Assembly (NCBI GenBank): GCA_002551355.1
Contig: NTHE01000025.1
Span: 1-64,000 of the forward strand
DNA: 64,000 nucleotides
Direction: 5' to 3'
Source: Streptomyces sp. man185
GTDB taxonomy: Bacteria; Actinomycetota; Actinomycetes; Streptomycetales; Streptomycetaceae
Shown: positions 1 through 64,000 of the stretch, piece after piece
Numbering within the stretch: position 1 is the first letter of the stretch
How the letters are laid out: each line of letters opens with the position of its first letter
The notes under the pieces: generated by a model
What the model was told of the DNA's origin: nothing
The model's database searches: none
Seen by the model: only the letters and a program-made list of their open reading frames with translations
Translations under genes and position numbers: made by a program

Positions 1-19
1 AGATGTGTATAAGAGACAG
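1..19. other. Tn5 (Nextera) mosaic-end adapter remnant
   Basis: The first 19 bases, AGATGTGTATAAGAGACAG, are identical to the Tn5 mosaic-end sequence used in transposon-based library preparation. This is residual sequencing adapter at a contig end. Genomic sequence starts at base 20, and any protein start called inside bases 1-19 (peptides beginning MYKRQ or MCIRDR) is an artefact. Confidence 0.97.
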
Positions 20-847
20 GCCCGGGTCCGGGCCGCCGTGCACGCCCCCGCCGGAGCCCCCGCCCCTGCCGCGCCCCGCCCCGTGCCCCGGGGCCCGCTC
101 GGCCTGCGGCTGCGCGGCGTACGGTTCGGCTACGGGGGAGAGGCCGTCCTGGACGGCCTCGACCTCACCGTCCGGCCGGGCGAGACCCTGGCCCTCGTCG
201 GGGCGTCCGGGGCCGGCAAGTCGACCTGCGCCCACCTCCTGGCCCGCTACTGGGACCCGGCCGAAGGCGCCGTGGAACTCGTGCCCGCCGCCCCGGCCCA
301 CCCCGTGGACCTGCGGGACCTCGCCGAGGAGGACCTGCGCGCCGTCGTGTCCGTGGTGGGACAGGAAGCCCCGCTCTTCCACGGCACCCTCACCGAGAAC
401 CTCCGCCTCGGCGCTCCGGACGCCACGCCGGAGGAGCTGGGCGCGGTGGCCCGGATCTGCGGCGTGGACACCTTCGCCGGCGCCCTGCCCGACGGGCTGG
501 ACACCGCGGTCGGCGAGCGCGGCGCCACCCTCTCCGGTGGCCAGCGCGCCCGGGTGGCCCTGGCCCGAGGGCTCCTGAGCGGCCCGCGCGTCCTCGTCCT
601 GGACGAGACGACCGCCCATCTGGACCACCGGGGCGACGCCGAGCTGGCCCGGGCGCTCGCTGCCGACTCCGGCACCCGGACGACCCTGGTGATCGCCCAC
701 CGCCCGGCCACCGTACGCAGGGCCGACCGGATCGCGGTCCTGGACGGCGGGCGCATCGTCGAGGAGGGCACCTGGGACGAGCTGATCCGGGCCGGCGGAC
801 CGCTGACCCGTCTCTTCGCCCGCGAGGAGGTGACGGATCGCCCCTGA
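20..847 (+). CDS. ABC exporter, C-terminal ATPase part (5' truncated)
   Basis: This is the 3' part of a type-1 ABC exporter half-transporter; the membrane domain lies off the contig. The visible part is a complete nucleotide-binding domain: a Walker A (GASGAGKS), a Q-loop (VGQEAPLF), the signature LSGGQRARVALARG, a Walker B with catalytic glutamate (VLVLDETTAHLD) and a switch histidine (IAHRP). The domain order and the 'LFHGTLTENLRLG' segment after the Q-loop are typical of exporters rather than importers. The substrate cannot be told without the membrane domain or neighbouring partner. The stop is TGA, followed by a strong hairpin. The true start is not in this window; reading frame enters from base 20 directly. 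Confidence 0.9.
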   Translation, partial: ARVRAAVHAPAGAPAPAAPRPVPRGPLGLRLRGVRFGYGGEAVLDGLDLTVRPGETLALVGASGAGKSTCAHLLARYWDPAEGAVELVPAAPAHPVDLRDLAEEDLRAVVSVVGQEAPLFHGTLTENLRLGAPDATPEELGAVARICGVDTFAGALPDGLDTAVGERGATLSGGQRARVALARGLLSGPRVLVLDETTAHLDHRGDAELARALAADSGTRTTLVIAHRPATVRRADRIAVLDGGRIVEEGTWDELIRAGGPLTRLFAREEVTDRP

Positions 848-852
848 GACAC

Positions 853-882
853 CGGCCTCCGCCCCCCTGAGGGCGGAGGCCG
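853..882. terminator. Hairpin between convergent genes
   Basis: A 12-bp perfect inverted repeat (853-864 with 871-882, loop CCCTGA) begins 5 bases after the ABC exporter stop and ends 11 bases before the stop of the convergent phosphatase gene. It is likely a bidirectional terminator; there is no U-tract, as is usual in Streptomyces. Confidence 0.75.
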
Positions 883-893
883 TCCCCCTGCCC

Positions 894-3359
894 TCAGGGA
901 AGGGGCTGCTCCGCCCAGATGACCTTCCCCCGGGGCGTGTAGCGCGTACCCCACCGATGGGCGAGCTGCGCGACGAGGAAGAGCCCGCGCCCTCCCTCGT
1001 CCGTCGTCCTGGCGTGCCGCAGCCGCGGCGAGGTGTTGCTGGCGTCGGACACCTCGCAGGTCAGCGCCGACTGGAACAGCAGCCGCAGCCGTACCGGCCC
1101 GGAGGCGTACCGGATCGCGTTGGTCACCAGCTCGCTGACGATCAGCTCCGTCGTCATCGACAGGTCCGCCAGCCCCCACGCCTCCAGCTGGCGGGAGACC
1201 TTCGCCCGGGTCTCCCCGACCGCCGCCGGGTCCACGGGCACGTCCCACGACACCAGATGCTCGGGGCTCAGCACATGCGTCCGGGCCAGGAGCAGCGCGA
1301 TGTCGTCCGGCTGCGGGACGGGCAGCAGCTCCTTGACGACCGACGGACACAGGTCCTCCAGCGGCAGCCCGCCCCGGGACACCGCCCGGCCCAGCCGTTC
1401 CATCCCGCCCTCGACGTCCTTGTCGGTCCCCTCGACGAGCCCGTCGGTGAAGAGACCGAGGAGGCTTCCTTCGGGCAACTCGATCTCCAGGGACTCGAAG
1501 GGCAGCCCGCCGAGTCCGAGCGGCGGCCCGGAGGGCAGGTCCGGGAAGCTGACTGCCCCGTCCGGGGTGACGACCACCGGCGGTGGGTGACCGGCCCGCG
1601 CCATCGTGCAACAGCCGTTCGCCGGGTCGTAGACCGCGTACAGACAGGTGGCCCCCACCACGGTCGTGCCGCCCCGCTCCGCCGGGCCCCCGGTTCCCTC
1701 CTCCTCGCTGAGCCGCAGGACGAGGTCGTCCAGGCGGGCCAGCAGCTCGTCCGGCGGAAGATCCATGTCGGCCAGCGTCTGTACGGCGGTGCGCAGCCGG
1801 CCCATGGTCGCGGCGGCCCCGATGCCGTGCCCGACGACATCGCCGATGACCAGGCCGACCCGGGCGCCGGACAGCGGGATCACGTCGAACCAGTCGCCGC
1901 CGACCCCGTCCTTCGCGTCCGCCGGAAGGTACGACGACGCCACGTCCAGTGCCGTCCCGCCGCGCAGTGTGTGCGGCAGCAGGCTCCGCTGGAGCACCAG
2001 CGCCGCGGTGTGCTCGCGGGTGTAGCGGCGGGCGTTGTCCACGCACACGGCGGCCCGCGCCACCAGCTCCCGGGCGGGCGCCACATCGTCCTCGTCGAAC
2101 GGCACCGGATTCTGCGACCGCATGAACGTGGTCAGCCCCAGCACGGTGTCGCGTGCCCGCATCGGTACGGAGATCAACGAGTGCAGCCCGAACTCCCGGA
2201 TCCTGGCGGCCCGCGTGGGCTGCTCCGCCGTCCACCCGTGGCTGTCCGGGTCGAGCACCGGCAGCAGGACCGGGGCGCCGGCCAGGAGGAAGTGCGCGTC
2301 GTGCGGCGGCGGCACGAAGTCGACCGCCTCCCCGACCTGGACGACCGCCTCCGGGCAGCCCTCCCGCACCGAGCTCATGCCCGCCCGGCGCATGGCCGGC
2401 CGCTCGCCCTCGGCCGGCGTGGCCGACCCGGGCCGGTCACCGCCGAACGGGGTCTCCAACAGGTCGACGAAGACGAAGTCCGCGAACCGGGGGACCGCGA
2501 AATCGGCGAGCTCCTGCGCCGTACGCTGCACGTCCAGGGTGCTGCCGATACTCGCTCCGGCCTCGTTCACCAGCGCGAGCAGCCGGCGCGCGTTCCACCG
2601 GTCGGTGACGTCGAGGACCATGTAACCGAGGCCGATCTGCCGGTCCTGGGCGTCGGACAGCGGGAAGAACGAGCTCGCGTACGCCCGACGGCGGTGCGGA
2701 TCGGACCAGCTCCAGCCCAGGTACTCGTAGTCCGTGATCGCCTCGCCGGTCGACATGACCTGCCGCATCAGCCGCTCGATGGGCGTCGCCAGCGCTCCGG
2801 GCAGCACCTCGCTCGGCCGGCGCCCCAGACGCTGCTCACGCGGCACGCCGCCGAACCGCTCCAGCGTGTCGTTGAGCCACAGATAGCGAAGGCCGGGGTC
2901 GAGGACCGCCATCCCGAGCGGCGACCGGGCCATGAAGTCGTCCAGCACGGACCCGCTCATCGTCCAGTGCGGGGTGAGTTCTCGCCCGGAAACCAGGAAG
3001 CTCTCCTGCCCGGCGAGCTGGAACGAGGCGGTGGCCCGCACGTCGATGTCCAGCGACCGGCCGTCCCTGCCCCGCAGGGACACGAGCCCGCTCCACCCCG
3101 ACCCGGCTCGGCAGCGGGCGGCCACCGCGGCCGTCCGCCGGGGGTCCGACGGGCCGGTCAGCAGGAAGGCGGCGGACCGGCCGACCACCTCGGCCGCCGG
3201 GTACCCGAGCAGCGTCTCGGCGCCGCGCGTCCAGCCGATGACCGTGCCGTCCCCGGCGATCACCGCCGCCGCGTCGTCGGCCAGCCGCGCCGGTCCCCGC
3301 CCGTCCCCGGAGGGCAGCGGGCCGGGCTCCGCCGGGGAGCCCTCATCGGCGGCTGCCAT
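894..3359 (-). CDS. PAS/GAF/SpoIIE phosphatase with HATPase domain
   Basis: An 821-residue multidomain signalling protein of the Streptomyces stress-response type. In order I see a PAS domain (about residues 25-125, containing 'ETLLGYPAAEVVGRS'), a second PAS (about 140-250), a GAF domain (about 265-450), a PP2C-like SpoIIE phosphatase domain (about 470-680, with the metal-binding 'GGDWFDVI', 'IGDVVGHG' and 'FTDGLVEG' motifs) and a C-terminal histidine-kinase-like ATPase domain (about 700-821, 'ELVTNAIRYASG' and 'GGRGLFLV'). Known members dephosphorylate anti-sigma-factor antagonists, and the HATPase half resembles RsbW-type anti-sigma kinases, so both opposing activities may sit in one protein. 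No membrane segment is visible. ATG at 3359 is preceded by a GAGGTG ribosome site. No partner sigma or antagonist gene is adjacent. Confidence 0.92.
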   Translation of the reverse strand: MAAADEGSPAEPGPLPSGDGRGPARLADDAAAVIAGDGTVIGWTRGAETLLGYPAAEVVGRSAAFLLTGPSDPRRTAAVAARCRAGSGWSGLVSLRGRDGRSLDIDVRATASFQLAGQESFLVSGRELTPHWTMSGSVLDDFMARSPLGMAVLDPGLRYLWLNDTLERFGGVPREQRLGRRPSEVLPGALATPIERLMRQVMSTGEAITDYEYLGWSWSDPHRRRAYASSFFPLSDAQDRQIGLGYMVLDVTDRWNARRLLALVNEAGASIGSTLDVQRTAQELADFAVPRFADFVFVDLLETPFGGDRPGSATPAEGERPAMRRAGMSSVREGCPEAVVQVGEAVDFVPPPHDAHFLLAGAPVLLPVLDPDSHGWTAEQPTRAARIREFGLHSLISVPMRARDTVLGLTTFMRSQNPVPFDEDDVAPARELVARAAVCVDNARRYTREHTAALVLQRSLLPHTLRGGTALDVASSYLPADAKDGVGGDWFDVIPLSGARVGLVIGDVVGHGIGAAATMGRLRTAVQTLADMDLPPDELLARLDDLVLRLSEEEGTGGPAERGGTTVVGATCLYAVYDPANGCCTMARAGHPPPVVVTPDGAVSFPDLPSGPPLGLGGLPFESLEIELPEGSLLGLFTDGLVEGTDKDVEGGMERLGRAVSRGGLPLEDLCPSVVKELLPVPQPDDIALLLARTHVLSPEHLVSWDVPVDPAAVGETRAKVSRQLEAWGLADLSMTTELIVSELVTNAIRYASGPVRLRLLFQSALTCEVSDASNTSPRLRHARTTDEGGRGLFLVAQLAHRWGTRYTPRGKVIWAEQPLP

Positions 3360-3549
3360 TGCACCTCACCACCCTCTGTAGGTTTCCATGGTCGCGCGTC
3401 GCCCCGGACCGCGCCCGGTGCGCCGGGCACGCGGCCCGGGCGCGGGCTGTCCCTCGTTCGGCGGCGTGACGGAGCGGGCCGTGCCCGCGTTGGTGGGGTG
3501 ACGAGCGGTTGCTTGTCCACCTGCCCCCGCGCTGGACCCGTGTGGGTGG

Positions 3550-3584
3550 ACGGCTCCGGCCCCCGACAGGAGGGCCGGAGCCGT
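3550..3584. terminator. Terminator after the GH26-like gene
   Basis: A 13-bp perfect inverted repeat (3550-3562 with 3572-3584) lies just downstream of the stop of the minus-strand glycosidase gene. The rest of the gap 3360-3549 holds the phosphatase promoter region, in which I see no clear motif. Confidence 0.75.
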
Positions 3585-3598
3585 TTCCATGCCCGGGG

Positions 3599-4834
3599 TC
3601 AGTAGCGGAAGCAGATCTCGCGCTCCCGCAGCCACGGACCCAGCCAGTCGGCGAACGGCACGCTGACGCACATCCTGCGGCTGGGAGCCCCGGCCCCCGG
3701 TGCCGTGGGCGCCACCGGCGGGGACGGCTGAGCGGACGGGCTCGCGGCCGGCGGGACCGTCGGCGGCGCGCTCGGCTCCGTCGGCGACGGCGTGGGCGTC
3801 GGGGTAGGTACGGGCTTCGCGGGCGCGGCCATCTCGGTCATCATCGTCCGGTACACCTCCGAGGACCGCGGATTGCTCTTGCACTGCCAGACGCCGTGCG
3901 GGCAGTAGTCCGAGATCGTCTGGTAGAGCGGCTCGTGCCGGTCGATCCACTCCAGCATCCGCCGCATGTACTCCGGATTGTCGCCGTTGCGGAAGAGCCC
4001 CCACTCCGGGAACGAGATGGGTTTGCCGCGCTCCGCCGCGAAGTCCACGTGCTTCTGGAGCCCGTACGGGTCGGTGACCTGCTCGTCGAAGGTCTCACCG
4101 GGAGGCTGGTCGTAGGAGTCCATCCCGATGATGTCGACGACGTCGTCACCCGGGTAGCACTCGGTCCACGGCACCGCGTCCCGCCCCCGGCTCGGCGTGA
4201 AGTCGAAACGGAACTCCTGACCGGGCACTGCGCGCATCGCCGTGACGATCCGCTCCCAGTACGCCTTCCAGGACGTGGGATCGGGACCGCAGCGATGCGT
4301 GTACGTGGTGCCGTTCATCTCCCAGCCGAGCACGATCACGGTGTCCGGGACGCCCAGCTCCACCAGGCGCTCCGCGAGCCGTGTGAAGTGCTGGTCGTAG
4401 TCGCCCGCCGCACCCGCCCGGAGCAGGGAGCGGACCTCGCCGTCCGGGACCCGCTCCTCGTTGCGCTCCAGCATCGGCACGTTAAGGACGAACATCCGGT
4501 CCTGGCCCGCCCGTCGCCATTCCGCCCAGGCGTCGAGGAAATCGGGGGAGCCCTCGATGTTCACCCACAGATCGCCCGGCAGGTACGTGTGCCCCACGCG
4601 CAGCTCCGCCCCGCCGAGCCAGCGCGACAGATCGGCCATCCGGCTGACCCCGGCGGGCCCGTAGTCCAGATACGCGCCGTGCGCCGTACCGCTTCCCGCC
4701 CTCGGCCCGCCGGGGGGCGCGCCGTCGACGGAGTCGGTGCCCGGAGGCGACTGGCCCGCGATGCCGCCACCCGCCAGAAGGCTGAGAGCAAGCGCCGCGA
4801 TGCACGAAACGAAGAGACGGCGCTTTGCCGGCAT
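3599..4834 (-). CDS. Secreted GH26-like glycoside hydrolase
   Basis: A 411-residue exported protein with an N-terminal signal peptide (MPAKRR, then a hydrophobic stretch ending near GIAGQS), a TIM-barrel-like catalytic domain and a Pro/Thr-rich linker (PTPTPTPSPTEPSAPP) before a short C-terminal tail. Two conserved glutamates fit clan GH-A catalysis: 'LGWEMNGT' (acid/base) and 'SFPEWGLF' (nucleophile), the pattern of family 26 mannanase/glucanase-like enzymes. The substrate is therefore probably a beta-linked polysaccharide; the exact sugar cannot be inferred. Start 4834 was chosen because an AGGAGG ribosome site lies 5-6 bases upstream; a longer reading adds an unlikely charged leader before the signal peptide. 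It lies a few kilobases from the exopolysaccharide operon, so it could trim matrix polymer, but this is inference. Confidence 0.8.
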   Translation of the reverse strand: MPAKRRLFVSCIAALALSLLAGGGIAGQSPPGTDSVDGAPPGGPRAGSGTAHGAYLDYGPAGVSRMADLSRWLGGAELRVGHTYLPGDLWVNIEGSPDFLDAWAEWRRAGQDRMFVLNVPMLERNEERVPDGEVRSLLRAGAAGDYDQHFTRLAERLVELGVPDTVIVLGWEMNGTTYTHRCGPDPTSWKAYWERIVTAMRAVPGQEFRFDFTPSRGRDAVPWTECYPGDDVVDIIGMDSYDQPPGETFDEQVTDPYGLQKHVDFAAERGKPISFPEWGLFRNGDNPEYMRRMLEWIDRHEPLYQTISDYCPHGVWQCKSNPRSSEVYRTMMTEMAAPAKPVPTPTPTPSPTEPSAPPTVPPAASPSAQPSPPVAPTAPGAGAPSRRMCVSVPFADWLGPWLREREICFRY

Positions 4835-4957
4835 TGCTCCTCCTGGCTGTGATGAATTCCGGCCGATTCGGCCTGGTAGGGAGAGAGTTTCATCATCATG
4901 CCCCGGAGGCATGCGGAGGGAGTCCATTTATCGTGTGCGGCGTTGCGGGCGTGCCGT

Positions 4958-6247
4958 TCAGGTGAAGGTGGGGCCGAACATGAACGGCAGCGAACCGACG
5001 CGGTTGTCGAAATTCGAATCGACCAGTTCCGGATCTCCCAGATTCCGCATGACGGGGCGTCGGACGATCAGTTCCCGGAACAGGGCCGTCATTTCGAGGC
5101 GGGCCAGATGTGCTCCCAGGCAGTGGTGCGGACCCCCGCCGCCGTATCCGAGATGGGGATTCGGCGACCGGGTGACGTCGAAGCGATCCGGATGGGTGAA
5201 AACCGTCTCGTCGCGATTGGCGGACGCGTAAATGAGCGCGACTTTCTCCCCCGGGAGGAAGGTGCGACCCCCCAGCGCGAATTCTGCGGTGACGGTCCTG
5301 CGGAACTGGATGATCGGCGTCGAATGCCGCACGATCTCGTCGACGGCGCCGCCGATGTGCCGGTCGAAGTCGGACCGCAGCAGCTCCCGCTGCTCCGGAT
5401 GCCGGTCGAGCAGGAACAGTCCGTGGGCGATGGCGTTGCGGGTGGTCTCCACTCCGGCCACCAGCAGCAGCGAGAAGAAGGCGCCCAGCTGTTGTCCCGT
5501 CAGCGCCTCGCCGTCGATGTCCGCGCACACGAGCGCCGAAACCAGGTCGTCCCCGGGATGGCGGCGGCGCTCCCGGGCGAGCCGCCCCATGCCCAGCTGC
5601 ATCCGGGCCAGGGATGCCAGCCCCCGGCCGGGGATCCGCAGCCGGGCCCGGCCCCGCCGCTCGACGCCGACGTGCTCCGAGGCGTGGTCGATCTGCTCCG
5701 CGATCCGCGCCCGGTACGCCTGCGGAATGCCCATCAGGTCGCAGATCACCTCCAGCGGCAGCCGCGAGGCCGCCGACAGCACGAAGTCCCCGGGGCGCTC
5801 TGCGATCAGCTGGTCCACCAGCCGCCCGGCGAGCCGGCCGACGTTCTCCTCGACGCCCGCCAGCAGCCGCGGGGTGAACCGCCGCGAGATGATCCGGCGC
5901 AGCGCCGCGTGCCCGGGCCCGTCCATGTTGACCATCGAGTTCCCGAACAGCGCCTTCGCCCAGCCGGCCGGCTCCGGGGTGGTGACCCCGGGAGCGCTCG
6001 CGAACACCCCGGGCGTACGGCTCGCGGTCCGCACGTCGGCGTGGCGCACCAGGGCGTAGAACGGCTTGCCGGCGGTACGCGCGGTACCGGGCCGGGGAGT
6101 GAACAGGACCGGCGCGTCCAGCTCCCGCAGCAGGGCGAAGGCCCTGAGCCGCTCGGGGCGGGGCAACCGCCAGAAGGCCGGATCGGCCAGATCGACGTCC
6201 GCCGCGCGCAGCACACGGTCCCCGGACAGCTGGTACGGAACGGTCAT
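4958..6247 (-). CDS. Cytochrome P450, CYP124/CYP125 clan
   Basis: A 429-residue soluble bacterial P450. The I-helix oxygen-activation motif AGVETT is at residues 264-269, the K-helix ExxR is E304-R307, and the haem loop GYGGGGPHHCLG places the thiolate ligand at C376. The segments 'ANRDETVFTHPDRFDVTRSP' and 'PHLGYGGGG' resemble the CYP124/CYP125/CYP142 group, whose studied members hydroxylate methyl-branched lipids and the side chain of cholesterol. ATG at 6247 has GGAGGT seven bases upstream; the reading frame extends further upstream but that part is Arg-rich and not P450-like. No ferredoxin is adjacent, although an FprA-type ferredoxin reductase is at the other end of the window. It is divergent from melC1-melC2 across 233 bp. 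Confidence 0.92.
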   Translation of the reverse strand: MTVPYQLSGDRVLRAADVDLADPAFWRLPRPERLRAFALLRELDAPVLFTPRPGTARTAGKPFYALVRHADVRTASRTPGVFASAPGVTTPEPAGWAKALFGNSMVNMDGPGHAALRRIISRRFTPRLLAGVEENVGRLAGRLVDQLIAERPGDFVLSAASRLPLEVICDLMGIPQAYRARIAEQIDHASEHVGVERRGRARLRIPGRGLASLARMQLGMGRLARERRRHPGDDLVSALVCADIDGEALTGQQLGAFFSLLLVAGVETTRNAIAHGLFLLDRHPEQRELLRSDFDRHIGGAVDEIVRHSTPIIQFRRTVTAEFALGGRTFLPGEKVALIYASANRDETVFTHPDRFDVTRSPNPHLGYGGGGPHHCLGAHLARLEMTALFRELIVRRPVMRNLGDPELVDSNFDNRVGSLPFMFGPTFT

Positions 6248-6480
6248 GCCCAACACCTCCACGGTTCGCCAGGCCATGTTCCGGCCCGCCGGCCACGGGT
6301 GCCCTCGCGACGCGGCACGTCGCCGCCGATGGCCCCGCACCCTCACGCGTTTGCCGGAACGCGACCGCCGCGGATGCGCCGTACGCCGCACGGACGAGAA
6401 CTGTTTCGCCACCGCCTCGTTGTCAACATCGCCATCGTCAAGCACCTCGGACGAGTTAACGAGAGGCAGGCAGTCATCTC

Positions 6481-6954
6481 ATGAGTCCCACCCCCGCCAA
6501 ACCGGGCGGCTCCCGCGTTCCCTCCCGCCGCACCGTTCTGCGCGGAGCCTTCACGGCCGCCGTGGTCACGGGCACCGCCGGCGCCCTGCTCCCGCTGCTC
6601 GACCGCGACCCGGCCACCGCGGCGCGGCCCGCACCCGCGCCCGGGAGGCCCGGCCCCGGATCCCCGGCGGAGGAGTTCGCCGAGATGTACCGGGGCCGGG
6701 AGATCCGGGGGACGGCGACCGTCGTCGTCCCCGCCGGAGCATCGGACGAGGACCGCGTGGCGGTCGCCGCCGAACCGGTCACCGAGATCCGTATCGACGG
6801 CAGGCCGCTGCACGTCATGAGGCGGGCGGACGGCACCTATCTGAGCGACGTCCGTCACTACGAGTCGTACCCGACGCTGTTGGAGACGGCCCGCGCCGCC
6901 GTCGACGAACTCGGCGCCGCCCGACTCGCACCGCCCGCCGCGCACCGCATGTGA
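6481..6954 (+). CDS. melC1: Tyrosinase copper chaperone MelC1
   Basis: A 157-residue protein with an N-terminal Tat-type signal (SRRTVLRGAF followed by a hydrophobic stretch and AATAARP), followed by the caddie-protein fold seen in MelC1: 'EMYRGREIRGT' and 'IDGRPLHVMRRADGTYLSDVRHYESYPTLLE'-like positions near residues 62-140. In studied streptomycetes MelC1 delivers copper to apo-tyrosinase and carries it out through the Tat pathway. It lies directly upstream of melC2, 19 bases apart, in the usual operon order. The usual conserved His and Tyr of the caddie region (H103/Y114 region 'LHVMRR...VRHYESYPT') are present. Confidence 0.93.
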   Translation: MSPTPAKPGGSRVPSRRTVLRGAFTAAVVTGTAGALLPLLDRDPATAARPAPAPGRPGPGSPAEEFAEMYRGREIRGTATVVVPAGASDEDRVAVAAEPVTEIRIDGRPLHVMRRADGTYLSDVRHYESYPTLLETARAAVDELGAARLAPPAAHRM

Positions 6955-6973
6955 ACCAGGAGGACCAGCACCG

Positions 6974-7837
6974 GTGTACACCCGCAAGAACCAGCGCGAC
7001 CTCACGCGCACCGAGAAGCGCCGGCTCGTCGACGCGATCCTGAAACTGAAGCGCTCGGGGCGCTACGACGACTTCGTCGTCATGCACCGTGAGTACTACG
7101 TCATGGACACCGAACGCCGGCCGCGCCCGGCGCACATGACGTCCTCGTTCTTCCCCTGGCACCGTCAGTACCTGCTGGAGTTCGAGAAGGCGCTCCAGCG
7201 CGTCGACGCGGGCGTCAGCGTCCCCTACTGGGACTGGACCCAGGACAACAAGCCGACCTCGTCACTCTGGGCGGAGGACTTCCTCGGCGGCAACGGCCGG
7301 ACCGGCGACCGCCGGGTCACCACCGGGGCGTTCGCCTACGAGGCGGGCAACTGGAGCGTCGGCAGGGGCGTCACCGACGAGCACTACCTGACCCGCAACT
7401 TCGGCAGGCCGGGCAGCAACCCGGTCTCCCTCCCCACCAAGAACGACGTGGCGCGGGCCCTGAAGGACCCCGTCTACGACACCGAGCCCTGGAACAGCGT
7501 CAGCACCCAGGGCTTCCGCAACCGCATCGAGGGCTGGGGGATCCGGGGCGTCCGCACGGTGGGCAACCACAACCAGGTCCATCAGTGGGTCGGCGGGCCC
7601 ATGGCGGGCGCGGCTTCCCCCGAGGACCCGGTGTTCTGGCTCCACCACTCCTTCATCGACCTGCTCTGGGACCGCTGGCGGAAGGCGCATCCGAAGTCCG
7701 CCTACCGGCCGGGCCGCAAGCCCGCCTCGCCCGGGCCGGACCGCGACTACGTCTTCGGCCTCGACGACGCGATGCCCCCCTGGAGCGTGACCCCGAGGAA
7801 ACTCCTCGACCACAGCAAGATCTACCGCTACGCCTGA
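6974..7837 (+). CDS. melC2: Tyrosinase MelC2
   Basis: A 287-residue binuclear type-3 copper monophenol oxidase that makes melanin from tyrosine outside the cell. All six copper ligands are visible: CuA H38, H54 and H63 (the last in 'FFPWHRQYL'), CuB H199 and H203 ('GNHNQVHQW') and H225 ('FWLHHSFID'). Length and residue spacing match S. castaneoglobisporus tyrosinase. It lacks its own signal peptide, as expected for a protein exported with MelC1. Start is GTG at 6974, preceded by CAGGAGGACC. A long hairpin follows the stop. Confidence 0.96.
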   Translation: MYTRKNQRDLTRTEKRRLVDAILKLKRSGRYDDFVVMHREYYVMDTERRPRPAHMTSSFFPWHRQYLLEFEKALQRVDAGVSVPYWDWTQDNKPTSSLWAEDFLGGNGRTGDRRVTTGAFAYEAGNWSVGRGVTDEHYLTRNFGRPGSNPVSLPTKNDVARALKDPVYDTEPWNSVSTQGFRNRIEGWGIRGVRTVGNHNQVHQWVGGPMAGAASPEDPVFWLHHSFIDLLWDRWRKAHPKSAYRPGRKPASPGPDRDYVFGLDDAMPPWSVTPRKLLDHSKIYRYA

Positions 7838-7848
7838 GCCCGGACGGA

Positions 7849-7890
7849 GGAACGGCCGGCCCCCTCCGCACGGAGGGAGCCGGCCGTTCC
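7849..7890. terminator. Long bidirectional terminator, melC2/chaplin
   Basis: Outer 12-bp arms (7849-7860 with 7879-7890) and inner 7-bp arms (7862-7868 with 7871-7877) form one long hairpin between the convergent melC2 and chaplin genes. Confidence 0.88.
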
Positions 7891-7904
7891 GCAAGTGCGG
7901 GGGA

Positions 7905-8189
7905 TCAGCGGCCGTAGCCGTAGTCGCCGCCCTTGTCGTCGTGGCCCTCGGAGACGTTGGCGCAGGTGTTGCCGAAGGTCGGGTTCAGCAGGCCGATCAC
8001 GTTGATCGTGTTGCCGCAGAGGTTCACCGGGACGTGCACGGGGACCTGGACGGCGTTGCCCGAGCCGACGCCGGGGGAACCGGCGGCGAGGCCCTGCGCA
8101 CCGGCGTCCGCGGACGCCATGCCGGCGCCGCCGGCGATCAGGGCGCCGGTGCCGGCCATGACAGCGGCGACCTTCGTCATACGAGACAT
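7905..8189 (-). CDS. Short chaplin with a hydrophilic tail
   Basis: A 94-residue secreted protein: a signal peptide (MSRMTKVAAVMAGTGALIAG...ASA), then one chaplin domain ('GNAVQVPVHVPVNLCGNTIN', 'GLLNPTFGNTCAN') with the two conserved cysteines. Short chaplins self-assemble into the amyloid layer that makes aerial hyphae and spores hydrophobic. After the domain comes an extra Asp/Gly/Tyr-rich tail (VSEGHDDKGGDYGYGR) not present in the typical short chaplins. ATG 8189 has AAGGAG upstream; the longer in-frame reading has no signal peptide. It is the next gene after the end of the exopolysaccharide operon, separated by 139 bp and a hairpin. Confidence 0.93.
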   Translation of the reverse strand: MSRMTKVAAVMAGTGALIAGGAGMASADAGAQGLAAGSPGVGSGNAVQVPVHVPVNLCGNTINVIGLLNPTFGNTCANVSEGHDDKGGDYGYGR

Positions 8190-8258
8190 GAAGAACTCCT
8201 TGTAAAGAAGGGGGTTGTGCTGCGGACACGAGGCCCGCACCCCCTGACAACGCGAAAG

Positions 8259-8316
8259 ACGCCGGACGGTAACGGATCTGCTCATAGGTGATATCTCCGA
8301 CGCCGCCGTCCGGCGT
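8259..8316. terminator. Hairpin after the exopolysaccharide operon
   Basis: An 11-bp perfect inverted repeat (8259-8269 with 8306-8316) with a 36-base loop follows the stop of the last exopolysaccharide gene and lies upstream of the chaplin start, so it could end the operon or separate it from the chaplin promoter. Confidence 0.5.
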
Positions 8317-8328
8317 ACGCGCGGCGCG

Positions 8329-9477
8329 TCAGCGTCCGATCACCGGCAGCCCCGACAGCCGCTCGTGCCAGTCCCGCGCCGCCGGGAACCGGGCCTTCAC
8401 GGTCTCCACCGCCCGCTCCCGCACCGCCACCTGCGACTCGCGCAGCCGCAGCAGCGGCTCCAGACCCGGCCGGGCCAGCAGCAGCCGCTGGTTGACCACC
8501 GGCACCGGCCCCCAGTGGTTCTTGTAACTCTCCCCACCGCGCAGCAGGCTCAGCACCTCGCGCCCGGTGTCCGAGGCCTGCTGGGCGACCTCGCGCAGCA
8601 GCATCGTCGACACATCGACCTTCCGATCGCGCAGCGCCGGATCCGCGCCGTACAGATAGCCGCCCGTCAACTGGCCGGACTGCAAGGACAGGTTGGACGC
8701 CACCACCTCGCCGTTCAGCCGGAACTCGGTCAGGGCCGCCGTACCGTCCCCCACCATCCGCCCGACCGACCGGACCAGATGGTCCGAGAACCGCGCCCGG
8801 AGATGCTCGGGGTTGACCGCCCGGCCCTCCCACTGCCGCTCGTGCAGCCGCAGCAGCGTGCCGATCGCGGCGGGCACCCCTTCCTGCGGAACCCGGTGCG
8901 CCTCGACGCCCAGGGCGTCGACCTTGCGCAGCTTGGAGCGCAGCCGCTGACCCCGCGAGCCCGTCAGCCGTGCCACGCGGTCGCCCAGCGGCTCGGCCGG
9001 CAACTCCATGCACGTCGAGTCCGTGAGCCGGCTCCGGGCCCCCGGCCACCGGCCGAACAGCAACTGCGCCGACGCGTCCGGCCGGACCTCCCGCAGGTCC
9101 ACCACGGTGTGCCGGGCCGCCCGGTCCAGACCGCGCCCCAGCGCCCCCACCGCGTAACCGGCCTCCTCCTCGTCCAGGAGGATGTCGAAGAAATCGGAGA
9201 CCGCCCCGCCCATCGGGACGAGCAGCGGCATCGGACGGTGCACCAGCATCAGCGGCGCCGCCCCGATCAGCCGCCCCGCCCGGCGCACCAGCAGCACCCG
9301 CAGCCGGCCCTCCTGACCGTAGGAGATCCACCACGAGTGCAGCCAGGCGTGGCTCTGGAACGGGGTGGCGGTGGCGCAGCGGCGGTGCAGCGCGTCCCAC
9401 TCGTCGGCGAGCGCGCCGAACTCCCGGAAGTCCCTGCACAGCGTCACGGCCAGGCTGCCCGCCCGGTGCGCCGTCAT
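8329..9477 (-). CDS. CelD/BcsL-like GNAT acyltransferase
   Basis: A 382-residue cytoplasmic protein of the GNAT_6 (CelD/FemAB-like) fold found in many polysaccharide clusters. Features: 'WDALHRRCATATPFQSHAWL' near the N-terminus, a 'LRSKLRKVDALG' basic segment in the middle, and the second GNAT half 'LNGEVVASNLSLQSGQLTGGYLYG' followed by 'LSLLRGGESYKNHWG'. It probably acylates a sugar or lipid-linked precursor; the donor and acceptor are unknown. It is the last gene of the operon, with an ATGA overlap with the Wzz-like gene. Confidence 0.82.
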   Translation of the reverse strand: MTAHRAGSLAVTLCRDFREFGALADEWDALHRRCATATPFQSHAWLHSWWISYGQEGRLRVLLVRRAGRLIGAAPLMLVHRPMPLLVPMGGAVSDFFDILLDEEEAGYAVGALGRGLDRAARHTVVDLREVRPDASAQLLFGRWPGARSRLTDSTCMELPAEPLGDRVARLTGSRGQRLRSKLRKVDALGVEAHRVPQEGVPAAIGTLLRLHERQWEGRAVNPEHLRARFSDHLVRSVGRMVGDGTAALTEFRLNGEVVASNLSLQSGQLTGGYLYGADPALRDRKVDVSTMLLREVAQQASDTGREVLSLLRGGESYKNHWGPVPVVNQRLLLARPGLEPLLRLRESQVAVRERAVETVKARFPAARDWHERLSGLPVIGR

Positions 9478-10148
9478 CGGACGAGCTCCCGCTCGTCCTG
9501 GGCGACGTTGCCGCCCTCGGCCGTCGGACCGGGCACCTGGGCCGAGACGCTCCACCCCTCCCGGCGCGGTCGCACCAGCAGAGCGAGACCGCCCAGCAGA
9601 CCACCCGCCGCCGCCCCCACGGCGGCCCCCAGCGGCATGGACGGCGAGACGGGCTGGTCCGGCGTCATGGCGTGGGTGAACTTGATGAGCTTGACCCCGG
9701 TGTCCTTGGAGACATGGCCGCTGCTCACGATGACGGCCTCGATGACCGCGTTGGCGATGTCGGCCGCCTTGTGCCGGTCCTCGGACGTGCCCGTCACGGC
9801 GATCATCGGCGAGTCGGGGGAGGTCTCCGACGTGACGTGGGAGCGCAGTTCGCGCACCGGCTCGCCCGCCGCGCCCTGCGCGTACGAGAGCGTCGCGTCG
9901 CTCGTGGTCAGCCGCCCGTACGACTGGGCGTACCCCAGCGCCGCCGTGGGGTCCGTCTCTCCCTCGGCGACCGCCATCGCATAGCTGGTGGCTTCGTACT
10001 GGGGTGCGGCGAGCGCACCGTACGAGAGACCGGACGCGGTGCCGATCAGCACGGAGACGGGCAGCGGCCACCAGTGCGGCAGCCGGGTGAGGGCGGTGCG
10101 CAGCCGACGGACGACGACGTGTCGCTGCTGCTCGGGTGAGTCGGTCAT
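9474..10148 (-). CDS. Wzz-like chain-length/polysaccharide co-polymerase protein
   Basis: A 224-residue membrane protein with the Wzz layout: a cytoplasmic N-terminus, a first transmembrane helix at about residues 29-48 (LPVSVLIGTASGLSYGALAA), an extracellular domain of about 120 residues with the usual 'SPDSPMIAVTGTSEDRHKAADIAN' region, and a second transmembrane helix near residues 168-190. There is no C-terminal tyrosine kinase domain, and none encoded nearby, so it resembles a stand-alone chain-length regulator. It overlaps the preceding glycosyltransferase gene by ATGA and the next gene by ATGA. Confidence 0.82.
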   Translation of the reverse strand: MTDSPEQQRHVVVRRLRTALTRLPHWWPLPVSVLIGTASGLSYGALAAPQYEATSYAMAVAEGETDPTAALGYAQSYGRLTTSDATLSYAQGAAGEPVRELRSHVTSETSPDSPMIAVTGTSEDRHKAADIANAVIEAVIVSSGHVSKDTGVKLIKFTHAMTPDQPVSPSMPLGAAVGAAAGGLLGGLALLVRPRREGWSVSAQVPGPTAEGGNVAQDERELVR

Positions 10149-11281
10149 GAAAGGGCTCTCCGGTTCGGTGGGGCGGTGTCGAGGGCGTACGCGTACACGT
10201 CCATCAGGCGCTCGCTGCTGCGCCTGATGTCGTAATGGCCTACGGCCCGGGGCGGCGGCCGGCGGTCCGTGCGGGCCTGTATCCGCTGGCGCAGCCGGGC
10301 CGTCAGCTCGTCGGGGCTCCCGGCGATCCGGGTGGCCCCCGGGGCGTGGGCGGCGGGCAGGTCGTCGATGGCCGGGCAGGCGTCGTGGAGCACGGGCAGG
10401 CCGGCGGCGAGCGCCTCCACGGCGGCCAGACCGAAGGACTCCTCGCGGGAGGTGGAGACGAAGACGTCCAAGGCGCTCAGCAGCGCCGGAACACCCGGGA
10501 CCGGGCCTTCCCCGTCCTCGTCGCACTCCCCGAGGAACCGGACCCGGTCCACGGCACCCAGGCGCAGGGCCAGCGCGCGCAGCGCCCCGGCCTCCGGCCC
10601 GTCCCCGGCCAGCAGCAACCGGGCCTCCGGCAGGGCGGCGACCGCGCGGATCAGCACGTCGAACCGCTTGCCCGGCACCAGCCGGCCGACCCCGCCGACG
10701 ACGTACGCGTCGTCGGGGATGTCCAGGGCGGCCCGTACGGATGCCCGCCGCTGCCCGTCGAAGCGGAACCGGCCCGCGTCGATGCCGTTGGGCACCAGCC
10801 GGATCCGGTCGGCCGGCACCCCCCAGTCCCGCAGCCGCCCGGCCACGGTGGAGGAGACGGCGACGGTCGCCGCGCCCAGGCGCTCGGTCGAGAGGTAGAG
10901 GGCACGAATGCCCCGGGTGAGCGGGCGGCCCTCGATCTCGGCGCGCCCCAGGGAGTGTTCGGTCGCGACGGTGGCCCGGGTCCCGGCGAGGCGGGCCGCG
11001 ATCCTGCCGTACACACAGGCCCGGTACAGATGCGTGTGGACCACGTCGTAGCGGCCGTCACGGATCACCCGGGCCAGCCGTCCGACGGCCGACAGGTCCC
11101 GGTTGCCGCGCATCCCGAGGTGTGTCACCCGGATCCCGTCGGACCGCAGCTCTTCGGCCACCGCCCCGGGGTTGGTGAGCGTCACGACATCGCACTCGAC
11201 CGGCAGATGGCGCAGCAGCAGCCGCAACTGCCGCTCGGCGCCGCCGACCCCGAGCCCGGTGATGACGTGCAGCGCCCTCAC
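10145..11281 (-). CDS. Glycosyltransferase family 4-like (second in operon)
   Basis: A 378-residue GT-B glycosyltransferase. The N-terminal acceptor domain starts 'VRALHVITGLGVGGAERQ' (the GG loop typical of GT4) and continues with 'YDVVHTHLYRACVYGRIAARL'. The C-terminal donor domain has 'GGVGRLVPGKRFDVLIRAV', 'LLLAGDGPEAG' and the E-x7-E motif 'SREESFGLAAVEALAAGLPV'. It should add one sugar from a nucleotide donor to the growing lipid-linked repeat unit on the cytoplasmic face. GTG at 11281 overlaps the deacetylase stop (GTGA), and the stop overlaps the Wzz-like start (ATGA). Confidence 0.9.
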   Translation of the reverse strand: MRALHVITGLGVGGAERQLRLLLRHLPVECDVVTLTNPGAVAEELRSDGIRVTHLGMRGNRDLSAVGRLARVIRDGRYDVVHTHLYRACVYGRIAARLAGTRATVATEHSLGRAEIEGRPLTRGIRALYLSTERLGAATVAVSSTVAGRLRDWGVPADRIRLVPNGIDAGRFRFDGQRRASVRAALDIPDDAYVVGGVGRLVPGKRFDVLIRAVAALPEARLLLAGDGPEAGALRALALRLGAVDRVRFLGECDEDGEGPVPGVPALLSALDVFVSTSREESFGLAAVEALAAGLPVLHDACPAIDDLPAAHAPGATRIAGSPDELTARLRQRIQARTDRRPPPRAVGHYDIRRSSERLMDVYAYALDTAPPNRRALS

Positions 11282-12090
11282 CGTCCACCGCCCGCCCGCA
11301 CCGGAGCGACGGACCGGGAGCCCGCACCGGGCACCGCCACCTGCCGCAGCCCGTGCCGCAGGTCCTTCGCCCACAGCCGCACCCCCCGGTCCGCCTGGCT
11401 GATGTGGGTGCGGGGCAGCGCGTACCGGCTGAGCAGCGGACCGGGGGCCAGCGCGCACGCGTAGCCGTAGCCCGCCGTGCGCGCCGCCCCGGTGACCCGG
11501 CGGTCGAGGATGCCGTACGGGTAGCAGAAGCCTTCGGGAAGCCTGCCGGTGAGATCGCCGATCAGCTCCCTGCTGTCCGTGGTCTCGTGCCGCAGCTCGT
11601 CGTCGGACAACCCCGTCAGGTCCCGGTGGTACAGGCCGTGCGAGCCGACCTCCATGCCCGCGGCGGCGACGCGCCGGACGTCCTCATGGGTGAGCAGCGG
11701 CTTGCGCGGGCCCAGCGGGTCCCACTCGTTGACGCCGCCCGGCCGGCCCGGCAGGACGAAGACCGTCGCCCGGAAGCCGTGCTTGCGCAGCACCGGCAGC
11801 GCCTCGTCGAGGAAGTCCGCGTACCCGTCGTCGAAGGTCAGCCCGACCATCCCGCGCCGCCCGGCCGCCCCCGCGCTCAGCAGCTCCGACACGCCCACCC
11901 CCGTCAGCCGCCGGCTGCGCAGCCAGGACAGCTGTTCGTCCAGGCGCTCGGGGGAGACGGTGATGCCGTACGGATCGTCGCTCGGGTCCGTCACCGAGTG
12001 GTACGTGAGGATCCACGGCTGACGACGGGTGTGCGGGCGGAGCCGGGACGAGGGAGCATCGGCGCAATGTGCCGAGGGTTCAGCGGCCAT
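11278..12090 (-). CDS. Polysaccharide deacetylase (NodB homology, CE4)
   Basis: A 270-residue protein with the carbohydrate esterase 4 fold: 'WILTYHSVTDPSDDPYGITVSP', the first metal motif 'LTFDDGYADFLDEALPVL' with catalytic Asp pair, 'HGFRATVFVLPG', and the second motif 'EVGSHGLYHRDLTGLSDDEL' with the HxxxH metal ligands. It would remove N-acetyl (or similar) groups from sugar residues of the polymer. No signal peptide is visible, so action on intracellular intermediates is possible. ATG 12090 overlaps the flippase gene by 11 bases; a TTG one codon upstream is the only alternative. Confidence 0.88.
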   Translation of the reverse strand: MAAEPSAHCADAPSSRLRPHTRRQPWILTYHSVTDPSDDPYGITVSPERLDEQLSWLRSRRLTGVGVSELLSAGAAGRRGMVGLTFDDGYADFLDEALPVLRKHGFRATVFVLPGRPGGVNEWDPLGPRKPLLTHEDVRRVAAAGMEVGSHGLYHRDLTGLSDDELRHETTDSRELIGDLTGRLPEGFCYPYGILDRRVTGAARTAGYGYACALAPGPLLSRYALPRTHISQADRGVRLWAKDLRHGLRQVAVPGAGSRSVAPVRAGGGR

Positions 12091-13798
12091 CAAGGAACCT
12101 CCGTCGGGTGAGTGCCAGCAGGGACACGACCTCGGGCGAGCGCAGGGCGAGGCCGGTCAGGAAGAACACAGCGGGGACGAGGAGACATCCGGCGGCCAGG
12201 CTCAGCACCGGATCGGGGACGAGCGGGGCGCAGGCCCAGCCCGCCGTGCCCGCCGCCAGCGCCGCCCCGGTGAGCCGGCCCAGTGAGAGCGCCACGTCCC
12301 GGGTCCTGATCGGCACCACCCGGGTGCCGAGGCCCATCAGGAGCAGCAGGGCCGAGGTGCTGATCCCGATCGCGTTGGCGGTCGCGATGCCGTCCACGCC
12401 GAAGCGGTACGTCAGTGCGTACCCGGCCCCCATCGTGACCAGCAGCCCGGTCCCCATCGCGAAGGCCGGGAACCAGGTGGGCCGCCCGGACGAGAAGAAC
12501 GGCCGACTGAGCGCGCCGACCAGACAGTGCCCCAGCAGCCCCAGCGCGTAGACCCGCATGACCTGGGCGGTCGACGCGGTGTCGGCGACGTCGAACGCGC
12601 CGCGCTGGAAGAGCACCTCGATGATCTGGGGCGCGTAACCGAGGACGACCGCCGTGCCGAGCAGCACGACCATCCCGGCCAGCCCGAGGTCCCGCTCGAC
12701 CCGCCGCCGGGCCTTCTCGTGCTCCCCGGCGGCCATGGCCTGGGCGACGACCGGGAAGGTCACCGTGCAGATCATCAGCGACAGCACCATCGGCATCTGC
12801 GCGACCTTCTGCGCGTAGTTGAGATGCGAGATCGCGCCCGCCGGCAGGGTGGAGGCCAGGAACCGCTCCACCAGCACCTGGGACTGACGGCTCACCACGA
12901 ACAGCACCACCGGTGCCAGCACCGCGAACCCCAGCAGGGGAGCGGTGCGCGCCGCCCGTCGCCTCAGCCGTCCGAACCGGGGAAGCCGAGGCCGCGCGAG
13001 CGGTACCAGCCGCAGGAACATGGGGAGTTGGGTGAGGATCATCAGCGTGCTGCCCACGGCGACCCCCGCCGCGGCCGCCCGCACCCCCCAGGCCGCGTGC
13101 AGGGCCAGCGTCATTCCGATGATGCCGAGGTTGTACGCGACATAGACCCCGGCGGGCGGCAGGAAGCTGCGGTGCGCGCGCAGCGCGGCGCTGAAGTAGC
13201 CGGTGATCCCGAAGGTGAGGACGGTGACCGCGGTCAGCCGGGTGCAGTCCACCGCGAGCCGGGGATCGGCGAGCCCCGGAGCGAGTACGCCCACGACCCA
13301 CGGCGCGCCCGCGATGAGCAGTGCCGCGCCGCCGGAGAGCAGGAGGAACAGGCGGGGGAGCGTGGCCGCCACCAGATCCCGTACGGGGTCGGCGTCCGCG
13401 TCCCCTTCGCCGGAGGCACGTCGGGTGAGGGCGAGGCTGAACGCCGGGACGAGCAGGAGCGCCATCCCGTCCTCGATCAGCAGAGTCGCCGCCATCTCGG
13501 GCACGGTCCAGGCGATCAGGAAGGCGTCGCTCGCGTCACTCGCCCCGAAGTACCGGGCGATGGCCTGGTCCCGCACCAGGCCGAGGAAGGCCCCCACCAC
13601 GGTCAGCACCGCTGTGGCGGCCGCCGCCCGGGCGAGGAAGGCCCCGAGCCGGGGCGCCTCGCCGCTCGCCGTCTCCGGTGGCCCACCGGGGGACCGGGGC
13701 CCTTCGGGTCCTGGACCGGGGGCCGGGAGCAGCGGCGGGCCGGCTACCGCGCCCGCCGCTCGGGTCCCGGCCTCCGTGCCCGTACCGGTCTCGCTCAT
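12080..13798 (-). CDS. MurJ/MviN-family flippase (Wzx-like role)
   Basis: A 572-residue polytopic membrane protein of the MOP superfamily, MurJ branch, with about 13-14 predicted helices. Diagnostic stretches are 'LGLVRDQAIARYFGASDASDAFLIAWTVPEM', 'YFSAALRAHRSFLPPAGVYVAYNLGIIG' and 'VVSRQSQVLVERFLASTLPAGAISHLNYAQKVAQMP', each matched over parts of the protein. Its place between a polymerase and a deacetylase gene argues that it flips the lipid-linked repeat unit rather than lipid II. The N-terminal 55 residues are Pro/Gly-rich. Start and stop overlap the neighbouring genes (ATGA at the start), so translation is coupled. Confidence 0.88.
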   Translation of the reverse strand: MSETGTGTEAGTRAAGAVAGPPLLPAPGPGPEGPRSPGGPPETASGEAPRLGAFLARAAAATAVLTVVGAFLGLVRDQAIARYFGASDASDAFLIAWTVPEMAATLLIEDGMALLLVPAFSLALTRRASGEGDADADPVRDLVAATLPRLFLLLSGGAALLIAGAPWVVGVLAPGLADPRLAVDCTRLTAVTVLTFGITGYFSAALRAHRSFLPPAGVYVAYNLGIIGMTLALHAAWGVRAAAAGVAVGSTLMILTQLPMFLRLVPLARPRLPRFGRLRRRAARTAPLLGFAVLAPVVLFVVSRQSQVLVERFLASTLPAGAISHLNYAQKVAQMPMVLSLMICTVTFPVVAQAMAAGEHEKARRRVERDLGLAGMVVLLGTAVVLGYAPQIIEVLFQRGAFDVADTASTAQVMRVYALGLLGHCLVGALSRPFFSSGRPTWFPAFAMGTGLLVTMGAGYALTYRFGVDGIATANAIGISTSALLLLMGLGTRVVPIRTRDVALSLGRLTGAALAAGTAGWACAPLVPDPVLSLAAGCLLVPAVFFLTGLALRSPEVVSLLALTRRRFLDGR

Positions 13799-15153
13799 GC
13801 GGCGCTCACCCGGTCCGGCTCGGCCAGCGCCCACCAGGCGGCCAGCCCCAGTACGACACCGCCGAGCACCGTGGTGGGCCCGCCGATGTCCGCGTACAGG
13901 AAGTTGACGCTCTGCCAGGTCATCAGTGCCACCGCCACGAGTCCGCAGTCGAGAGCGGCGTGGCCGCGCGAGCGGGCGAGGACGAGCCGGCGGATCGCGC
14001 CGACCAGGATCGCCGCCCAACTGCCGACGAGCGCGGTCAGGCCGATGAGGCCCTGCTCGCCGAGGACGAGGAGATACATGTTGTGCGGGGAGAGGAGGGC
14101 CTGCCGGCGGAACTCCTGGCCCGCCCCGGCGGTGTCGCTGCCCGACGAGAGCCCGATCGAGGCGTGCCCGTCACGGTGGTCGGGAAAGCCCTTGAGGCCG
14201 ACCCCGGCGGCCGGCTGCTCCCGCCACATCGCGCCCGCCGCGTTCCACATCGCGTAGCGGTCGCTGACCGACCGGTCCGGGGTGCTGGTCACCTGGGTCA
14301 CGCTCGCGGCCCGGTCCGCGATCATCTCGGAGCCGATGCCGAACCCGCCGACCAGGACCACCCCCGCCGCGCCGAGCACGGCGAGCGAGGTCAGCGCCTG
14401 CCGCCGCCCGGTCAGCGCGAGGGCGACGAGGACCGCGGCGGCCGTGGCGATCCACACGCCCCGGCTGAACGACAGCGTCAGCGGCACGATCAGCGCGACG
14501 GCCAGGACGGCGGCGCACGGTCGCAGCCAGGCCGGCGCGTTTCGCGGCGTTCGCAGCGCGCAGGCCGCGGCGGCGAGCAGCCCGTAGGCGACGACGGTCG
14601 CCATTCCCATGACGTCGCTGGGCCCGAAGGTGCCGACCGCCCGGATGTCCTCACCCATGTACGAGGCGCCGGTCCCGGTGACGTACTGGTGCACGCCCGT
14701 GATGCCCTGGACGGCCGCCAGGAGGACGAGCGAGCCGGCGACGATCCGGAACCCGTACGCGTCCTTGAGCAGCAGGAACACCGCGGCCGGCACCAGGACG
14801 AAAACCTGGAGATAGCGGACGAGCCCCGGCAGGGCCGCCGCCGGGTCCGCCGCCGTGACCGCGGCCACCGCGAAGCCCACCGCGGGCAGGCCCAGGACCA
14901 GCGCGGCGGGGGCGCTCAGCGGGCGGCGGCGCAGATACAGCAGCCGCCCCACGCACACCAGCACCGCGATCCCCGAGGCCACGTCGGCCGGGCCGCCCCC
15001 GCCCGAGTTCCCGTAGGGGAGGGCGGGCAGCAGGACGGCCGCGATCAGCGGCAGCAGCGGCCAACGGCCGCGCCAACCGGCCCACCGGGAACGGGAGGCG
15101 GCGGCGGGCTCGGCCACCGGTGACGGGACGGGCGGGGTCAGGACAGCGGCCAT
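13795..15153 (-). CDS. O-antigen ligase/Wzy-like polymerase
   Basis: A 452-residue membrane protein with about 11-12 hydrophobic segments and the Wzy_C/O-antigen-ligase region: 'LSFSRGVWIATAAAVLVALAL' followed by a large extracellular loop (about residues 285-370) with 'DRYAMWNAAGAMWREQPAAG' and 'LSPHNMYLLVLGEQG', a pattern where conserved Arg and His residues contact the glycan. It would polymerise repeat units on the outer face of the membrane. ATG 15153 lies two bases after the sugar-transferase stop; its own stop overlaps the flippase start. Confidence 0.87.
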   Translation of the reverse strand: MAAVLTPPVPSPVAEPAAASRSRWAGWRGRWPLLPLIAAVLLPALPYGNSGGGGPADVASGIAVLVCVGRLLYLRRRPLSAPAALVLGLPAVGFAVAAVTAADPAAALPGLVRYLQVFVLVPAAVFLLLKDAYGFRIVAGSLVLLAAVQGITGVHQYVTGTGASYMGEDIRAVGTFGPSDVMGMATVVAYGLLAAAACALRTPRNAPAWLRPCAAVLAVALIVPLTLSFSRGVWIATAAAVLVALALTGRRQALTSLAVLGAAGVVLVGGFGIGSEMIADRAASVTQVTSTPDRSVSDRYAMWNAAGAMWREQPAAGVGLKGFPDHRDGHASIGLSSGSDTAGAGQEFRRQALLSPHNMYLLVLGEQGLIGLTALVGSWAAILVGAIRRLVLARSRGHAALDCGLVAVALMTWQSVNFLYADIGGPTTVLGGVVLGLAAWWALAEPDRVSAA

Positions 15154-15155
15154 GG

Positions 15156-16637
15156 TCAGCTGCCTCCGAGCCGGAACAGGGAACCCACGGTCCGGGCCAG
15201 CACGCACGCGTCCTGCCACAGCGACCAGGTCTCGATGTAGTGGTTGTCGAAGCGGGCCCGCTCCTCGATCGAGGTGTCGCCGCGCAACCCGTTCACCTGG
15301 GCCAGCCCCGTGATGCCTACGGGCATCCGGTGGCGAGCCTGATAGCCGGGGTGGGCGCGGCTGAACTGCGCCACGAAGAAGGGGCGTTCGGGTCGGGGGC
15401 CGACCATGCTCATGTCGCCGCGCAGGACGTTCCAGAGTTGCGGCAGCTCGTCCAGGGACGTCCGGCGCAGCGTGCGGCCGACGCGGCTCATCCGCCCGTC
15501 GGAGGCGACGTTCCAGCGCGTGGCCGACTCCTGGACGTCGGCGGGCCGCAGCGTACGGAACTTCAGCAGGACGAAGGGACGTCCGTGCCGGCCGACCCGC
15601 TCCTGCCGGAAGATCACGCCGGGGCCGTCGGAGAGCCGTACGGCCAGGGCACAGGCCGCCATCACCGGGGCCGCCAGCACCAGGGCGACCGCGGCGAGGA
15701 CGGCGTCCATCGCCCGCTTCACCCCGTGGCCGAGGCGACGGTTCGTCCCGTCGTGCAGCGGCTGGGCGGTGAAGCCCCACAGGTGGTCCGGGCGGCCCGG
15801 CGCCGCGGGGCCGGCGACGACGCCGGGCCCGGTGATCAGCCACACCCGGCAGCCGTGCCCGGTGAGGAGGGTGAAGAGAGCGGCGCCGTCCGGGGTGGCC
15901 TCGGGCGGGGCCGTGAACACCGCGTGCCGCACGCTGTTCTGCACCACGGCCCGCCCCACCTCCTGGGGCGACCCCAGGACCGGCAGCGGCACGGCGTCGG
16001 ATGCCGTCTCCTGGCTCTCGTCCCCGGCCGCCGGGGCGGCGACCAGACCGACCGGCCGCAGCCCGTACCCGGGGTGGTCGTAGAGCGCCGCCGTCACCTG
16101 ACGGGCCAGCGGCCCCTGGCCCACGACCAGTGTGGACACCGGGCGGCGGACGGCGGCCCGCCGCCGCGCCCGGTGGACCGCCGCGCGTCCGGCGCAGGTC
16201 AGCGCGGTCTGCGTACCGGCCCCGTACACCAGCACTGCCCAGCCGAACGTCTGCTGCGGGGCCCAGGCGTCCAGCATCTCCATGGTCACGTACCACTGGA
16301 GGAGCGTGAGGCCGAGGAGCGCGGGCAGTTCGGTCAGGACCGAGGGGGACAACCGCATCCGGTACAGGCCGCGCCAGGCGAAGAGCAGCACCTGTGCCGC
16401 CGCCTGGACGGCCGGCAGCAGCCAGGGCCACGCGACCGGGACGACCAGGGCGAACGTCACGGCGGGGGCCAGGGCGTCCGCGCACAGGAGCGGTGCGAGC
16501 CTGCCGTACCGGACGCCCCGGCGCTCGCCGGGCCGCACCTGCGCACCACCACCGCTTCTTCGCGGCGGATGAACCGTGTGAGCCTGCACGGCTGTTGCCT
16601 GGCCGGCTCCGGGAACCGGTGCACTCTCCATCGTCAT
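15156..16637 (-). CDS. Polyprenyl glycosylphosphotransferase (initiating transferase)
   Basis: A 493-residue protein of the WbaP/CpsE type that transfers a sugar-1-phosphate to undecaprenyl phosphate, the first step of repeat-unit assembly. The N-terminal half has four or five hydrophobic helices and a Rossmann-like cytosolic domain ('STLVVGQGPLARQVTAAL'). The C-terminal catalytic domain shows 'RAMDAVLAAVALVLAAPVMA', 'FRQERVGRHGRPFVLLKFRT', 'RRTSLDELPQLWNVLRGDMS', 'MVGPRPERPFFVAQF' and 'GITGLAQVNGLRGDTSIEER', all family hallmarks. It overlaps the upstream glycosyltransferase by ATGA. Confidence 0.95.
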   Translation of the reverse strand: MTMESAPVPGAGQATAVQAHTVHPPRRSGGGAQVRPGERRGVRYGRLAPLLCADALAPAVTFALVVPVAWPWLLPAVQAAAQVLLFAWRGLYRMRLSPSVLTELPALLGLTLLQWYVTMEMLDAWAPQQTFGWAVLVYGAGTQTALTCAGRAAVHRARRRAAVRRPVSTLVVGQGPLARQVTAALYDHPGYGLRPVGLVAAPAAGDESQETASDAVPLPVLGSPQEVGRAVVQNSVRHAVFTAPPEATPDGAALFTLLTGHGCRVWLITGPGVVAGPAAPGRPDHLWGFTAQPLHDGTNRRLGHGVKRAMDAVLAAVALVLAAPVMAACALAVRLSDGPGVIFRQERVGRHGRPFVLLKFRTLRPADVQESATRWNVASDGRMSRVGRTLRRTSLDELPQLWNVLRGDMSMVGPRPERPFFVAQFSRAHPGYQARHRMPVGITGLAQVNGLRGDTSIEERARFDNHYIETWSLWQDACVLARTVGSLFRLGGS

Positions 16638-17800
16638 CGCTCGGTGCGCTTCCTCGTCGTGGGACAGGACATGCCGACAAGTTCCTGGTAGAGACCGGCA
16701 ACCGCCCCCGCGGTCCGTCGGACGTCGAAGGCCGCGCGGGTGTGGCGCAGGGCCCGGCGGGACACCGCCTCGCGCAGGTCCGGGTCGGTGAGCAGGGCGG
16801 TCAGCGCGGCGGCCAGCGCCGGCGGATCCTCCGGTGGTACGAGACAGTGGTTCTCGTGGCCGGGCGGCAGGCTCTCCCGCGCGCCGTTCACATCGGTCAT
16901 CACGACGGCGCGGCCGCAGGCCATCGCCTCCAGCGGGGCCAGTGCCATGCCTTCCCAGCGCGAGGGCAGCACGAGGACGTCCGCCGCGTGGATCCACGGC
17001 CGCACGTCCTCGCAGGCTCCGGTGAACAGCACGCCCGGCGGGGCCGATTCCTCGAGACCGTCCCGGTCGGGCCCGTCGCCCACCAGGACCAGCCGGGCCC
17101 CGGGCACCCGCATCCGTCGCCAGGCCCGCAGCAGGACGTCCTGGCCCTTCTGCCGGGTCAGGCGGCCGACGCAGACGACCAGCGGGGCGTCCCGGTCCAT
17201 GCCCTCCAGTAAGGGCAGCGCGGCGCGGGCCTCCGCCCGGACCGTGCGGTCGCCGGGGCGGAAGCGGTCGAGGTCGATGCCGTTGTGGATGACCGACCAG
17301 CGGGCGGCGATGCCCGCCTCCTGCCCGGTGCGGCGCTCCGACTCGCTGACGCAGAGGATGTGATCGGCCCAGCGCGCGCCGAACCGCTCCCAGCCGAGCG
17401 CGAGTTCCGCGGTGCGTCCGCCGACCGCCTCGAACGACCAGGCGTGCGGCTGGAACACCGTGGGGACCCGGCCGCGTACGGCGATCCGGCCCGCCAGTCC
17501 CGCCTTGGCGCTGTGGGCGTGCACCACGTGCGGGCGGCTCGCACGGACGATCCGGCGTGCGGCCGCGACCTCACCGGCCAGCCGCGGCCCGGGGGCACGG
17601 GTGGCGGACCAGCCGTGGACCTCGGCACCCGCTGCCGCCGCCCGGAGGGCCAGCGGGCTCCCGGGCGGGCAGGCCACCACGGGGCGCAGTCCGGCACCGG
17701 CCTGGGCCCTGACGAGATCGGTGACGACCCGGGCCACTCCGCCGTCCACGGGCTGAACCAAATGAAGGACCGTCAATTGTCTTTCTTCAGTACGACGCAT
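16634..17800 (-). CDS. Glycosyltransferase family 4, first gene of the exopolysaccharide operon (TTA codon)
   Basis: A 388-residue GT-B enzyme: 'LHLVQPVDGGVARVVTDLVRA' at the N-terminus, 'PHVVHAHSAKAGLAGRIA', the donor domain 'LVVCVGRLTRQKGQDVLLRA', 'LVLVGDGPDRDGLE' and the E-x7-E motif 'SRWEGMALAPLEAMACGRAV'. It contains one TTA leucine codon (17210-17212, in 'ALPLLEGM'), which in Streptomyces needs the bldA tRNA, so expression of this gene, and through coupling the operon, may be developmental. ATG 17800 was chosen; in-frame starts up to 17953 would place the N-terminus inside a large palindrome and look non-coding, but no strong ribosome site precedes 17800, so the start is uncertain. Confidence 0.85.
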   Translation of the reverse strand: MRRTEERQLTVLHLVQPVDGGVARVVTDLVRAQAGAGLRPVVACPPGSPLALRAAAAGAEVHGWSATRAPGPRLAGEVAAARRIVRASRPHVVHAHSAKAGLAGRIAVRGRVPTVFQPHAWSFEAVGGRTAELALGWERFGARWADHILCVSESERRTGQEAGIAARWSVIHNGIDLDRFRPGDRTVRAEARAALPLLEGMDRDAPLVVCVGRLTRQKGQDVLLRAWRRMRVPGARLVLVGDGPDRDGLEESAPPGVLFTGACEDVRPWIHAADVLVLPSRWEGMALAPLEAMACGRAVVMTDVNGARESLPPGHENHCLVPPEDPPALAAALTALLTDPDLREAVSRRALRHTRAAFDVRRTAGAVAGLYQELVGMSCPTTRKRTER

Positions 17801-17840
17801 GTGCAGCACGCACGGCTCTCTTCGCTCAATCCGGTGAGTA

Positions 17841-17999
17841 AGGCCCACCGGCAATTGGGGGGCGGCGTCGCGGGGCTGGGCACGCACATCTGCGGCGTTG
17901 TCGTCAATCACCATGGCTCCGCCATGCCTCAATCCTCCGCCTTGCAGCTGCACGCACCCAGCCCCGCTCCTTCTTCCACCCCCAATTGCCGGTGGGCCT
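17841..17999. repeat. 159-bp nested palindrome with 21-bp perfect arms
   Basis: The arms 17841-17861 and 17979-17999 are perfect inverted repeats of 21 bases (core AGGCCCACCGGCAATTGGGG). Inside them sit a second perfect 10-base pair (17871-17880 CGGGGCTGGG with 17957-17966) and a central CATGGC-TCC-GCCATG hairpin, with partly matching sequence between. It lies 41 bases upstream of the predicted start of the exopolysaccharide operon, in its leader or promoter. It could be a miniature inverted-repeat element, a decayed small insertion or a structured leader. I see no clean target duplication. Confidence 0.85.
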
Positions 18000-18299
18000 A
18001 AAGCCGAAATGCACTTTGGCAGAGTTGTGGCGAAATCGTGCGCGTGACTCGCTCATACGACCACATGGGGATTACGTGCGCGGGAGGGCCGTTCGAGTGG
18101 TCGGGCGACAGATCTGCGCGCAGCGTCGAAGGGACGTCGCCGAACTGCTGGTGAAAGGGCCTGCGGGGGCTCCCGTACGGAATTGCGCGGGTGTTCCGTA
18201 CGTGTCCGGACGGTTATACGCTCAGCTTTTTCCCGGCCTGCCGCACTCCGCCGATCGGCGCACCGGATGGCGGCGCCATCTATCGGCCGGCCAGGCCGG
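18000..18299. other. Non-coding region upstream of the exopolysaccharide operon
   Basis: These 300 bases between the palindrome and the stop of the isochorismatase-like gene should hold the exopolysaccharide promoter (minus strand). It is slightly less GC-rich than the genes. I see no convincing -35/-10 pair, operator or ORF. Confidence 0.6.
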
Positions 18300-18890
18300 T
18301 CAGGCCGTTTTCGTGGTTGTGGCAGCGGCGGTGAAATCGACGTAAGCGGCGCGGGCGACGATCTCCACCTCGTCCCCCAGAGCCCATTCCGCGACCCGTG
18401 ACGCCATCGCGGCCGGGACCACGTCGCTGATGTCCGGCGCGGCCGGGATGTCGTATGTGGCGTGGGCGTCGTGCGGAAGGACGACCCGGTAGTCCAGTTC
18501 CAGGGCCCGGCGGGCGGTGGCGAGCACGCACATCTCCGACATCACCCCGCACACGGCGAGCGCCCGGACGCCCGCCGCCGCCAGGACGGAGTGCAGGGAC
18601 GTCTCCTCGAAGCCGTCGTCCTCGCTCTTGCGGATCACGGTCTCGGCCGGCCCCGTGCACACGGGCAGGTGCAGCTCCCACCCGTGCGACCCCGGCTCGT
18701 CGGGCTCTCCGGCCGGGCCGTCGTTCTGCAGATGGACGACGAGCGCCCCGGCCCCCCGGGCCCGCCCGACCAGACCCGTCACCCGGTCCAGCAGCCGGGT
18801 CGCCTCGGGCACGGCGGCGTCACCCGCGACGAACGCCGACTGGACGTCGATGACGAGCAGCGCGGTGACGGGGGCGGGGCGGTCGGTCAT
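18300..18890 (-). CDS. Isochorismatase-family cysteine hydrolase
   Basis: A 196-residue alpha/beta hydrolase of the isochorismatase/nicotinamidase superfamily. The catalytic triad is visible as D15 ('LLVIDVQSAF'), K88 ('VIRKSEDDGF') and C121 ('GVMSEMCVLATARRAL'), and the cis-peptide region precedes the cysteine. Members hydrolyse amides or enol ethers (nicotinamide, isochorismate, carbamates); the subgroup with 'GVMSEMCV' is mostly uncharacterised, so no substrate is assigned. It appears monocistronic; about 100 bases of G/C-rich direct repeats (CGGACGC) separate it from the polyprenyl synthase stop. Confidence 0.88.
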   Translation of the reverse strand: MTDRPAPVTALLVIDVQSAFVAGDAAVPEATRLLDRVTGLVGRARGAGALVVHLQNDGPAGEPDEPGSHGWELHLPVCTGPAETVIRKSEDDGFEETSLHSVLAAAGVRALAVCGVMSEMCVLATARRALELDYRVVLPHDAHATYDIPAAPDISDVVPAAMASRVAEWALGDEVEIVARAAYVDFTAAATTTKTA

Positions 18891-18991
18891 ACCGGGGAGT
18901 CCTCACGTCGTCACGGCGGCGGGTACCCGGGCGGACGCCCGCGGCCGGAGTCCATCGTGCCGGAGTCCGGACGCCGGACGCCGGCCGGGGG

Positions 18992-20041
18992 TCAGCCGGT
19001 GCGGTCCACGAGATACGGGATCAGCGTGAGCAGATCCCCACGGGCCTCCTCGGCCAGTGGTGCCCGGTCCAGACAGGCCCGGGCCGCGGCCAGATGCTCG
19101 TGCGCCTCGGTGATCGTCGCCCGGCGCCCGCCGGCCTCGTCGATCAGCTCGGCCGCACGGCGCGCCGCCGCGTCGTCGAGCGGCCCCGCGGAGGTGAGCA
19201 GCGCGTCGAGAGGCCGGGCCGCCGGGTGGTCGGCGGAGAGTGCCGCGAGCACCGGGTACGTCTTCTTGAGCCGCCGCAGATCGCTGTGCACCGGCTTCCC
19301 GGTCACCTGCGGATCGCCCCAGATCCCGAGCAGGTCGTCCACCGCCTGGAACGCCACCCCCACATGCCGCCCCGCCAGGTCCAGTGCCTCGGCCGTGCTC
19401 GCCGGAGCACCTGCCAGCACCGCGCCCAGGGCGGCCGCGCAACCGAGCAGGGAGCCCGTCTTGTGGGTGGCCATCGCCCGGTACTCGTGCGGCAGGACCG
19501 CCCCCGGCCCGGACCACGGCCGGGACTCGAAGAGCAGGTCCTGCGCCTGACCGTGCACCAGATCGCCCAGCGCGCCCGCCATTTGCCGCACCGCAGCAGG
19601 TCCGCCCGGCCCCGGAGCCTCCGCGAGCGTGGTCACCGCCAGCGCGAACAGCGCGTCCCCCGCGAGGACCGCCGGGCCCGTGCCGTACGCCTTCCACACC
19701 GTGGGCCGGCGGCGACGGGTCTCGTCGCCGTCCATGATGTCGTCGTGGATGAGGGAGAAGGTGTGGATCAGCTCGACGGCGACCGCGCCGAGCACCCCGT
19801 CCTCGCCGCTGCCGCCCGCGGCCTCGGCGCCGAGCACCGCGAGCGCCTGGCGGACCCCTTTGCCCTGCGATCCGGGCACCGGTTCGCCGCCGGTGCCGCG
19901 CCAGCCCAGCGAGAAGGCCGCCGTCTCCGCGTGCCAGGGGTGCAGTCGGGCCACCGACTCCACCAGGGCCGGGCGCACCAGCTCGCGGCACCGGTCCAGT
20001 ATCTGCGGCGCGCTCGCCCGGCGGGTCGTGGAGAGCGTCAT
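18992..20041 (-). CDS. Polyprenyl (isoprenyl) diphosphate synthase
   Basis: A 349-residue trans-prenyltransferase. The first Asp-rich motif is D100-D101-I-M-D104 with 'GDETRRRRPT' following; the second is D235-D236-LLGIWG-D243 followed by PQVTGKP. F95 and S96 just before the first motif suggest a shorter product (C15-C20) than menaquinone-type synthases, but chain length needs an assay. It would condense isopentenyl diphosphate with allylic diphosphates in the cytosol. There is no terpene cyclase, phytoene synthase or methyltransferase nearby. It overlaps the TPR gene upstream by ATGA, so the two are co-translated. Confidence 0.93.
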   Translation of the reverse strand: MTLSTTRRASAPQILDRCRELVRPALVESVARLHPWHAETAAFSLGWRGTGGEPVPGSQGKGVRQALAVLGAEAAGGSGEDGVLGAVAVELIHTFSLIHDDIMDGDETRRRRPTVWKAYGTGPAVLAGDALFALAVTTLAEAPGPGGPAAVRQMAGALGDLVHGQAQDLLFESRPWSGPGAVLPHEYRAMATHKTGSLLGCAAALGAVLAGAPASTAEALDLAGRHVGVAFQAVDDLLGIWGDPQVTGKPVHSDLRRLKKTYPVLAALSADHPAARPLDALLTSAGPLDDAAARRAAELIDEAGGRRATITEAHEHLAAARACLDRAPLAEEARGDLLTLIPYLVDRTG

Positions 20042-21096
20042 CGGCGGCCGGCCCCCTCGTCTGCCGAGCGCTGTTCCACGCCGAGTTCGGCGTACGCCTT
20101 CTCGACCATCTCCCGGGCGTTCAGCAGCCCGATCCGGTCGAGCCTCCCGCGCAGTTCGTCCAACTCGGCGGCCGTGGCGTCGCGGTCCCGGCCGAGCCTG
20201 GCCCGGGCCTTGACCAGGCCGAGCGAGGCCAAGGCCTCGCCCCGGGGCTCGTCCATCGCGCGGAACTCGCCGAGCGCCTGCTCGTAGACCGCGCGTGCCT
20301 CCTCGTACCGCCCGGCGCGGAACAGCACGTTGGCCCGCATCTTGTGGTTGTACGCCAGGGCACTGGAGAGGTTCATCTCTCGGCAGGTGACCTCGGCCTC
20401 GGAGAGCAGACCGAGCGCCCGGGCGGTCGCGCCGTCCCGGAGGGAAACGATGTCGGCGATGCCGCGCAGCGCCCAGGCCCGGCCCCGCCGGTCGTCCGCG
20501 TCGCCGGCCAGGACCGCCGCCTCCTCGAACATCTCCAGAGCCGAGTCCAGCGAACCGGTGTTGCGGTGGATCTGCGCGATGCCCTCCAGCGCCCAGACGG
20601 TGTGCCGGGCCTCTCCCCGGGCGCGGGCCTCGGCCAGCAGCTGTTCGTGCAGCGTCGCGACGGTCGCGTAGTCGCCCTGGATCCGACCGGTCTCGGCGAG
20701 GCCGGCCAGCGAGTAGCCGCGGGCGACCACGTCGCCGCCCCGCTTCCCCAGCTCCGCGGCGAGGCCGAGCAGTCGGAACGCGAGCCGCAGCGCCCCGCGT
20801 TGCCGCGCCAGCGTGCCGCCGCTCCACAGCGCCCAGGCCATCGCCCCGGTGTTCCCGGCCGACCGCGCGGCCCGGTAACTGGCCTTCCAGGCCCGGTCGG
20901 CCTCCGCCACCTGTCCGAGCCTGCGGTGCGCCTCGGCCACGGCGAGGCCGGAGCGCGCCACCTCCTCCTGCGATCCGGAGAGCTCGGCCTGCCTCAAGTG
21001 GCGTACGCCTTCGGCCAGTACGTCGGTGAGGGAGGCGTTCACCGACATCTTGGTGAGCGCTCCCTGGTACTCGGGCGCCAGTGCCTTGGTCTGCAT
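20038..21096 (-). CDS. Tetratricopeptide-repeat protein
   Basis: A 352-residue all-helical protein with at least six TPR-like units, for example 'GLAVAEAHRRLGQVAEADRAW', 'GYSLAGLAETGRIQGDYATV', 'VWALEGIAQIHRNTGSLDSALEMF' and 'NHKMRANVLFRAGRYEEARAVYEQAL' positions. No signal peptide, catalytic domain or HTH is visible, so it probably acts as a scaffold. Its coupling to the prenyl synthase suggests a shared job, perhaps in holding a prenylating complex, but that is inference. ATG 21096 is preceded by GGAAGG; a longer start 39 bases upstream is less likely. Confidence 0.8.
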   Translation of the reverse strand: MQTKALAPEYQGALTKMSVNASLTDVLAEGVRHLRQAELSGSQEEVARSGLAVAEAHRRLGQVAEADRAWKASYRAARSAGNTGAMAWALWSGGTLARQRGALRLAFRLLGLAAELGKRGGDVVARGYSLAGLAETGRIQGDYATVATLHEQLLAEARARGEARHTVWALEGIAQIHRNTGSLDSALEMFEEAAVLAGDADDRRGRAWALRGIADIVSLRDGATARALGLLSEAEVTCREMNLSSALAYNHKMRANVLFRAGRYEEARAVYEQALGEFRAMDEPRGEALASLGLVKARARLGRDRDATAAELDELRGRLDRIGLLNAREMVEKAYAELGVEQRSADEGAGRR

Positions 21097-21149
21097 GGGT
21101 GCCTTCCGCGCGGTGCCGGGTCCGCACCGGGGCAACTATGCCCTCCGTG

Positions 21150-21166
21150 TATACATGGGGGGTATA
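21150..21166. promoter_or_regulatory. TATAC-N7-GTATA palindrome, promoter of the TPR/prenyl synthase operon
   Basis: The interval TATACATGGGGGGTATA is a palindrome with 5-base arms. It lies about 55 bases upstream of the TPR start and contains a TATAC block that could serve as a -10 element on the minus strand. Such AT-rich arms around a G/C centre resemble GntR- or CsoR-type operators, but no regulator gene is adjacent except a TetR. Confidence 0.4.
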
Positions 21167-21317
21167 GTCGGCCGGTCGTGCAGGCCCGGCTCATGTGGGG
21201 GTTGGACGCCGCTCGTCACGCGCGGCGAACCGTCCTGTCATTGATCAAGACGGCAGTCGCGCGCGGAGGGTTGCTCGGGCGGCGCAGGTCGTTCCGGGCC
21301 GCCTGCCGAAGGCGCCG

Positions 21318-21965
21318 TTACGCCCTTCCCGTACGCCGCAGTCGGTGACGTACCGCCCGCCGTGCCACCGGGCCCAGCTCGTCCAGCACCCCGGCCAGCT
21401 CGGCGAGCTGCTCCAGCGCCTCGAAGGCGCGTCCGGCCCCCGGGGGGTCGACGCCCTCGTACATCTCCAGGCCCACGAACGCCCCGGTCACGGCGCGCGC
21501 CAGGCCCGCCGGGTCGGCGAACTCGCCCAGCGGCGAGTCCGCCAGGATCCGGACGAGGACCTTCTCGATCTCGGCGGTCCACAGATCGAGCCCGGCCGCG
21601 GTCGCGGGCGCCAGCCGGGGCTGGTTCTGGGCTCCCGCGAGCATCTGCGCGAGGAAGGCGACATGGCCGCCGGCCCGCTCCTCCTCGTGCAGCTCGCGCC
21701 CGCACCGCAGCAGCTCGGCCAGGTTGGTGACGGCGGCGAGCCGGTCGCGGTGGCGGGCCACCCGCTGCTCGGCGCCGTGGCGGCAGGCCGCCGCCAGCAG
21801 CTCGTCGACCGAACCGAAGTGGTAGAAGACCAGGGCCTGGTTGACCCCGGCCGAGGCCGCCACCGAACGGGCCGAGGTCTTGGCGATCCCCTGTGCGGCG
21901 AGGGTGCGCAGCGCGCCCTCCAGGAGCTTCGTCCGGGTGTCCGCCCCCGCCGCGCTCCCCGTCAT
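21318..21965 (-). CDS. TetR-family transcriptional regulator
   Basis: A 215-residue repressor with an N-terminal TetR HTH: 'LLEGALRTLAAQGIAKTSARSVAASAGVNQALVFYHFGSVDELLAAA' region at about residues 14-60, followed by an all-helical ligand domain. It is the last gene of a three-gene operon with the SRPBCC and DUF4166 genes (ATGA overlap at its start). Two TGAGC-N4-GCTCA palindromes upstream of the operon are good candidates for its operator, giving autorepression and possibly control of the divergent transporter. Stop is TAA. Confidence 0.92.
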   Translation of the reverse strand: MTGSAAGADTRTKLLEGALRTLAAQGIAKTSARSVAASAGVNQALVFYHFGSVDELLAAACRHGAEQRVARHRDRLAAVTNLAELLRCGRELHEEERAGGHVAFLAQMLAGAQNQPRLAPATAAGLDLWTAEIEKVLVRILADSPLGEFADPAGLARAVTGAFVGLEMYEGVDPPGAGRAFEALEQLAELAGVLDELGPVARRAVRHRLRRTGRA

Positions 21966-22642
21966 GCCCGCGCCTCTTCGCGGACCGGGCGCAGACCGGC
22001 CCGTACGCCGTGGCGCAGGGCGTCGACATAGCGGGCGCGGAAGGTGCCCTCGTACCCGAACAGCGGGCCGAAGCGGCGGTTGGTCACCGCGACCCGGATG
22101 CGGAAGCGGCCCGTGGCGTCGTCGAAGGACTCCCGGACCTCGGCGTCGCCGCCGACCAGGTCCGGGACCCGCAGGTCGAAGGGGCCCTCGCGGAAGCGGT
22201 GCTCCCCGGACCGGATCAGCAGCGAGCCGTCGGGCTCCGCGGTCAGCCGCAGGTCGGTGGCCAGGTGCTGGTGGGTGCCGAGGTAGTCCAGTACGCAGGA
22301 CCGCTCGGGGCTGTGCACCATCGTGGCGTCGAAGCGGCGCGGCCCGCCCGGCAGGGCGAAGGTCCGGACAAAGGTCACGGTCTCCCGGCCGTAGGAGTCG
22401 GTGTACGGCACGTTCTCGATGGTGAACGGGACATCGCGGCCGCTCCTCGGCACCAGGATGTTGCGCGTCGCGCCGAGCGCGAGGAACGGTTTCACGAACG
22501 CCCGACCGTGCCAGATACGGTCCATGGAACCGCGCCCCACGCACGCCTCGCCGCTCTCCAGCCCGACCGAGAAGCGGCGTCGCAGCTGGGGGTGGAGCCG
22601 CTCGAATTCGTCTCCCATCGCACGGGCGAATATCGACGTCAC
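21962..22642 (-). CDS. DUF4166-domain protein
   Basis: A 226-residue protein of the DUF4166 family, which has no known activity. The whole length matches the domain: 'HPQLRRRFSVGLESGEACVG' near the N-terminus and 'RFDATMVHSPERSCVLDYLGTHQHLATDL' in the middle, 'GRFRIRVAVTNRRFGPLFGYEG' near the C-terminus. No signal peptide or transmembrane segment. The beta-rich sequence would fit a lipid- or small-ligand-binding fold, but I infer that only from its pairing with an SRPBCC protein. GTG 22642 overlaps the upstream stop and the stop overlaps the TetR start. Confidence 0.82.
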   Translation of the reverse strand: MTSIFARAMGDEFERLHPQLRRRFSVGLESGEACVGRGSMDRIWHGRAFVKPFLALGATRNILVPRSGRDVPFTIENVPYTDSYGRETVTFVRTFALPGGPRRFDATMVHSPERSCVLDYLGTHQHLATDLRLTAEPDGSLLIRSGEHRFREGPFDLRVPDLVGGDAEVRESFDDATGRFRIRVAVTNRRFGPLFGYEGTFRARYVDALRHGVRAGLRPVREEARA

Positions 22643-23331
22643 GGGCGCTCCAGACGGGCGAGGAGAGACGGGGTGGCGGCCGGGCGGCCGGGCGGTCTGC
22701 GCAGGCAGCGCCGGGCGGCGGGCGTGCGAGGGGACGGGGGCGCCAGCAGTGCGGCCAGGGCGGCCGGCAGCACCACCGCCGGGCCGAAGGGAAGGGCCAC
22801 CGCCAGGAGGAGAATCCGTATCAGCACCTCCGCCAGGGCGTGCGCCAGCGAGCGAGCCGGGCTGATGTCGCGCTCGCACCACAGCCGCAGCCGGTCGAAG
22901 GACCAGGCGGTCGCCCACCCCATCAGCGGCCGGAACACCACCCGGTCCGCGACCGCGCCGAAGCGGCCCCAGCGGGTCCGGTAGTCGTAGCCGGTCAGGA
23001 AACGGATGCCGTCGGCGGTGGGGACGTAACGCCAGTAGCCGCTGCCCTCGGCCAGCAGCGACAGCCGCTCCGACGAGGCGAACCGCAGGGCGGAGACCCG
23101 CTCGCCGTCGGCCCGCTCCCGCTCGCCCGCGCTCGTCCCGGTCCCCGCCACGGTCAGGAAGGGCAGCACCCGGGTCGCGTACCGGAACCGCTGGGCGGAG
23201 CCCGCCGGGCCGGGCAGTGGGCTGATCTCGGTGAAGCGCAGATCCCACCGCTGATGGAGAGCGGGATCCTGGGTGCGATCCCACAGGCGCTCCGGATCGG
23301 TACGGATCAACGCCTCTATGTACAGCCCCAA
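22639..23331 (-). CDS. SRPBCC-superfamily protein with C-terminal membrane segment
   Basis: A 230-residue protein: an SRPBCC (START-like) ligand-binding domain over about residues 1-150 ('IRTDPERLWDRTQDPALHQRWDLRFTEI' region, 'YWRYVPTADGIRFLTGYDYRTRWG'), then a hydrophobic helix (about 165-190, ILLLAVALPFGPAVVLPAALA) and a basic tail. The domain binds hydrophobic ligands in many families; the tail would anchor it to the membrane. The start is read as TTG 23331, because no ATG or GTG precedes the conserved N-terminus and a GGGGGCAGGT site lies just upstream; this is unusual. It heads the operon with DUF4166 and TetR. Confidence 0.75.
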   Translation of the reverse strand: MGLYIEALIRTDPERLWDRTQDPALHQRWDLRFTEISPLPGPAGSAQRFRYATRVLPFLTVAGTGTSAGERERADGERVSALRFASSERLSLLAEGSGYWRYVPTADGIRFLTGYDYRTRWGRFGAVADRVVFRPLMGWATAWSFDRLRLWCERDISPARSLAHALAEVLIRILLLAVALPFGPAVVLPAALAALLAPPSPRTPAARRCLRRPPGRPAATPSLLARLERP

Positions 23332-23358
23332 ACCTGCCCCCGGGTCGTCACTGGTGTT

Positions 23359-23372
23359 TGAGCGAGTGCTCA
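23359..23372. promoter_or_regulatory. TetR-type operator, copy 1
   Basis: TGAGCGAGTGCTCA is an inverted repeat with arms TGAGC/GCTCA and a 4-base spacer, 28 bases upstream of the TTG start of the SRPBCC gene. It matches the second copy at 23403-23428 in half-site and spacing, which supports binding by the operon's own TetR. Confidence 0.7.
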
Positions 23373-23402
23373 GGTCCTCCCGTGCGCCAGGACGCTACCA
23401 GA

Positions 23403-23428
23403 GGGTGTTGAGCAGTCGCTCAACACCC
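23403..23428. promoter_or_regulatory. TetR-type operator, copy 2
   Basis: An 11-base perfect inverted repeat, GGGTGTTGAGC then AGTC then GCTCAACACCC, with centre 50 bases from copy 1. It lies between the divergent SRPBCC operon and permease gene (start 23483), so one regulator could control both. Long arms also allow a hairpin. Confidence 0.75.
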
Positions 23429-23482
23429 CCGAACGGCGGGCTCCGACGGGCGAAGGGACCGCTGCCGGGCTCGAATGGACGG

Positions 23483-24160
23483 GTGACGGCGCCCCCGGAC
23501 GACTGCCTCGCCCGTAACGAGTGGATCTGCGGGGCCTACCTCTCCAGCCGCCGCGAGATCCTGGTGGACGCGGTGCTGCAACACCTCCAGCTGACGGCCG
23601 CCTCGGTCGCCATCGCCCTCCTGCTCGCCGTTCCCCTGGCGCTCGCCGCCCGCCGGTGGCGCTGGGCGGCCGGCCCGGTGCTCGGGCTGACGACGATCCT
23701 GTACACGATCCCGTCCCTGGCGATGTTCTCGCTCCTGCTGCCGTTGTACGGGCTCTCCGCCGCACTGGTGATCGCCGGGCTCGTCCTGTACTCCCTGACA
23801 CTGCTCGTCCGCAACATCCTGGCCGGGCTCCGGGCCGTCCCCGAGGAGACCCGGCAGGCCGCGCGCGGCATGGGCTACGGGCCGCTGCGTCTGCTGCTCG
23901 CCGTGGAGCTGCCGCTCGCGCTGCCCGCCGCGATGGCCGGGCTGCGCATCGCCACGGTCTCCGCCGTCTCCCTGGTCACCGTCGGGGCGATCGTCGGCCA
24001 CGGGGGGCTCGGCAACCTCATCTACTCCGGCATGAACACCTTCTTCAAGGCCCAGGTGCTCACCGCGTCCGTGCTGTGCGTCGTCATCGCCGTCGCCGCC
24101 GACCTGCTGCTCCTGGGACTGGGACGGCTGCTGACCCCCTGGACCCGGAGGCAGGCGTGA
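23483..24160 (+). CDS. Osmoprotectant ABC transporter permease 1
   Basis: A 225-residue inner-membrane permease of the OpuCB/ProW type with about five helices and the binding-protein-dependent transport signature 'TRQAARGMGYGPLRLLLAVELPLALPA' near residues 128-154 (EAA loop that contacts the ATPase). It would form the channel for glycine betaine, carnitine, choline or related compatible solutes with the next permease. GTG 23483 was chosen as the start where similarity begins (VTAPPDDCLARNEWICG); longer readings run through the operators. The stop overlaps the next start by GTGA. Confidence 0.9.
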   Translation: MTAPPDDCLARNEWICGAYLSSRREILVDAVLQHLQLTAASVAIALLLAVPLALAARRWRWAAGPVLGLTTILYTIPSLAMFSLLLPLYGLSAALVIAGLVLYSLTLLVRNILAGLRAVPEETRQAARGMGYGPLRLLLAVELPLALPAAMAGLRIATVSAVSLVTVGAIVGHGGLGNLIYSGMNTFFKAQVLTASVLCVVIAVAADLLLLGLGRLLTPWTRRQA

Positions 24161-24828
24161 ACACCCTCATCGACACCTGGTCCTGGCTCACCACCGTCGC
24201 CCACTGGTCCGGCCCCGACGGCGTCTGGAACCGGCTCGGCGAACACCTCTACCTCACCGCGGTCTGCCTGCTCATCAGCTGCCTGATCGCGCTGCCCGTC
24301 GCCCTGGTCCTGGGTCACCTCGGCAAGGGCGGCGCGCTCGCCGTCAACCTCTCCAACATCGGCCGGGCCGTGCCCACCTTCGCCGTGCTGGTCCTGCTGC
24401 TGCTCACCCCCATCGGCTCGTACGGCCAGTGGTCGACGATCATCGCGCTCGTCCTGTTCGCCGTACCGCCGCTCCTCACCAACGCCTACGTCGGGATGCG
24501 CGAGGTCGACCGGGACGTCGTCCGGGCCGCCCGGGGGATGGGAATGACCGGCCGCCAGCTGCTGCTGGGCGTGGAACTGCCGCTCGCCCTGCCCCTGATC
24601 CTCACCGGCGTGCGGATCGCCGCCGTGCAACTGGTCGCCACCGCCACCCTCGCCGCACTCGCGGGCGGCGGGGGAATGGGCCGGATCATCACCGCGGGGT
24701 TCAACCTCGCCTCCACCCCGCAGGTGGTGGCCGGGGCGATCCTGGTGGCCGCCTTCGCCCTCCTCGTCGAGAGCCTCTTCGAGGCCGGGCAGCGTCTCGC
24801 CCCGCAGCGCGGACGGCGGACCGCATGA
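24157..24828 (+). CDS. Osmoprotectant ABC transporter permease 2
   Basis: A 223-residue permease paired with the previous one. It has about six hydrophobic helices and the EAA loop 'DVVRAARGMGMTGRQLLLGVELPLALP'. GTG 24157 overlaps the stop of permease 1 (GTGA) and its stop overlaps the binding-protein start (ATGA), so stoichiometric production is likely. Confidence 0.92.
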   Translation: MNTLIDTWSWLTTVAHWSGPDGVWNRLGEHLYLTAVCLLISCLIALPVALVLGHLGKGGALAVNLSNIGRAVPTFAVLVLLLLTPIGSYGQWSTIIALVLFAVPPLLTNAYVGMREVDRDVVRAARGMGMTGRQLLLGVELPLALPLILTGVRIAAVQLVATATLAALAGGGGMGRIITAGFNLASTPQVVAGAILVAAFALLVESLFEAGQRLAPQRGRRTA

Positions 24829-25775
24829 GCCGCGCCCGCCGGGCCCTGGCCGCGCTGGCTCTCCTCGCCGCCACCGCCTGCGCCACGGGCCCGTCGCTGG
24901 AGAGTCAGGGCGAAGTCACCGCTCCGCCCGGCGACAGCAGGGAACTCACCGTCGGATCCGCCGGATTCACCGAGAGCGACCTGCTGGCCCAGATGTACGC
25001 CCTGCTCCTGGAGGACGCCGGATATTCCGCCGACATCATCTCCGTCACCAACCGGGAGATCTACGAACCCGCCCTGGAGAACGGCCAGATCGATGTCGTG
25101 CCGGAGTACGCGGCGACCTTCGCCGACTGGCTGAACGCCAAGGCCAACGGCGCCGACGCGCCGCCCGTCGGCTCACCCGACCTGGCCGCCACGATGAAGG
25201 CGCTCCGCACGCTCGCCGCCCCGCGCGGACTCACCGTGCTCGACCCCGGCCGGGCCGTCGACCAGAACGCCTTCGCGGTCACCGAGGCCTACGCGAAGGA
25301 GCACGGCCTGAAGACCCTCAGCGACCTCGGCGCCGCGAAACTGCCCGTACGGCTGGCGGCGGGCGACGAGTGCGTGCAGCGGCCCTACTGCGCCCCCGGC
25401 CTGCGCGAGACGTACGGCATCGACGTGGTCGCCGTCGACCCGAAGGGCGTCGGCACGACCCCCTCCAAGCAGGCGGTCCAGAGCGGTCAGGACCAGATGG
25501 TCCTGACCACCACGACCGACGCCACCCTCGACCAGTTCGGGCTGGTCCTGCTGGAGGACGACAAGAACCTCCAGAACGCGGACTACGTCGTCCCCGTCGT
25601 CAACCGCGCCCGCGCCGGGAGCTCCGGGGTGCGTGACGCCCTCGACCGGCTCAACACCGTGCTGACGACCGCCGATCTGGCGTCGATGAACGAACAGGTC
25701 GACAGCTGGCGCAGGCTGCCCGAGGACGTCGCGCGCACCTACCTGGAGTCGAAGAGGCTCCTCCCGGAGGACTGA
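24825..25775 (+). CDS. Osmoprotectant-binding lipoprotein (OpuCC/ProX-like)
   Basis: A 316-residue substrate-binding protein with a lipoprotein signal ending 'ALLAATAC' (C19). The mature part is an OpuAC-type domain: 'ELTVGSAGFTESDLLAQMYALLLEDAGY' region, 'VVPEYAATFADWLN' and 'YVVPVVNRARAG'. It binds quaternary-ammonium or similar solutes outside the membrane and passes them to the two permeases. The -3 residue of the lipobox is Ala rather than the usual Leu, which Streptomyces tolerates. The gene for the ATPase is not in this operon; it is at 28330-29493 on the other strand. Confidence 0.9.
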   Translation: MSRARRALAALALLAATACATGPSLESQGEVTAPPGDSRELTVGSAGFTESDLLAQMYALLLEDAGYSADIISVTNREIYEPALENGQIDVVPEYAATFADWLNAKANGADAPPVGSPDLAATMKALRTLAAPRGLTVLDPGRAVDQNAFAVTEAYAKEHGLKTLSDLGAAKLPVRLAAGDECVQRPYCAPGLRETYGIDVVAVDPKGVGTTPSKQAVQSGQDQMVLTTTTDATLDQFGLVLLEDDKNLQNADYVVPVVNRARAGSSGVRDALDRLNTVLTTADLASMNEQVDSWRRLPEDVARTYLESKRLLPED

Positions 25776-25809
25776 ACCGCCCCGAAACTCAGGAGGCGGT
25801 CGGGGCGGT
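25776..25809. terminator. Convergent terminator
   Basis: A 9-bp inverted repeat (ACCGCCCCG 25776-25784 with 25801-25809) follows the binding-protein stop and overlaps the 3' end of the convergent gene. Confidence 0.5.
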
Positions 25810-26712
25810 CGGGGCGGGAGCCGCCGGGGGCCAGGGCACCTCGGCCAGCAGCGGCAGGACGTGCTCCTCCTCGTAGTCGAGGTGGGCGGTCAACTCCTGT
25901 GTCATCCGAGCCAGTTCTCCACGGAAGCGGTCCGGTTCCGCGATGGCCACGTCGGCCAGCAGTGCCGCGAGCGCCGACTGCACGGCCCCGATGGAGCGGT
26001 GCTCCTCCCGCAGCCGGCCGAAGACGTCCAGCAGGTGGGGGTGGTAGTCCTCCATCGCGGGGAACATGTGCCCGTCCTCGGCCGTGTGGTGGAACTCCAG
26101 CGCCTGGCAGAACGCCAGGCAGCGCTGCCGGATCTGCAGCCCGAGACCGGGTGCGGGGACTTCGCCCGTACCCGGGTGGGCGGCCCGCGCGGCGAAGTGC
26201 GCCTCCGTCTCGTCGTGCACGTGGCGCAGTTGGCCGCGCAGCCAGGTGTGCACCTCCACCAGCTTGTCGGCGAGCGAGGCGACCGGGGGAGCCGTCGCGT
26301 CGGGGTCGGGGAGTTCCAGCACCACGACCGGCAGCACCCGGTCCGTGGCGTCCTGGTATTCCGCGTACCCGGGCGCCTCGGCGACGACCCGGGTGAAGAG
26401 TTCGTCGCGCCGGGCCCCTTCGGCCGGCACGGCGAGGGACTCGAACTCCTCGTCCCCCAACTCCACCCGCACGGCGGGGTGGGCGAGGAGGTTGCGGTAC
26501 CAGTCGGGGTGGAGCGGTGAGCCGAGGTTGGAGGCGACGACGAGGAGCCGGCGGCCGTCGCGGACGTAGCCGAGCGGCGTCGTGTGCTGCTTGCCGGAGC
26601 GCGCGCCGGTCGTCGTGAGCAGCAGGAGGTCAAAGCCCTCGAAGGGGCCGCCGACCCTCCCGCCGTTGGCACGGAACTCGGCGATGACGGACTGCTGGAA
26701 GGTCTGGGGCAT
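25789..26712 (-). CDS. Deazaflavin (F420) nitroreductase-hemerythrin fusion
   Basis: A 307-residue protein with two domains. Residues about 8-130 match the deazaflavin-dependent nitroreductase (Ddn) family: 'GFDLLLLTTTGARSGKQHTTPLGYVRDG' region, 'VVASNLGSPLHPDWYRNLLAHPAV' and a C-terminal 'APGYAEYQDATDRVLPVVVLE'. Residues about 145-295 match the HHE hemerythrin domain: 'VHDETEAHF', 'EFHHTAEDGHMFPAM', 'LREEHRSIG' and 'HLDYEEEHVLPLL' supply the His and Glu ligands of a di-iron centre. The first half should bind F420H2; the second binds iron and perhaps oxygen or NO. Start MPQTF at 26712 was chosen over a longer frame with no ribosome site. It is convergent with the osmoprotectant genes. Confidence 0.87.
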   Translation of the reverse strand: MPQTFQQSVIAEFRANGGRVGGPFEGFDLLLLTTTGARSGKQHTTPLGYVRDGRRLLVVASNLGSPLHPDWYRNLLAHPAVRVELGDEEFESLAVPAEGARRDELFTRVVAEAPGYAEYQDATDRVLPVVVLELPDPDATAPPVASLADKLVEVHTWLRGQLRHVHDETEAHFAARAAHPGTGEVPAPGLGLQIRQRCLAFCQALEFHHTAEDGHMFPAMEDYHPHLLDVFGRLREEHRSIGAVQSALAALLADVAIAEPDRFRGELARMTQELTAHLDYEEEHVLPLLAEVPWPPAAPAPTAPTAS

Positions 26713-26980
26713 GGAGGTTCTGGGTCTCCCAAAAGGAATGCGGGCAGGCGAGGGCCCCGGCGTCACGGAGTGCCCGTCGCGAGGCGTTCAAGGGCGGAGA
26801 TGCTCAGAGGCAGGGGGCGATGAGTGGACTCACGGCGTCATCCCTGGAAGAAGGTGCTGGCTTGACTGCCGGCCGGCCCAGATCTCTTTGGCCGACGTCA
26901 CGCTGCACGGAGAGCATGAGAACCCGGGCCGCTCGTCCCTGTCAACCTCAGGACGGGCACGTCGGGGTGGGGCAACGCGA
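26713..26980. other. Intergenic region between fusion gene and DUF2087 gene
   Basis: The 329-bp divergent gap 26713-27041 should hold promoters for both genes. Apart from the hairpin at 26981-27015 I see no clear promoter or ORF. Confidence 0.5.
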
Positions 26981-27015
26981 GGGCGGGCAACGCGGGGAAA
27001 ACGCGTTGCCCGCCC
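26981..27015. promoter_or_regulatory. 14-bp hairpin/operator just upstream of the DUF2087 gene
   Basis: GGGCGGGCAACGCG (26981-26994) pairs perfectly with 27002-27015 around a GGGAAAA loop, ending 26 bases before the ATG. A direct repeat of GGCAACGCG lies just upstream (26971-26979). It may be an operator or a leader hairpin. Confidence 0.6.
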
Positions 27016-27041
27016 GTCGGAAGCCTGCGACGCTTCCGGCC

Positions 27042-27341
27042 ATGCCCGCTGAACAACAGACCCTTTCGCCGCCGTCGCAGAGCCCTCGTACGCACAGCGT
27101 GGAGGCGCTCTTCTCGCACGGCCGCCTCGTCGCTATCCCTCGTAAGGAGGCCCGGCGGGAGCAGTTGCTCACGCACCTCGCCGACACGCTGTTCGAGCGC
27201 GAGCGCTCGTACACCGAGCGCGAGGTGAACGAGGCGCTGCTCACCGTCCACGAGGACTGTTCCGCGCTGCGCCGCTACCTCGTCGTGGCGGGGCTGCTGG
27301 TCCGGCCCCGGGACGGCAGCAGCTACCGCCGGGGCCGCTGA
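27042..27341 (+). CDS. DUF2087-domain protein (small putative DNA-binding regulator)
   Basis: A 99-residue protein whose C-terminal 70 residues match DUF2087: 'GRLVAIPRKEARREQLLTHL', 'ERSYTEREVNEALL' and 'DCSALRRYLVVAGLLVRPRDG' with a basic tail. This domain is a winged-helix-like fold often found after ArsR or metallo-regulator domains; here it is alone. The function is unknown, but a regulatory role fits. No good ribosome site precedes ATG 27042, so a leaderless or hairpin-led mRNA is possible. Confidence 0.75.
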   Translation: MPAEQQTLSPPSQSPRTHSVEALFSHGRLVAIPRKEARREQLLTHLADTLFERERSYTEREVNEALLTVHEDCSALRRYLVVAGLLVRPRDGSSYRRGR

Positions 27342-27383
27342 CCAGCGCTGGAGACGGTCATGGCAACGGCCCGGTGGGCCGGG

Positions 27384-28208
27384 TCAGTTGAGGGTGTCGG
27401 GGTCCGGGCCGGTGCGCATGCCCCGGTCCAGTCCCGCGATGGTGTTCATCTCCTCGGCCGACAGCTCGAAGTCGAAGACGTCGATGTTCTGCCGGATCCG
27501 CTCGGGCGTGACGGACTTGGGGATCACGATGTTGCCGAGCTGGAGGTGCCAGCGCAACACCACCTGGGCCGGGGACTTGCCGTGCCGCTCCGCGACGGAG
27601 ACCAGGGCCTCCTCCTTGAGGAGGGCGCCCTGGGCCAGCGGGCTCCAGGCCTCGGTGGCGATGCCGTGCTCGGCGTGGAAGGCGCGCAACTCGCCCTGCT
27701 GAAGGCCCGGGTGCAGCTCGATCTGGTTGACGGCGGGAACGAGCGAGCCCGTCTCCAGCAGCCGGCTCAGGTGGGCGGGCTGGAAGTTGGAGACGCCGGC
27801 CGCGCGGATCCGGCCGTCGGCGGCCAGCTTCTCCAGGGCGCGCCAGGACTCCGGGTACAGGTCGTGGGCGGGCGTCGGCCAGTGGATCAGGTACAGGTCG
27901 ACGTGGTCGAGGCCGAGCTTGGCCAGGCTCGCGTCGAACGCGGCGAGCGTGGCCTCGTAGCCCTGGTCGGCGTTCCACAGCTTCGTGGTGATGAACAGCT
28001 CCTCGCGGGGGATCCCGGAGGCGGCCAGCGCGCGGCCCACGCCGGCCTCGTTGCCGTAGATCGCCGCGGTGTCGATGGACCGGTAGCCGGCCTCCAGCGC
28101 GGCGGAGACGGCCGCGGTGGTCTCGTCGTCGGGCACCTGGAAGACGCCGAAGCCGAGCTGGGGGATGGTCACGCCGTTGTTGAGCGTGACGGTGGGAACG
28201 GTGGACAT
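27384..28208 (-). CDS. Aldo/keto reductase (AKR5-like)
   Basis: A 274-residue NADPH-dependent oxidoreductase with a TIM barrel. The catalytic tetrad is D46, Y51, K76 and H109 ('RSIDTAAIYGNE', 'FITTKLWNAD', 'YLIHWPTP'). The C-terminal cofactor motif 'IPKSVTPERIRQNIDVFDFEL' is intact. It resembles 2,5-diketo-gluconate reductase-type enzymes of actinobacteria; the natural substrate is unknown. ATG 28208 has GGAAGG upstream. It is convergent with the DUF2087 gene and not obviously in an operon. Confidence 0.93.
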   Translation of the reverse strand: MSTVPTVTLNNGVTIPQLGFGVFQVPDDETTAAVSAALEAGYRSIDTAAIYGNEAGVGRALAASGIPREELFITTKLWNADQGYEATLAAFDASLAKLGLDHVDLYLIHWPTPAHDLYPESWRALEKLAADGRIRAAGVSNFQPAHLSRLLETGSLVPAVNQIELHPGLQQGELRAFHAEHGIATEAWSPLAQGALLKEEALVSVAERHGKSPAQVVLRWHLQLGNIVIPKSVTPERIRQNIDVFDFELSAEEMNTIAGLDRGMRTGPDPDTLN

Positions 28209-28329
28209 GTGAGGGGCCTTCCGGTGGAACGGTGTACGCCGATATCGATGGCGTACGACGTTTACAAGCGCCCACAATAGTTGCGCACGCGGGTTATATG
28301 CAAACGCGGGCGAGTTGTCGTCGCCGTGC

Positions 28330-29493
28330 CTACGCGTCCGCCACCGAGTCGAACTCCACCTCTTCGCGCCCCACGCCCTGCGCATCGGCGTCCACCGACC
28401 GGCGCAGCGCCTCGTGGAGCTTCGCCGGAGTGAGCACTCCCAGGAACCGGGCCCCGTCCAGCACCGCCACCCACCCCGCGTCGTGCTGGAGCATCTCGCT
28501 GAACGCCTGCTTCAGTGGGGCGCCGACCGGCACCCACGCGTCCATCCGGCGGGCCAGCGTGCCCACGGTCTCCTGCTCCCCGGCGCCGCGCACCGCGTCC
28601 GCCGACACCCAGCCGTGCAGTTCGCCCGAGCCGTTCAGCACCACCGCCCAGCGGGCCCCCGCCGCCGTCAGCCGGGCTGCCGCCTCCCGGGCCGGCTCGT
28701 CCAGTCGGGCCACCGGCGGCTCCTCCAGGTCCTCCGGCTCGATCGCGGTGACCGACAGCCGCTTCAGCCCCCGGTCGGAGCCCACGAACCGGGCCACGTA
28801 CGGGGTCGCCGGGGTGCCGAGCACGGCTGCCGGGGTGTCGAACTGCTCGATGCGCCCCTCCCCGTACACCGCGATCCGGTCACCCATGCGCACCGCTTCC
28901 TCGATGTCGTGCGTCACCATGAGCACTGTCTTGCGCACCCGCTGCTGGAGGGCCAGGAACTCGTTCTGCAGCCGCTCCCGCACCACCGGGTCCACCGCCC
29001 CGAACGGCTCGTCCATCAGCAGCACCGGTGGATCCGCCGCGAGCGCCCGGGCCACGCCCACCCGCTGCCGCTGGCCGCCGGAGAGCTGCGCGGGATAGCG
29101 CGAGCCGTACGTCTTCGGGTCCAGGCCGACCAGGTCCAGCAGCTCCGCCGCCCGCTCCCGAGCGCGGGACCGCTTCCAGCCGACCAGCGCCGGGACGGTC
29201 GCGGTGTTGTCCAGGACCGTGCGGTGCGGGAAAAGGCCGACCTGCTGGATCACATAGCCGATCCGGCGGCGCAGCTTCACCGGATCGACCCCGGCGATGT
29301 CCTCGCCGTCCACCAGGATCCGGCCCGAGGTCGGCTCGATCAGCCGGTTCACCATCATCATCGTGGTCGTCTTGCCGCAGCCGGAGGGCCCCACCAGGGT
29401 CACCAGCTCGCCCTCCGCCACCTCGAAGGACAGCCCGTCGACCGCCGTCGTCCCGTCCGGATAGACCTTGCCTACCTGCTCGAACCGGATCAT
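28330..29493 (-). CDS. Osmoprotectant ABC transporter ATPase with CBS domains (OpuCA-like)
   Basis: A 387-residue importer ATPase: Walker A 'GPSGCGKTTTMMMVNRL', signature 'LSGGQRQRVGVARALAADP', Walker B 'VLLMDEPFGAVDPVV' and switch 'VTHDIEEAVRMGDRI'. After about residue 250 come two CBS motifs ('AREAAARLTAAGARWAVVLN' and 'GAPLKQAFSEMLQHDAGWVAVLDG'), the layout of OpuA/OpuC ATPases whose CBS pair senses ionic strength. It is the obvious partner of the permeases at 23.5-24.8 kb but sits about 2.5 kb away on the opposite strand with its own promoter, so dosage or regulation may differ. Confidence 0.93.
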   Translation of the reverse strand: MIRFEQVGKVYPDGTTAVDGLSFEVAEGELVTLVGPSGCGKTTTMMMVNRLIEPTSGRILVDGEDIAGVDPVKLRRRIGYVIQQVGLFPHRTVLDNTATVPALVGWKRSRARERAAELLDLVGLDPKTYGSRYPAQLSGGQRQRVGVARALAADPPVLLMDEPFGAVDPVVRERLQNEFLALQQRVRKTVLMVTHDIEEAVRMGDRIAVYGEGRIEQFDTPAAVLGTPATPYVARFVGSDRGLKRLSVTAIEPEDLEEPPVARLDEPAREAAARLTAAGARWAVVLNGSGELHGWVSADAVRGAGEQETVGTLARRMDAWVPVGAPLKQAFSEMLQHDAGWVAVLDGARFLGVLTPAKLHEALRRSVDADAQGVGREEVEFDSVADA

Positions 29494-29702
29494 GTCTGCA
29501 CGCTAGGAGCGCCCCGGGCGCACCGCACACGGGCCGGGACCGTCCGGGGCACGGCTCTTGAGGCCGCACGGGTACGGTTCGCGGTCGTACGGGCGCGGGA
29601 ACCGCGGTCGTGGGGGCGTGCCCCCTTCGCCGGACCGGTGCGGTCATGTGCTGGACTGGCGCTTTCGCCCGGATCGGCCAGCACCCCGGATCAGGAGTTC
29701 CC

Positions 29703-30998
29703 GTGAGCAGTTACCGGCAGCCCGGCGTCGTCCTCACCGACCGCCGCTTCACCGTGTCCCTCGACCACAGCGACCCCGGCGGCGAGCAGATCGAGGTCTA
29801 CGGCCGGGAAGCGGTCGCCGCCTCCCGCGCCGGCGAGGAACTGCCCTGGCTGGTCTATCTGGAGGGCGGCCCCGGGTTCGGCGCCCGCCGGTTCGTCGGC
29901 ACGGAGGCCTGGCTCGGCCGCGCGCTGAGCGAGTTCCGGGTGCTCCTCCTCGACCAGCGGGGGACCGGCCTCTCCACCCCGGCCAACCGGCAGACCCTGC
30001 CGCTGCGCGGAGGCCCGCGCGAGCAGGCCGACTACCTCGCCCACTTCCGCTCCGACTCCATCGTCCGCGACTGCGAACTGATCCGGCCGCAGCTCACCGG
30101 CGGGGCGCCCTGGACGGTCCTCGGCCAGTCCTTCGGCGGCTTCTGCGCCGTCCGCTATCTCTCCGCCGCCCCGGAGGGGCTGAAGGAGGTCCTGATCACC
30201 GGCGGACTGCCCTCCCTGGACGCGCACGCGGACGACGTCTACCGGGCCGCATACCCGCGCATCGAGCGGAAGGTCGCCGCGCACTACGCCCGCTATCCGC
30301 AGGACGTCGAGCGCGCCCGCGCCATCGCCGCGCACCTCGCCAGACACCGGCCCGAGAGCGCCGGACACCGGCTCACCCCCGAGGGCTTCCAGTCGCTCGG
30401 CATCATGCTCGGCGTCGGCAACGGCAGCCACCAGCTCCACTACCTGCTGGAGAACGCGTTCGTCCGCACCCCGGGCGCCACCGAACTCTCCGACGCCTTC
30501 CAGGAAGCGATGCGCACCGCCGCCTCCTTCGCCGGGCACCCGCTGTACGCCCTGCTGCACGAGGCCATCTACGGGCAGGGCGAGCGCGCCACCGCCTGGG
30601 CCGCCGAGCGCGTACGGGCGGAGTTCCCGCAGTTCGACGCGGCGACCGCGCTGAAGGGCGACGGGCCGCTCCTCTTCACCGGCGAGACCATCCACCCCTG
30701 GCACTTCGACGTCGACCCGGCGCTGCGCCCGCTGCGCGAGACCGCCGAACTGCTGGCGCAGCGCACCGACTGGCCGGTGCTGTACGACCCCGAGCGGCTC
30801 GCCGCCAACGAGGTCCCGGTCGCGGCGGCCGTCTACCACGACGACATGTACGTCGACACCGCGGACTCGCTGCGCACAGCGGCGGCGATCCGAGGGCTGC
30901 GGACCTGGGTGACGAACGAATACGAGCACGACGGGGTGCGGGCGGGCGGCCCCCGGGTCCTGGACCGGCTGCTGGCCCTGGTGCGCGACGAGGCCTGA
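29703..30998 (+). CDS. Alpha/beta hydrolase, proline iminopeptidase type
   Basis: A 431-residue cytosolic serine hydrolase. The nucleophile elbow is 'VLGQSFGGFC', the oxyanion region 'YLEGGPGFGAR', and the C-terminal 'NEYEHDGVR' carries the likely catalytic histidine; an aspartate is present before it ('VYHDDMYVDTADSL'). The overall match is to prolyl aminopeptidases (S33), which cut N-terminal proline from peptides. GTG 29703 follows a good CAGGAG ribosome site by 6 bases; the frame extends upstream but without homology. Confidence 0.87.
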   Translation: MSSYRQPGVVLTDRRFTVSLDHSDPGGEQIEVYGREAVAASRAGEELPWLVYLEGGPGFGARRFVGTEAWLGRALSEFRVLLLDQRGTGLSTPANRQTLPLRGGPREQADYLAHFRSDSIVRDCELIRPQLTGGAPWTVLGQSFGGFCAVRYLSAAPEGLKEVLITGGLPSLDAHADDVYRAAYPRIERKVAAHYARYPQDVERARAIAAHLARHRPESAGHRLTPEGFQSLGIMLGVGNGSHQLHYLLENAFVRTPGATELSDAFQEAMRTAASFAGHPLYALLHEAIYGQGERATAWAAERVRAEFPQFDAATALKGDGPLLFTGETIHPWHFDVDPALRPLRETAELLAQRTDWPVLYDPERLAANEVPVAAAVYHDDMYVDTADSLRTAAAIRGLRTWVTNEYEHDGVRAGGPRVLDRLLALVRDEA

Positions 30999-31076
30999 CC
31001 GGTCGGGTCCCACGCGCCCGCCCGGTGGGCCGGCCCGATCCGGGACCGCTCCGGGCCCCGTCCGCGACCGCCACCT

Positions 31077-31097
31077 CGGCCGGTCACGGACCGGCCG
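31077..31097. terminator. Possible convergent terminator
   Basis: An 8-bp inverted repeat (CGGCCGGT 31077-31084 with 31090-31097, loop CACGG) lies between the convergent hydrolase and rhodanese genes. Confidence 0.4.
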
Positions 31098-31108
31098 GGC
31101 CCGCCGGA

Positions 31109-31681
31109 TCAGCGCTGGAGTTCCTCCAGCGTGGCGTCCAGGTCGTCGGCGGAACGCGGGGCGCGGTTGTACGGCAGCTTCGAGAGGACCGCCGCCATGC
31201 CGCAGGTGTTGCTGAGCGCCGAATACACCAGGCCCGTGCCGACGCCCGCCGACAGCCAGCGCGCCGCCGGGAAACGGATACCGGCCACCAGTCCCGCCAC
31301 CACCAGCGAACCCGCCGCGAGCCGCACCTGACGCTCCATGGGCCACGTGGTGCGCGCACCCTCGGGGCGGTCCAGGCCGCGGCCGTCGCCCTCCCAGGCC
31401 GACGTGCCGCCGGTCAGCGTCACGGCCTCGATGTCCGCGCCCGCGAGGATCTCGCAGGCCCGCGTGGACCGGACCCCGGAAGCGCACACCACCAGCAGTG
31501 AACCGCGCGCGGAGGCGGACTTGAGCGCGGGCAGCGCGTCCGGCAGCTTGTCGAGCGGGATGTTCAGGGCGCCGGGAACATGCCCGGCGGCGTACTCGCC
31601 CGGAGCCCGTACGTCGATGACGGTGAACTCCTCCAGACGGGCTGCGGCCTGGGCGGGGGAGAGGGATGCGGGGCTGGTCAC
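31109..31681 (-). CDS. Rhodanese-like sulfurtransferase with DUF2892 membrane tail
   Basis: A 190-residue protein: a single rhodanese domain (residues about 1-100) with the active-site loop 'VVCASGVRS' around the catalytic cysteine, followed by a DUF2892-like region with two hydrophobic helices ('LAAGSLVVAGLVAGI', 'WLSAGVGTGLVYSALS'). This is a membrane-tethered persulfide or thiosulfate sulfurtransferase. GTG 31681 is preceded by AAAGGAA. It is divergent from the PIG-L gene over 73 bp. Confidence 0.87.
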   Translation of the reverse strand: MTSPASLSPAQAAARLEEFTVIDVRAPGEYAAGHVPGALNIPLDKLPDALPALKSASARGSLLVVCASGVRSTRACEILAGADIEAVTLTGGTSAWEGDGRGLDRPEGARTTWPMERQVRLAAGSLVVAGLVAGIRFPAARWLSAGVGTGLVYSALSNTCGMAAVLSKLPYNRAPRSADDLDATLEELQR

Positions 31682-31754
31682 GAGCGGATTTCCTTTCGTT
31701 CGCCGGACTCCAGCGTCGCACGCCCGCCGCCGGAGCCGGGGGTAGCCTGCCCGT

Positions 31755-32489
31755 ATGACGCCGCAGCGACTCGAACCGATGCCCGTCGACTGGCAGCGCG
31801 CCCTGGCCGTGGTCGCCCACCCCGACGACCTGGAGTACGGGGCGGCCGCCGCCGTGGCCGAGTGGACCGACGGCGGCCGCGAGGTCGTCTACCTCCTCGC
31901 GAGCCGCGGCGAGGCCGGGATCGACACCCTGCCGCCCGAGGAGTGCGCACCGGTGCGCGAGCGGGAGCAGCGGGCCAGCGCCGCCGTCGTCGGCGTGCGG
32001 ACCGTGGAGTTCCTGGACCACCGCGACGGCGTGATCGAATACGGCACCGGGCTGCGCCGCGACATCGCCGCGGCCATCCGCCGGCACCGCCCCGAACTGG
32101 TGGTCACCCTCAACCACCGGGACACCTGGGGCGGGGTCGCCTGGAACACCCCCGACCACCGGGCGGTCGGGCGCGCCACGCTGGACGCGGTCGCTGACGC
32201 GGGCAACCGCTGGATCTTCCCCGAACTCACCGAACAGGGACTCCAGCCGTGGGACGGGGTGCGCTGGACCGCCGTGGCGGGCAGCGACCGGCCCACCCAC
32301 GCGGTCGACGCGACGGCCGGTCTCGAACGCTCGGTCCAATCGCTGCTGGAGCACCGCACGTACATCGAGGCGCTGACACAGGAGGACCCGGAGCGGTACT
32401 GCCGGACCTTCCTGACGGGCATGGTGGAGGCCGCAGCCGAGCAGTTCGACGGCCGGCCGGCGGTCACCTTCGAGGTCCTCGCGCACTGA
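31755..32489 (+). CDS. PIG-L/LmbE-family deacetylase
   Basis: A 244-residue zinc-dependent N-deacetylase. The metal motif AHPDD is at residues 21-25 and the third ligand region 'TPDHRAVGRATLDAV' follows; 'NHRDTWGGVAWNTPDH' is typical of the family. Members act on N-acetylglucosaminyl-inositol (mycothiol), glycopeptide intermediates or bacillithiol conjugates; MshB and Mca of mycothiol metabolism are the closest actinobacterial relatives, but the length (244) is shorter than theirs, so I do not assign either. It is followed closely by an XRE-cupin regulator. Confidence 0.88.
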   Translation: MTPQRLEPMPVDWQRALAVVAHPDDLEYGAAAAVAEWTDGGREVVYLLASRGEAGIDTLPPEECAPVREREQRASAAVVGVRTVEFLDHRDGVIEYGTGLRRDIAAAIRRHRPELVVTLNHRDTWGGVAWNTPDHRAVGRATLDAVADAGNRWIFPELTEQGLQPWDGVRWTAVAGSDRPTHAVDATAGLERSVQSLLEHRTYIEALTQEDPERYCRTFLTGMVEAAAEQFDGRPAVTFEVLAH

Positions 32490-32509
32490 GCCCGGCGGTT
32501 TCGGCCGCA

Positions 32510-32545
32510 TTGACAAACCGGCTTGCCGATTCTGCAATGGCCGGA
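32510..32545 (+). promoter_or_regulatory. Probable leaderless promoter of the XRE-cupin gene
   Basis: A consensus -35 TTGACA (32510-32515), a 17-base spacer and a -10-like TGCAAT (32533-32538) are placed so that transcription would start at about the ATG (32545). No ribosome site precedes the ATG, so the mRNA is probably leaderless. TTGC and GCAA near 32523-32537 could be an autoregulator half-site pair. Confidence 0.55.
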
Positions 32546-33144
32546 TGAAGGAACACGACCGGGACGACCCGGAACTGGAGTCCGTCCTCTCCGGCGTCGG
32601 CCCCCGCCTGCGCCGGCTGCGCAAGGACCGCGGGGTCACCCTCGCCGCCCTCTCGGCCGCCACCGGCATCTCTGTCTCCACGCTCTCCCGGCTGGAGTCC
32701 GGCGGACGTCGCCCCAGCCTCGAACTGATGCTGCCGATCGCCCGCGCCCACGAGGTGCCGCTCGACGACCTCGTGGGCGCCGCACCGGTCGGCGACCCGC
32801 GGGTGCGGGCCAAGCCGATCGTGCAGCACGGCCGCACCATGCTGCCGCTGACCGCCCGGCCGGGCGGCCTCCAGGCGTACAAGCTGATCCAGGAGCCGGG
32901 CGGCGCCGGCCCGCCGGAACAGCGCACGCACGAGGGGTACGAGTGGCTGTTCGTGCTCTCCGGGAAACTGCGGCTGCTGCTGGCCGAACACGATCTGGTG
33001 CTGGAGCCGGGGGAGGCCGCCGAGTTCGACACCCGGCTGCCGCACTGGTTCGGCCCGGCCGAGGACGAGACGGTGGAGTTCCTGAGCCTCTTCGGCCCGC
33101 AGGGCGAGCGCATGCACGTACGGGCGAAGCCCAAGCGCGCCTGA
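32545..33144 (+). CDS. XRE-family regulator with cupin domain
   Basis: A 199-residue protein with an N-terminal HTH_3 domain ('LRRLRKDRGVTLAALSAATGISVSTLSRLESG', residues about 22-55) and a C-terminal cupin (about 105-185: 'THEGYEWLFVLSGKLRLLL', 'GEAAEFDTRLPHWFG'). The cupin senses a small ligand or metal in relatives such as PuuR and SgrR-type regulators; the ligand here is unknown. It probably controls itself and perhaps the PIG-L gene upstream. Confidence 0.9.
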   Translation: MKEHDRDDPELESVLSGVGPRLRRLRKDRGVTLAALSAATGISVSTLSRLESGGRRPSLELMLPIARAHEVPLDDLVGAAPVGDPRVRAKPIVQHGRTMLPLTARPGGLQAYKLIQEPGGAGPPEQRTHEGYEWLFVLSGKLRLLLAEHDLVLEPGEAAEFDTRLPHWFGPAEDETVEFLSLFGPQGERMHVRAKPKRA

Positions 33145-33191
33145 GCCCCTGCAGCGCCCCGGGGGCGGGGCAGGGGTGTTCCCAGACCGGC

Positions 33192-33203
33192 AAGCGACCG
33201 CTT
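33192..33203. promoter_or_regulatory. AAGCG-N2-CGCTT operator-like palindrome
   Basis: AAGCGACCGCTT (arms AAGCG/CGCTT) overlaps a -10-like TAGTAT (33203-33208) about 70 bases upstream of the quinone oxidoreductase start. It fits a TetR-type operator over a promoter. No regulator is adjacent. Confidence 0.45.
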
Positions 33204-33274
33204 AGTATGCGGCGCAGCAGTGGTAATGCCGACCGCTCCGGCGGTTGACGCCGACAGTGTTGTGGAGGCCCCTC

Positions 33275-34240
33275 ATGCAGGCATGGCGAGTGCACCGGAA
33301 CGGCGAGCCGGGCGAGGTGATGCGGCTGGAGGAGACGGACCGGCCCACGCCCGGCGACGGGCAGGTGCTCGTCGAGGTCCGCGCGGCGAACGTCAACTTC
33401 CCCGACGCCCTGCTCTGCCGGGGCCAGTACCAGGTGCGGCCGCCGCTGCCGTTCACCCCGGGCGTCGAGGTGTGCGGCGTTACCGGGGACGGGCGGCGGG
33501 TCCTCGCCACCCCGGCCCTGCCCCACGGCGGCTTCGCCGACTACGTGGTCGCGGACGAGGCTGCCCTGCTGCCCGCCCCCGACGCCCTGGACGACGCCGA
33601 AGCGGCCGCTCTGCACATCGGCTACCAGACCGGCTGGTTCGGCCTGCACCGCCGCGCGAACCTCCAGCCCGGCGAGACCCTCCTCGTCCACGCGGCGGCC
33701 GGCGGCGTCGGCAGCGCGGCCGTCCAGCTCGGCAAGGCCGCGGGCGCGAAGGTCGTCGGCGTCGTCGGCGGCCCGGAGAAGGCGGCCGTCGCCCGCGAGC
33801 TCGGCTGCGACCTGGTCATCGACCGGCGCACCGAGGACATCGTCGCCGCCGTGAAGGAAGCCACCGGCGGGCGCGGCGCGGACGTCGTCTACGACCCGGT
33901 CGGCGGCGACGCGTACGCCAAGTCCACCAAGTGCGTCGCCTTCGAGGGCCGCATCCTCGTCGTCGGCTTCGCCAGCGGCGTCATTCCCACGCCGGGCCTC
34001 AACCACGCCCTGGTGAAGAACTACTCCGTCGTCGGACTGCACTGGGGCCTCTACAACACCAAGGACCCGGCCGCCGTCCGCGCCTGCCACGACGAGCTGA
34101 CCAAGCTCGCCGACCAGGGCATCGTCAAACCCCTGGTCAGTGAGCGTGTCGCGATGGCCGGAGCGGCCGACGCCGTCCAGCGCGTCGCCGACGGCACCAG
34201 CACCGGCCGCATCGTCGTCCTGCCCGGAGGCGCCCGATGA
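33275..34240 (+). CDS. NADPH:quinone oxidoreductase (zinc-independent MDR family)
   Basis: A 321-residue medium-chain dehydrogenase/reductase. The N-terminal GroES-like domain lacks zinc ligands, and the Rossmann fold has 'LLVHAAAGGVGSAAVQLGKAAGA' followed by 'KVVGVVGGPEKAAVARELGC'. Such enzymes reduce quinones or acyl-enoyl substrates using NADPH. ATG 33275 follows GGAGG by 7 bases; a longer frame adds ten residues without support. It heads an operon with two acyl-CoA dehydrogenases (ATGA overlaps), which suggests a role in breakdown of a particular acyl-CoA. Confidence 0.9.
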   Translation: MQAWRVHRNGEPGEVMRLEETDRPTPGDGQVLVEVRAANVNFPDALLCRGQYQVRPPLPFTPGVEVCGVTGDGRRVLATPALPHGGFADYVVADEAALLPAPDALDDAEAAALHIGYQTGWFGLHRRANLQPGETLLVHAAAGGVGSAAVQLGKAAGAKVVGVVGGPEKAAVARELGCDLVIDRRTEDIVAAVKEATGGRGADVVYDPVGGDAYAKSTKCVAFEGRILVVGFASGVIPTPGLNHALVKNYSVVGLHWGLYNTKDPAAVRACHDELTKLADQGIVKPLVSERVAMAGAADAVQRVADGTSTGRIVVLPGGAR

Positions 34241-35430
34241 GCCCCGCAGCCGACGCCGCCGAGATCCGCCGCCGTACCCGCGAGCTGCTCGCCGCGCATC
34301 CGCCCGCCACCACCGACCGCACCGACTTCCTCAAGGCCCGTTTCGACGCCGGCCTCGCCTGGGTCCACTACCCGGTCGGCCTCGGCGGACTCGACGCGCC
34401 CCGCTCCCTCCAGCAGGTCGCCGATACCGAACTCGCCGCCGCCGACGCGCCCGACAACGACCCGCGCCGCATCGGCATCGGCCTCGGCATGGCCGCCCCC
34501 ACCATCCTCGGCTTCGGCACCGACGAGCAGAAGCACCGCTTCCTGCGTCCCCTGTGGGTCGGCGAGGAGGTCTGGTGCCAGCTCTTCAGCGAACCCGGCG
34601 CCGGATCCGACCTCGCGGCGCTGGCCACCCGTGCCGTGAGGGACGGGGCCGGTGACTGGATCGTCGACGGGCAGAAGGTCTGGACGTCCAGCGCCCACCT
34701 GGCCCGCTGGGCGATCCTCATCGCCCGCACCGACCCGGACCTGCCCAAGCACCGCGGCATCAGCTACTTCATCTGCGACATGACCGACCCCGGCGTCGAG
34801 GTCCGGCCGCTGCGCCAGATCACCGGCGAGGCCGAGTTCAACGAGGTCTTCCTCACCGGCGTACGCATCCCGGACAGCCACCGGCTCGGACCCGTCGGCG
34901 AGGGGTGGAAGGTCGCCCAGACGACCCTGATGAACGAGCGCGTCTCCATCGGCGGCTCCCGCATCCCCCGCGAGGGCGGCATGATCGGCCCGGTCGCGAC
35001 GACCTGGCGCGAACGCCCCGAACTGCGCACCCCCGACACCCACCAGCGACTGCTGACCCTCTGGGTGGAGGCCGAGGTCGCCCGGCTCACCGGCGAGCGG
35101 CTGCGCCAGCAACTCGTCGCCGGACAGCCGGGCCCCGAGGGCTCGGGCATGAAGCTCGCCTTCGCCCGGCTCAACCAGGAGATCAGCGGCCTGGAGGTCG
35201 AACTGCTCGGGGACGAGGGGCTGTTGTACAGCGACTGGACGATGGTCCGTCCGGAGCTGGTCGACTTCACCGGACGGGACGCCGGCTACCGCTATCTGCG
35301 CTCCAAGGGCAACTCCATCGAGGGCGGCACCAGCGAGGTCCTGCTGAACATCGTGGCCGAGCGCGTCCTCGGCCTGCCCGCCGAACCCCGCAACGACAAG
35401 GACGTCGCCTGGAAGGACCTGAGCCGATGA
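34237..35430 (+). CDS. Acyl-CoA dehydrogenase, subunit 1
   Basis: A 397-residue FAD-dependent dehydrogenase. Typical stretches are 'CQLFSEPGAGSDLAALATRAVRDGAGDW' region, 'VDGQKVWTSSAHLARW', 'EFNEVFLTGVRIP' and 'SKGNSIEGGTSEVLLNIVAERVLGLP', where the Glu before GGT is the usual catalytic base position. It overlaps the oxidoreductase stop by ATGA and the second dehydrogenase start by ATGA. Paired dehydrogenase genes like this often make a heteromeric (alpha2beta2) enzyme, as in mycobacterial ChsE/FadE pairs. Confidence 0.93.
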   Translation: MSPAADAAEIRRRTRELLAAHPPATTDRTDFLKARFDAGLAWVHYPVGLGGLDAPRSLQQVADTELAAADAPDNDPRRIGIGLGMAAPTILGFGTDEQKHRFLRPLWVGEEVWCQLFSEPGAGSDLAALATRAVRDGAGDWIVDGQKVWTSSAHLARWAILIARTDPDLPKHRGISYFICDMTDPGVEVRPLRQITGEAEFNEVFLTGVRIPDSHRLGPVGEGWKVAQTTLMNERVSIGGSRIPREGGMIGPVATTWRERPELRTPDTHQRLLTLWVEAEVARLTGERLRQQLVAGQPGPEGSGMKLAFARLNQEISGLEVELLGDEGLLYSDWTMVRPELVDFTGRDAGYRYLRSKGNSIEGGTSEVLLNIVAERVLGLPAEPRNDKDVAWKDLSR

Positions 35431-36545
35431 CCGCGCCCGCCCAGCCCCCCGCCACCCCCGACCTGCTCTACTCGCAGGACGAGGAGGACCTGCGCTCCGC
35501 CGTGCGCGCCCTCCTCGCCGACCGGGCCGACGCGCCGACGGTGATCGCGGCGACCGAGTCCGACACGCCGTACGACCCGCGGCTGTGGTCCTCGCTCGCC
35601 ACCGGCATCGGCGCGGCCGGACTCCTCGTCCCCGAGAAGCTCGGCGGCCAGGGCGCGTCCCACCGTGAGGCCGCCGTGGTCCTGGAGGAGCTGGGCCGCA
35701 GCGTCGCCCCCGCCCCGTACCTGACCAGCTCCGTCGTGGCGACCGAGACTCTGCTCGCGCTGGGCGCGGAAGCCGGCCCGGCCGCCACGCTCCTGGGCGA
35801 ACTGGCCTCGGGCGCCCGTACGGCCGTGCTCGCGGTGCCCTTCGCGACCCCACCCGCCGGGGCGGACGCGGCCATCGCCGCGCCGGCCGGGACGGTGAGC
35901 GGCGTCGCCGACGCGGCGGCCGCCGACGTGCTGCTGGTGCCGACCGCCGAAGGTCTGTACGCGGTCGAGGCGTCGGGCCCCGGGGTCGCCGTCCAGCCCC
36001 TCGTCCCGCTCGACCTGACCCGCCCGCTCGCCGCCGTCACCCTGGCGAGCACGACCGGGACCCTGCTGGCCGACGCGGGCGCGAGCGCCGCCGCCGTACG
36101 GCGCGGACTGCTGGCCGGAGCCGGGCTGCTCGCCTCCGAACAGCTCGGGATCGCCGAGTGGTGCCTGACCGAGACGGTCCGCCACACCCGCGAACGCCAT
36201 CAGTTCAACCGGCCCGTGGGTTCCTTCCAGTCGCTCAAGCACCGGATGGCGCAGCTCTGGCTGGAGGTCGTCTCCGCCCGCGCAGCCGCCCGCAACGCCG
36301 CCGACGCGCTGGCCACCGGCAGCCCCGACGCCCCGCTCGCGGTCGCGGTGGCCCAGGCCTACTGCTCGGGCGTCGCGGTCCACGCCGCCGAGGAGTGCGT
36401 CCAGTTGCACGGCGGGATCGGCATGACCTGGGAACACCCCGCCCACCTGTACCTCAAGCGCGCCAAGGCCGACTCGATCGCGTACGGCACGGCGGGCGGC
36501 CACCGCCTGGCCGTGGCGGAACTGGCGGAGCTGCCGGCGCCGTAG
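35427..36545 (+). CDS. Acyl-CoA dehydrogenase, subunit 2
   Basis: A 372-residue second subunit. It has 'LLVPEKLGGQGASHREAAVVLEELGRS', 'RHQFNRPVGSFQSLKHRMAQLWLEV' and 'QLHGGIGMTWEHPAHLYLKRAKAD' in the family positions, but the C-terminal segment has no Glu corresponding to the usual base, and the middle region is shorter and Ala-rich. This fits a non-catalytic or complementary partner of subunit 1. The stop is followed by a 13-bp hairpin, ending the operon. Confidence 0.9.
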   Translation: MTAPAQPPATPDLLYSQDEEDLRSAVRALLADRADAPTVIAATESDTPYDPRLWSSLATGIGAAGLLVPEKLGGQGASHREAAVVLEELGRSVAPAPYLTSSVVATETLLALGAEAGPAATLLGELASGARTAVLAVPFATPPAGADAAIAAPAGTVSGVADAAAADVLLVPTAEGLYAVEASGPGVAVQPLVPLDLTRPLAAVTLASTTGTLLADAGASAAAVRRGLLAGAGLLASEQLGIAEWCLTETVRHTRERHQFNRPVGSFQSLKHRMAQLWLEVVSARAAARNAADALATGSPDAPLAVAVAQAYCSGVAVHAAEECVQLHGGIGMTWEHPAHLYLKRAKADSIAYGTAGGHRLAVAELAELPAP

Positions 36546-36566
36546 GCATCCGCCCGGACCGCATCC

Positions 36567-36611
36567 GGCCCCGGAAACCATTCGCGTCCGTCGCGGCGGG
36601 TTTCCGGGGCC
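36567..36611. terminator. Terminator after the acyl-CoA dehydrogenase operon
   Basis: A 13-bp perfect inverted repeat (36567-36579 with 36599-36611; GGCCCCGGAAACC core) with a 19-base loop, 21 bases after the stop. Confidence 0.75.
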
Positions 36612-36794
36612 GTCCGCGTGCCCTCGGGCGGGCTCCTCCGTCGCATCCTCGCTCACCGGAGGGCGGGTGGCGCCGAACCAGCGTTCACTGCGGGCCATGT
36701 GCGCGGCCGCCGCGCTCGCCGCGGCGGCCGGATCGCAGGGGTGCCGCCGCCGCGATCACCGGTCGAAGAGGGGCGACGACAGAGCGTGCTGTTT

Positions 36795-36815
36795 AATTGC
36801 GTACTGCTCGCAATT
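36795..36815 (+). promoter_or_regulatory. Nur (nickel-responsive Fur-family) box upstream of nikA
   Basis: AATTGCG-TACTGCT-CGCAATT is a palindrome with 7-base arms. Inside it TTGC (36797-36800), nine bases, then GCAA (36810-36813) match the strongest positions of the Streptomyces Nur box (tTGCaa-N5-ttGCAA). It lies 31 bases before the nikA ATG, and a -10-like TACAGT (36815-36820) overlaps it, so repression by Ni-bound Nur is expected. Confidence 0.8.
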
Positions 36816-36846
36816 ACAGTCGATCTTGAACAGGGATGTGCAGAGT

Positions 36847-38463
36847 ATGACGGCCCGATCGATACGGGTGGCGGTCGCCGCCACACTGGTGACCGCCCTC
36901 TCCCTGACCGCGGCAGCCTGCTCGAACCCGGACAGCGACAAAAGCGGATCCGGGCCGGGCTCCACCTCGGCCGTCGTCGGCATCGCCTACGAGCCCGACA
37001 GCCTGAGCCCGCTGCTCGGCTACGGCAAGGACGGCAACTCCAAGATCTTCGACGGGCTGCTCGCCCTGGACGCGGACATGAAGCTCCGCCCCGCCCTCGC
37101 CGCCGAACTCCCCGAGGTCAGCGCCGACGGACTGACGTACACCTACAAGCTGCGCCAGGGCGTGAAGTTCAGCGACGGCAAGGCGTTCGGTGCCAAGGAC
37201 GTCGTCTTCACCTACCGCACCATCCTCGACGAGAAGACCAACAATCCCTCCCGCACCGAGCTGGACGCCGTCGAGGACGTCACGGCGAAGGGCGAGGACA
37301 CGGTCGTCTTCACCCTCAAGTACCCCTACGCGCCGTTCGCCCAGCGCACCGTCCTGCCCATCGCCCCCGAGCACATCGCGGGCGAGCAGGACGTCAATAC
37401 CGGGGCCTTCACCACCCGCCCCATCGGCACCGGGCCCTACGTCCTCAGCAAGTGGTCCAAGGGCGAGAAGCTCAGCTTCACCGCCAACCCCGACTACTGG
37501 GGCGGCGAGCCGGAGGTGAAGAAGTTCACCATGGCGATCATCAAGGACGACGACGTACGCGCCACCCGGCTGCGCTCCGGCGACCTCGACGGCGCGATCC
37601 TGCCGCCCAACCTCGCCAAGGGCTTCGCGAACGACGAGCGCAGGAAGACGTACGCCGCGAACAGCTACGACTACCGCACGGTGACCCTCCCGACCCACAA
37701 CAAGGTCGCCGGGGACACCGCCGTGCGCCGCGCCCTCGACGTCGCCGTCGACCGCGAGACCATGGTGAAGGCCATCCTCAACGGTGACGGCAAGCCCGCC
37801 TACGGCCCTGTCCCGACCGACAGCGAGTGGTTCACCAAGGGCACCGAGCGTCCGCACGACCTCGCCGCCGCGAAGAAGATCCTGGACGAGGCCGGCTGGG
37901 AGCCCGGCAAGGACGGCGTCCGGGTCAAGGACGGCGTCCGCGCCGCCTTCCCGCTCTGGTACCTCACCGGCGACAAGCTCCGCCAGGAGCACGCCCTCGC
38001 CTACGCCTCCGACGCCAAGAAGGCCGGCATCGCCATCACGGCCGAGGCCGGCACCTGGGAGGTCATCGAACCCCGGATGAAGCACGACGCCGTGCTCGCG
38101 GGCGGCGGCTCCCCGGCCGACCCCGACTTCGACCAGTACACCCTGCTGAAGTCCTCCCTCGCCGGCGACGGCTTCAACAACATGGCCTGGTACGACAACA
38201 AGGCCGTCGACACCGCGATCGAGGCAGGGCGCAAGAGCGGTGACAAGGCCGATCGGAAGAAGGCGTACGACACCGTCCAGCGCGAGCTGGTGAAGAACCC
38301 GGGCTACACCTTCCTCACCCACATCGACCACCTCTACGTCGTCGACGACCGCTTCGGCCCCCTCACCACCCAGGTCGAGCCGCACGACCACGGGCTGGCC
38401 TCCGGCCCCTGGTGGAACGTCGAGAAGTGGTCCACCGAGGGCGCCGGGAGCTCGAAGAAGTGA
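36847..38463 (+). CDS. nikA: Nickel ABC transporter substrate-binding lipoprotein NikA-like
   Basis: A 538-residue family-5 (peptide/nickel) extracellular binding protein with a lipoprotein signal ending 'LSLTAAAC' (C25). Features: 'VVGIAYEPDSLSPLLGYGKDG', 'VKFSDGKAFGAKDVVFTYRTI' and 'GTGPYVLSKWSKGEKLSFTANPDYWGG' positions of the SBP_bac_5 domain. Family members bind peptides, nickel chelates or opines; the five-gene order binding protein-permease-permease-ATPase-ATPase and the upstream Nur box support nickel uptake, as in S. coelicolor nikABCDE (SCO6451-6455). It feeds nickel to Ni-superoxide dismutase, urease or hydrogenase in such organisms. Substrate is inferred, not shown. Confidence 0.8.
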   Translation: MTARSIRVAVAATLVTALSLTAAACSNPDSDKSGSGPGSTSAVVGIAYEPDSLSPLLGYGKDGNSKIFDGLLALDADMKLRPALAAELPEVSADGLTYTYKLRQGVKFSDGKAFGAKDVVFTYRTILDEKTNNPSRTELDAVEDVTAKGEDTVVFTLKYPYAPFAQRTVLPIAPEHIAGEQDVNTGAFTTRPIGTGPYVLSKWSKGEKLSFTANPDYWGGEPEVKKFTMAIIKDDDVRATRLRSGDLDGAILPPNLAKGFANDERRKTYAANSYDYRTVTLPTHNKVAGDTAVRRALDVAVDRETMVKAILNGDGKPAYGPVPTDSEWFTKGTERPHDLAAAKKILDEAGWEPGKDGVRVKDGVRAAFPLWYLTGDKLRQEHALAYASDAKKAGIAITAEAGTWEVIEPRMKHDAVLAGGGSPADPDFDQYTLLKSSLAGDGFNNMAWYDNKAVDTAIEAGRKSGDKADRKKAYDTVQRELVKNPGYTFLTHIDHLYVVDDRFGPLTTQVEPHDHGLASGPWWNVEKWSTEGAGSSKK

Positions 38464-39452
38464 GCCGACGCCTCCCCTGGGGGCCGATGGCGAGGATGGC
38501 GGGACGGCGGGCCCTGTTCGCCGTCCCCGTCCTCGGCGTCGTCACCTTCGGCGTCTTCGCCGTCGCCGCCGCGTCCCCCTTCGACCCCGTCAAGGCGTAC
38601 GCGGGCACCGCCGGGCTCACCGCGTCGCAGGAGAACCTCGACCAGCTGCGGGCCAACCTCGGCGTCGACCAGCCGCTCGTCGCCCGCTGGTGGGACTGGC
38701 TGACCTCCGCCCTCCAGGGCGACTTCGGCGACTCCAGCGTGATGCGCCAGCCGGTCGCCGACGTCATCGCGGAGCGCATGGGCTGGTCCGTCCTGCTCGC
38801 CGCCACCGCCTTCCTGATCGCGATCCTGCTCGGCACCGGCCTCGGCGTCCTCGCCGCCCGCCGGCCCGGCGGCTGGCTCGACCGCTGCGTCAGCTCCGTC
38901 GCCTACACCCTGGAAGCCGCCCCCGCCTTCTGGCTCGGCCTCCTCGCCATCTGGTTCTTCGCCCTGAAGCTCGACGTCCTCCCGGCCGGCGGGCTCACCG
39001 ACGCCGCCAGCGACCTCATCACCTTCGGCCAGGTCGCCTCGCACCTCGTGCTGCCCGCGGCGGTCCTCGGGATCTCCCAGCTGCCGTGGTTCTTCCTGTA
39101 CGTACGCCAGGGGGTCGCCGACGCCATCGCCGAGGACCCGGTCCGCGGCGCCCGTGCCCGGGGACTGAGCGAACGCACCGTGCTCCTCGGCCACGCCCTG
39201 CGCTCCGGGATGCTGCCGATGCTCACCCTGATCGGCTCCCGCGTCCCCGAACTCATCACCGGCGCCCTGCTCGTGGAGACGGTCTTCAGCTGGCCCGGCA
39301 TCGCCGCGGCCACCGTCGAGGCCGCCACCTCGGTGGACTTCTCCCTGCTCGCCGCGCTCACGGTGCTCGCCACCGCCGCCGTTTTGCTCGGCAATCTGCT
39401 CTCCGACCTCCTCTACGGACTCGCCGACCCCCGGGTGGCCTTCGATGGCTGA
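38460..39452 (+). CDS. nikB: Nickel ABC transporter permease NikB-like
   Basis: A 330-residue OppB/NikB-type permease with about six helices: 'MARMAGRRALFAVPVLGVVTFGVFAV' at the N-terminus, the extracellular loop 'LGVDQPLVARWWDWLTSALQGDFG' and the EAA loop 'EDPVRGARARGLSERTVLLGHALRSGMLP'. GTG 38460 overlaps the nikA stop (GTGA). Confidence 0.85.
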   Translation: MSRRLPWGPMARMAGRRALFAVPVLGVVTFGVFAVAAASPFDPVKAYAGTAGLTASQENLDQLRANLGVDQPLVARWWDWLTSALQGDFGDSSVMRQPVADVIAERMGWSVLLAATAFLIAILLGTGLGVLAARRPGGWLDRCVSSVAYTLEAAPAFWLGLLAIWFFALKLDVLPAGGLTDAASDLITFGQVASHLVLPAAVLGISQLPWFFLYVRQGVADAIAEDPVRGARARGLSERTVLLGHALRSGMLPMLTLIGSRVPELITGALLVETVFSWPGIAAATVEAATSVDFSLLAALTVLATAAVLLGNLLSDLLYGLADPRVAFDG

Positions 39453-40302
39453 GACCGCACTCGCCCGGCCGGGCCTCACCACGCGCCGCGTCCGGGTCGT
39501 CACCTCGGCCGTGATCGTCGCCGCCGTCGCCCTGGCCGTCCTCGTCGTCCCGCCGCTGACCCAGCTCGACCAGCAGGCCGTCGACCTGGCCAACAAGCTC
39601 CACCCGCCGTCCTGGTCCCACCCCTTCGGCACCGACGACGTCGGCCGCGACCTCCTGCTGCGCTGCGTCTACGGCCTGCGCGTCTCGCTGCTCGTCGGCC
39701 TGGTCGCGGCCCTCACCGCCACTGTCATCGGCACCGCGATCGGGGCGCTCGCCGGGGCGTTCGGCGGCTGGACCGACCGGATCGTGATGCGGGTCGTCGA
39801 CGCCCTGTCCTCCATCCCGCATCTGCTGCTGGGCATCTTCATCGTCGCGATGTTCCGGCCCGGCGTCTGGCCGGTGATCATCTCGGTCGCCCTGACGCAC
39901 TGGATCTCCACCGCCCGGATCGTCCGCTCCGAAGTCCTCTCCCTGCGCTCGCGCCCCTTCATCGACGCGGCCGTCTCCGGCGGCGCCTCCCGCACCCGGG
40001 TCATCGCACGCCACCTGCTGCCCGGCGTGCTCCCGCAGGCCGCTCTGGCCGCCGTGCTGATGGTGCCGCACGCCATGTGGCACGAGTCGGCGCTGTCCTT
40101 CCTCGGGCTCGGGCTCCCGGCCCATCAGGCGAGCCTCGGCAACCTCGTCCAGTCCGCGCGCGGTTCGCTGCTCGCGGGGGACTGGTGGCCGACCCTCTTC
40201 CCCGGCCTCTTCCTGATCATCCCGACCCTCGCGCTGGCCGGTCTCGCCGGAGCCTGGCGCGACCGGATCAACCCGCGCCGGAAATCGGAGCTGATGCTGT
40301 GA
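39445..40302 (+). CDS. nikC: Nickel ABC transporter permease NikC-like
   Basis: A 285-residue OppC/NikC-type permease: 'HPFGTDDVGRDLLLRCVYGLRVSLLVGLVAAL' region typical of the family, 'SSIPHLLLGIFIVAMF' and the EAA loop 'RPFIDAAVSGGASRTRVIARHLLPGVLP'. It overlaps nikB by 8 bases and nikD by GTGA. Confidence 0.85.
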   Translation: MAETALARPGLTTRRVRVVTSAVIVAAVALAVLVVPPLTQLDQQAVDLANKLHPPSWSHPFGTDDVGRDLLLRCVYGLRVSLLVGLVAALTATVIGTAIGALAGAFGGWTDRIVMRVVDALSSIPHLLLGIFIVAMFRPGVWPVIISVALTHWISTARIVRSEVLSLRSRPFIDAAVSGGASRTRVIARHLLPGVLPQAALAAVLMVPHAMWHESALSFLGLGLPAHQASLGNLVQSARGSLLAGDWWPTLFPGLFLIIPTLALAGLAGAWRDRINPRRKSELML

Positions 40303-41309
40303 CCGCCGACCGAGCCACCGCCTCGTCAGGCCGTGACGTCCCCGTCCTCGACGTCCGGGACCTCTCCGTCCGCTTCCGGATGCGCGGCGGCCGGGACATC
40401 GCCGCCGTCACCGACGCCCGCTTCTCCGTCGCGCCGGGGGAGTGCCTGGCCCTGGTCGGCGAGAGCGGCTGCGGCAAGTCCGTGCTGGCCTCCGCCCTGC
40501 TCGGGCTGCTCCCCGCCAACGCGGCCACCACCGGCAGCGCCGTCCTCGGCGGGGACACGGACCTGCTCACCGCCGGCGAGCGCACCCTCGCCCGCACCGT
40601 ACGGGGACGGCGCATCGGCCTCGTACCGCAGAGCCCCGCCGCCCACCTCACCCCCGTGCGCACGGTGCGCGCCCAACTGGAGGAGAGCCTGCGCGAGCTG
40701 ACCGGGGTGCGGCGGAGCGCCCTGCCCGAGGCGGCCCTGGCCGCGGCCGCCCGCGCCTCGTTCCCCGCCGACCACCTCGACCGCTACCCGCACGAGCTCT
40801 CCGGCGGTCTCGCCCAGCGCGCCGCGACCGCCCTCGCCCTGATCGGCGACGCCCCGCTGCTCCTCGCCGACGAACCGACCACCGGGCTCGACCGGGACCT
40901 CGTCGAGCGGACGGTGGACGAACTGCGCCGCCACACCGACGAGGGCCGGGCGCTGCTGATCATCACCCACGACCTGGCCGCCGCCGAACGGATCGCGGAC
41001 CGGGTCGCCGTGATGTACGCGGGACGGATCGTCGAGATCGCGGAGGCGGCCCTCTTCTTCGGCGAACCCGGCCCCCGCCACCCGTACGCCAAGGGCCTCC
41101 TGGCGGCCCTGCCCGAGCGGGACTTCACCCCGATTCCCGGGATGCCGCCGGAGCTGGGGGCGCTGCCCGAGGGCTGTGCCTTCGCCGACCGCTGCGCGTA
41201 CGCCGACGCCCGCTGCACGGGCGAACGCCCGGCCTTCACGGCGGGCCTGGCCTGCCACCACGCGCCGACCGCCAGGGCGCACCCCTCCAAGGAGGCAGCC
41301 GATGCTTGA
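40299..41309 (+). CDS. nikD: Nickel ABC transporter ATPase NikD-like
   Basis: A 336-residue importer ATPase with 'GESGCGKSVLASALLGLLP' (Walker A), 'ELSGGLAQRAATALALIGDAP' (signature; LSGGL instead of LSGGQ), 'LLLADEPTTGLDRDLVERT' (Walker B) and the C-terminal oligopeptide-transporter cysteine region 'ALPEGCAFADRCAYADARC' (oligo_HPY type). GTG 40299 overlaps nikC. Confidence 0.85.
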   Translation: MTADRATASSGRDVPVLDVRDLSVRFRMRGGRDIAAVTDARFSVAPGECLALVGESGCGKSVLASALLGLLPANAATTGSAVLGGDTDLLTAGERTLARTVRGRRIGLVPQSPAAHLTPVRTVRAQLEESLRELTGVRRSALPEAALAAAARASFPADHLDRYPHELSGGLAQRAATALALIGDAPLLLADEPTTGLDRDLVERTVDELRRHTDEGRALLIITHDLAAAERIADRVAVMYAGRIVEIAEAALFFGEPGPRHPYAKGLLAALPERDFTPIPGMPPELGALPEGCAFADRCAYADARCTGERPAFTAGLACHHAPTARAHPSKEAADA

Positions 41310-41976
41310 GCTGACCCGGATCACCGCCGGCTACGACCGCCGCGACCCCGTCGTCCGCGAGGTGTCCCTCGACGTCGCGGCGGGCGAGGCGGTCGGGCTG
41401 CTGGGCCCCAGCGGCTGCGGCAAGTCCACCCTGGCCAAGGTCGCCGCCCTCCTGCACCGCCCGGACGCCGGAACCATGACCCTGGACGGCACGGTGATAC
41501 GCGGCTGGCGGCACCGCGCCCCGCAGGAGCAGCGCACGGCGATCGGCGTCGTCTTCCAGCAGCCCCGGCTCTCCGCCGACCCCCGCCTCAGCCTGCGCGA
41601 GCTGATCGCCCAGCCGCTGCGGTCCACCGGCCGCCGCCGTGACGTCTCCGAGCGGGTGGCGGAACTCGCCGCGCTGGTCGGCCTCTCCGGCGAGCTGCTG
41701 GAGCGCCGCCCGCACGCGGTGAGCGACGGCCAGCTCCAGCGCGCCTGCCTGGCGCGGGCCCTGGTGCTGCGGCCCCGGCTGCTGATCTGCGACGAGATGA
41801 CCGCGATGCTCGACGCGTCCACCACGGCCGCCCTGGTCGCCGTCGTCGAGCGCTACCGCGCCGGGTCCTCGGCGGCCCTGCTGGCCGTCGGCCACGACCG
41901 GGTGCTGCTGGAGCGCTGGTGCGACCGTACGGTCCGATGGGGCGAGTGCCAGGCCGAGAAGGCGCCGGCCGGGTGA
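41302..41976 (+). CDS. nikE: Nickel ABC transporter ATPase NikE-like
   Basis: A 224-residue short ATPase: Walker A 'GPSGCGKSTLAKVAALLHRP', signature 'AVSDGQLQRACLARALVLRP' (SDGQ), Walker B 'LLICDEMTAMLDAST' and a switch histidine 'AVGHDRVLLERW'. It lacks the C-terminal extension of NikD, as usual for the pair. It overlaps nikD by 8 bases and has AAGGAGG upstream. Confidence 0.85.
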   Translation: MLELTRITAGYDRRDPVVREVSLDVAAGEAVGLLGPSGCGKSTLAKVAALLHRPDAGTMTLDGTVIRGWRHRAPQEQRTAIGVVFQQPRLSADPRLSLRELIAQPLRSTGRRRDVSERVAELAALVGLSGELLERRPHAVSDGQLQRACLARALVLRPRLLICDEMTAMLDASTTAALVAVVERYRAGSSAALLAVGHDRVLLERWCDRTVRWGECQAEKAPAG

Positions 41977-42013
41977 CGGTTCCCGGCCGGTGCCTTCCCG
42001 GTACCCTGCCGGT

Positions 42014-42166
42014 CTACGCCTTGCCGAAGGCGATCAGCGTGCCCTCGGCGGAGGGGACGAAGAGGCGGCCCCCCCGGACGTGGCGATGCCGGGAACGACG
42101 AAGCCGCGCACGTCGTCCTCCACGTAGACATGGCCGCCCGCCACCAGGTGCACGGTGGCGGCCTCG
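42014..42166 (-). pseudogene. Remnant of a PQQ-like beta-propeller repeat protein
   Basis: On the minus strand, the frame 42034-42166 reads 'DEAATVHLVAGGHVYVEDDV' and 'RGFVVPGIAT', then a run of seven Cs (42069-42075) shifts the frame; the next frame gives 'GRLFVPSAEGTLIAFGKA' and stops at 42014. Adding one C (or removing two) to the run restores one continuous C-terminal beta-propeller repeat. There is no start or N-terminal part: the neighbouring YaaH gene ends at 42167. It is either a decayed gene tail or, at the frame change, a homopolymer sequencing error in a fragment. Confidence 0.6.
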
Positions 42167-42871
42167 TCAGAGCTGGTGGCGGACCCCGGCCTCCTGCTGG
42201 GCCTCGGTGAGCTGCTCGCGCAGGTCGCCCTCGATGGACTCACGCGCCTTTCCACGGCGGAAGAGGGGGAGCACGGTGCGCTGTTTCCCGTCCTCGACGA
42301 GCAGGGCGAGCCCGCCGTAGAGCGCGAAGACGCCGATGCCGAGGCCGGCCCAGCCCGCCGCGGTCTGGAAGGCGTTCCCCAGGCCCGCCTCGTAGAGGCC
42401 GGTGAGGGCGAACCGCACCGCGGTGAGGGTGAGGAGGACGGCGAACAGGGGCTTGGACTGCACGGCCGCCCCGGCCAGTGCGAGCACGAAGGGGACGAGC
42501 GCCAGGAGGAAGACGGCCTGGGCCACCACCGGCTCGCCGGGCGGGGAGTCCAGGGAGGTCACGCTCGTTCCGGCCCAGGCGGCGCCGAGCAGCAGCAGCG
42601 CCGTGCCGGCCCCGGCGTCACGGGCCAGGAAGGCGAAGACTCCGCCCACGAGTTGGAGCGGAACGACGAAGATGAGGACGAGGAGCAGAAGGATGCTGCT
42701 CTGCGCGGCCGGTACCCAGCCGAGTTGGAGGGAGGACAGAACCGTGCTGCCCATGCCGAGGGCGAAGAAGCCCAGCGGCAGCGGGCTGGCGATCGGGCGC
42801 AGCACGATCCGCGTCACGGCGTCGGCCGTCAGCGGCTCTGAAGGGCTGGTCGGGCTGGATTCCTGAGTCAC
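42167..42871 (-). CDS. GPR1/FUN34/YaaH-family membrane transporter
   Basis: A 234-residue membrane protein with six predicted helices. The N-terminal 'PLPLGFFALGMGSTVLSSLQLGWVP' motif and 'VPLQLVGGVFAFLARD' match the acetate/succinate transporter family SatP/YaaH, which forms hexameric channels for small carboxylates. A hydrophilic tail (about residues 200-234) follows. Start is GTG 42871; no strong ribosome site is seen. It is not clearly in an operon with either neighbour. Confidence 0.87.
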   Translation of the reverse strand: MTQESSPTSPSEPLTADAVTRIVLRPIASPLPLGFFALGMGSTVLSSLQLGWVPAAQSSILLLLVLIFVVPLQLVGGVFAFLARDAGAGTALLLLGAAWAGTSVTSLDSPPGEPVVAQAVFLLALVPFVLALAGAAVQSKPLFAVLLTLTAVRFALTGLYEAGLGNAFQTAAGWAGLGIGVFALYGGLALLVEDGKQRTVLPLFRRGKARESIEGDLREQLTEAQQEAGVRHQL

Positions 42872-43007
42872 CGCGCAAGCGTACGAGTTCCGGACCGCTC
42901 GGTGGTCACCGCCGTGGGTCGCGGTCGATCGGGTGCGGGCGCGCGGACCGACCGCCCCGGCCGCAGCCGGGGTCGGGGGCGCGTCCGGCCGTCCGGTACC
43001 CGGACCG

Positions 43008-43946
43008 TCAGGGGGACAGCGAGTCGACGACCACGGAGGCCGCTTCGGCGATCAGCCTGTCGTCCGGCTCGGCGTCCTTCGTGGCGCGGTGCGACAGGAT
43101 GGCGATCACGATGGGGGCGGAGTCCGGCGGCCACACCACGGCGATGTCGTTGCGGGCCCCGTAGTAGCTCCCGGTTCCGGTCTTGTCGCCCACGACCCAG
43201 TTCTCGGGCACACCCGCCTTGATCACCGCGTCCCCGGTGGTGTTGGTCCGCAGCCACTTCGTCAACTGCGCCCGTTCGGGTGCGGGCAGGGCCTTGCCCA
43301 GGACGAACGCCCGCAGATCCTTGGCCAGCGCCCGAGGCGTGGACGTGTCCCTCTCCTCCCCGGGCACCCAGCGGCTCAGTTCCGGCTCCTCCCGGTCCAT
43401 CCGCGTGACGTCGTCGCCCAGCTTCTCCAGCGCGGCGTCCAGGCCCTCGGGCCCGCCGACGTGGTCGAAGAGGAGGTTGGCCGCGGTGTTGTCGCTGTAG
43501 CGCACGGAGGCGTCGCACAGCTCCTTGAGCGTCATGCCGGTGTCCACGTGCTTCTCGGTCACCGGAGAGTTGGCGACCAGGTCTTCGCGGGTGTAGGTCA
43601 CCCGCTTGTCGAGGCCGTCCATGGAGTAGGTGCTCAGGACGACCCCGGCCTGGAGCGCCTTGAAGGTCGAGTTGTAGGCGAAGCGGGCCCGGTCGTTGTG
43701 GGTCACCTCGCGTCCGGTGCCGGTGTCGATCGCGTACACGCCCAGCCGCGCGTCGAATTTCCGCTCCAGCTTCTTGAAGTCGCCGGTGTACGGCTTCGCG
43801 GCGGCAGCGGAGGCCGGCGTACTCGCGACGGGCTTGGCGGACGTGGGCGGCGTGCCGGAGTCGTTCTGCCCGCAGGCCACCAGAGGCACGAGGGACAGTG
43901 CGGCGACCACACCGGCGACGGCGGTCCTGACGCGGGGGTGATGCAT
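43008..43946 (-). CDS. Class A beta-lactamase (lipoprotein)
   Basis: A 312-residue serine beta-lactamase. S93-T-F-K96 is the nucleophile motif, S151-D-N153 the SDN loop, E187-P-E-L190 the ExxL deacylation glutamate, and K255-T-G257 the KTG triad; all catalytic residues are intact, so hydrolysis of penicillins is expected. The N-terminal signal ends 'SLVPLVAC' (C25), a lipobox, so it is probably attached to the membrane outer face. ATG 43946 has a perfect AGGAGGT ribosome site. It is divergent from a LysR regulator gene, as S. cacaoi blaL is from blaA. Confidence 0.95.
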
Positions 43947-44081
43947 GGGCGAAACCTCCTGGCGCTCCGGACCGGAGCGCATCGGGGACGGGGCTGCACG
44001 GCTCCGTCCCGGTACGTGGTCGTGCGTGCCGAAGTCACCTTCGTCCCCCGTCGGCCATGCGGTCCAATACGTTCGCGCGCG

Positions 44082-44106
44082 TTTCCATGCCGAAATCGCA
44101 TAGGCT
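44082..44106. promoter_or_regulatory. Dyad and -10 element in the bla/blaA divergent region
   Basis: TTTCCATGCCGAAA (44082-44095) is a dyad containing a T-N11-A LysR-type pattern. TAGGCT (44101-44106) lies 7 bases before the GTG start of the regulator, so a leaderless transcript is possible. The 167-bp gap is the likely shared control region. Confidence 0.4.
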
Positions 44107-44113
44107 GCGGCGC

Positions 44114-45016
44114 GTGGATCTGGTCGGAGCATGTCGGGCGTTCGTCAGCGTCAGCGAGTACGGCGGCTTCACCGACGGGGCGGCCGCCGCGGGGATGTCC
44201 CAGTCAGTGGCGAGCCGCCGGGTCGCGGCGCTGGAGGAGCGCTTCGGCGAGCAGCTGTTCGAGCGCACATCCCGGCGGGCGGTGCTCACCCCCTTCGGGC
44301 GCGACATGCTGCCCGCCGCCAGGCAGCTCCTCCAGGCCGCCGACGTCCTGCTGGACGAGGCCGAAGCCGTCAAGCACAAGCCCTGGCGGCTGGCCGTCCC
44401 CGACACCTGCTCCGGCTCCGCCCTGGCGCGCCTGGTCGCCGAGGCGCGGGGGCACGGTGTCCGGCTCGACCTCCGGACCGCCGGGCCGGCGCGGCGCAGG
44501 GAACTCCTCCACGCACACCAGGTGCGCGCCGCCCTGCTCGCCGTGCCCGCGGGGGAGGCGCCCTGGTCCGTGCCGCTGGGGCTGGCCGGGGCGCGGGACA
44601 GCGGGGTGCGACGGATCTACGTCGAGACACTGCGGCTCGGCCGGGCCTCCTCCGGGCCGGCCCGCCGCGTCTGGATCCAGCCGGAGGACGACGTGCCGCA
44701 CATCCGCGACCCGCTGACCCGGCTGCGGGACGCGGCGGGCCTGCGGCCCGCGCAGGTGCTCGCCGCACCCGATCTGACGGCCGCCGCCGCCGAAGTCCTC
44801 TGGTCCGAAGACCTGTTGCTGTGCTCCCGGGCCCAGGCGGCGGAACTCGCCCTGGCCTGGCACCCCATCGGTGAGATGGAGCTGCGCCGGGGCTACGCTC
44901 TCACGGTCGTGGCGGACGGCAACCCCCTGCCCATGGAAGCGCGCCTGGGCGAGGCCATAGCCCGCTGCCTCGGCGCGGACGACCCGGCCGGTACCGAGGG
45001 AGGGAGGGCGGCATGA
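44114..45016 (+). CDS. blaA: LysR-family regulator BlaA-like
   Basis: A 300-residue activator: the N-terminal LysR HTH '[41 protein letters not shown]' region and a substrate-binding domain. The position, divergent from a class A beta-lactamase and overlapping a penicillin-recognising-like gene, is the arrangement of blaA-blaB in S. cacaoi, where BlaA activates blaL. GTG 44114 was chosen because similarity to LysR proteins begins there ([13 protein letters not shown]); in-frame ATGs at 44057 and 44087 add an odd basic leader. Confidence 0.85.
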
Positions 45017-45915
45017 ACACCGAGACGCTGCTGCGGGACGTGCGCGCCCGGCTGCACGACGGCGGCCTGCGCGCGTGCCTGCTGGTGCGGGACCTGGGCA
45101 CGGGGGAGGAGCTGGGCATCGAGCCGGACACCGAGCTGCCGTCGGCCTCCCTGGTCAAGGTTCCGCTCGCGCTCGCCACGCTCGAACGCATCCGGCGCGG
45201 TGAGCTGGACGGCGCGACCCCGCTGGAGGTGAGGCCCGGTCGCGTCTCCACGCCGGGCCCGACCGGACTCAGCCGCTTCCGGCACCCCGCCCGGGTCGCC
45301 ATCGACGACCTGCTCTACCTCAGCACCTGCCTGAGCGACGGGACGGCCGCCGACGCGCTGTTCTCCCTCACCCCGCCCTGCCTGGTCGCCGATCTCCTCC
45401 GGGAGGCCGACCTGCGCGGCATCACGGTCCGGCACCGCACGGAGGAGCTGTTCGACACGCCCGTCGAGCGGTTCGACGCCGACCAGGTGCACCTCGCCCA
45501 CGCGCTGGCCATCGACGCCGGCACCAGCGGCCGCGGCCACCGGGTGCCGCAGCTCGACACGACCCGCGCCAACTCCGGCAGCGCACGCTCCTTCGTCGAC
45601 CTCCTCCAGGCCGTGTGGACTCCGTCGAAGATCCACCCGGAGGTGGCCGAGCGGCTGCGCGACCTCCTGGCGCACAACGTGCTGCGCCATCGGCTGGCCC
45701 CGGACTTCAGCTCGGACGCGAGCCGTTGGTCCTCCAAGACGGGCACCCTGCTGAATCTGCGGCATGAGATCGGCGTCGTGGAGCACGCCGACGGACAGAC
45801 CTTCGCCATCGCCGTCCTGACCGAGTCGCTGGTCCCGGCGGGCACCCAGCCGGGCGTCGACGCCCTGATGGCCGAGGCCGCCCGGAGCCTGCGCGATCAC
45901 CTTCGGCAGTTCTAG
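45013..45915 (+). CDS. blaB: BlaB-like penicillin-recognising serine protein (cytosolic)
   Basis: A 300-residue protein with a beta-lactamase-like fold but no signal peptide. It keeps S46-L-V-K49 (SxxK) and K242-T-G244, but the SDN motif is S108-D-G110, so Asn is missing, which argues against efficient hydrolysis. In S. cacaoi BlaB is needed, with BlaA, for induction of the lactamase and is not itself a lactamase; a sensing role inside the cell is the best guess. ATG 45013 overlaps the blaA stop (ATGA), so the two are co-translated. A hairpin follows the stop at once. Confidence 0.87.
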   Translation: MNTETLLRDVRARLHDGGLRACLLVRDLGTGEELGIEPDTELPSASLVKVPLALATLERIRRGELDGATPLEVRPGRVSTPGPTGLSRFRHPARVAIDDLLYLSTCLSDGTAADALFSLTPPCLVADLLREADLRGITVRHRTEELFDTPVERFDADQVHLAHALAIDAGTSGRGHRVPQLDTTRANSGSARSFVDLLQAVWTPSKIHPEVAERLRDLLAHNVLRHRLAPDFSSDASRWSSKTGTLLNLRHEIGVVEHADGQTFAIAVLTESLVPAGTQPGVDALMAEAARSLRDHLRQF

Positions 45916-45955
45916 GGCCTTTCGTCTGGATCAGGCCGGATCCGAACGAAAGGCC
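45916..45955 (+). terminator. Terminator after blaAB
   Basis: GGCCTTTCGT (45916-45925) pairs perfectly with 45946-45955, with a smaller GGATC/GGATCC pair in the loop. It starts at the last base of the blaB stop. Confidence 0.75.
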
Positions 45956-46034
45956 TGAGGAGTCCGCTGCCCGTCGGGTCCGACCGGTCACGCGCCCCCG
46001 AGGTGGCCGAGGCGTGAAACATCGCCGAACAAGT

Positions 46035-46048
46035 GTCAGGTACCTGAC
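46035..46048. promoter_or_regulatory. Perfect 14-bp palindrome upstream of the PI-PLC-like gene
   Basis: GTCAGGTACCTGAC is fully self-complementary and lies 60 bases before the ATG at 46109. It looks like an operator for an unknown regulator. Confidence 0.55.
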
Positions 46049-46108
46049 GGAAACGGCCGCTGCGCCCCCATACTCGTCGCGACCCCGTCCGCCGCTCAGG
46101 GAGTCCCC

Positions 46109-46987
46109 ATGGCCCACCCCACCCGCCGCCGCGTGCTCACCGTCGCCCTCGCCACCGCCGCCGCGGGCGTCGCCGTCCCCACCGCGACGGCGGTCGCCGC
46201 ACCCATCCGGCCACGCGGCCCGCGCCCGTTACGCCACGCCCACGCGCACAACGACTACCTCCACCCGCGCCCCCTGCACGACGCGCTCGCCCACGGGTTC
46301 ACCAGCGTCGAGGCGGACATCTTCCTCGTCGACGGCGAACTGCTCGTCGCCCACGAGCCCGCCACCCTCGACCCCACCCGCACCCTCGCCTCGCTGTACC
46401 TCGACCCGCTCGCCGCCCTCGTCCGCGCGGGCCACGGCAGCGTCCACCCGCACCACCGGGCCCCGCTCCAGCTCCTCATCGACATCAAGGCCGACGGCGT
46501 CGCCGCCTACGGCGAACTGGACCGGCAACTGCGCCGGCACCACCGCATGCTCACCCGCTACCAGCAGGGCCGCGTCGTCCCCGAAGCCGTCACCGCCGTC
46601 ATCTCGGGCGACCGCGCCGCCCGGGCCCCCATGGGGGCCCAGCGCACCCGCCTCGCCTTCTACGACGGCCGCCTCGACGACCTGGGCGCCGGGGCCCCGG
46701 CCTCCTTCGCCCCGCTCGTCAGCGCCAACTGGACCCAGGCCTTCGGCTGGCTCGGTGCGGGTCCCTTCCCCCGGGCCGAGCGCGACCGGCTCCGCACCCT
46801 CGTCGCCACCGCCCACCGCGAAGGCCGCCGCATCCGCTTCTGGGCCACGCCGGACCTGCCGGGCCCCGAACGCGAAGCCGTCTGGTCCGAACTGTTCGCC
46901 GCCGGGGTGGACCACCTCAACACCGACGATCTGGCGGGGCTCGAAAGCTTCCTCCGCGCCCGGCGGGACACCGCTTCGACCCCGTAA
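46109..46987 (+). CDS. Secreted PI-PLC/GDPD-like phosphodiesterase (TTA codon)
   Basis: A 292-residue exported protein: a twin-arginine signal (TRRRVLTVALATAAAG...), then a phosphatidylinositol-phospholipase C/glycerophosphodiesterase-like barrel with 'HAHAHNDYLHPRPLHDALAHGFTSVEADI' (His and metal ligands, residues about 42-72), 'LLIDIKADG' and 'GRRIRFWATPD'. It may hydrolyse phosphodiesters for phosphate recovery. One TTA leucine codon (46229-46231, in 'PRPLRHAH') makes it a bldA-dependent candidate. A 14-bp palindrome lies upstream. No PHO boxes are visible. Confidence 0.83.
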   Translation: MAHPTRRRVLTVALATAAAGVAVPTATAVAAPIRPRGPRPLRHAHAHNDYLHPRPLHDALAHGFTSVEADIFLVDGELLVAHEPATLDPTRTLASLYLDPLAALVRAGHGSVHPHHRAPLQLLIDIKADGVAAYGELDRQLRRHHRMLTRYQQGRVVPEAVTAVISGDRAARAPMGAQRTRLAFYDGRLDDLGAGAPASFAPLVSANWTQAFGWLGAGPFPRAERDRLRTLVATAHREGRRIRFWATPDLPGPEREAVWSELFAAGVDHLNTDDLAGLESFLRARRDTASTP

Positions 46988-47104
46988 CGCGCGACCTGTC
47001 GGAAGTACCCGTTCGGCGGACACGCCAGTGCGCCGAACGGCCCCTCCGCTACGCCACACTGGCGGCCGAAAGCCGCAAATCAGGCGCGGCGGAGGAGGTT
47101 GGTC

Positions 47105-47299
47105 ATGGCCATTTCGATCTCACTGGTGCTGCTCCTGGTGATCCTCGCGGTGATCTTTCTGCGCAACGGCGGCCTGAAGGTCTCGCACGCGCTGGTCTGC
47201 GTCCTGCTGGGCTTCTTCCTGGCCGGTACGAGCATGGCGCCGACCATCCACGACGGCGTCGGGGCCACCGCCGACCTGGTCAGCAGCCTGCACCCCTGA
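47105..47299 (+). CDS. Small two-helix membrane protein
   Basis: A 64-residue protein with two hydrophobic segments ('ISLVLLLVILAVIFL' and 'VSHALVCVLLGFFLAGTSMAP') and a short hydrophilic tail. ATG 47105 follows GGAGG by 6 bases, which supports it as a real gene; the TTG two codons upstream has no separate site. I do not recognise a family or function. Confidence 0.7.
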   Translation: MAISISLVLLLVILAVIFLRNGGLKVSHALVCVLLGFFLAGTSMAPTIHDGVGATADLVSSLHP

Positions 47300-47370
47300 C
47301 GGCTCGCGCCGCGCGATCCCGAACGAGGGGACCGCCCGCACCCGCACCGGGCATCCCGCACAATGGGCAG

Positions 47371-48111
47371 ATGTCTTTTCCGCCCTCCGGCCGGCACTCG
47401 GGCGCCGCCCACCACGAGTACTGCAACACCGGCCTGTGCTGCCGGTGCCAGATGCGGACCTGGACCACGAAGGCGGGCAACGAGCGGCTCTGCGGACCGT
47501 GCGCCGCCTGCTGCCACGAGTGCGGCCGGGCGCCGGCGCCCCATCTGGACGGGCTCGACGGCGGGCTGTGCGCCGAGTGCCGCGGACTGTGCGGCCGCTG
47601 CCACGCCCCGAAGCGCCCCGACGGATCCTGCGCCTGCGACCGCTGGCGGGAGAACGCCCGGAGCAACCCGCGCGGCTATGTCCTCCAGGCCCTGCCGCCC
47701 CAGCTCCTCCAGGCCCTCGGCGGCCGGGTGCCCAGCACCGTCCACGACCTCATCCACCAGGAGATCGCCGTCCGCAGCGCGGCCCAGCTCCGCGAGCGCA
47801 TCGAACGACGCTGGAACCTGCGCTGGGCCCACGCGCTGGGCGAGCTGGACGAGGACGGCCGTCGCCGGTGGAGCGCCCAGGACATCGCCGAGCAGCTCCT
47901 GCGGCCGGGCTCCTGCACCGACCCGCAGTGCGAGGACGGCTACCTCCTCACCACCGACGCCCCCTGCGCCCACTGCCGGCAGCCGCTGCACCGCTTCGTC
48001 ACCTCGGTCGCCGACCACACGGCGACCACGGAGCACGCACGCTCCACGGCGGCCGGAATCCGCCGGGCGATGCAGGAGAACCGCTCCCGCCCGAAGCATC
48101 CGCCGCGCTGA
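47371..48111 (+). CDS. Cysteine-rich (zinc-ribbon-like) hypothetical protein
   Basis: A 246-residue protein with about 18 cysteines. The first 90 residues hold several CxxC pairs ('CNTGLCCRCQM', 'CGPCAACCHECG', 'CAECRGLCGRC', 'GSCACD') and a later pair 'CTDPQCEDGY' and 'CAHCRQP' near residues 190-215, in the manner of repeated zinc ribbons. The middle (about 95-180) is helical with basic residues ('LRERIERRWNLRWAHAL'). Nucleic-acid or protein binding is plausible; I recognise no family and no signal peptide. Confidence 0.7.
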   Translation: MSFPPSGRHSGAAHHEYCNTGLCCRCQMRTWTTKAGNERLCGPCAACCHECGRAPAPHLDGLDGGLCAECRGLCGRCHAPKRPDGSCACDRWRENARSNPRGYVLQALPPQLLQALGGRVPSTVHDLIHQEIAVRSAAQLRERIERRWNLRWAHALGELDEDGRRRWSAQDIAEQLLRPGSCTDPQCEDGYLLTTDAPCAHCRQPLHRFVTSVADHTATTEHARSTAAGIRRAMQENRSRPKHPPR

Positions 48112-48277
48112 GCGGAACCCGTCCGGCCCCGGCCTGTTGCGGTACATGGCCGTGCACGGCGCGGTGTTGCGGCAGCATGTCGGGCCCGCGAAACCCTCCT
48201 CGTTTCCATGGACACCTCACGGCGCTCCTCCTAACGTCGGGCGGCGGCGCGACCCCCGTCCGCAACCGAGGAGCCCG

Positions 48278-49867
48278 ATGCCCCCGCCGTACCGCAGAGC
48301 GCTCTCCCGCGCCCTGGCCCTGACGCTCGCCGTCGCCACCCTCACCCTCGCCGGGCCCACGTCCCCCGCCCAGGCCGACGACATCCCCAAGGCTCCCGGC
48401 CACCGCCTGGTCAAGGGGTACGAAGGCGCTCCCGCCACCGCGTCCCCGGTCCCCGGGCAGGCGCCCCCGCAACACCCGTACCTCGCCCCCAACGGGCGCA
48501 GCGGCATGCACGCGGACGCTGCGGGCAGCGGCACCCACCCCTACCCCGGGCCGCTCGGCCGGAGCCCCGAGGTGACCAGCGAGAAGATCGCTCCGGTCGG
48601 CGGCGAGTGCGCCACGGCGACCTTCGACGCGGCCGGCCGGCTGATCACGGTCTGCGGGACGTTCACCGGCTTCCTGCTCAAGCTGCTCGACCCGCGCACC
48701 CTCGACACGCTCGCCGAGTACAGGCTGCCGCAGCGCTCGTCCACCGTCGAGGCGATCACCCGCCTCGACCTCTCCAAGATCTTCAAAGACACCTCGGGCG
48801 GCGCCTACTTCTACCTGGACGACCAGGACCGGGTCGTCCTCGCCGACTCCCGCCAGCATGTCCTGCGCATCGCCCACCGGCAGGACGCGGACGGCCGCTG
48901 GGAGTTCGTCGTCGAGGACGACTGGGACCTCACCGGTCATGTCCCGCACGACTGCGTATCCTGGACCAACCTCTTCCCCAGTGGCGCCTGCGACCCGGTG
49001 ACCTCCGTGATGCCCGACTGGCAGGGCCGAATCTGGTGGGTCACCCGGCTCGGCCGCGTCGGCACGGTCGACCCGGACACCTCGGCGATCCGGTCCGTCC
49101 GGCTCGCCGGCGAGGAGATCCAGAACTCGTTCTCCGTGGATCGGGACGCGGTCTCCATCGTCTCCGACCACGCCCTCTACAGCTTCACGGCCGGGGCGGA
49201 CGGCACCCCCCTCGTCCAGTGGCGGCAGACGTACGACCGGGGCACCGGCACCAAACCCGGCTCGGTCAACCAGGGCTCCGGCACCACCCCCGACCTCTTC
49301 GGCACCGACGAGGAGTACGTCGCGATCACCGACAACGCGGACGACCGGATGAACGTCCTCGTCTTCCGCCGCGGCGCGGACGTCCCGGCCGACCGCCGCC
49401 TGGTCTGCTCGGTCCCGGTCTTCGGCCACGGCCGCTCCACCACCGACAACTCCCTGATCAGCTGGGGCGACAGCCTCGTCGTCGAGAACAACTACGGCTA
49501 CGAGAACCCCACGTCCCTGCTGCTCGGCCGCAGCGTCGTCGGCGGTGCCACCCGCATCGACGTGCGCCCCGACGGCAGCGGCTGCGACACCGTCTGGGAG
49601 AGCGCCGTCCGCTCACCCTCCACCGTGCCCAAGCTGTCCACGGCCAACGGGCTCCTCTACTTCTACGAGAAGGAGCCCAACGCCCTGGGCATCGACGCCT
49701 GGTATCTGACCGCCGTCGACTTCCGTACCGGCGAACGCCGCTGGCGCACCCTCACCGGCACCGGACCCGCCTACGACAACAACTGGGCGCCCATCACCAT
49801 CGGCCCCGACGGCACCGCGTACGCGGGCGTCTTCAACGGCATCGTCGCGGTGCGCGACACCGCCTGA
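48278..49867 (+). CDS. Secreted beta-propeller-like hypothetical protein
   Basis: A 529-residue exported protein with a Sec signal (MPPPYRRALSRALALTLAVA...AQADD) and a long mature part with repeated strand patterns ('DAAGRLITVCGTFTGFLLKLLDP', 'YFYLDDQDRVVLADSRQHVLRI', 'QGRIWWVTRLGRVGTVDPDT', 'GPDGTAYAGVFNGIVAVRD'), which look like blades of a beta-propeller. Two cysteines (in 'HDCVSW' and 'SGACDP') may form a disulfide. No catalytic motif is recognised. ATG 48278 follows GAGGAG. It may be extracellular or cell-wall bound. Confidence 0.72.
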   Translation: MPPPYRRALSRALALTLAVATLTLAGPTSPAQADDIPKAPGHRLVKGYEGAPATASPVPGQAPPQHPYLAPNGRSGMHADAAGSGTHPYPGPLGRSPEVTSEKIAPVGGECATATFDAAGRLITVCGTFTGFLLKLLDPRTLDTLAEYRLPQRSSTVEAITRLDLSKIFKDTSGGAYFYLDDQDRVVLADSRQHVLRIAHRQDADGRWEFVVEDDWDLTGHVPHDCVSWTNLFPSGACDPVTSVMPDWQGRIWWVTRLGRVGTVDPDTSAIRSVRLAGEEIQNSFSVDRDAVSIVSDHALYSFTAGADGTPLVQWRQTYDRGTGTKPGSVNQGSGTTPDLFGTDEEYVAITDNADDRMNVLVFRRGADVPADRRLVCSVPVFGHGRSTTDNSLISWGDSLVVENNYGYENPTSLLLGRSVVGGATRIDVRPDGSGCDTVWESAVRSPSTVPKLSTANGLLYFYEKEPNALGIDAWYLTAVDFRTGERRWRTLTGTGPAYDNNWAPITIGPDGTAYAGVFNGIVAVRDTA

Positions 49868-49890
49868 CGGGCGATGCCGCCCGAAGGGCC

Positions 49891-49939
49891 GTGCGCTTCC
49901 TCATCCGTCCACCAGACGCGAACGGATGAGGAAGCGCAC
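49891..49939. terminator. 18-bp perfect hairpin at a convergent gene junction
   Basis: GTGCGCTTCCTCATCCGT (49891-49908) pairs perfectly with 49922-49939 around a 13-base loop. The right arm and part of the left arm lie in the last codons of the DUF779 gene (stop at 49901-49903), so the terminator is built partly from coding sequence. Confidence 0.85.
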
Positions 49940-50266
49940 CCCTTCCGGAGCCTCCAGCGAGAATCCGCTGCCCCGGCCCTCCACCACGTCCACGATCAGC
50001 CGGGTGTGGGCCCACACCGCGTACTGGCTCCGCGACATCCAGAACGGCACGCTTTCGGGCATCCCTTCGACGACGAGGTCCGCCAGCAGCACATCGGAGT
50101 CCCCGGTACGGAACTCACCGGCCGGATAGCACATCGGCGCGCTGCCGTCGCAGCAGCCGCCCGACTGATGGAACATCAACGGGCCGTGGTCCGCCCGCAG
50201 CCGCCGCAGCAGACCGGCCGCGGCGGGCGTCAGCCCGACGGTGGGCGATTTCGGGTCACACTCCAT
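49901..50266 (-). CDS. DUF779-family protein
   Basis: A 121-residue protein matching DUF779 over its length: 'LLRRLRADHGPLMFHQSGGCCDGSAPMC', 'GDSDVLLADLVVEGMPESVPFWMSRSQY' and 'SGFSLEAPEGVRFLIRSR'. The two-cysteine motif GGCCDGS is typical. DUF779 genes are usually next to acetaldehyde/propionaldehyde dehydrogenases, where they may act as accessory proteins; none is nearby here. ATG 50266 has AAGGGG upstream. Its 3' end forms part of a long hairpin. Confidence 0.85.
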   Translation of the reverse strand: MECDPKSPTVGLTPAAAGLLRRLRADHGPLMFHQSGGCCDGSAPMCYPAGEFRTGDSDVLLADLVVEGMPESVPFWMSRSQYAVWAHTRLIVDVVEGRGSGFSLEAPEGVRFLIRSRLVDG

Positions 50267-50365
50267 GGACCTGCCCCTTTCCGGCCGTGGCAACACTGCG
50301 ACAACCGGGCGCAAGTCAACTCGACCGGACGTTGCGACCGGGTTGCACGCCCTATGCTCGCGCCC

Positions 50366-50743
50366 ATGGAGCAACGGGAAGTCGTGAAGCGCGTGATCGG
50401 GATCCTCACGGAGGCGCGCGAAATGCAGCGCCTGCTGGAGGCGGACCTCGAAAGGGAGGACCTGGACGCGGGAGCGGGCGCCGTCACCGCCCTGCTGAAC
50501 GAGACGATGCCCCACATCGCCATCCCCGACGACTTCTCCGTCGAGGAGGTGGTCACCGTCGTCGGGCGCGAGGTCGGCGGTGCGGTCGAACAGCTCGTGA
50601 GCGCCTTCACCCTCGCGTTCACGATGCTGGCCCAGGTCCATGACTCCGGGCAGACCGACGTGTCGTCGGCCGACGTCCTCCAGGATCTCGCGCTGCGGGT
50701 CGAGGGCGGCGGAACGGACGAGGACGAGGATCCGCTGTCGTAG
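50366..50743 (+). CDS. Hypothetical helical protein
   Basis: A 125-residue acidic, probably all-alpha cytosolic protein: 'VVKRVIGILTEAREMQRLLEADLER', 'GGAVEQLVSAFTLAFTMLAQVHDSG' and an Asp/Glu-rich tail. I recognise no family. It is divergent from DUF779 across about 100 bp with several GCAAC/TTGCG motifs but no clear promoter. ATG 50366 was chosen; an in-frame ATG 12 bases upstream is possible. Confidence 0.65.
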   Translation: MEQREVVKRVIGILTEAREMQRLLEADLEREDLDAGAGAVTALLNETMPHIAIPDDFSVEEVVTVVGREVGGAVEQLVSAFTLAFTMLAQVHDSGQTDVSSADVLQDLALRVEGGGTDEDEDPLS

Positions 50744-50833
50744 CCCTCTGCCCGACGGCCCCTGCGTTCTGCCGCGCGGGTATGCATAGTGGAGGGGAGA
50801 AGCGCGTATCTCCCTCGCGGCATGGAGGCAGCT

Positions 50834-51013
50834 GTGGGAAAGAGCACCGATATAGCCCGCGCCAAGGCGCGGAGGCTCAAAGGCATGATCAAGGAATCGG
50901 ACGGCATCGCCCTCGAGGACGAGCGGCTGAAGGCCGAGGGCAGGAAGGAACAGGCCGAGGCCCGCCGCGAGGAGACCCTGGCCCGCGCAGCGCGGGGTGC
51001 CTCCCACCACTGA
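50834..51013 (+). CDS. CsbD-like small stress protein
   Basis: A 59-residue hydrophilic protein with the CsbD core 'LKGMIKESDGIALEDERLKAEGRKEQ'. CsbD proteins are general-stress proteins of unknown mechanism. GTG 50834 follows GGAGG by 5-6 bases; ATGs at 50822 and 50790 are in frame but lack ribosome sites. A hairpin follows. Confidence 0.8.
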   Translation: MGKSTDIARAKARRLKGMIKESDGIALEDERLKAEGRKEQAEARREETLARAARGASHH

Positions 51014-51022
51014 GAGAAGCGA

Positions 51023-51055
51023 GGCGCCCGCGCCGTCGCACACGGCACGGGCGCC
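51023..51055. terminator. Terminator after the CsbD gene
   Basis: GGCGCCCG and GCCGT (51023-51036) pair with ACGGC and CGGGCGCC (51042-51055) around a short loop with one mismatch, in the gap before the convergent nuclease-like gene. Confidence 0.6.
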
Positions 51056-51116
51056 TTCGCGAGGCCGCACCCCGTCGCAAGCCCTCTGGGGGCCCGCGCA
51101 CGGCGTCTCGCGGGGC

Positions 51117-51788
51117 TCACTTTCGCGCCCGGGCCGCCTGTCGGACCGTCTCGACGATCTCCCGGTCGAGGGCCGCCCTGACCAGCGCCGCGGCGAACGC
51201 GGCCCGGTCCCGGCCGCGCGCCACATCGGACAGCCCGCCGGGGGAGGTGGGCAGACCGAGGCGCTCGGCGCCCTGCAGGCCCTTCGCACCGACCCAGAAC
51301 CCGGTCTCCGGCCAGACGTCCTGCACCTCGCGTACGAAGATGTCGGCCCCGGCGGGTCCGATCCCCCGGACACGCCGGAGCCCCGCCCGCAACGCCTCTC
51401 CGTCGCCGTCCGCCTCCGCGCGCAGTCTGCGCAGGTCCCCCTTCCAGACGTCGAGGACGAGGCCGGCGCCCTCCCCGAGCTGGGTGGCGGTCCGCTCGTC
51501 GTAACGGCGGTAGCCGCCCTCGCCCAGCGCGTCCACGCGCTGCTGCCAGGTCGCGTCCGCCATCCGGCGCGGAGTGCGCATGCCATGCGCGGACAACGCC
51601 CGGGCGGCGGCCACCGCGACCGAGGCGCGGATCCGGGCGCTCAGCAGATGGCTCAGCACCAGCAGCTGGTAGAGCGGCTGAGGGGTGTCGCGCAGCGGGA
51701 TCCCCGCCTCCGCCGCATACGTCCGCCCGTACCCCTCCAGCAGCGCGTCGGTGATCCGGCGCGCCGATGCGGACACCCCGCCGCTCAT
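51117..51788 (-). CDS. HhH-GPD/endonuclease III-like protein
   Basis: A 223-residue protein of the helix-hairpin-helix glycosylase fold: 'PLYQLLVLSHLLSARIRASVAVAAARALSA', the hairpin 'LRRVRGIGPAGADIFVREVQD' and a C-terminal segment. It lacks the four cysteines of the iron-sulphur loop of true endonuclease III, and no clear catalytic Lys/Asp pair is certain, so its activity on DNA is inferred from fold only. ATG 51788 overlaps the DUF6480 stop by ATGA. Confidence 0.8.
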   Translation of the reverse strand: MSGGVSASARRITDALLEGYGRTYAAEAGIPLRDTPQPLYQLLVLSHLLSARIRASVAVAAARALSAHGMRTPRRMADATWQQRVDALGEGGYRRYDERTATQLGEGAGLVLDVWKGDLRRLRAEADGDGEALRAGLRRVRGIGPAGADIFVREVQDVWPETGFWVGAKGLQGAERLGLPTSPGGLSDVARGRDRAAFAAALVRAALDREIVETVRQAARARK

Positions 51789-51967
51789 CCGTAACCGAAG
51801 ATCCTGGCGAGGAAGAATCCGGCGACCATGAGCGCTCCCAACACGATCAGGGCGGTCCAGAGGCCAGGGTGTTCCCAGAGCCCTCCGTCCGCGCGTTCCT
51901 CGTGGGCCTCGCCGATGGACCCCTCGGCCGGCGGTGTCTCTCCTGGGGGATTCCTGAGAACAGCCAT
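51785..51967 (-). CDS. DUF6480-like small membrane protein
   Basis: A 60-residue protein: a hydrophilic N-terminus with 'NPPGETPPAEGSIGEAHEE' and a C-terminal helix 'TALIVLGALMVAGFFLARIFGYG'. The PPGETPPAE motif and C-terminal membrane helix match DUF6480, common in Streptomyces and of unknown function. It overlaps the nuclease-like start (ATGA), so both are co-translated. Confidence 0.75.
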   Translation of the reverse strand: MAVLRNPPGETPPAEGSIGEAHEERADGGLWEHPGLWTALIVLGALMVAGFFLARIFGYG

Positions 51968-52094
51968 GCCTCCAGGGTCCCCCCGACCGCGCCCCCGCGC
52001 ACGCCGTCCCGGTTCGGCCCCGGGCGCAGGGCCGTACGGCGGAGCCCGGCACGGGGGAGCGCTGCGGCGGGTGAAAACGGGGCACCGTCAAGGA

Positions 52095-53300
52095 ATGCGC
52101 CGAGTCTCCGCCCCCGTCGTCAAGCTCGTGCAGCGCACCACCGAACCTGCCGGGGTGCAGACGCTGCGTTCGACGGCGGCCGCCGTCATCGCCTACTCCG
52201 TGGCCGTCTGGTTCCTGCCCGAACCGGCCCCGCTGACCGCACCCCTCACCGCTCTCCTGGTCGTCCAGGTGACCCTCTACGCGACCCTCACCACCGGCAT
52301 CCGCAGGGTGAACTCGGTCGTCGTCGGCGTCCTCATCGCCATCGGCTTCAGCTCCCTGGTGGGGCTGAGCTGGTGGAGCCTCGGCCTCACCATCTTCACC
52401 TCGCTGATGATCGGTCGGCTGGTGCGGGTCAACGAGTTCGTGCCCGAGGTGGCGATCAGCGCGATGCTGGTCCTCGGCGTCTCCCAGGTCGCCGACACCG
52501 CCTGGGACCGGGTGTGGGAGACGCTGATCGGCGCCGTCGTCGGGCTCCTGTTCAACCTGCTCCTCGCCCCGCCCGTCTGGGTCGCCTCGGCCGGCTCCTC
52601 CATCGAATCGCTGGCCGCCCGGATGGGCACGATGCTGCGCAGCATGGGCGAGGAGGTCGTGGGGAACAACCCCGTGTCCCGGGCCGCCGCCCGTCTCCAC
52701 GAGGCCCGCAAGCTCGACCACGACATCGTCGAGGTCGACGCCTCCCTGCGACAGGCGGAGGAAAGTCTCACCCTCAACCCCAGGGTGAGACAGGGACTGC
52801 TCCACCGGGTCGTCCTGCGCACCGGGCTCGACACGCTGGAGATCTGCGCCGTCGTCCTGCGCGTCCTGTCCCGCACCCTCACCGACCTGGCGAAGGCCCG
52901 TACCGAGGAATCCCTGTTCCCGGCCGATGTGGCGGAACCGCTCCAGGAACTCCTCGGCCACCTCGCCGAGGCGATCGAGAGCTTCGCCGTCCTGGTCACG
53001 ACCCAGCTCGCCGCCGACGCGGAGGCGGCGGAGGACAGCCTCGCCGAGGCGCTCGCCCGCAGCCGCACCACCCGCGACCGGGTGGCCGACCTGCTGCTGG
53101 AGGACGTCCAGGAGCACCCCCGGCAGTGGCAGCTGCACGGTGCTCTGCTCGCCGAGATCGACCGGGTGCTGGCCGAACTCGACATCGAGGAACGCACCAA
53201 ACGGCTCGGCGAGGAGCTGGACCGCCGCGCGGCCGAGGCGCACGCGCGTCACCCCCGGCTGCGCGCGCTCCTGCGGCGGCTGGGCCGACAGGCCGCATGA
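52095..53300 (+). CDS. FUSC/aromatic acid exporter-family membrane protein
   Basis: A 401-residue protein: six predicted helices in the first 170 residues ('TLRSTAAAVIAYSVAVWFLPEPAPLTAPLTALLVVQVTLYATL', 'RRVNSVVVGVLIAIGFSSLVGLSWWS', 'WDRVWETLIGAVVGLLFNLLLAPP' parts) typical of FUSC, followed by a long helical cytosolic domain (about 180-401). FUSC proteins are proposed efflux channels for aromatic acids; the substrate is unknown. ATG 52095 has AAGGA immediately before it, too close to be ideal; GTG 52071 is an alternative. It is divergent from the DUF6480 gene over 127 bp. Confidence 0.8.
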   Translation: MRRVSAPVVKLVQRTTEPAGVQTLRSTAAAVIAYSVAVWFLPEPAPLTAPLTALLVVQVTLYATLTTGIRRVNSVVVGVLIAIGFSSLVGLSWWSLGLTIFTSLMIGRLVRVNEFVPEVAISAMLVLGVSQVADTAWDRVWETLIGAVVGLLFNLLLAPPVWVASAGSSIESLAARMGTMLRSMGEEVVGNNPVSRAAARLHEARKLDHDIVEVDASLRQAEESLTLNPRVRQGLLHRVVLRTGLDTLEICAVVLRVLSRTLTDLAKARTEESLFPADVAEPLQELLGHLAEAIESFAVLVTTQLAADAEAAEDSLAEALARSRTTRDRVADLLLEDVQEHPRQWQLHGALLAEIDRVLAELDIEERTKRLGEELDRRAAEAHARHPRLRALLRRLGRQAA

Positions 53301-53411
53301 CCGCCCCCACCGAAGAGGCACCCCGATTCGCGCGTTCCGACCCCGGCCGCGCGGGATGCGGAGGAGGCCGGTCGCTGGTTCCCTGGAGGTCCCAGCGTCC
53401 AAGGAGTGGTG

Positions 53412-53603
53412 ATGAGCGGTTCGGACGAACCCGCCGACCTGGCTCGGCAGATGCGTGAGAAGGCCCAGCAGCTCGCCGAGGCCGCGGAGCGCGCGAGCGA
53501 CCCGCACGAGCGCGAGCGGCTGGAGAAGAAGTCCCGGACGATCCGGGACCGGAGCGAGCAGCAGAGCGCCATGGAAGCCGGGGACATCTACCCCCAGAAG
53601 TAG
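53412..53603 (+). CDS. DUF6381-like small hydrophilic protein
   Basis: A 63-residue, highly charged helical protein ('LARQMREKAQQLAEAAERASDPHERERLEKKSRTIRDR' in the family position) ending 'IYPQK'. It matches DUF6381, a Streptomyces family of unknown function often near other small stress genes. ATG 53412 has AAGGAG 5-8 bases upstream. It lies just after the FUSC gene but with its own ribosome site. Confidence 0.72.
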   Translation: MSGSDEPADLARQMREKAQQLAEAAERASDPHERERLEKKSRTIRDRSEQQSAMEAGDIYPQK

Positions 53604-53723
53604 CCCCGCCGACGCCCGCCCGCCCGTTCCCGGAGGACCTGCAGAACCTCCGGGGGCGGACGGGCGCATGTGGTGCCGTGCAAGAGGGGAGGGCGCCGGA
53701 GCACAGGGCGGGGGAGGCCCGGG

Positions 53724-54731
53724 TCAGCCGGCCCACTCCAGGAGCCGTTCCGCGCTCCAGGTCGTCACCACCCGGTCCGCCGGCACCTCGCACTCCTCGG
53801 CGCGGGCGCACCCCGACCGCTGCCAGTCCAGCTGCCCCGGGGCGTGCGCGTCCGTGTCGATCGCGAACAGCGCCCCCGCCGCGACGGCCGCGCGCAGCAG
53901 CCGTCGGGGCGGATCCTGCCGCTCCGGACGGCAGTTGATCTCCACCGCCGTCCCGGCCTCGGCACAGGCCGCGAAGACCCGCTCCGCGTCGAACCGCGAC
54001 TCCGGACGGCCGCGCCCGGCCAGCAGGCGTCCCGTGCAGTGGCCGAGCACATCGGCCCGTGGATGACGTACCGCCGCTTCCAGCCGCCGTGTCATCGGGG
54101 CCGGGTCCATCCGCAGCTTGGAGTGGACGGAGACCACCACCACGTCGAGCTGGGCCAGCAGTTCGTCCTCCTGGTCGAGCGACCCGTCCGGGAGGATGTC
54201 GCACTCGATCCCCGTCAGGAGCCGGAACGGGGCCCACTCCTCGTTGAGCCGTTCCACCACAGCGAGCTGCTCCCGCAGCCGTTTCGGCGACAGGCCGCGC
54301 GCCACCGTCAGCCGGGGCGAGTGGTCGGTCAGGACGGCCCACGCGTGCCCCAGCTCCGCGGCGGTCCGACCCATCTCCTCGATCGGACTGCCCCCGTCCG
54401 ACCAGTCCGAGTGCAGATGGCAGTCGCCCATCAGCCGCGCGAAGAGGTCCTGGCCCCCCTCGGCGACCGGCTCGGCAGCAGCTTCCTTCTCCAGCCGCTC
54501 CAGGTACCCGGGCGTCTTTCCGGCCAGGGCCTCACGGATCACCTCGGCTGTACGCGGCCCGATGCCGGGGACGCGCTCCAGGGATTTCGCGGCCACCCGC
54601 TCGGCCGCCTCCCCGGCGGCCATGGCGTCCACCGCTGCGGCGGCCGTACGGAAGGCCTTCACCCGGTAGGTGGCGGCCTGCGAGCGTTCCAGCAGGAAGG
54701 CGATCCGCCGCAGGGCGGTGACGGGATCCAT
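53724..54731 (-). CDS. PHP-domain phosphoesterase with HhH region (PolX-like C-terminal half)
   Basis: A 335-residue protein. Residues about 1-95 form a helical DNA-binding HhH-type region ('LLERSQAATYRVKAFRTAAAAVDAM', 'LERVPGIGPRTAEVIREAL'), and residues about 105-335 a PHP domain with 'GDCHLHSDWSDGGSP', 'LTDHSPRLTVA', 'GIECDIL', 'VVSVHSKL' and 'AIDTDAHAPGQ' metal ligands. The layout matches the C-terminal part of PolX without its polymerase domain. It probably cleaves phosphate bonds of nucleic acid or sugar phosphate. ATG 54731 follows GGAGGTGGAG. Confidence 0.88.
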   Translation of the reverse strand: MDPVTALRRIAFLLERSQAATYRVKAFRTAAAAVDAMAAGEAAERVAAKSLERVPGIGPRTAEVIREALAGKTPGYLERLEKEAAAEPVAEGGQDLFARLMGDCHLHSDWSDGGSPIEEMGRTAAELGHAWAVLTDHSPRLTVARGLSPKRLREQLAVVERLNEEWAPFRLLTGIECDILPDGSLDQEDELLAQLDVVVVSVHSKLRMDPAPMTRRLEAAVRHPRADVLGHCTGRLLAGRGRPESRFDAERVFAACAEAGTAVEINCRPERQDPPRRLLRAAVAAGALFAIDTDAHAPGQLDWQRSGCARAEECEVPADRVVTTWSAERLLEWAG

Positions 54732-54843
54732 CTCCACCTCCACCAGGAGCGAATGCGGCCGGTACCGGTCCGCCGGGCCCGCCGCCCGCCCCACCAGCAT
54801 GAGCGCACCCGGCCCCGCCCGCCTCCGCGCCCCGGTCACCGTT

Positions 54844-56313
<1,470 letters not shown>

Positions 56314-56589
56314 GCTCGACCTCCCCCGCCGCCGTTCCAGGGCGTTCCAGCCCTCCGAGAACACCCACGTCACCAGGGGTGGGACGGTTCCAGCCCGGCG
56401 GGAAGCCGTGTCGCGCTTGTCCGGGTCCGGGGCGGCGGCCCAGGCTGGTGCCGATCCCGTACCACCGGTACAGCCCCTCAGCGGGCCCCGCACGAGTCGG
56501 TGCGCTGCCGTACGACCACCTGAGCGCACCACCGACGGCAGCGACGACCGCATCACCAACCGCACCATCCGAAACGGGGAAAACTCATC

Positions 56590-57207
56590 ATGCGCACCCT
56601 CCGCACCGCCCTCCTGACCGTCATGGCCGCGGGCCTGGCCGTCACCGCCCTGGCCCAGGTGCCCGCCGCCGCGGCCCCGGCCCCCGCTCCCGCCCCGCCG
56701 AAGTTCCTGAGCGCGGGCCAGCTGCCCGCATCCCACACCCCCTGGACGGCCGGCCCGGTACGCCAGGGCGTGCCCGAGGAGGGGTCCCTGTGCACCACCG
56801 GAATCGCCCCGGCGGCCGGCACCCGCCACCGGGACTTCCGCACCGAACTGGACACCAACGCCCGCCAGACCATCACGGTCGCCACCACCGCCGCCCGGGC
56901 CAGGAAGCTCGCCGCCGAGCTGCGCAGCGCCCTGGAGACCTGCCTCGACCGGCTGAAGGAGCAGGACCCCGGCCTGGACGGGGAGGCGTTCTACCAGGGC
57001 CGGATCAACGTGGAGGAGGGCGCGCACGTCTACAGCATCGACACGTCCTACCCGGAGGTCGGCTCCACCGACATCGGGCTCTACTCCGTGGGCCGCGACG
57101 GCAGGACGGTGACCGTGGTCGAGTGGGGCCAGCTCGGCGAGCTCGACGGAGCACCGCTGGAGGGCTTCAAGAAGACGACCCGCACCGCAGTCTCCAAGCT
57201 GCACTGA
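56590..57207 (+). CDS. Secreted hypothetical protein
   Basis: A 205-residue exported protein with a signal peptide (MRTLRTALLTVMAAGLAVTA...AAAAPAP) and a mature part with two cysteines ('EEGSLCTTG' and 'LETCLDRL') likely to pair. Strand-rich, with 'VGSTDIGLYSVGRDGRTVTVVEWGQLGEL'. It resembles extracellular sensor-like domains of actinobacterial membrane kinases, but I cannot name a family. It may be the partner or target of the divergent HTH-membrane protein. Confidence 0.75.
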   Translation: MRTLRTALLTVMAAGLAVTALAQVPAAAAPAPAPAPPKFLSAGQLPASHTPWTAGPVRQGVPEEGSLCTTGIAPAAGTRHRDFRTELDTNARQTITVATTAARARKLAAELRSALETCLDRLKEQDPGLDGEAFYQGRINVEEGAHVYSIDTSYPEVGSTDIGLYSVGRDGRTVTVVEWGQLGELDGAPLEGFKKTTRTAVSKLH

Positions 57208-57290
57208 TCCCGCTTCCGCGACCGGCCGCCGCAGGGGAGCGGCCGGTCGCGGAGGTGCGCGGTACCCCGGATCGGGAGCATGCTGGCTGT

Positions 57291-59891
57291 GTGACCCGGC
57301 ACGAGACGCCCCGGTATTCCCCGCCCGCCGGAAACGGGGCCGCGGCCGGGGGACTGGACGGTGGCCGAGTGCCGGACGAACTGTCCCTCGTACTCGCCCA
57401 GGCCCTCGTCAGTGCCGTCGAGTCGACCGACGGCTACGCGGGCGGGGTCTACCTGCGGAGCAGAACACCAGGGCTGCTGCGGCTCGCAGTGCTGGCCGGG
57501 CTGCCCGCCCCACTGTTCCGGCCCTGGTGGCGGATGCATGTGAACCGGCCCTTCCCGGTGTCCGAGGCCTACCGCTCGGGGCGGCCCGTGCTGCTCCACG
57601 ACGCGGAGGAGGCGATGCGCCGGTTCCCGCAGCTGATGGCCGGGCTGCCGTTCCCGTTCGGCTCGCTGTGGGTGCCGATCACCGGACCCCGGGGCAGCGT
57701 CGGCGTGCTGGCGGTCCTGCGTGCCTCCACGCCGGGTCAGCCTGTCGCCCCCGCCGACGGCGACCGGCTGCACCGGCTCGGCCAACGGCTCGGCGCCGCG
57801 CTCACCGATCTGGAGCGGCGGGGCGTCGACTGCGTATGGGAGACCGAGCCGGTCCCCGTGCAACTGCCGGCCGCCACCACGCCCCCGGTGCGGGTCGGCC
57901 GGTTCGACTGGGACCTGCACTCCGGGCAGGTCGCCGCCGACGACGAACTCTGCGGGATCCTCGGCTTCGAGCCCGCCGGCTTCCCGGGCACCGTCGACGC
58001 GCTCGCCGAACGGCTGGTCCCCGAGGATGTGTACGGGCTGTGGGCGCTGGCCCGGCGGACGGTGGAGTCCGCCGAACCGGTGGTCCGCCGGATGCGGCTG
58101 CGCGGTCCCGACGGCAGGTCCCATCTGCTGGAGCTCTCCGGCCGCTGGACGCACCCGGACGGCGATGTGTCCGCCAGCCATCTGAGCGGCTTCCTGGTCG
58201 ACCTCGGCGCGGGACCCGTCGTACCGGAGGCCGCCGACCGGCTGCCCCGGGGCATCCTCTCCCTCGACCGCCTCGGGCGGATCACGTACGCGAACGGCCT
58301 CGCCGAGGAACTGCTCGGCCACTCCCGGACGGAGCTGATCGGCCATGTGGTGTGGCAAGGACTGCCGTGGTTCGGGCACGAGGCCTACGAGGACCACTAC
58401 CGGGCCGCCCTGATGGCCGACGAGCCCGTCCACTTCCTCGCCCGCCGCCCGCCCTCGCGCTGGCTGTCGGTGTCGCTGTACCCGGGCCACGACGGGGTGA
58501 GCGTCGTCCTCCAGGCGACCGACCAGCCGGCCTACGCCCCAGGCTCCGTCACCTCGCCGGGGCTCGGCATCGGCTCGACCGCCGACCGTTCCTCCGCGCT
58601 CTACCGGCCGGTGGCCCTCGCCATCGCGCTGACCGAGGCGGTCACGGCCCGTCAGGTCTCCGCGGTGGTCACCGAGGAACTGCTGCCCGCGTTCGGCGGC
58701 CGCCAGCTCGCCATCTACCTGCTGAACGAGCGCCATCTCCATCTGGCCTGGGAAACGGGATTCCCGAAGGGTTTCCTCGACCGCTTCGACGGGGTCGGGC
58801 TCGACGTCAGCATCCCCGGGGTGGAGACCCTGACCACGGGCCGCCCGATCTTCTTCGAGTCCATGCAGCGCCTGGCCGAGGCCTATCCGGGCATCCCGAT
58901 CGACGCGGACGTCGGGGCGCGGGCGTTCCTGCCGCTGATCGCCTCGGGCCGGCCCGTCGGCTCCTGCATCCTCGGCTTCGACCGGCCCCGCGGCTTCAGC
59001 CCGGAGGAGCGCACGGTCCTGACGGCACTGGCCGGGCTCATCGCCCAGGCACTGCAACGCGCCCAGCGCTACGACAGCGAGTCGGCCCTCGCCCGCGGAC
59101 TCCAGGACGCCCTGCTCCCGCACCGGCTGCCCGAGGTGGACGGGGTGGACACCCTGGGGCGCTACCTCTCCGGCACCCAGGGCATGGACGTGGGCGGGGA
59201 CTGGTACGACGTGATCGAGACCGGTCACGAACTCGCCCTGATCATCGGCGACGTGCAGGGACACGGGGTGTCCGCCGCCGCGACCATGGGCCAACTGCGC
59301 AGTGCGGTAAGAGCGTTCGCGCTGAGCAACCATGACCCGCAGGAGGTGATGAGCGGGACGAACCGGCTGCTCATCGACCTGGACCCGGGGCAGTTCGCGA
59401 GCTGCTGCTACATCGCCCTCGACCCGGTGACCGGCGTGGCCCGTGCCGTACGGGCGGGGCATCCGCAGCCCGTGCTGCGGCGGCCCGACGGCCGGACGGA
59501 AGTGCTGGACCTGCCCGGCGGCATCGTGCTCGGGATCGACGGGGACGCGGCCTACCCGGTCACGGAGATGCGGCTCGAACCGGGCGCGATGCTCGCGCTG
59601 TTCACGGACGGGCTGATCGAGCGCCCCGGGACGGACATCGACGAGGGTATCGAGCGGTTGCGGGCGACCGTCGAACGCATCGGCGCGGTCCCCCTGGCCG
59701 ACACGGCCGACCAGGTCATCGGCGAGGCGAGAGCGGCCACCGACCGCCCCGACGACATCGCCATCCTGCTGGCCGCCCGCTGGGCCGAGGCCCCGGCGGT
59801 CCGTCGGCCCCGGACGGTGCGGGAGCCCGGGCCCGACCTGTGGCGCACGTTCAGGAGGCCGGACCCGGGGCCTCCTGCGGCGGATACCTAG
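57291..59891 (+). CDS. PAS/GAF/SpoIIE phosphatase (no HATPase)
   Basis: An 866-residue sensor phosphatase. A GAF-like domain (about 25-160), two PAS domains (about 195-300 with 'RFDWDLHSGQVAADDELCGILGFE', and about 315-420 with 'GILSLDRLGRITYANGLAEELLGHS'), a further GAF (about 440-605) and a C-terminal SpoIIE phosphatase (about 620-830: 'VGGDWYDVI', 'IIGDVQGHGVSAAATMG', 'LFTDGLIERPGTDIDEG', 'RPDDIAIL') are present. Unlike the protein at 0.9-3.4 kb there is no HATPase domain, so it can only dephosphorylate. GTG 57291 was chosen from the start of similarity; no ideal ribosome site is present. Confidence 0.9.
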   Translation: MTRHETPRYSPPAGNGAAAGGLDGGRVPDELSLVLAQALVSAVESTDGYAGGVYLRSRTPGLLRLAVLAGLPAPLFRPWWRMHVNRPFPVSEAYRSGRPVLLHDAEEAMRRFPQLMAGLPFPFGSLWVPITGPRGSVGVLAVLRASTPGQPVAPADGDRLHRLGQRLGAALTDLERRGVDCVWETEPVPVQLPAATTPPVRVGRFDWDLHSGQVAADDELCGILGFEPAGFPGTVDALAERLVPEDVYGLWALARRTVESAEPVVRRMRLRGPDGRSHLLELSGRWTHPDGDVSASHLSGFLVDLGAGPVVPEAADRLPRGILSLDRLGRITYANGLAEELLGHSRTELIGHVVWQGLPWFGHEAYEDHYRAALMADEPVHFLARRPPSRWLSVSLYPGHDGVSVVLQATDQPAYAPGSVTSPGLGIGSTADRSSALYRPVALAIALTEAVTARQVSAVVTEELLPAFGGRQLAIYLLNERHLHLAWETGFPKGFLDRFDGVGLDVSIPGVETLTTGRPIFFESMQRLAEAYPGIPIDADVGARAFLPLIASGRPVGSCILGFDRPRGFSPEERTVLTALAGLIAQALQRAQRYDSESALARGLQDALLPHRLPEVDGVDTLGRYLSGTQGMDVGGDWYDVIETGHELALIIGDVQGHGVSAAATMGQLRSAVRAFALSNHDPQEVMSGTNRLLIDLDPGQFASCCYIALDPVTGVARAVRAGHPQPVLRRPDGRTEVLDLPGGIVLGIDGDAAYPVTEMRLEPGAMLALFTDGLIERPGTDIDEGIERLRATVERIGAVPLADTADQVIGEARAATDRPDDIAILLAARWAEAPAVRRPRTVREPGPDLWRTFRRPDPGPPAADT

Positions 59892-59930
59892 GGTCCGGCC
59901 TCCCGGAAGGCGTTCTGTCCGCCCTGTCGG

Positions 59931-61322
59931 TCAGGCGTCGGCGGGCAGCTCGGCCGGCACGAAGGCGCCGGAGGCCCCCAGCATGCCCTCGCGCTCCACG
60001 ACCTTGATCCGCTCGCGGCCCCGGGCCGCACCGAGCGCCTGCTCGTGGGCGTCCAGCTTGTGCCAGCCCTCCCAGGTCGTGTAGCGGACGCCCCGGCCTT
60101 CCAGGAAGGCCTCGACGGCCTCCGGAGCGGGCGTGGCCGGCTCGGGCAGGCGGCCCGCGGCGCGGTCCTCCAGGAGGCAGGCGACCGTCTCGTTGGCGTC
60201 GCCCTTGGTGTGCCCGATCAGACCGATCGGACCGCGCTTGATCCAGCCCGTGACGTAGACGGAGCTCATGTGCTCCTCGCCGGCGATGACACGTCCCGCC
60301 TCGTGCGGGACGGTTCCTGAGGCCACGTCGAAGGGGAGCTTGGGCAGCTCCTCCGAGTAGTAGCCGACGGCACGGTAGACGCTCTGGATGTCCCAGTCGG
60401 TGAACTGACCGGTGCCCCGGACGTTGCCGGTGCCGTCCAGCTCGGTGCGCTCGGTCCGCAGCGCCACGACCTTGCCGTCCTCGCCGAGGATCTCGACCGG
60501 GGACTCGAAGAAGTGCAGGAACAGCTTGTGCGGGCGGTCGCCGACGTCGCGGATGGCCCAGTTCTCCAGGGTCTGCGCGACCATGTTGGCCTGCTTGTTC
60601 TCCCGGCGGGTCGCGATGGAGCCCTCGTCGTACTCGATGTCCTCGGGGTTGACGATGACCTCGATGTTGGGGGAGTGGTCCAGCTCCCGCAGCTCCATGG
60701 GGCTGAACTTGGCCTGCGCCGGGCCACGCCGCCCGAACACATGCACCTCCAGCGCCTTGTTCTGCTGGAGGCCCTGGTACACGTTGTCCGGGATCTCGGT
60801 GGGCAGCAGCTCGTCGGCCGTCTTGGCCAGGATGCGGGCCACGTCCAGGGCCACGTTCCCGACGCCGAGGACGGCGACCTTCTCCGCGGTGAGCGGCCAG
60901 GTGCGCGGCACCTCGGGGTGCCCGTCGTACCAGGAGACGAACTCGGCCGCGCCGTAGGAGCCGTCCAGCTCGATGCCGGGGGTGTCGAGCGCGCGGTCGG
61001 CCTCGGCGCCGGTGGAGAAGATCACCGCGTCGTAGAAGGACCGCAGGTCGTCCAGGCCGATGTCGTGCGGGTAGCTGACGTTGCCGAAGAGCCGGATCTG
61101 GGGCTTGTCCAGCACCTGGTGCAGGGCCTTGACGATGCCCTTGATCCGCGGGTGGTCGGGGGCCACGCCGTAACGGATCAGGCCGAAGGGCGCGGGCATG
61201 CGCTCGAAGAGGTCGATGGAGACCCCCGGGTCCTGGCAGACCTCGGATTTGAGCAGCGCGTCCGCAGCGTAGATACCGGCGGGGCCGGCTCCGACAATGG
61301 CGACGCGGACGGGGCGTGTCAT
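59931..61322 (-). CDS. Ferredoxin/flavodoxin-NADP reductase (FprA type)
   Basis: A 463-residue adrenodoxin-reductase-like flavoenzyme. The FAD site GAGPAG is at residues 11-16 and the NADP fold has 'VAVLGVGNVALDVARIL' and 'VHVFGRRGPAQAKFSPMELREL'. C-terminal 'VTGWIKRGPIGLIGHTKGDANETV' is diagnostic of FprA. It passes electrons from NADPH to ferredoxins, which serve P450s such as the one at 5-6 kb, although they are far apart. ATG 61322 was chosen; AAGGAT lies upstream, and the longer frame has no homology. Confidence 0.95.
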   Translation of the reverse strand: MTRPVRVAIVGAGPAGIYAADALLKSEVCQDPGVSIDLFERMPAPFGLIRYGVAPDHPRIKGIVKALHQVLDKPQIRLFGNVSYPHDIGLDDLRSFYDAVIFSTGAEADRALDTPGIELDGSYGAAEFVSWYDGHPEVPRTWPLTAEKVAVLGVGNVALDVARILAKTADELLPTEIPDNVYQGLQQNKALEVHVFGRRGPAQAKFSPMELRELDHSPNIEVIVNPEDIEYDEGSIATRRENKQANMVAQTLENWAIRDVGDRPHKLFLHFFESPVEILGEDGKVVALRTERTELDGTGNVRGTGQFTDWDIQSVYRAVGYYSEELPKLPFDVASGTVPHEAGRVIAGEEHMSSVYVTGWIKRGPIGLIGHTKGDANETVACLLEDRAAGRLPEPATPAPEAVEAFLEGRGVRYTTWEGWHKLDAHEQALGAARGRERIKVVEREGMLGASGAFVPAELPADA

Positions 61323-61377
61323 GGCGTGGTGATCCTTCGGGGCGGGCGAACGCGGGCAGGTACAGCGTACGACGGAG

Positions 61378-61393
61378 GTAAGGGTTGGCTTAC
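61378..61393. promoter_or_regulatory. GTAAG-N6-CTTAC palindrome upstream of fprA
   Basis: GTAAGGGTTGGCTTAC has perfect 5-base arms and lies about 60 bases upstream of the fprA ATG. The arms loosely recall iron-box-like dyads, but the match to the DmdR/IdeR consensus is weak. Confidence 0.4.
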
Positions 61394-61782
61394 TAGTCTC
61401 CACCCCACACCGTAAGCGATCGCCGCGCGGGACCTTCGACCGCCCCTGCGCAGTGTGACCGATTGGTCCGCTTTGCTACGCCTATATGGTCGATTTGCTT
61501 CTTTTGCGCTTCTCATCCATAAAGGGTCTCGATGGCGTTGTTGAGGCATTTGCCTGGGCCTGTTTTCGCCATCGCGCCGAGGGAGTGGTGAGCGTCACGT
61601 CCGAGAGGGCGGACGCGGAAGCGGAGGCATCGGTTCCCTTCTGTGCGAAGAAAGTTGACGCCGTGACGGTGCGGCCCGATCCGGGAATTCCATTATTCGA
61701 TCATGCACGGAAAAGGGAATCCGGAATGCGGGGCTTGTTCCGTCCGATGTTTCTCGCCTACGGTCACCGTCAATCCGGATGG
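61394..61782. other. AT-richer non-coding leader upstream of the riboswitch
   Basis: This region is less GC-rich than its surroundings, contains A/T-rich runs (CTATATGG, TTTGCTTCTTTTGCG) and probably holds the promoter of the LysM/transglycosylase gene plus the 5' part of its leader. I see no credible gene; the ORF across 61486-61854 overlaps the riboswitch and has no homology. Confidence 0.55.
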
Positions 61783-61958
61783 AACGCCGAATCCTGCCGC
61801 CGTCCGGGAATCCGAAACCCACTCACGTACGGCAGGAGCGGGGGACCCAGGTAAGCCGCCGATCCACAACCGGAACGGCTTGGGGTGAAGTCGCACGACC
61901 GTGCGGCCAGACATCTCCCGTCTGAACCCGACAGCTCACCTCGCAGGCGCCGGAGAGG
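61783..61958 (+). ncRNA. ydaO-type c-di-AMP riboswitch
   Basis: The leader just upstream of the transglycosylase gene has the conserved ydaO/yuaA pieces in order: CCTGCCG pairing with CGGCAGG (61793-61799 with 61830-61836), then GAGCGGGGGACCCAGG, TTGGGGTGAAG, GACATCTCCCGTCTGAACCC and CAGCTCACCTCGCAGGCG. In studied streptomycetes this class controls cell-wall lytic genes: c-di-AMP binding lowers expression. The gene start follows 9 bases after the element. Confidence 0.95.
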
Positions 61959-61967
61959 AAATCCCCC

Positions 61968-62804
61968 ATGCCCGCACAGGGTAAGCACCGCCGTCCCAAG
62001 TCCACCTCGCTGAGCCGCGGCCTCGCCGCCGTGACCACCGGTGGAGCCGTTCTCGCCCTCCCGGTGATCGGTGCCACCAGCGCCTTCGCGGCCCCCGCGC
62101 CCGCCGCCGCGCCGCAGGCCGTGGCACCCGCCTCGGTGTCGGCGCAGGCGAATCTGGCAGCGAAGGCCGCCCCCGCCCAGCATTCCGTGGTGGCCGGCGA
62201 AACTCTTTCCAAGATCGCCCGCGAGCATTCCGTCAGCGGCGGCTGGGAGAAGCTGTACGAAGGCAACCGGAAGATCGTCGGAGAGAATCCCGACCTTATT
62301 CACCCCGGCATCAAGCTGGTTCTCGGAGCCAAGGCCGCCGCCCCGTCGGACGACAAGACCGCCAAGGCCTCCCCGTCCGCCGCGCGAGGCGCGTCGGCGG
62401 ACCGGGCCGACCGTTCGGAGCGCATCGAGGCCGCCCCGGTGGCAAAGGCCGCGCCGGCCGCCGAGAAGGAGGCCGCGACCTACACGAACGACCTCGACGG
62501 CTGGATCAAGGAGTCGCTGGCGGTCATGGCCGAGCAGGGCATCCCCGGCACCTACGAGGGCATCCACCGCAACATCATGCGCGAGTCCGCGGGCAACCCG
62601 GCCGCCATCAACAACTGGGACTCCAACGCCGTCAAGGGCACCCCGTCCAAGGGTCTGCTCCAGGTCATCGACCCGACCTTCCAGGCCTACCACGTGCCCG
62701 GCACCTCGACCGACAGTTACGACCCGGTCGCCAACATCACGGCCGCATGCAACTACGCCGCGGACCGGTACGGCTCGATCGACAACGTCTTCGGCGCCTA
62801 CTGA
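61968..62804 (+). CDS. LysM-SLT cell-wall transglycosylase
   Basis: A 278-residue secreted peptidoglycan enzyme: a signal peptide (residues about 1-42, ending FAA), a LysM domain (about 71-119, 'HSVVAGETLSKIAREHSV'), a Ser/Ala-rich linker and an SLT lysozyme-like domain (about 175-278) with catalytic E206 in 'IMRESAGNPAAINNWDSN' and the 'SKGLLQVIDPTFQAY' segment. It cleaves glycan strands during growth or germination. The upstream c-di-AMP riboswitch ties its expression to cell-wall and osmotic state. ATG 61968 has GAGAGGAAA upstream. Confidence 0.95.
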   Translation: MPAQGKHRRPKSTSLSRGLAAVTTGGAVLALPVIGATSAFAAPAPAAAPQAVAPASVSAQANLAAKAAPAQHSVVAGETLSKIAREHSVSGGWEKLYEGNRKIVGENPDLIHPGIKLVLGAKAAAPSDDKTAKASPSAARGASADRADRSERIEAAPVAKAAPAAEKEAATYTNDLDGWIKESLAVMAEQGIPGTYEGIHRNIMRESAGNPAAINNWDSNAVKGTPSKGLLQVIDPTFQAYHVPGTSTDSYDPVANITAACNYAADRYGSIDNVFGAY

Positions 62805-62823
62805 TCCTCGCGCGACCGAACAC

Positions 62824-62857
62824 CAGGAGCCCCGGACCGCACGGTCCGGGGCTCCTG
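62824..62857 (+). terminator. Terminator after the transglycosylase gene
   Basis: A 15-bp perfect inverted repeat (62824-62838 with 62843-62857, loop GCAC). Confidence 0.9.
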
Positions 62858-62923
62858 CGTCGTCCCGGGGTGCCGCCGGGAAGTTACCCCCAAGTTTCTC
62901 GTGACTTGCCACGCATTCGGCAG

Positions 62924-64000
<1,077 letters not shown>

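Follow-up and report, generated by a model that had tools for sequence, protein, structure and literature searches.

Is the long palindrome in front of an exopolysaccharide operon of Streptomyces sp. man185 a structured leader that evolved to control the operon, or did it arrive there as a mobile element? The palindrome, at 17841-17999 of the window (the whole 64,000-nucleotide stretch of DNA analysed here), is real and exceeds chance. As the preliminary description stated, the outer arms (17841-17861 and 17979-17999) are complementary at 21 of 21 positions, and a central 6-bp hairpin is present. The inner arms (17870-17893 and 17944-17967), given there as 10 perfect bases, are perfect over their outermost 11 bases but only 79% complementary over their full length. 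The distance to the first gene, given as 41 bases, is 40 (between 17841 and the ATG at 17800), and the TTA codon reported in that gene occurs once, at codon 197. The minus strand, whose folding had been proposed as a check, reaches -114.8 kcal/mol (z = -9.3), a stability equalled by 0 of 200 shuffles, and the plus strand reaches -96.4 kcal/mol (z = -7.1). The 64-kb window contains perfect 18-base inverted-repeat seeds with a spacer of at most 150 bases at only two sites, and 20 windows shuffled by triplets contain none. The second site (49891-49938) is a terminator-like hairpin with a short loop, and looks ordinary.

Table 1. Features of the palindrome and its surroundings, in window coordinates.
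Feature	Position	Strand	Basis
MITE-like palindromic element, 157 bp	17842..17998	.	inverted repeat, empty orthologous sites, other copies
Left target-site duplication, TAA	17839..17841	+	sequence; single copy (minus-strand TTA) at empty sites L220, L221
Right target-site duplication, TAA	17999..18001	+	sequence; single copy at empty sites
Left terminal inverted repeat, type A, GGCCCACCGGCAATTGGGGG	17842..17861	+	related ends AGACCGACCGGCA on IS in L379
Right terminal inverted repeat	17979..17998	-	inverted-repeat comparison
Left inner arm, alike in Streptomyces type A and type B copies	17870..17893	+	
Right inner arm	17944..17967	-	
Conserved structured tip (model R1), GCAAGGCGGAGGA...GACGACAACGCSGC, common to Lachnospiraceae	17882..17953	-	cmsearch, covariation, strand test
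Terminal hairpin of tip, CATGGCGGAGCCATG	17912..17926	-	
First operon gene, glycosyltransferase (PF13439, PF13692), one TTA codon (197)	16634..17800	-	Pfam; assumed start
Conserved operon upstream flank, cut off from gene by insertion	18002..18066	-	aligns with L220, more weakly with L221

Comparison with orthologous operons indicates that the palindrome is a mobile-element insertion and not an evolved leader. We aligned the two closest orthologs of the first gene, those of G005 (87% identical) and G019 (85%); the next orthologs are 68% identical and below. In both genomes the orthologous upstream region (loci L220 and L221) aligns around the site and lacks the element. On the minus strand the empty sites of both orthologs read CTTTACTCAC, and the window reads CTTTA, then the element, then TTACTCAC. 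The target triplet is single in the empty sites (TTA, minus strand) and duplicated as TAA/TAA (plus strand) in the window. The outermost pair, 17841/17999, thus belongs to the TAA duplication, so that 159 bp stands as the length of the palindrome and the element itself measures 157 bp (17842-17998). It contains no transposase gene, and the open frames that cross it reach far beyond. Apart from the insertion, which divides it, the upstream region is conserved in G005; in G019, 173 unrelated bases lie between the empty site and the block preceding the gene. The upstream region of the exopolysaccharide operon has therefore been altered by an insertion that is absent at the matching site in G005 and G019.

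The element is also dispersed. Seven clear copies occur in its own genome (the window copy and those on contigs 85, 99, 149, 78, 138 and 159), together with two diverged palindromes on contigs 8 and 56 (L270, L271). Model R1, which scores the window copy at 86.5 bits (cmsearch, E = 7.1e-22), gives ten matches in this genome: these nine and L272 (35.5 bits), which we treat as chance because no outer palindrome is seen there. Strong matches (E ≤ 1e-20) are found in 16 of the 61 genomes of the genus, the own genome included. The dispersed copies that the preliminary description proposed to look for thus exist, but the 21-base arm suggested as the query finds few of them when used alone, because the outer arms vary between copies. 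The mobile-element reading offered there is borne out by these copies, by the target duplication, by the two empty ortholog sites and by IS elements with similar ends (below).

The competing suggestion in that description, a structured leader as the reason for the palindrome, fares poorly. Among 119 Streptomyces-type copies, 116 are intergenic according to a simple codon-usage gene finder, and where the neighbouring genes stand in tandem, 28 copies have the fold strand in the direction of the genes and 34 have it in the opposite direction. Orientation is therefore unbiased, and the tip does not act as a general cis-regulator. An E-value search of Rfam 15 with positions 17000-18800 gave nothing at gathering score: the best matches, to microRNA families, fell far short of it (at most 37.9 bits, where 137 are required). 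We consider it most improbable that a riboswitch-like leader or attenuator evolved in this 5' region to control the operon: the fold is very stable on the operon sense strand, its tip covaries and it stands close to the ATG, but the palindrome is missing from both aligned orthologous upstream regions, copies of the module adjoin other genes in both orientations, and Rfam recognises none of it at gathering score. What survives of the leader idea is a strand-specific, covarying tip whose better strand is the operon sense strand; conservation before orthologous operons does not. An effect of the inserted element on the operon is plausible. Should transcription of the operon begin upstream of 18001, the mRNA would gain a hairpin of ~160 nt in the 5' UTR, perhaps with altered stability or translation.

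The ends of the copies bear on how such an element might move. Judged by the sequences of the outer arms, Streptomyces has two or more IS5-type classes of ends, and Lachnospiraceae has others. Among 183 unique copies with enough flank, 30 carry type A ends (GACCGACCGGCAATTGGGG-like) and 95 type B ends (GGGCCTGTCGTTTGGATC-like) on both sides; the rest comprise 9 copies with one recognisable end, 35 low-GC copies with other ends and 14 that fit neither class. The window copy has type A ends. Identical 3-bp flanks border 18 of the 30 type A copies (2000 shuffles gave a mean of 7.6 and at most 14), the triplet being TAA in 12, TTA in 3, TCA in 2 and TTG in 1, and are lacking in the other 12; T.A stands on both sides in 20 of 30. 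Exact CTA/TAG flanks border 45 of the 95 type B copies, and 50 have other flanks. Subgroups of the IS5 family target TNA or YTAR/CTAG in ISfinder, and the TAA/TAA flanks of the window copy are of the first kind.

Do insertion sequences with such ends exist? In Streptomyces atratus OK807, type A-like ends ~985 bp apart, each flanked by TTA, lie around an open frame of 288 residues, and this frame matches the IS5 family transposase model NF033580 of NCBIfam above its cut-off (E = 8.2e-41; locus L379). At L041, two type B-like ends, which depart from the search pattern at 1 and 4 positions and each carry CTAG, lie 897 bp apart. Between them are pieces of an IS4/5-type transposase, with PF13340 above its cut-off (E = 1e-15) and PF13586 below (E = 1.9e-5). 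Type B-like ends also adjoin frames that resemble an IS4/5-type transposase by eye (L053 and L064) and, at L063, similar DNA. Lone type A ends followed by other DNA were seen at six further S. atratus OK807 loci (L380-L385), apparently truncated copies. A pattern search of the own draft genome found no IS with the exact ends of the window copy; none with type A ends turned up when a crude end finder was applied to 10 of the 51 IS5 matches in that genome, and none with Lachnospiraceae ends in 30 loci among the matches listed, where the pattern has a high control background. Genome G277 has 40 tips, yet only one weak NF033580 match. A transposase beside a plasmid copy (L011; DDE_Tnp_1_6, DDE_Tnp_1, DUF772) lies outside the element and was not taken as a partner.

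The explanation we consider best, with a probability of roughly 0.87, is that the palindrome is a non-autonomous, MITE-like element mobilised in trans by IS5-family DDE transposases and carrying an independently conserved tip. MITE-like is apt because the ends resemble those of the IS5-family IS of S. atratus. Such transposases would recognise the terminal inverted repeats and mobilise the element in trans. The window copy inserted at a TAA target (TTA when read on the minus strand) within the conserved sequence upstream of the operon. The tip is conserved independently of the ends, the same module being found inside palindromes with quite different IS-type ends.

Prokaryotic MITEs, as characterised in the main text of a review (PMC10969869), are shorter than 500 bp, have terminal inverted repeats and target direct repeats, are mostly intergenic, are moved in trans by IS elements and give transcripts that form hairpins; that main text mentions neither Streptomyces nor Actinobacteria. 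The element described here has 157 bp and no transposase gene of its own, its arms match at 20 of 20 positions within the element, a TAA that is single in the empty sites borders it left and right, it is present in seven clear copies in its own genome, its site in the window is empty in G005 and G019, and type A-like ends are found on the IS of L379, the window copy's own end variant having been found on no IS. It departs from MITEs in general in that the interior is conserved and the ends vary between lineages, with a shared tip that crosses phyla. To move, MITEs should need only their ends, and their interior is expected to drift. Mobilisation by DDE transposases thus leaves the conserved tip unexplained.

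Other known systems offer partial parallels. The element resembles IS5-family IS in its ends and target duplications (as in L379 and L041) and differs from them in lacking a transposase; conversely, with model R1 no part of L379 scores as a credible tip (best 14.2 bits, E = 0.068), and the same holds for L041, L053 and L064. ERIC and Correia/NEMIS elements are intergenic palindromic mobile repeats that form hairpins in mRNA and can affect RNase cutting, and by description alone the element is like them in being an intergenic palindromic mobile repeat; we know of no cross-phylum tip under different ends in either. REP elements, which are 20-40 bp long and mobilised by RAYT (Y1) transposases, are likewise palindromic and form a hairpin with unpaired bases, but the element is 157 bp long and has a target duplication. 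Moreover, PF01797 (Y1) has no match in 7 of 12 carrier genomes, the own genome included, and we reject Y1/RAYT mobilisation as the general mechanism.

What, then, is the tip? Copies with differing ends have in common a stretch of ~60-72 nt, which in the window is 17882-17953 on the minus strand. Between copies from Streptomyces and copies from Lachnospiraceae, which show no match in their arms, the tip aligns at up to ~90% identity. When plasmids were searched with a Lachnospiraceae element (E ≤ 0.01), all 24 records obtained were from Streptomyces (best E = 6e-13); the 20 matches listed all fell inside query bases 71-133, the tip, at 79-91% identity, and none reached the outer arms. In six low-GC loci, Rfam recognised only a TPP riboswitch and tRNA, both elsewhere in the loci. 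Searches of the literature by tip sequence or topic, with most subscription journals outside their reach, gave no description, and an older one may exist; the available text of PMC10969869 and PMC1590033 describes neither the element family nor the tip.

For structural comparison, 124 cores were reduced to 64 picks, of which 55 dereplicated copies (42 actinobacterial, 13 low-GC) were used in alignment A1; eight loci, and cores outside 100-111 nt (long-loop copies, 28 of 144), had been left out before picking, and L027 was omitted from alignment A2. RNAalifold reports compensatory changes in 17 of 23 pairs. In a tip alignment of 54 sequences, 93.7% of cells pair, against 79.6% in shuffles, and both sides have changed in 154 cells, against 47.6. 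The covariation score is 0.419 (shuffle mean 0.158; slid partners at most 0.103) and there are 39 further pair types, a number reached by 18 of 500 shuffles; this test takes a structure predicted from the same sequences, and its statistics ignore relatedness. One copy has A-U in place of G-C at column pair 38/72. The motifs GAGGA and GACGA may be drawn as two tandem G-A pairs flanking one G-C pair.

The fold has a preferred strand. All 55 dereplicated copies fold better in the window-minus orientation than as the complement (consensus energies -60.5 against -34.1 and -25.5 against -10.8 kcal/mol). In the inner arms of 133 Streptomyces-type copies, wobble pairs favour the same orientation by 478 to 15, with much of the excess at few positions, and in the outer arms by 167 to 73 (139 copies). 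In the low-GC copies the bias is weak, at 29 to 19 in the inner arms (32 copies) and 36 to 23 in the outer arms (31 copies). Such asymmetry fits an RNA, but a fold of single-stranded DNA is likewise strand-biased (-63.5 against -55.2 kcal/mol for the window copy), so that the asymmetry is compatible with ssDNA as well. We favour a tip that acts as a single-stranded hairpin, RNA or ssDNA, and helps the element; it would be kept because this hairpin, as RNA or as ssDNA exposed in replication or transposition, favours the spread of the element. The RNA and ssDNA versions are about equally open. A conserved interior tip that covaries and prefers one strand points to a single-stranded-structure function in bacterial MITEs, which lies outside the usual account of these elements.

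If the tip acts as RNA, for example in a transcript that binds a host protein or the transposase, different MITEs would carry it as a common module. This is quite possible, at somewhat less than even odds: every dereplicated copy folds better in the one orientation, G-U and U-G pairs are as frequent as Watson-Crick pairs at several tip positions, and unpaired purines are conserved, but with no bias in gene orientation expression would be haphazard, ssDNA yields the same kind of asymmetry, and promoter and transcript are putative.

A hairpin of ssDNA, used on one strand only in transposition or replication, is a further possibility, only slightly less probable. It would produce the same strand asymmetry, and it draws on the behaviour of the arms, which change in concert. 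In type A (32 rows, a few of which resemble chance matches), the same departure from consensus appears on both arms 30 times (shuffle mean 4.8, maximum 15), and at 59 positions the change is confined to one arm; in type B (100 rows) concordant departures number 162 (shuffle mean 41.9, maximum 69) and changes on one arm alone 123. Concerted change of this kind is expected if DNA hairpins form and are corrected by template switching. The known users of ssDNA hairpins are the Y1/HUH transposases, however, and these are without a match in the same 7 of 12 carrier genomes; to our knowledge DDE elements of the IS5 type do not need a hairpin.

The main sceptical alternative starts from the same concerted change. 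Arm concordance and tip conservation could both be by-products of recent spread and template-switch correction, with no selected function of the tip, and several copies per genome do share an R1 score and may thus be nearly identical. We judge this distinctly improbable: the tip is common to copies from Streptomyces and from Lachnospiraceae despite the lack of a match between their arms, and some of its invariant positions are not in Watson-Crick pairs, so that correction should have erased them. A stronger form of the favoured reading is that the tip is a selfish module that has become coupled to many systems of IS ends in Actinobacteria and Firmicutes and spreads its palindromes through a conserved factor. 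This we regard as unlikely. If true, the hairpin, acting from one strand as RNA or ssDNA, would drive or license spread by binding a conserved host or transposition factor. Model R1 provides a means of finding the factor with which the tip interacts.

The distribution of the family is patchy, as that of mobile elements is, in the collections searched. A scan of a genome contig collection for a 19-base core pattern found at least 119 stretches, and among the matches listed at least 20 stretches belong to low-GC genomes (titled Lachnospiraceae, Blautia, Anaerobium and similar), in a copy set that is enriched for exact matches to CATCTGCSGCGTTGTCGTC and counted irrespective of relatedness between copies. 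Among the matches listed, both tip halves are seen in 16 of 20 low-GC loci and only half a tip in the other four (L144, L189, L198 and L217); a Mycobacterium locus among the 119 stretches (L120) has no second half. High-copy carriers by R1 (E ≤ 1e-4) include S. atratus OK807, with 44 matches, and Actinacidiphila bryophytorum, with 47. At the same threshold and with stricter filters, 8 of 198 genomes of the own phylum match: three belong to the genus, and the other five, from outside the genus, have a diverged tip (for example GCAAGGCGCGAGGA...GACGAGCAACGC); the R1 search of the phylum of G272, also run with stricter filters, gave matches in 6 of 199 genomes, G272 included. Plasmid matches to the window element at E ≤ 1 comprise 36 records, 32 of them from Streptomyces, and in 6 one place covers at least 80% of the query. 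Among phage records nothing matches the window element at E ≤ 0.01.

Several minor observations concern variants of the tip and of the ends. Diverged tips occur in Actinobacteria of other families outside the own class (L252-L256, L259, L260, L262, L265, L267), some of them within CTAGTG-like palindromes, and one genome (G145) has five matches. A plasmid search with the diverged element L252 gave no match at E ≤ 0.01, and with its tip alone nothing better than E = 0.5 among the matches listed. In six G272 variants (L312-L317) a Watson-Crick helix takes the place of the G-A-rich tip middle, and GCAAGGCG and AACGCGGC are kept; these variants and the own-genome palindromes L270 and L271 all retain GCAAGGCG and AACGCSGC around a different, plainly helical middle. 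On IMG/VR contigs labelled viral, a tip of the Streptomyces/Lachnospiraceae type is present at three loci (L386-L388), two of which (L386, L387) have ends of yet another type, TATAGT-like; one IMG/VR contig bears the diverged tip twice (L389, L390), and a further locus, L395, was not accepted. Within the window itself, a short palindrome at 45912-45958 has type B-like ends (CTAGGGCCTTTCGTCTGGATCA...GGATCCGAACGAAAGGCCTGAG) and no tip, and is probably a shortened relative of the element.
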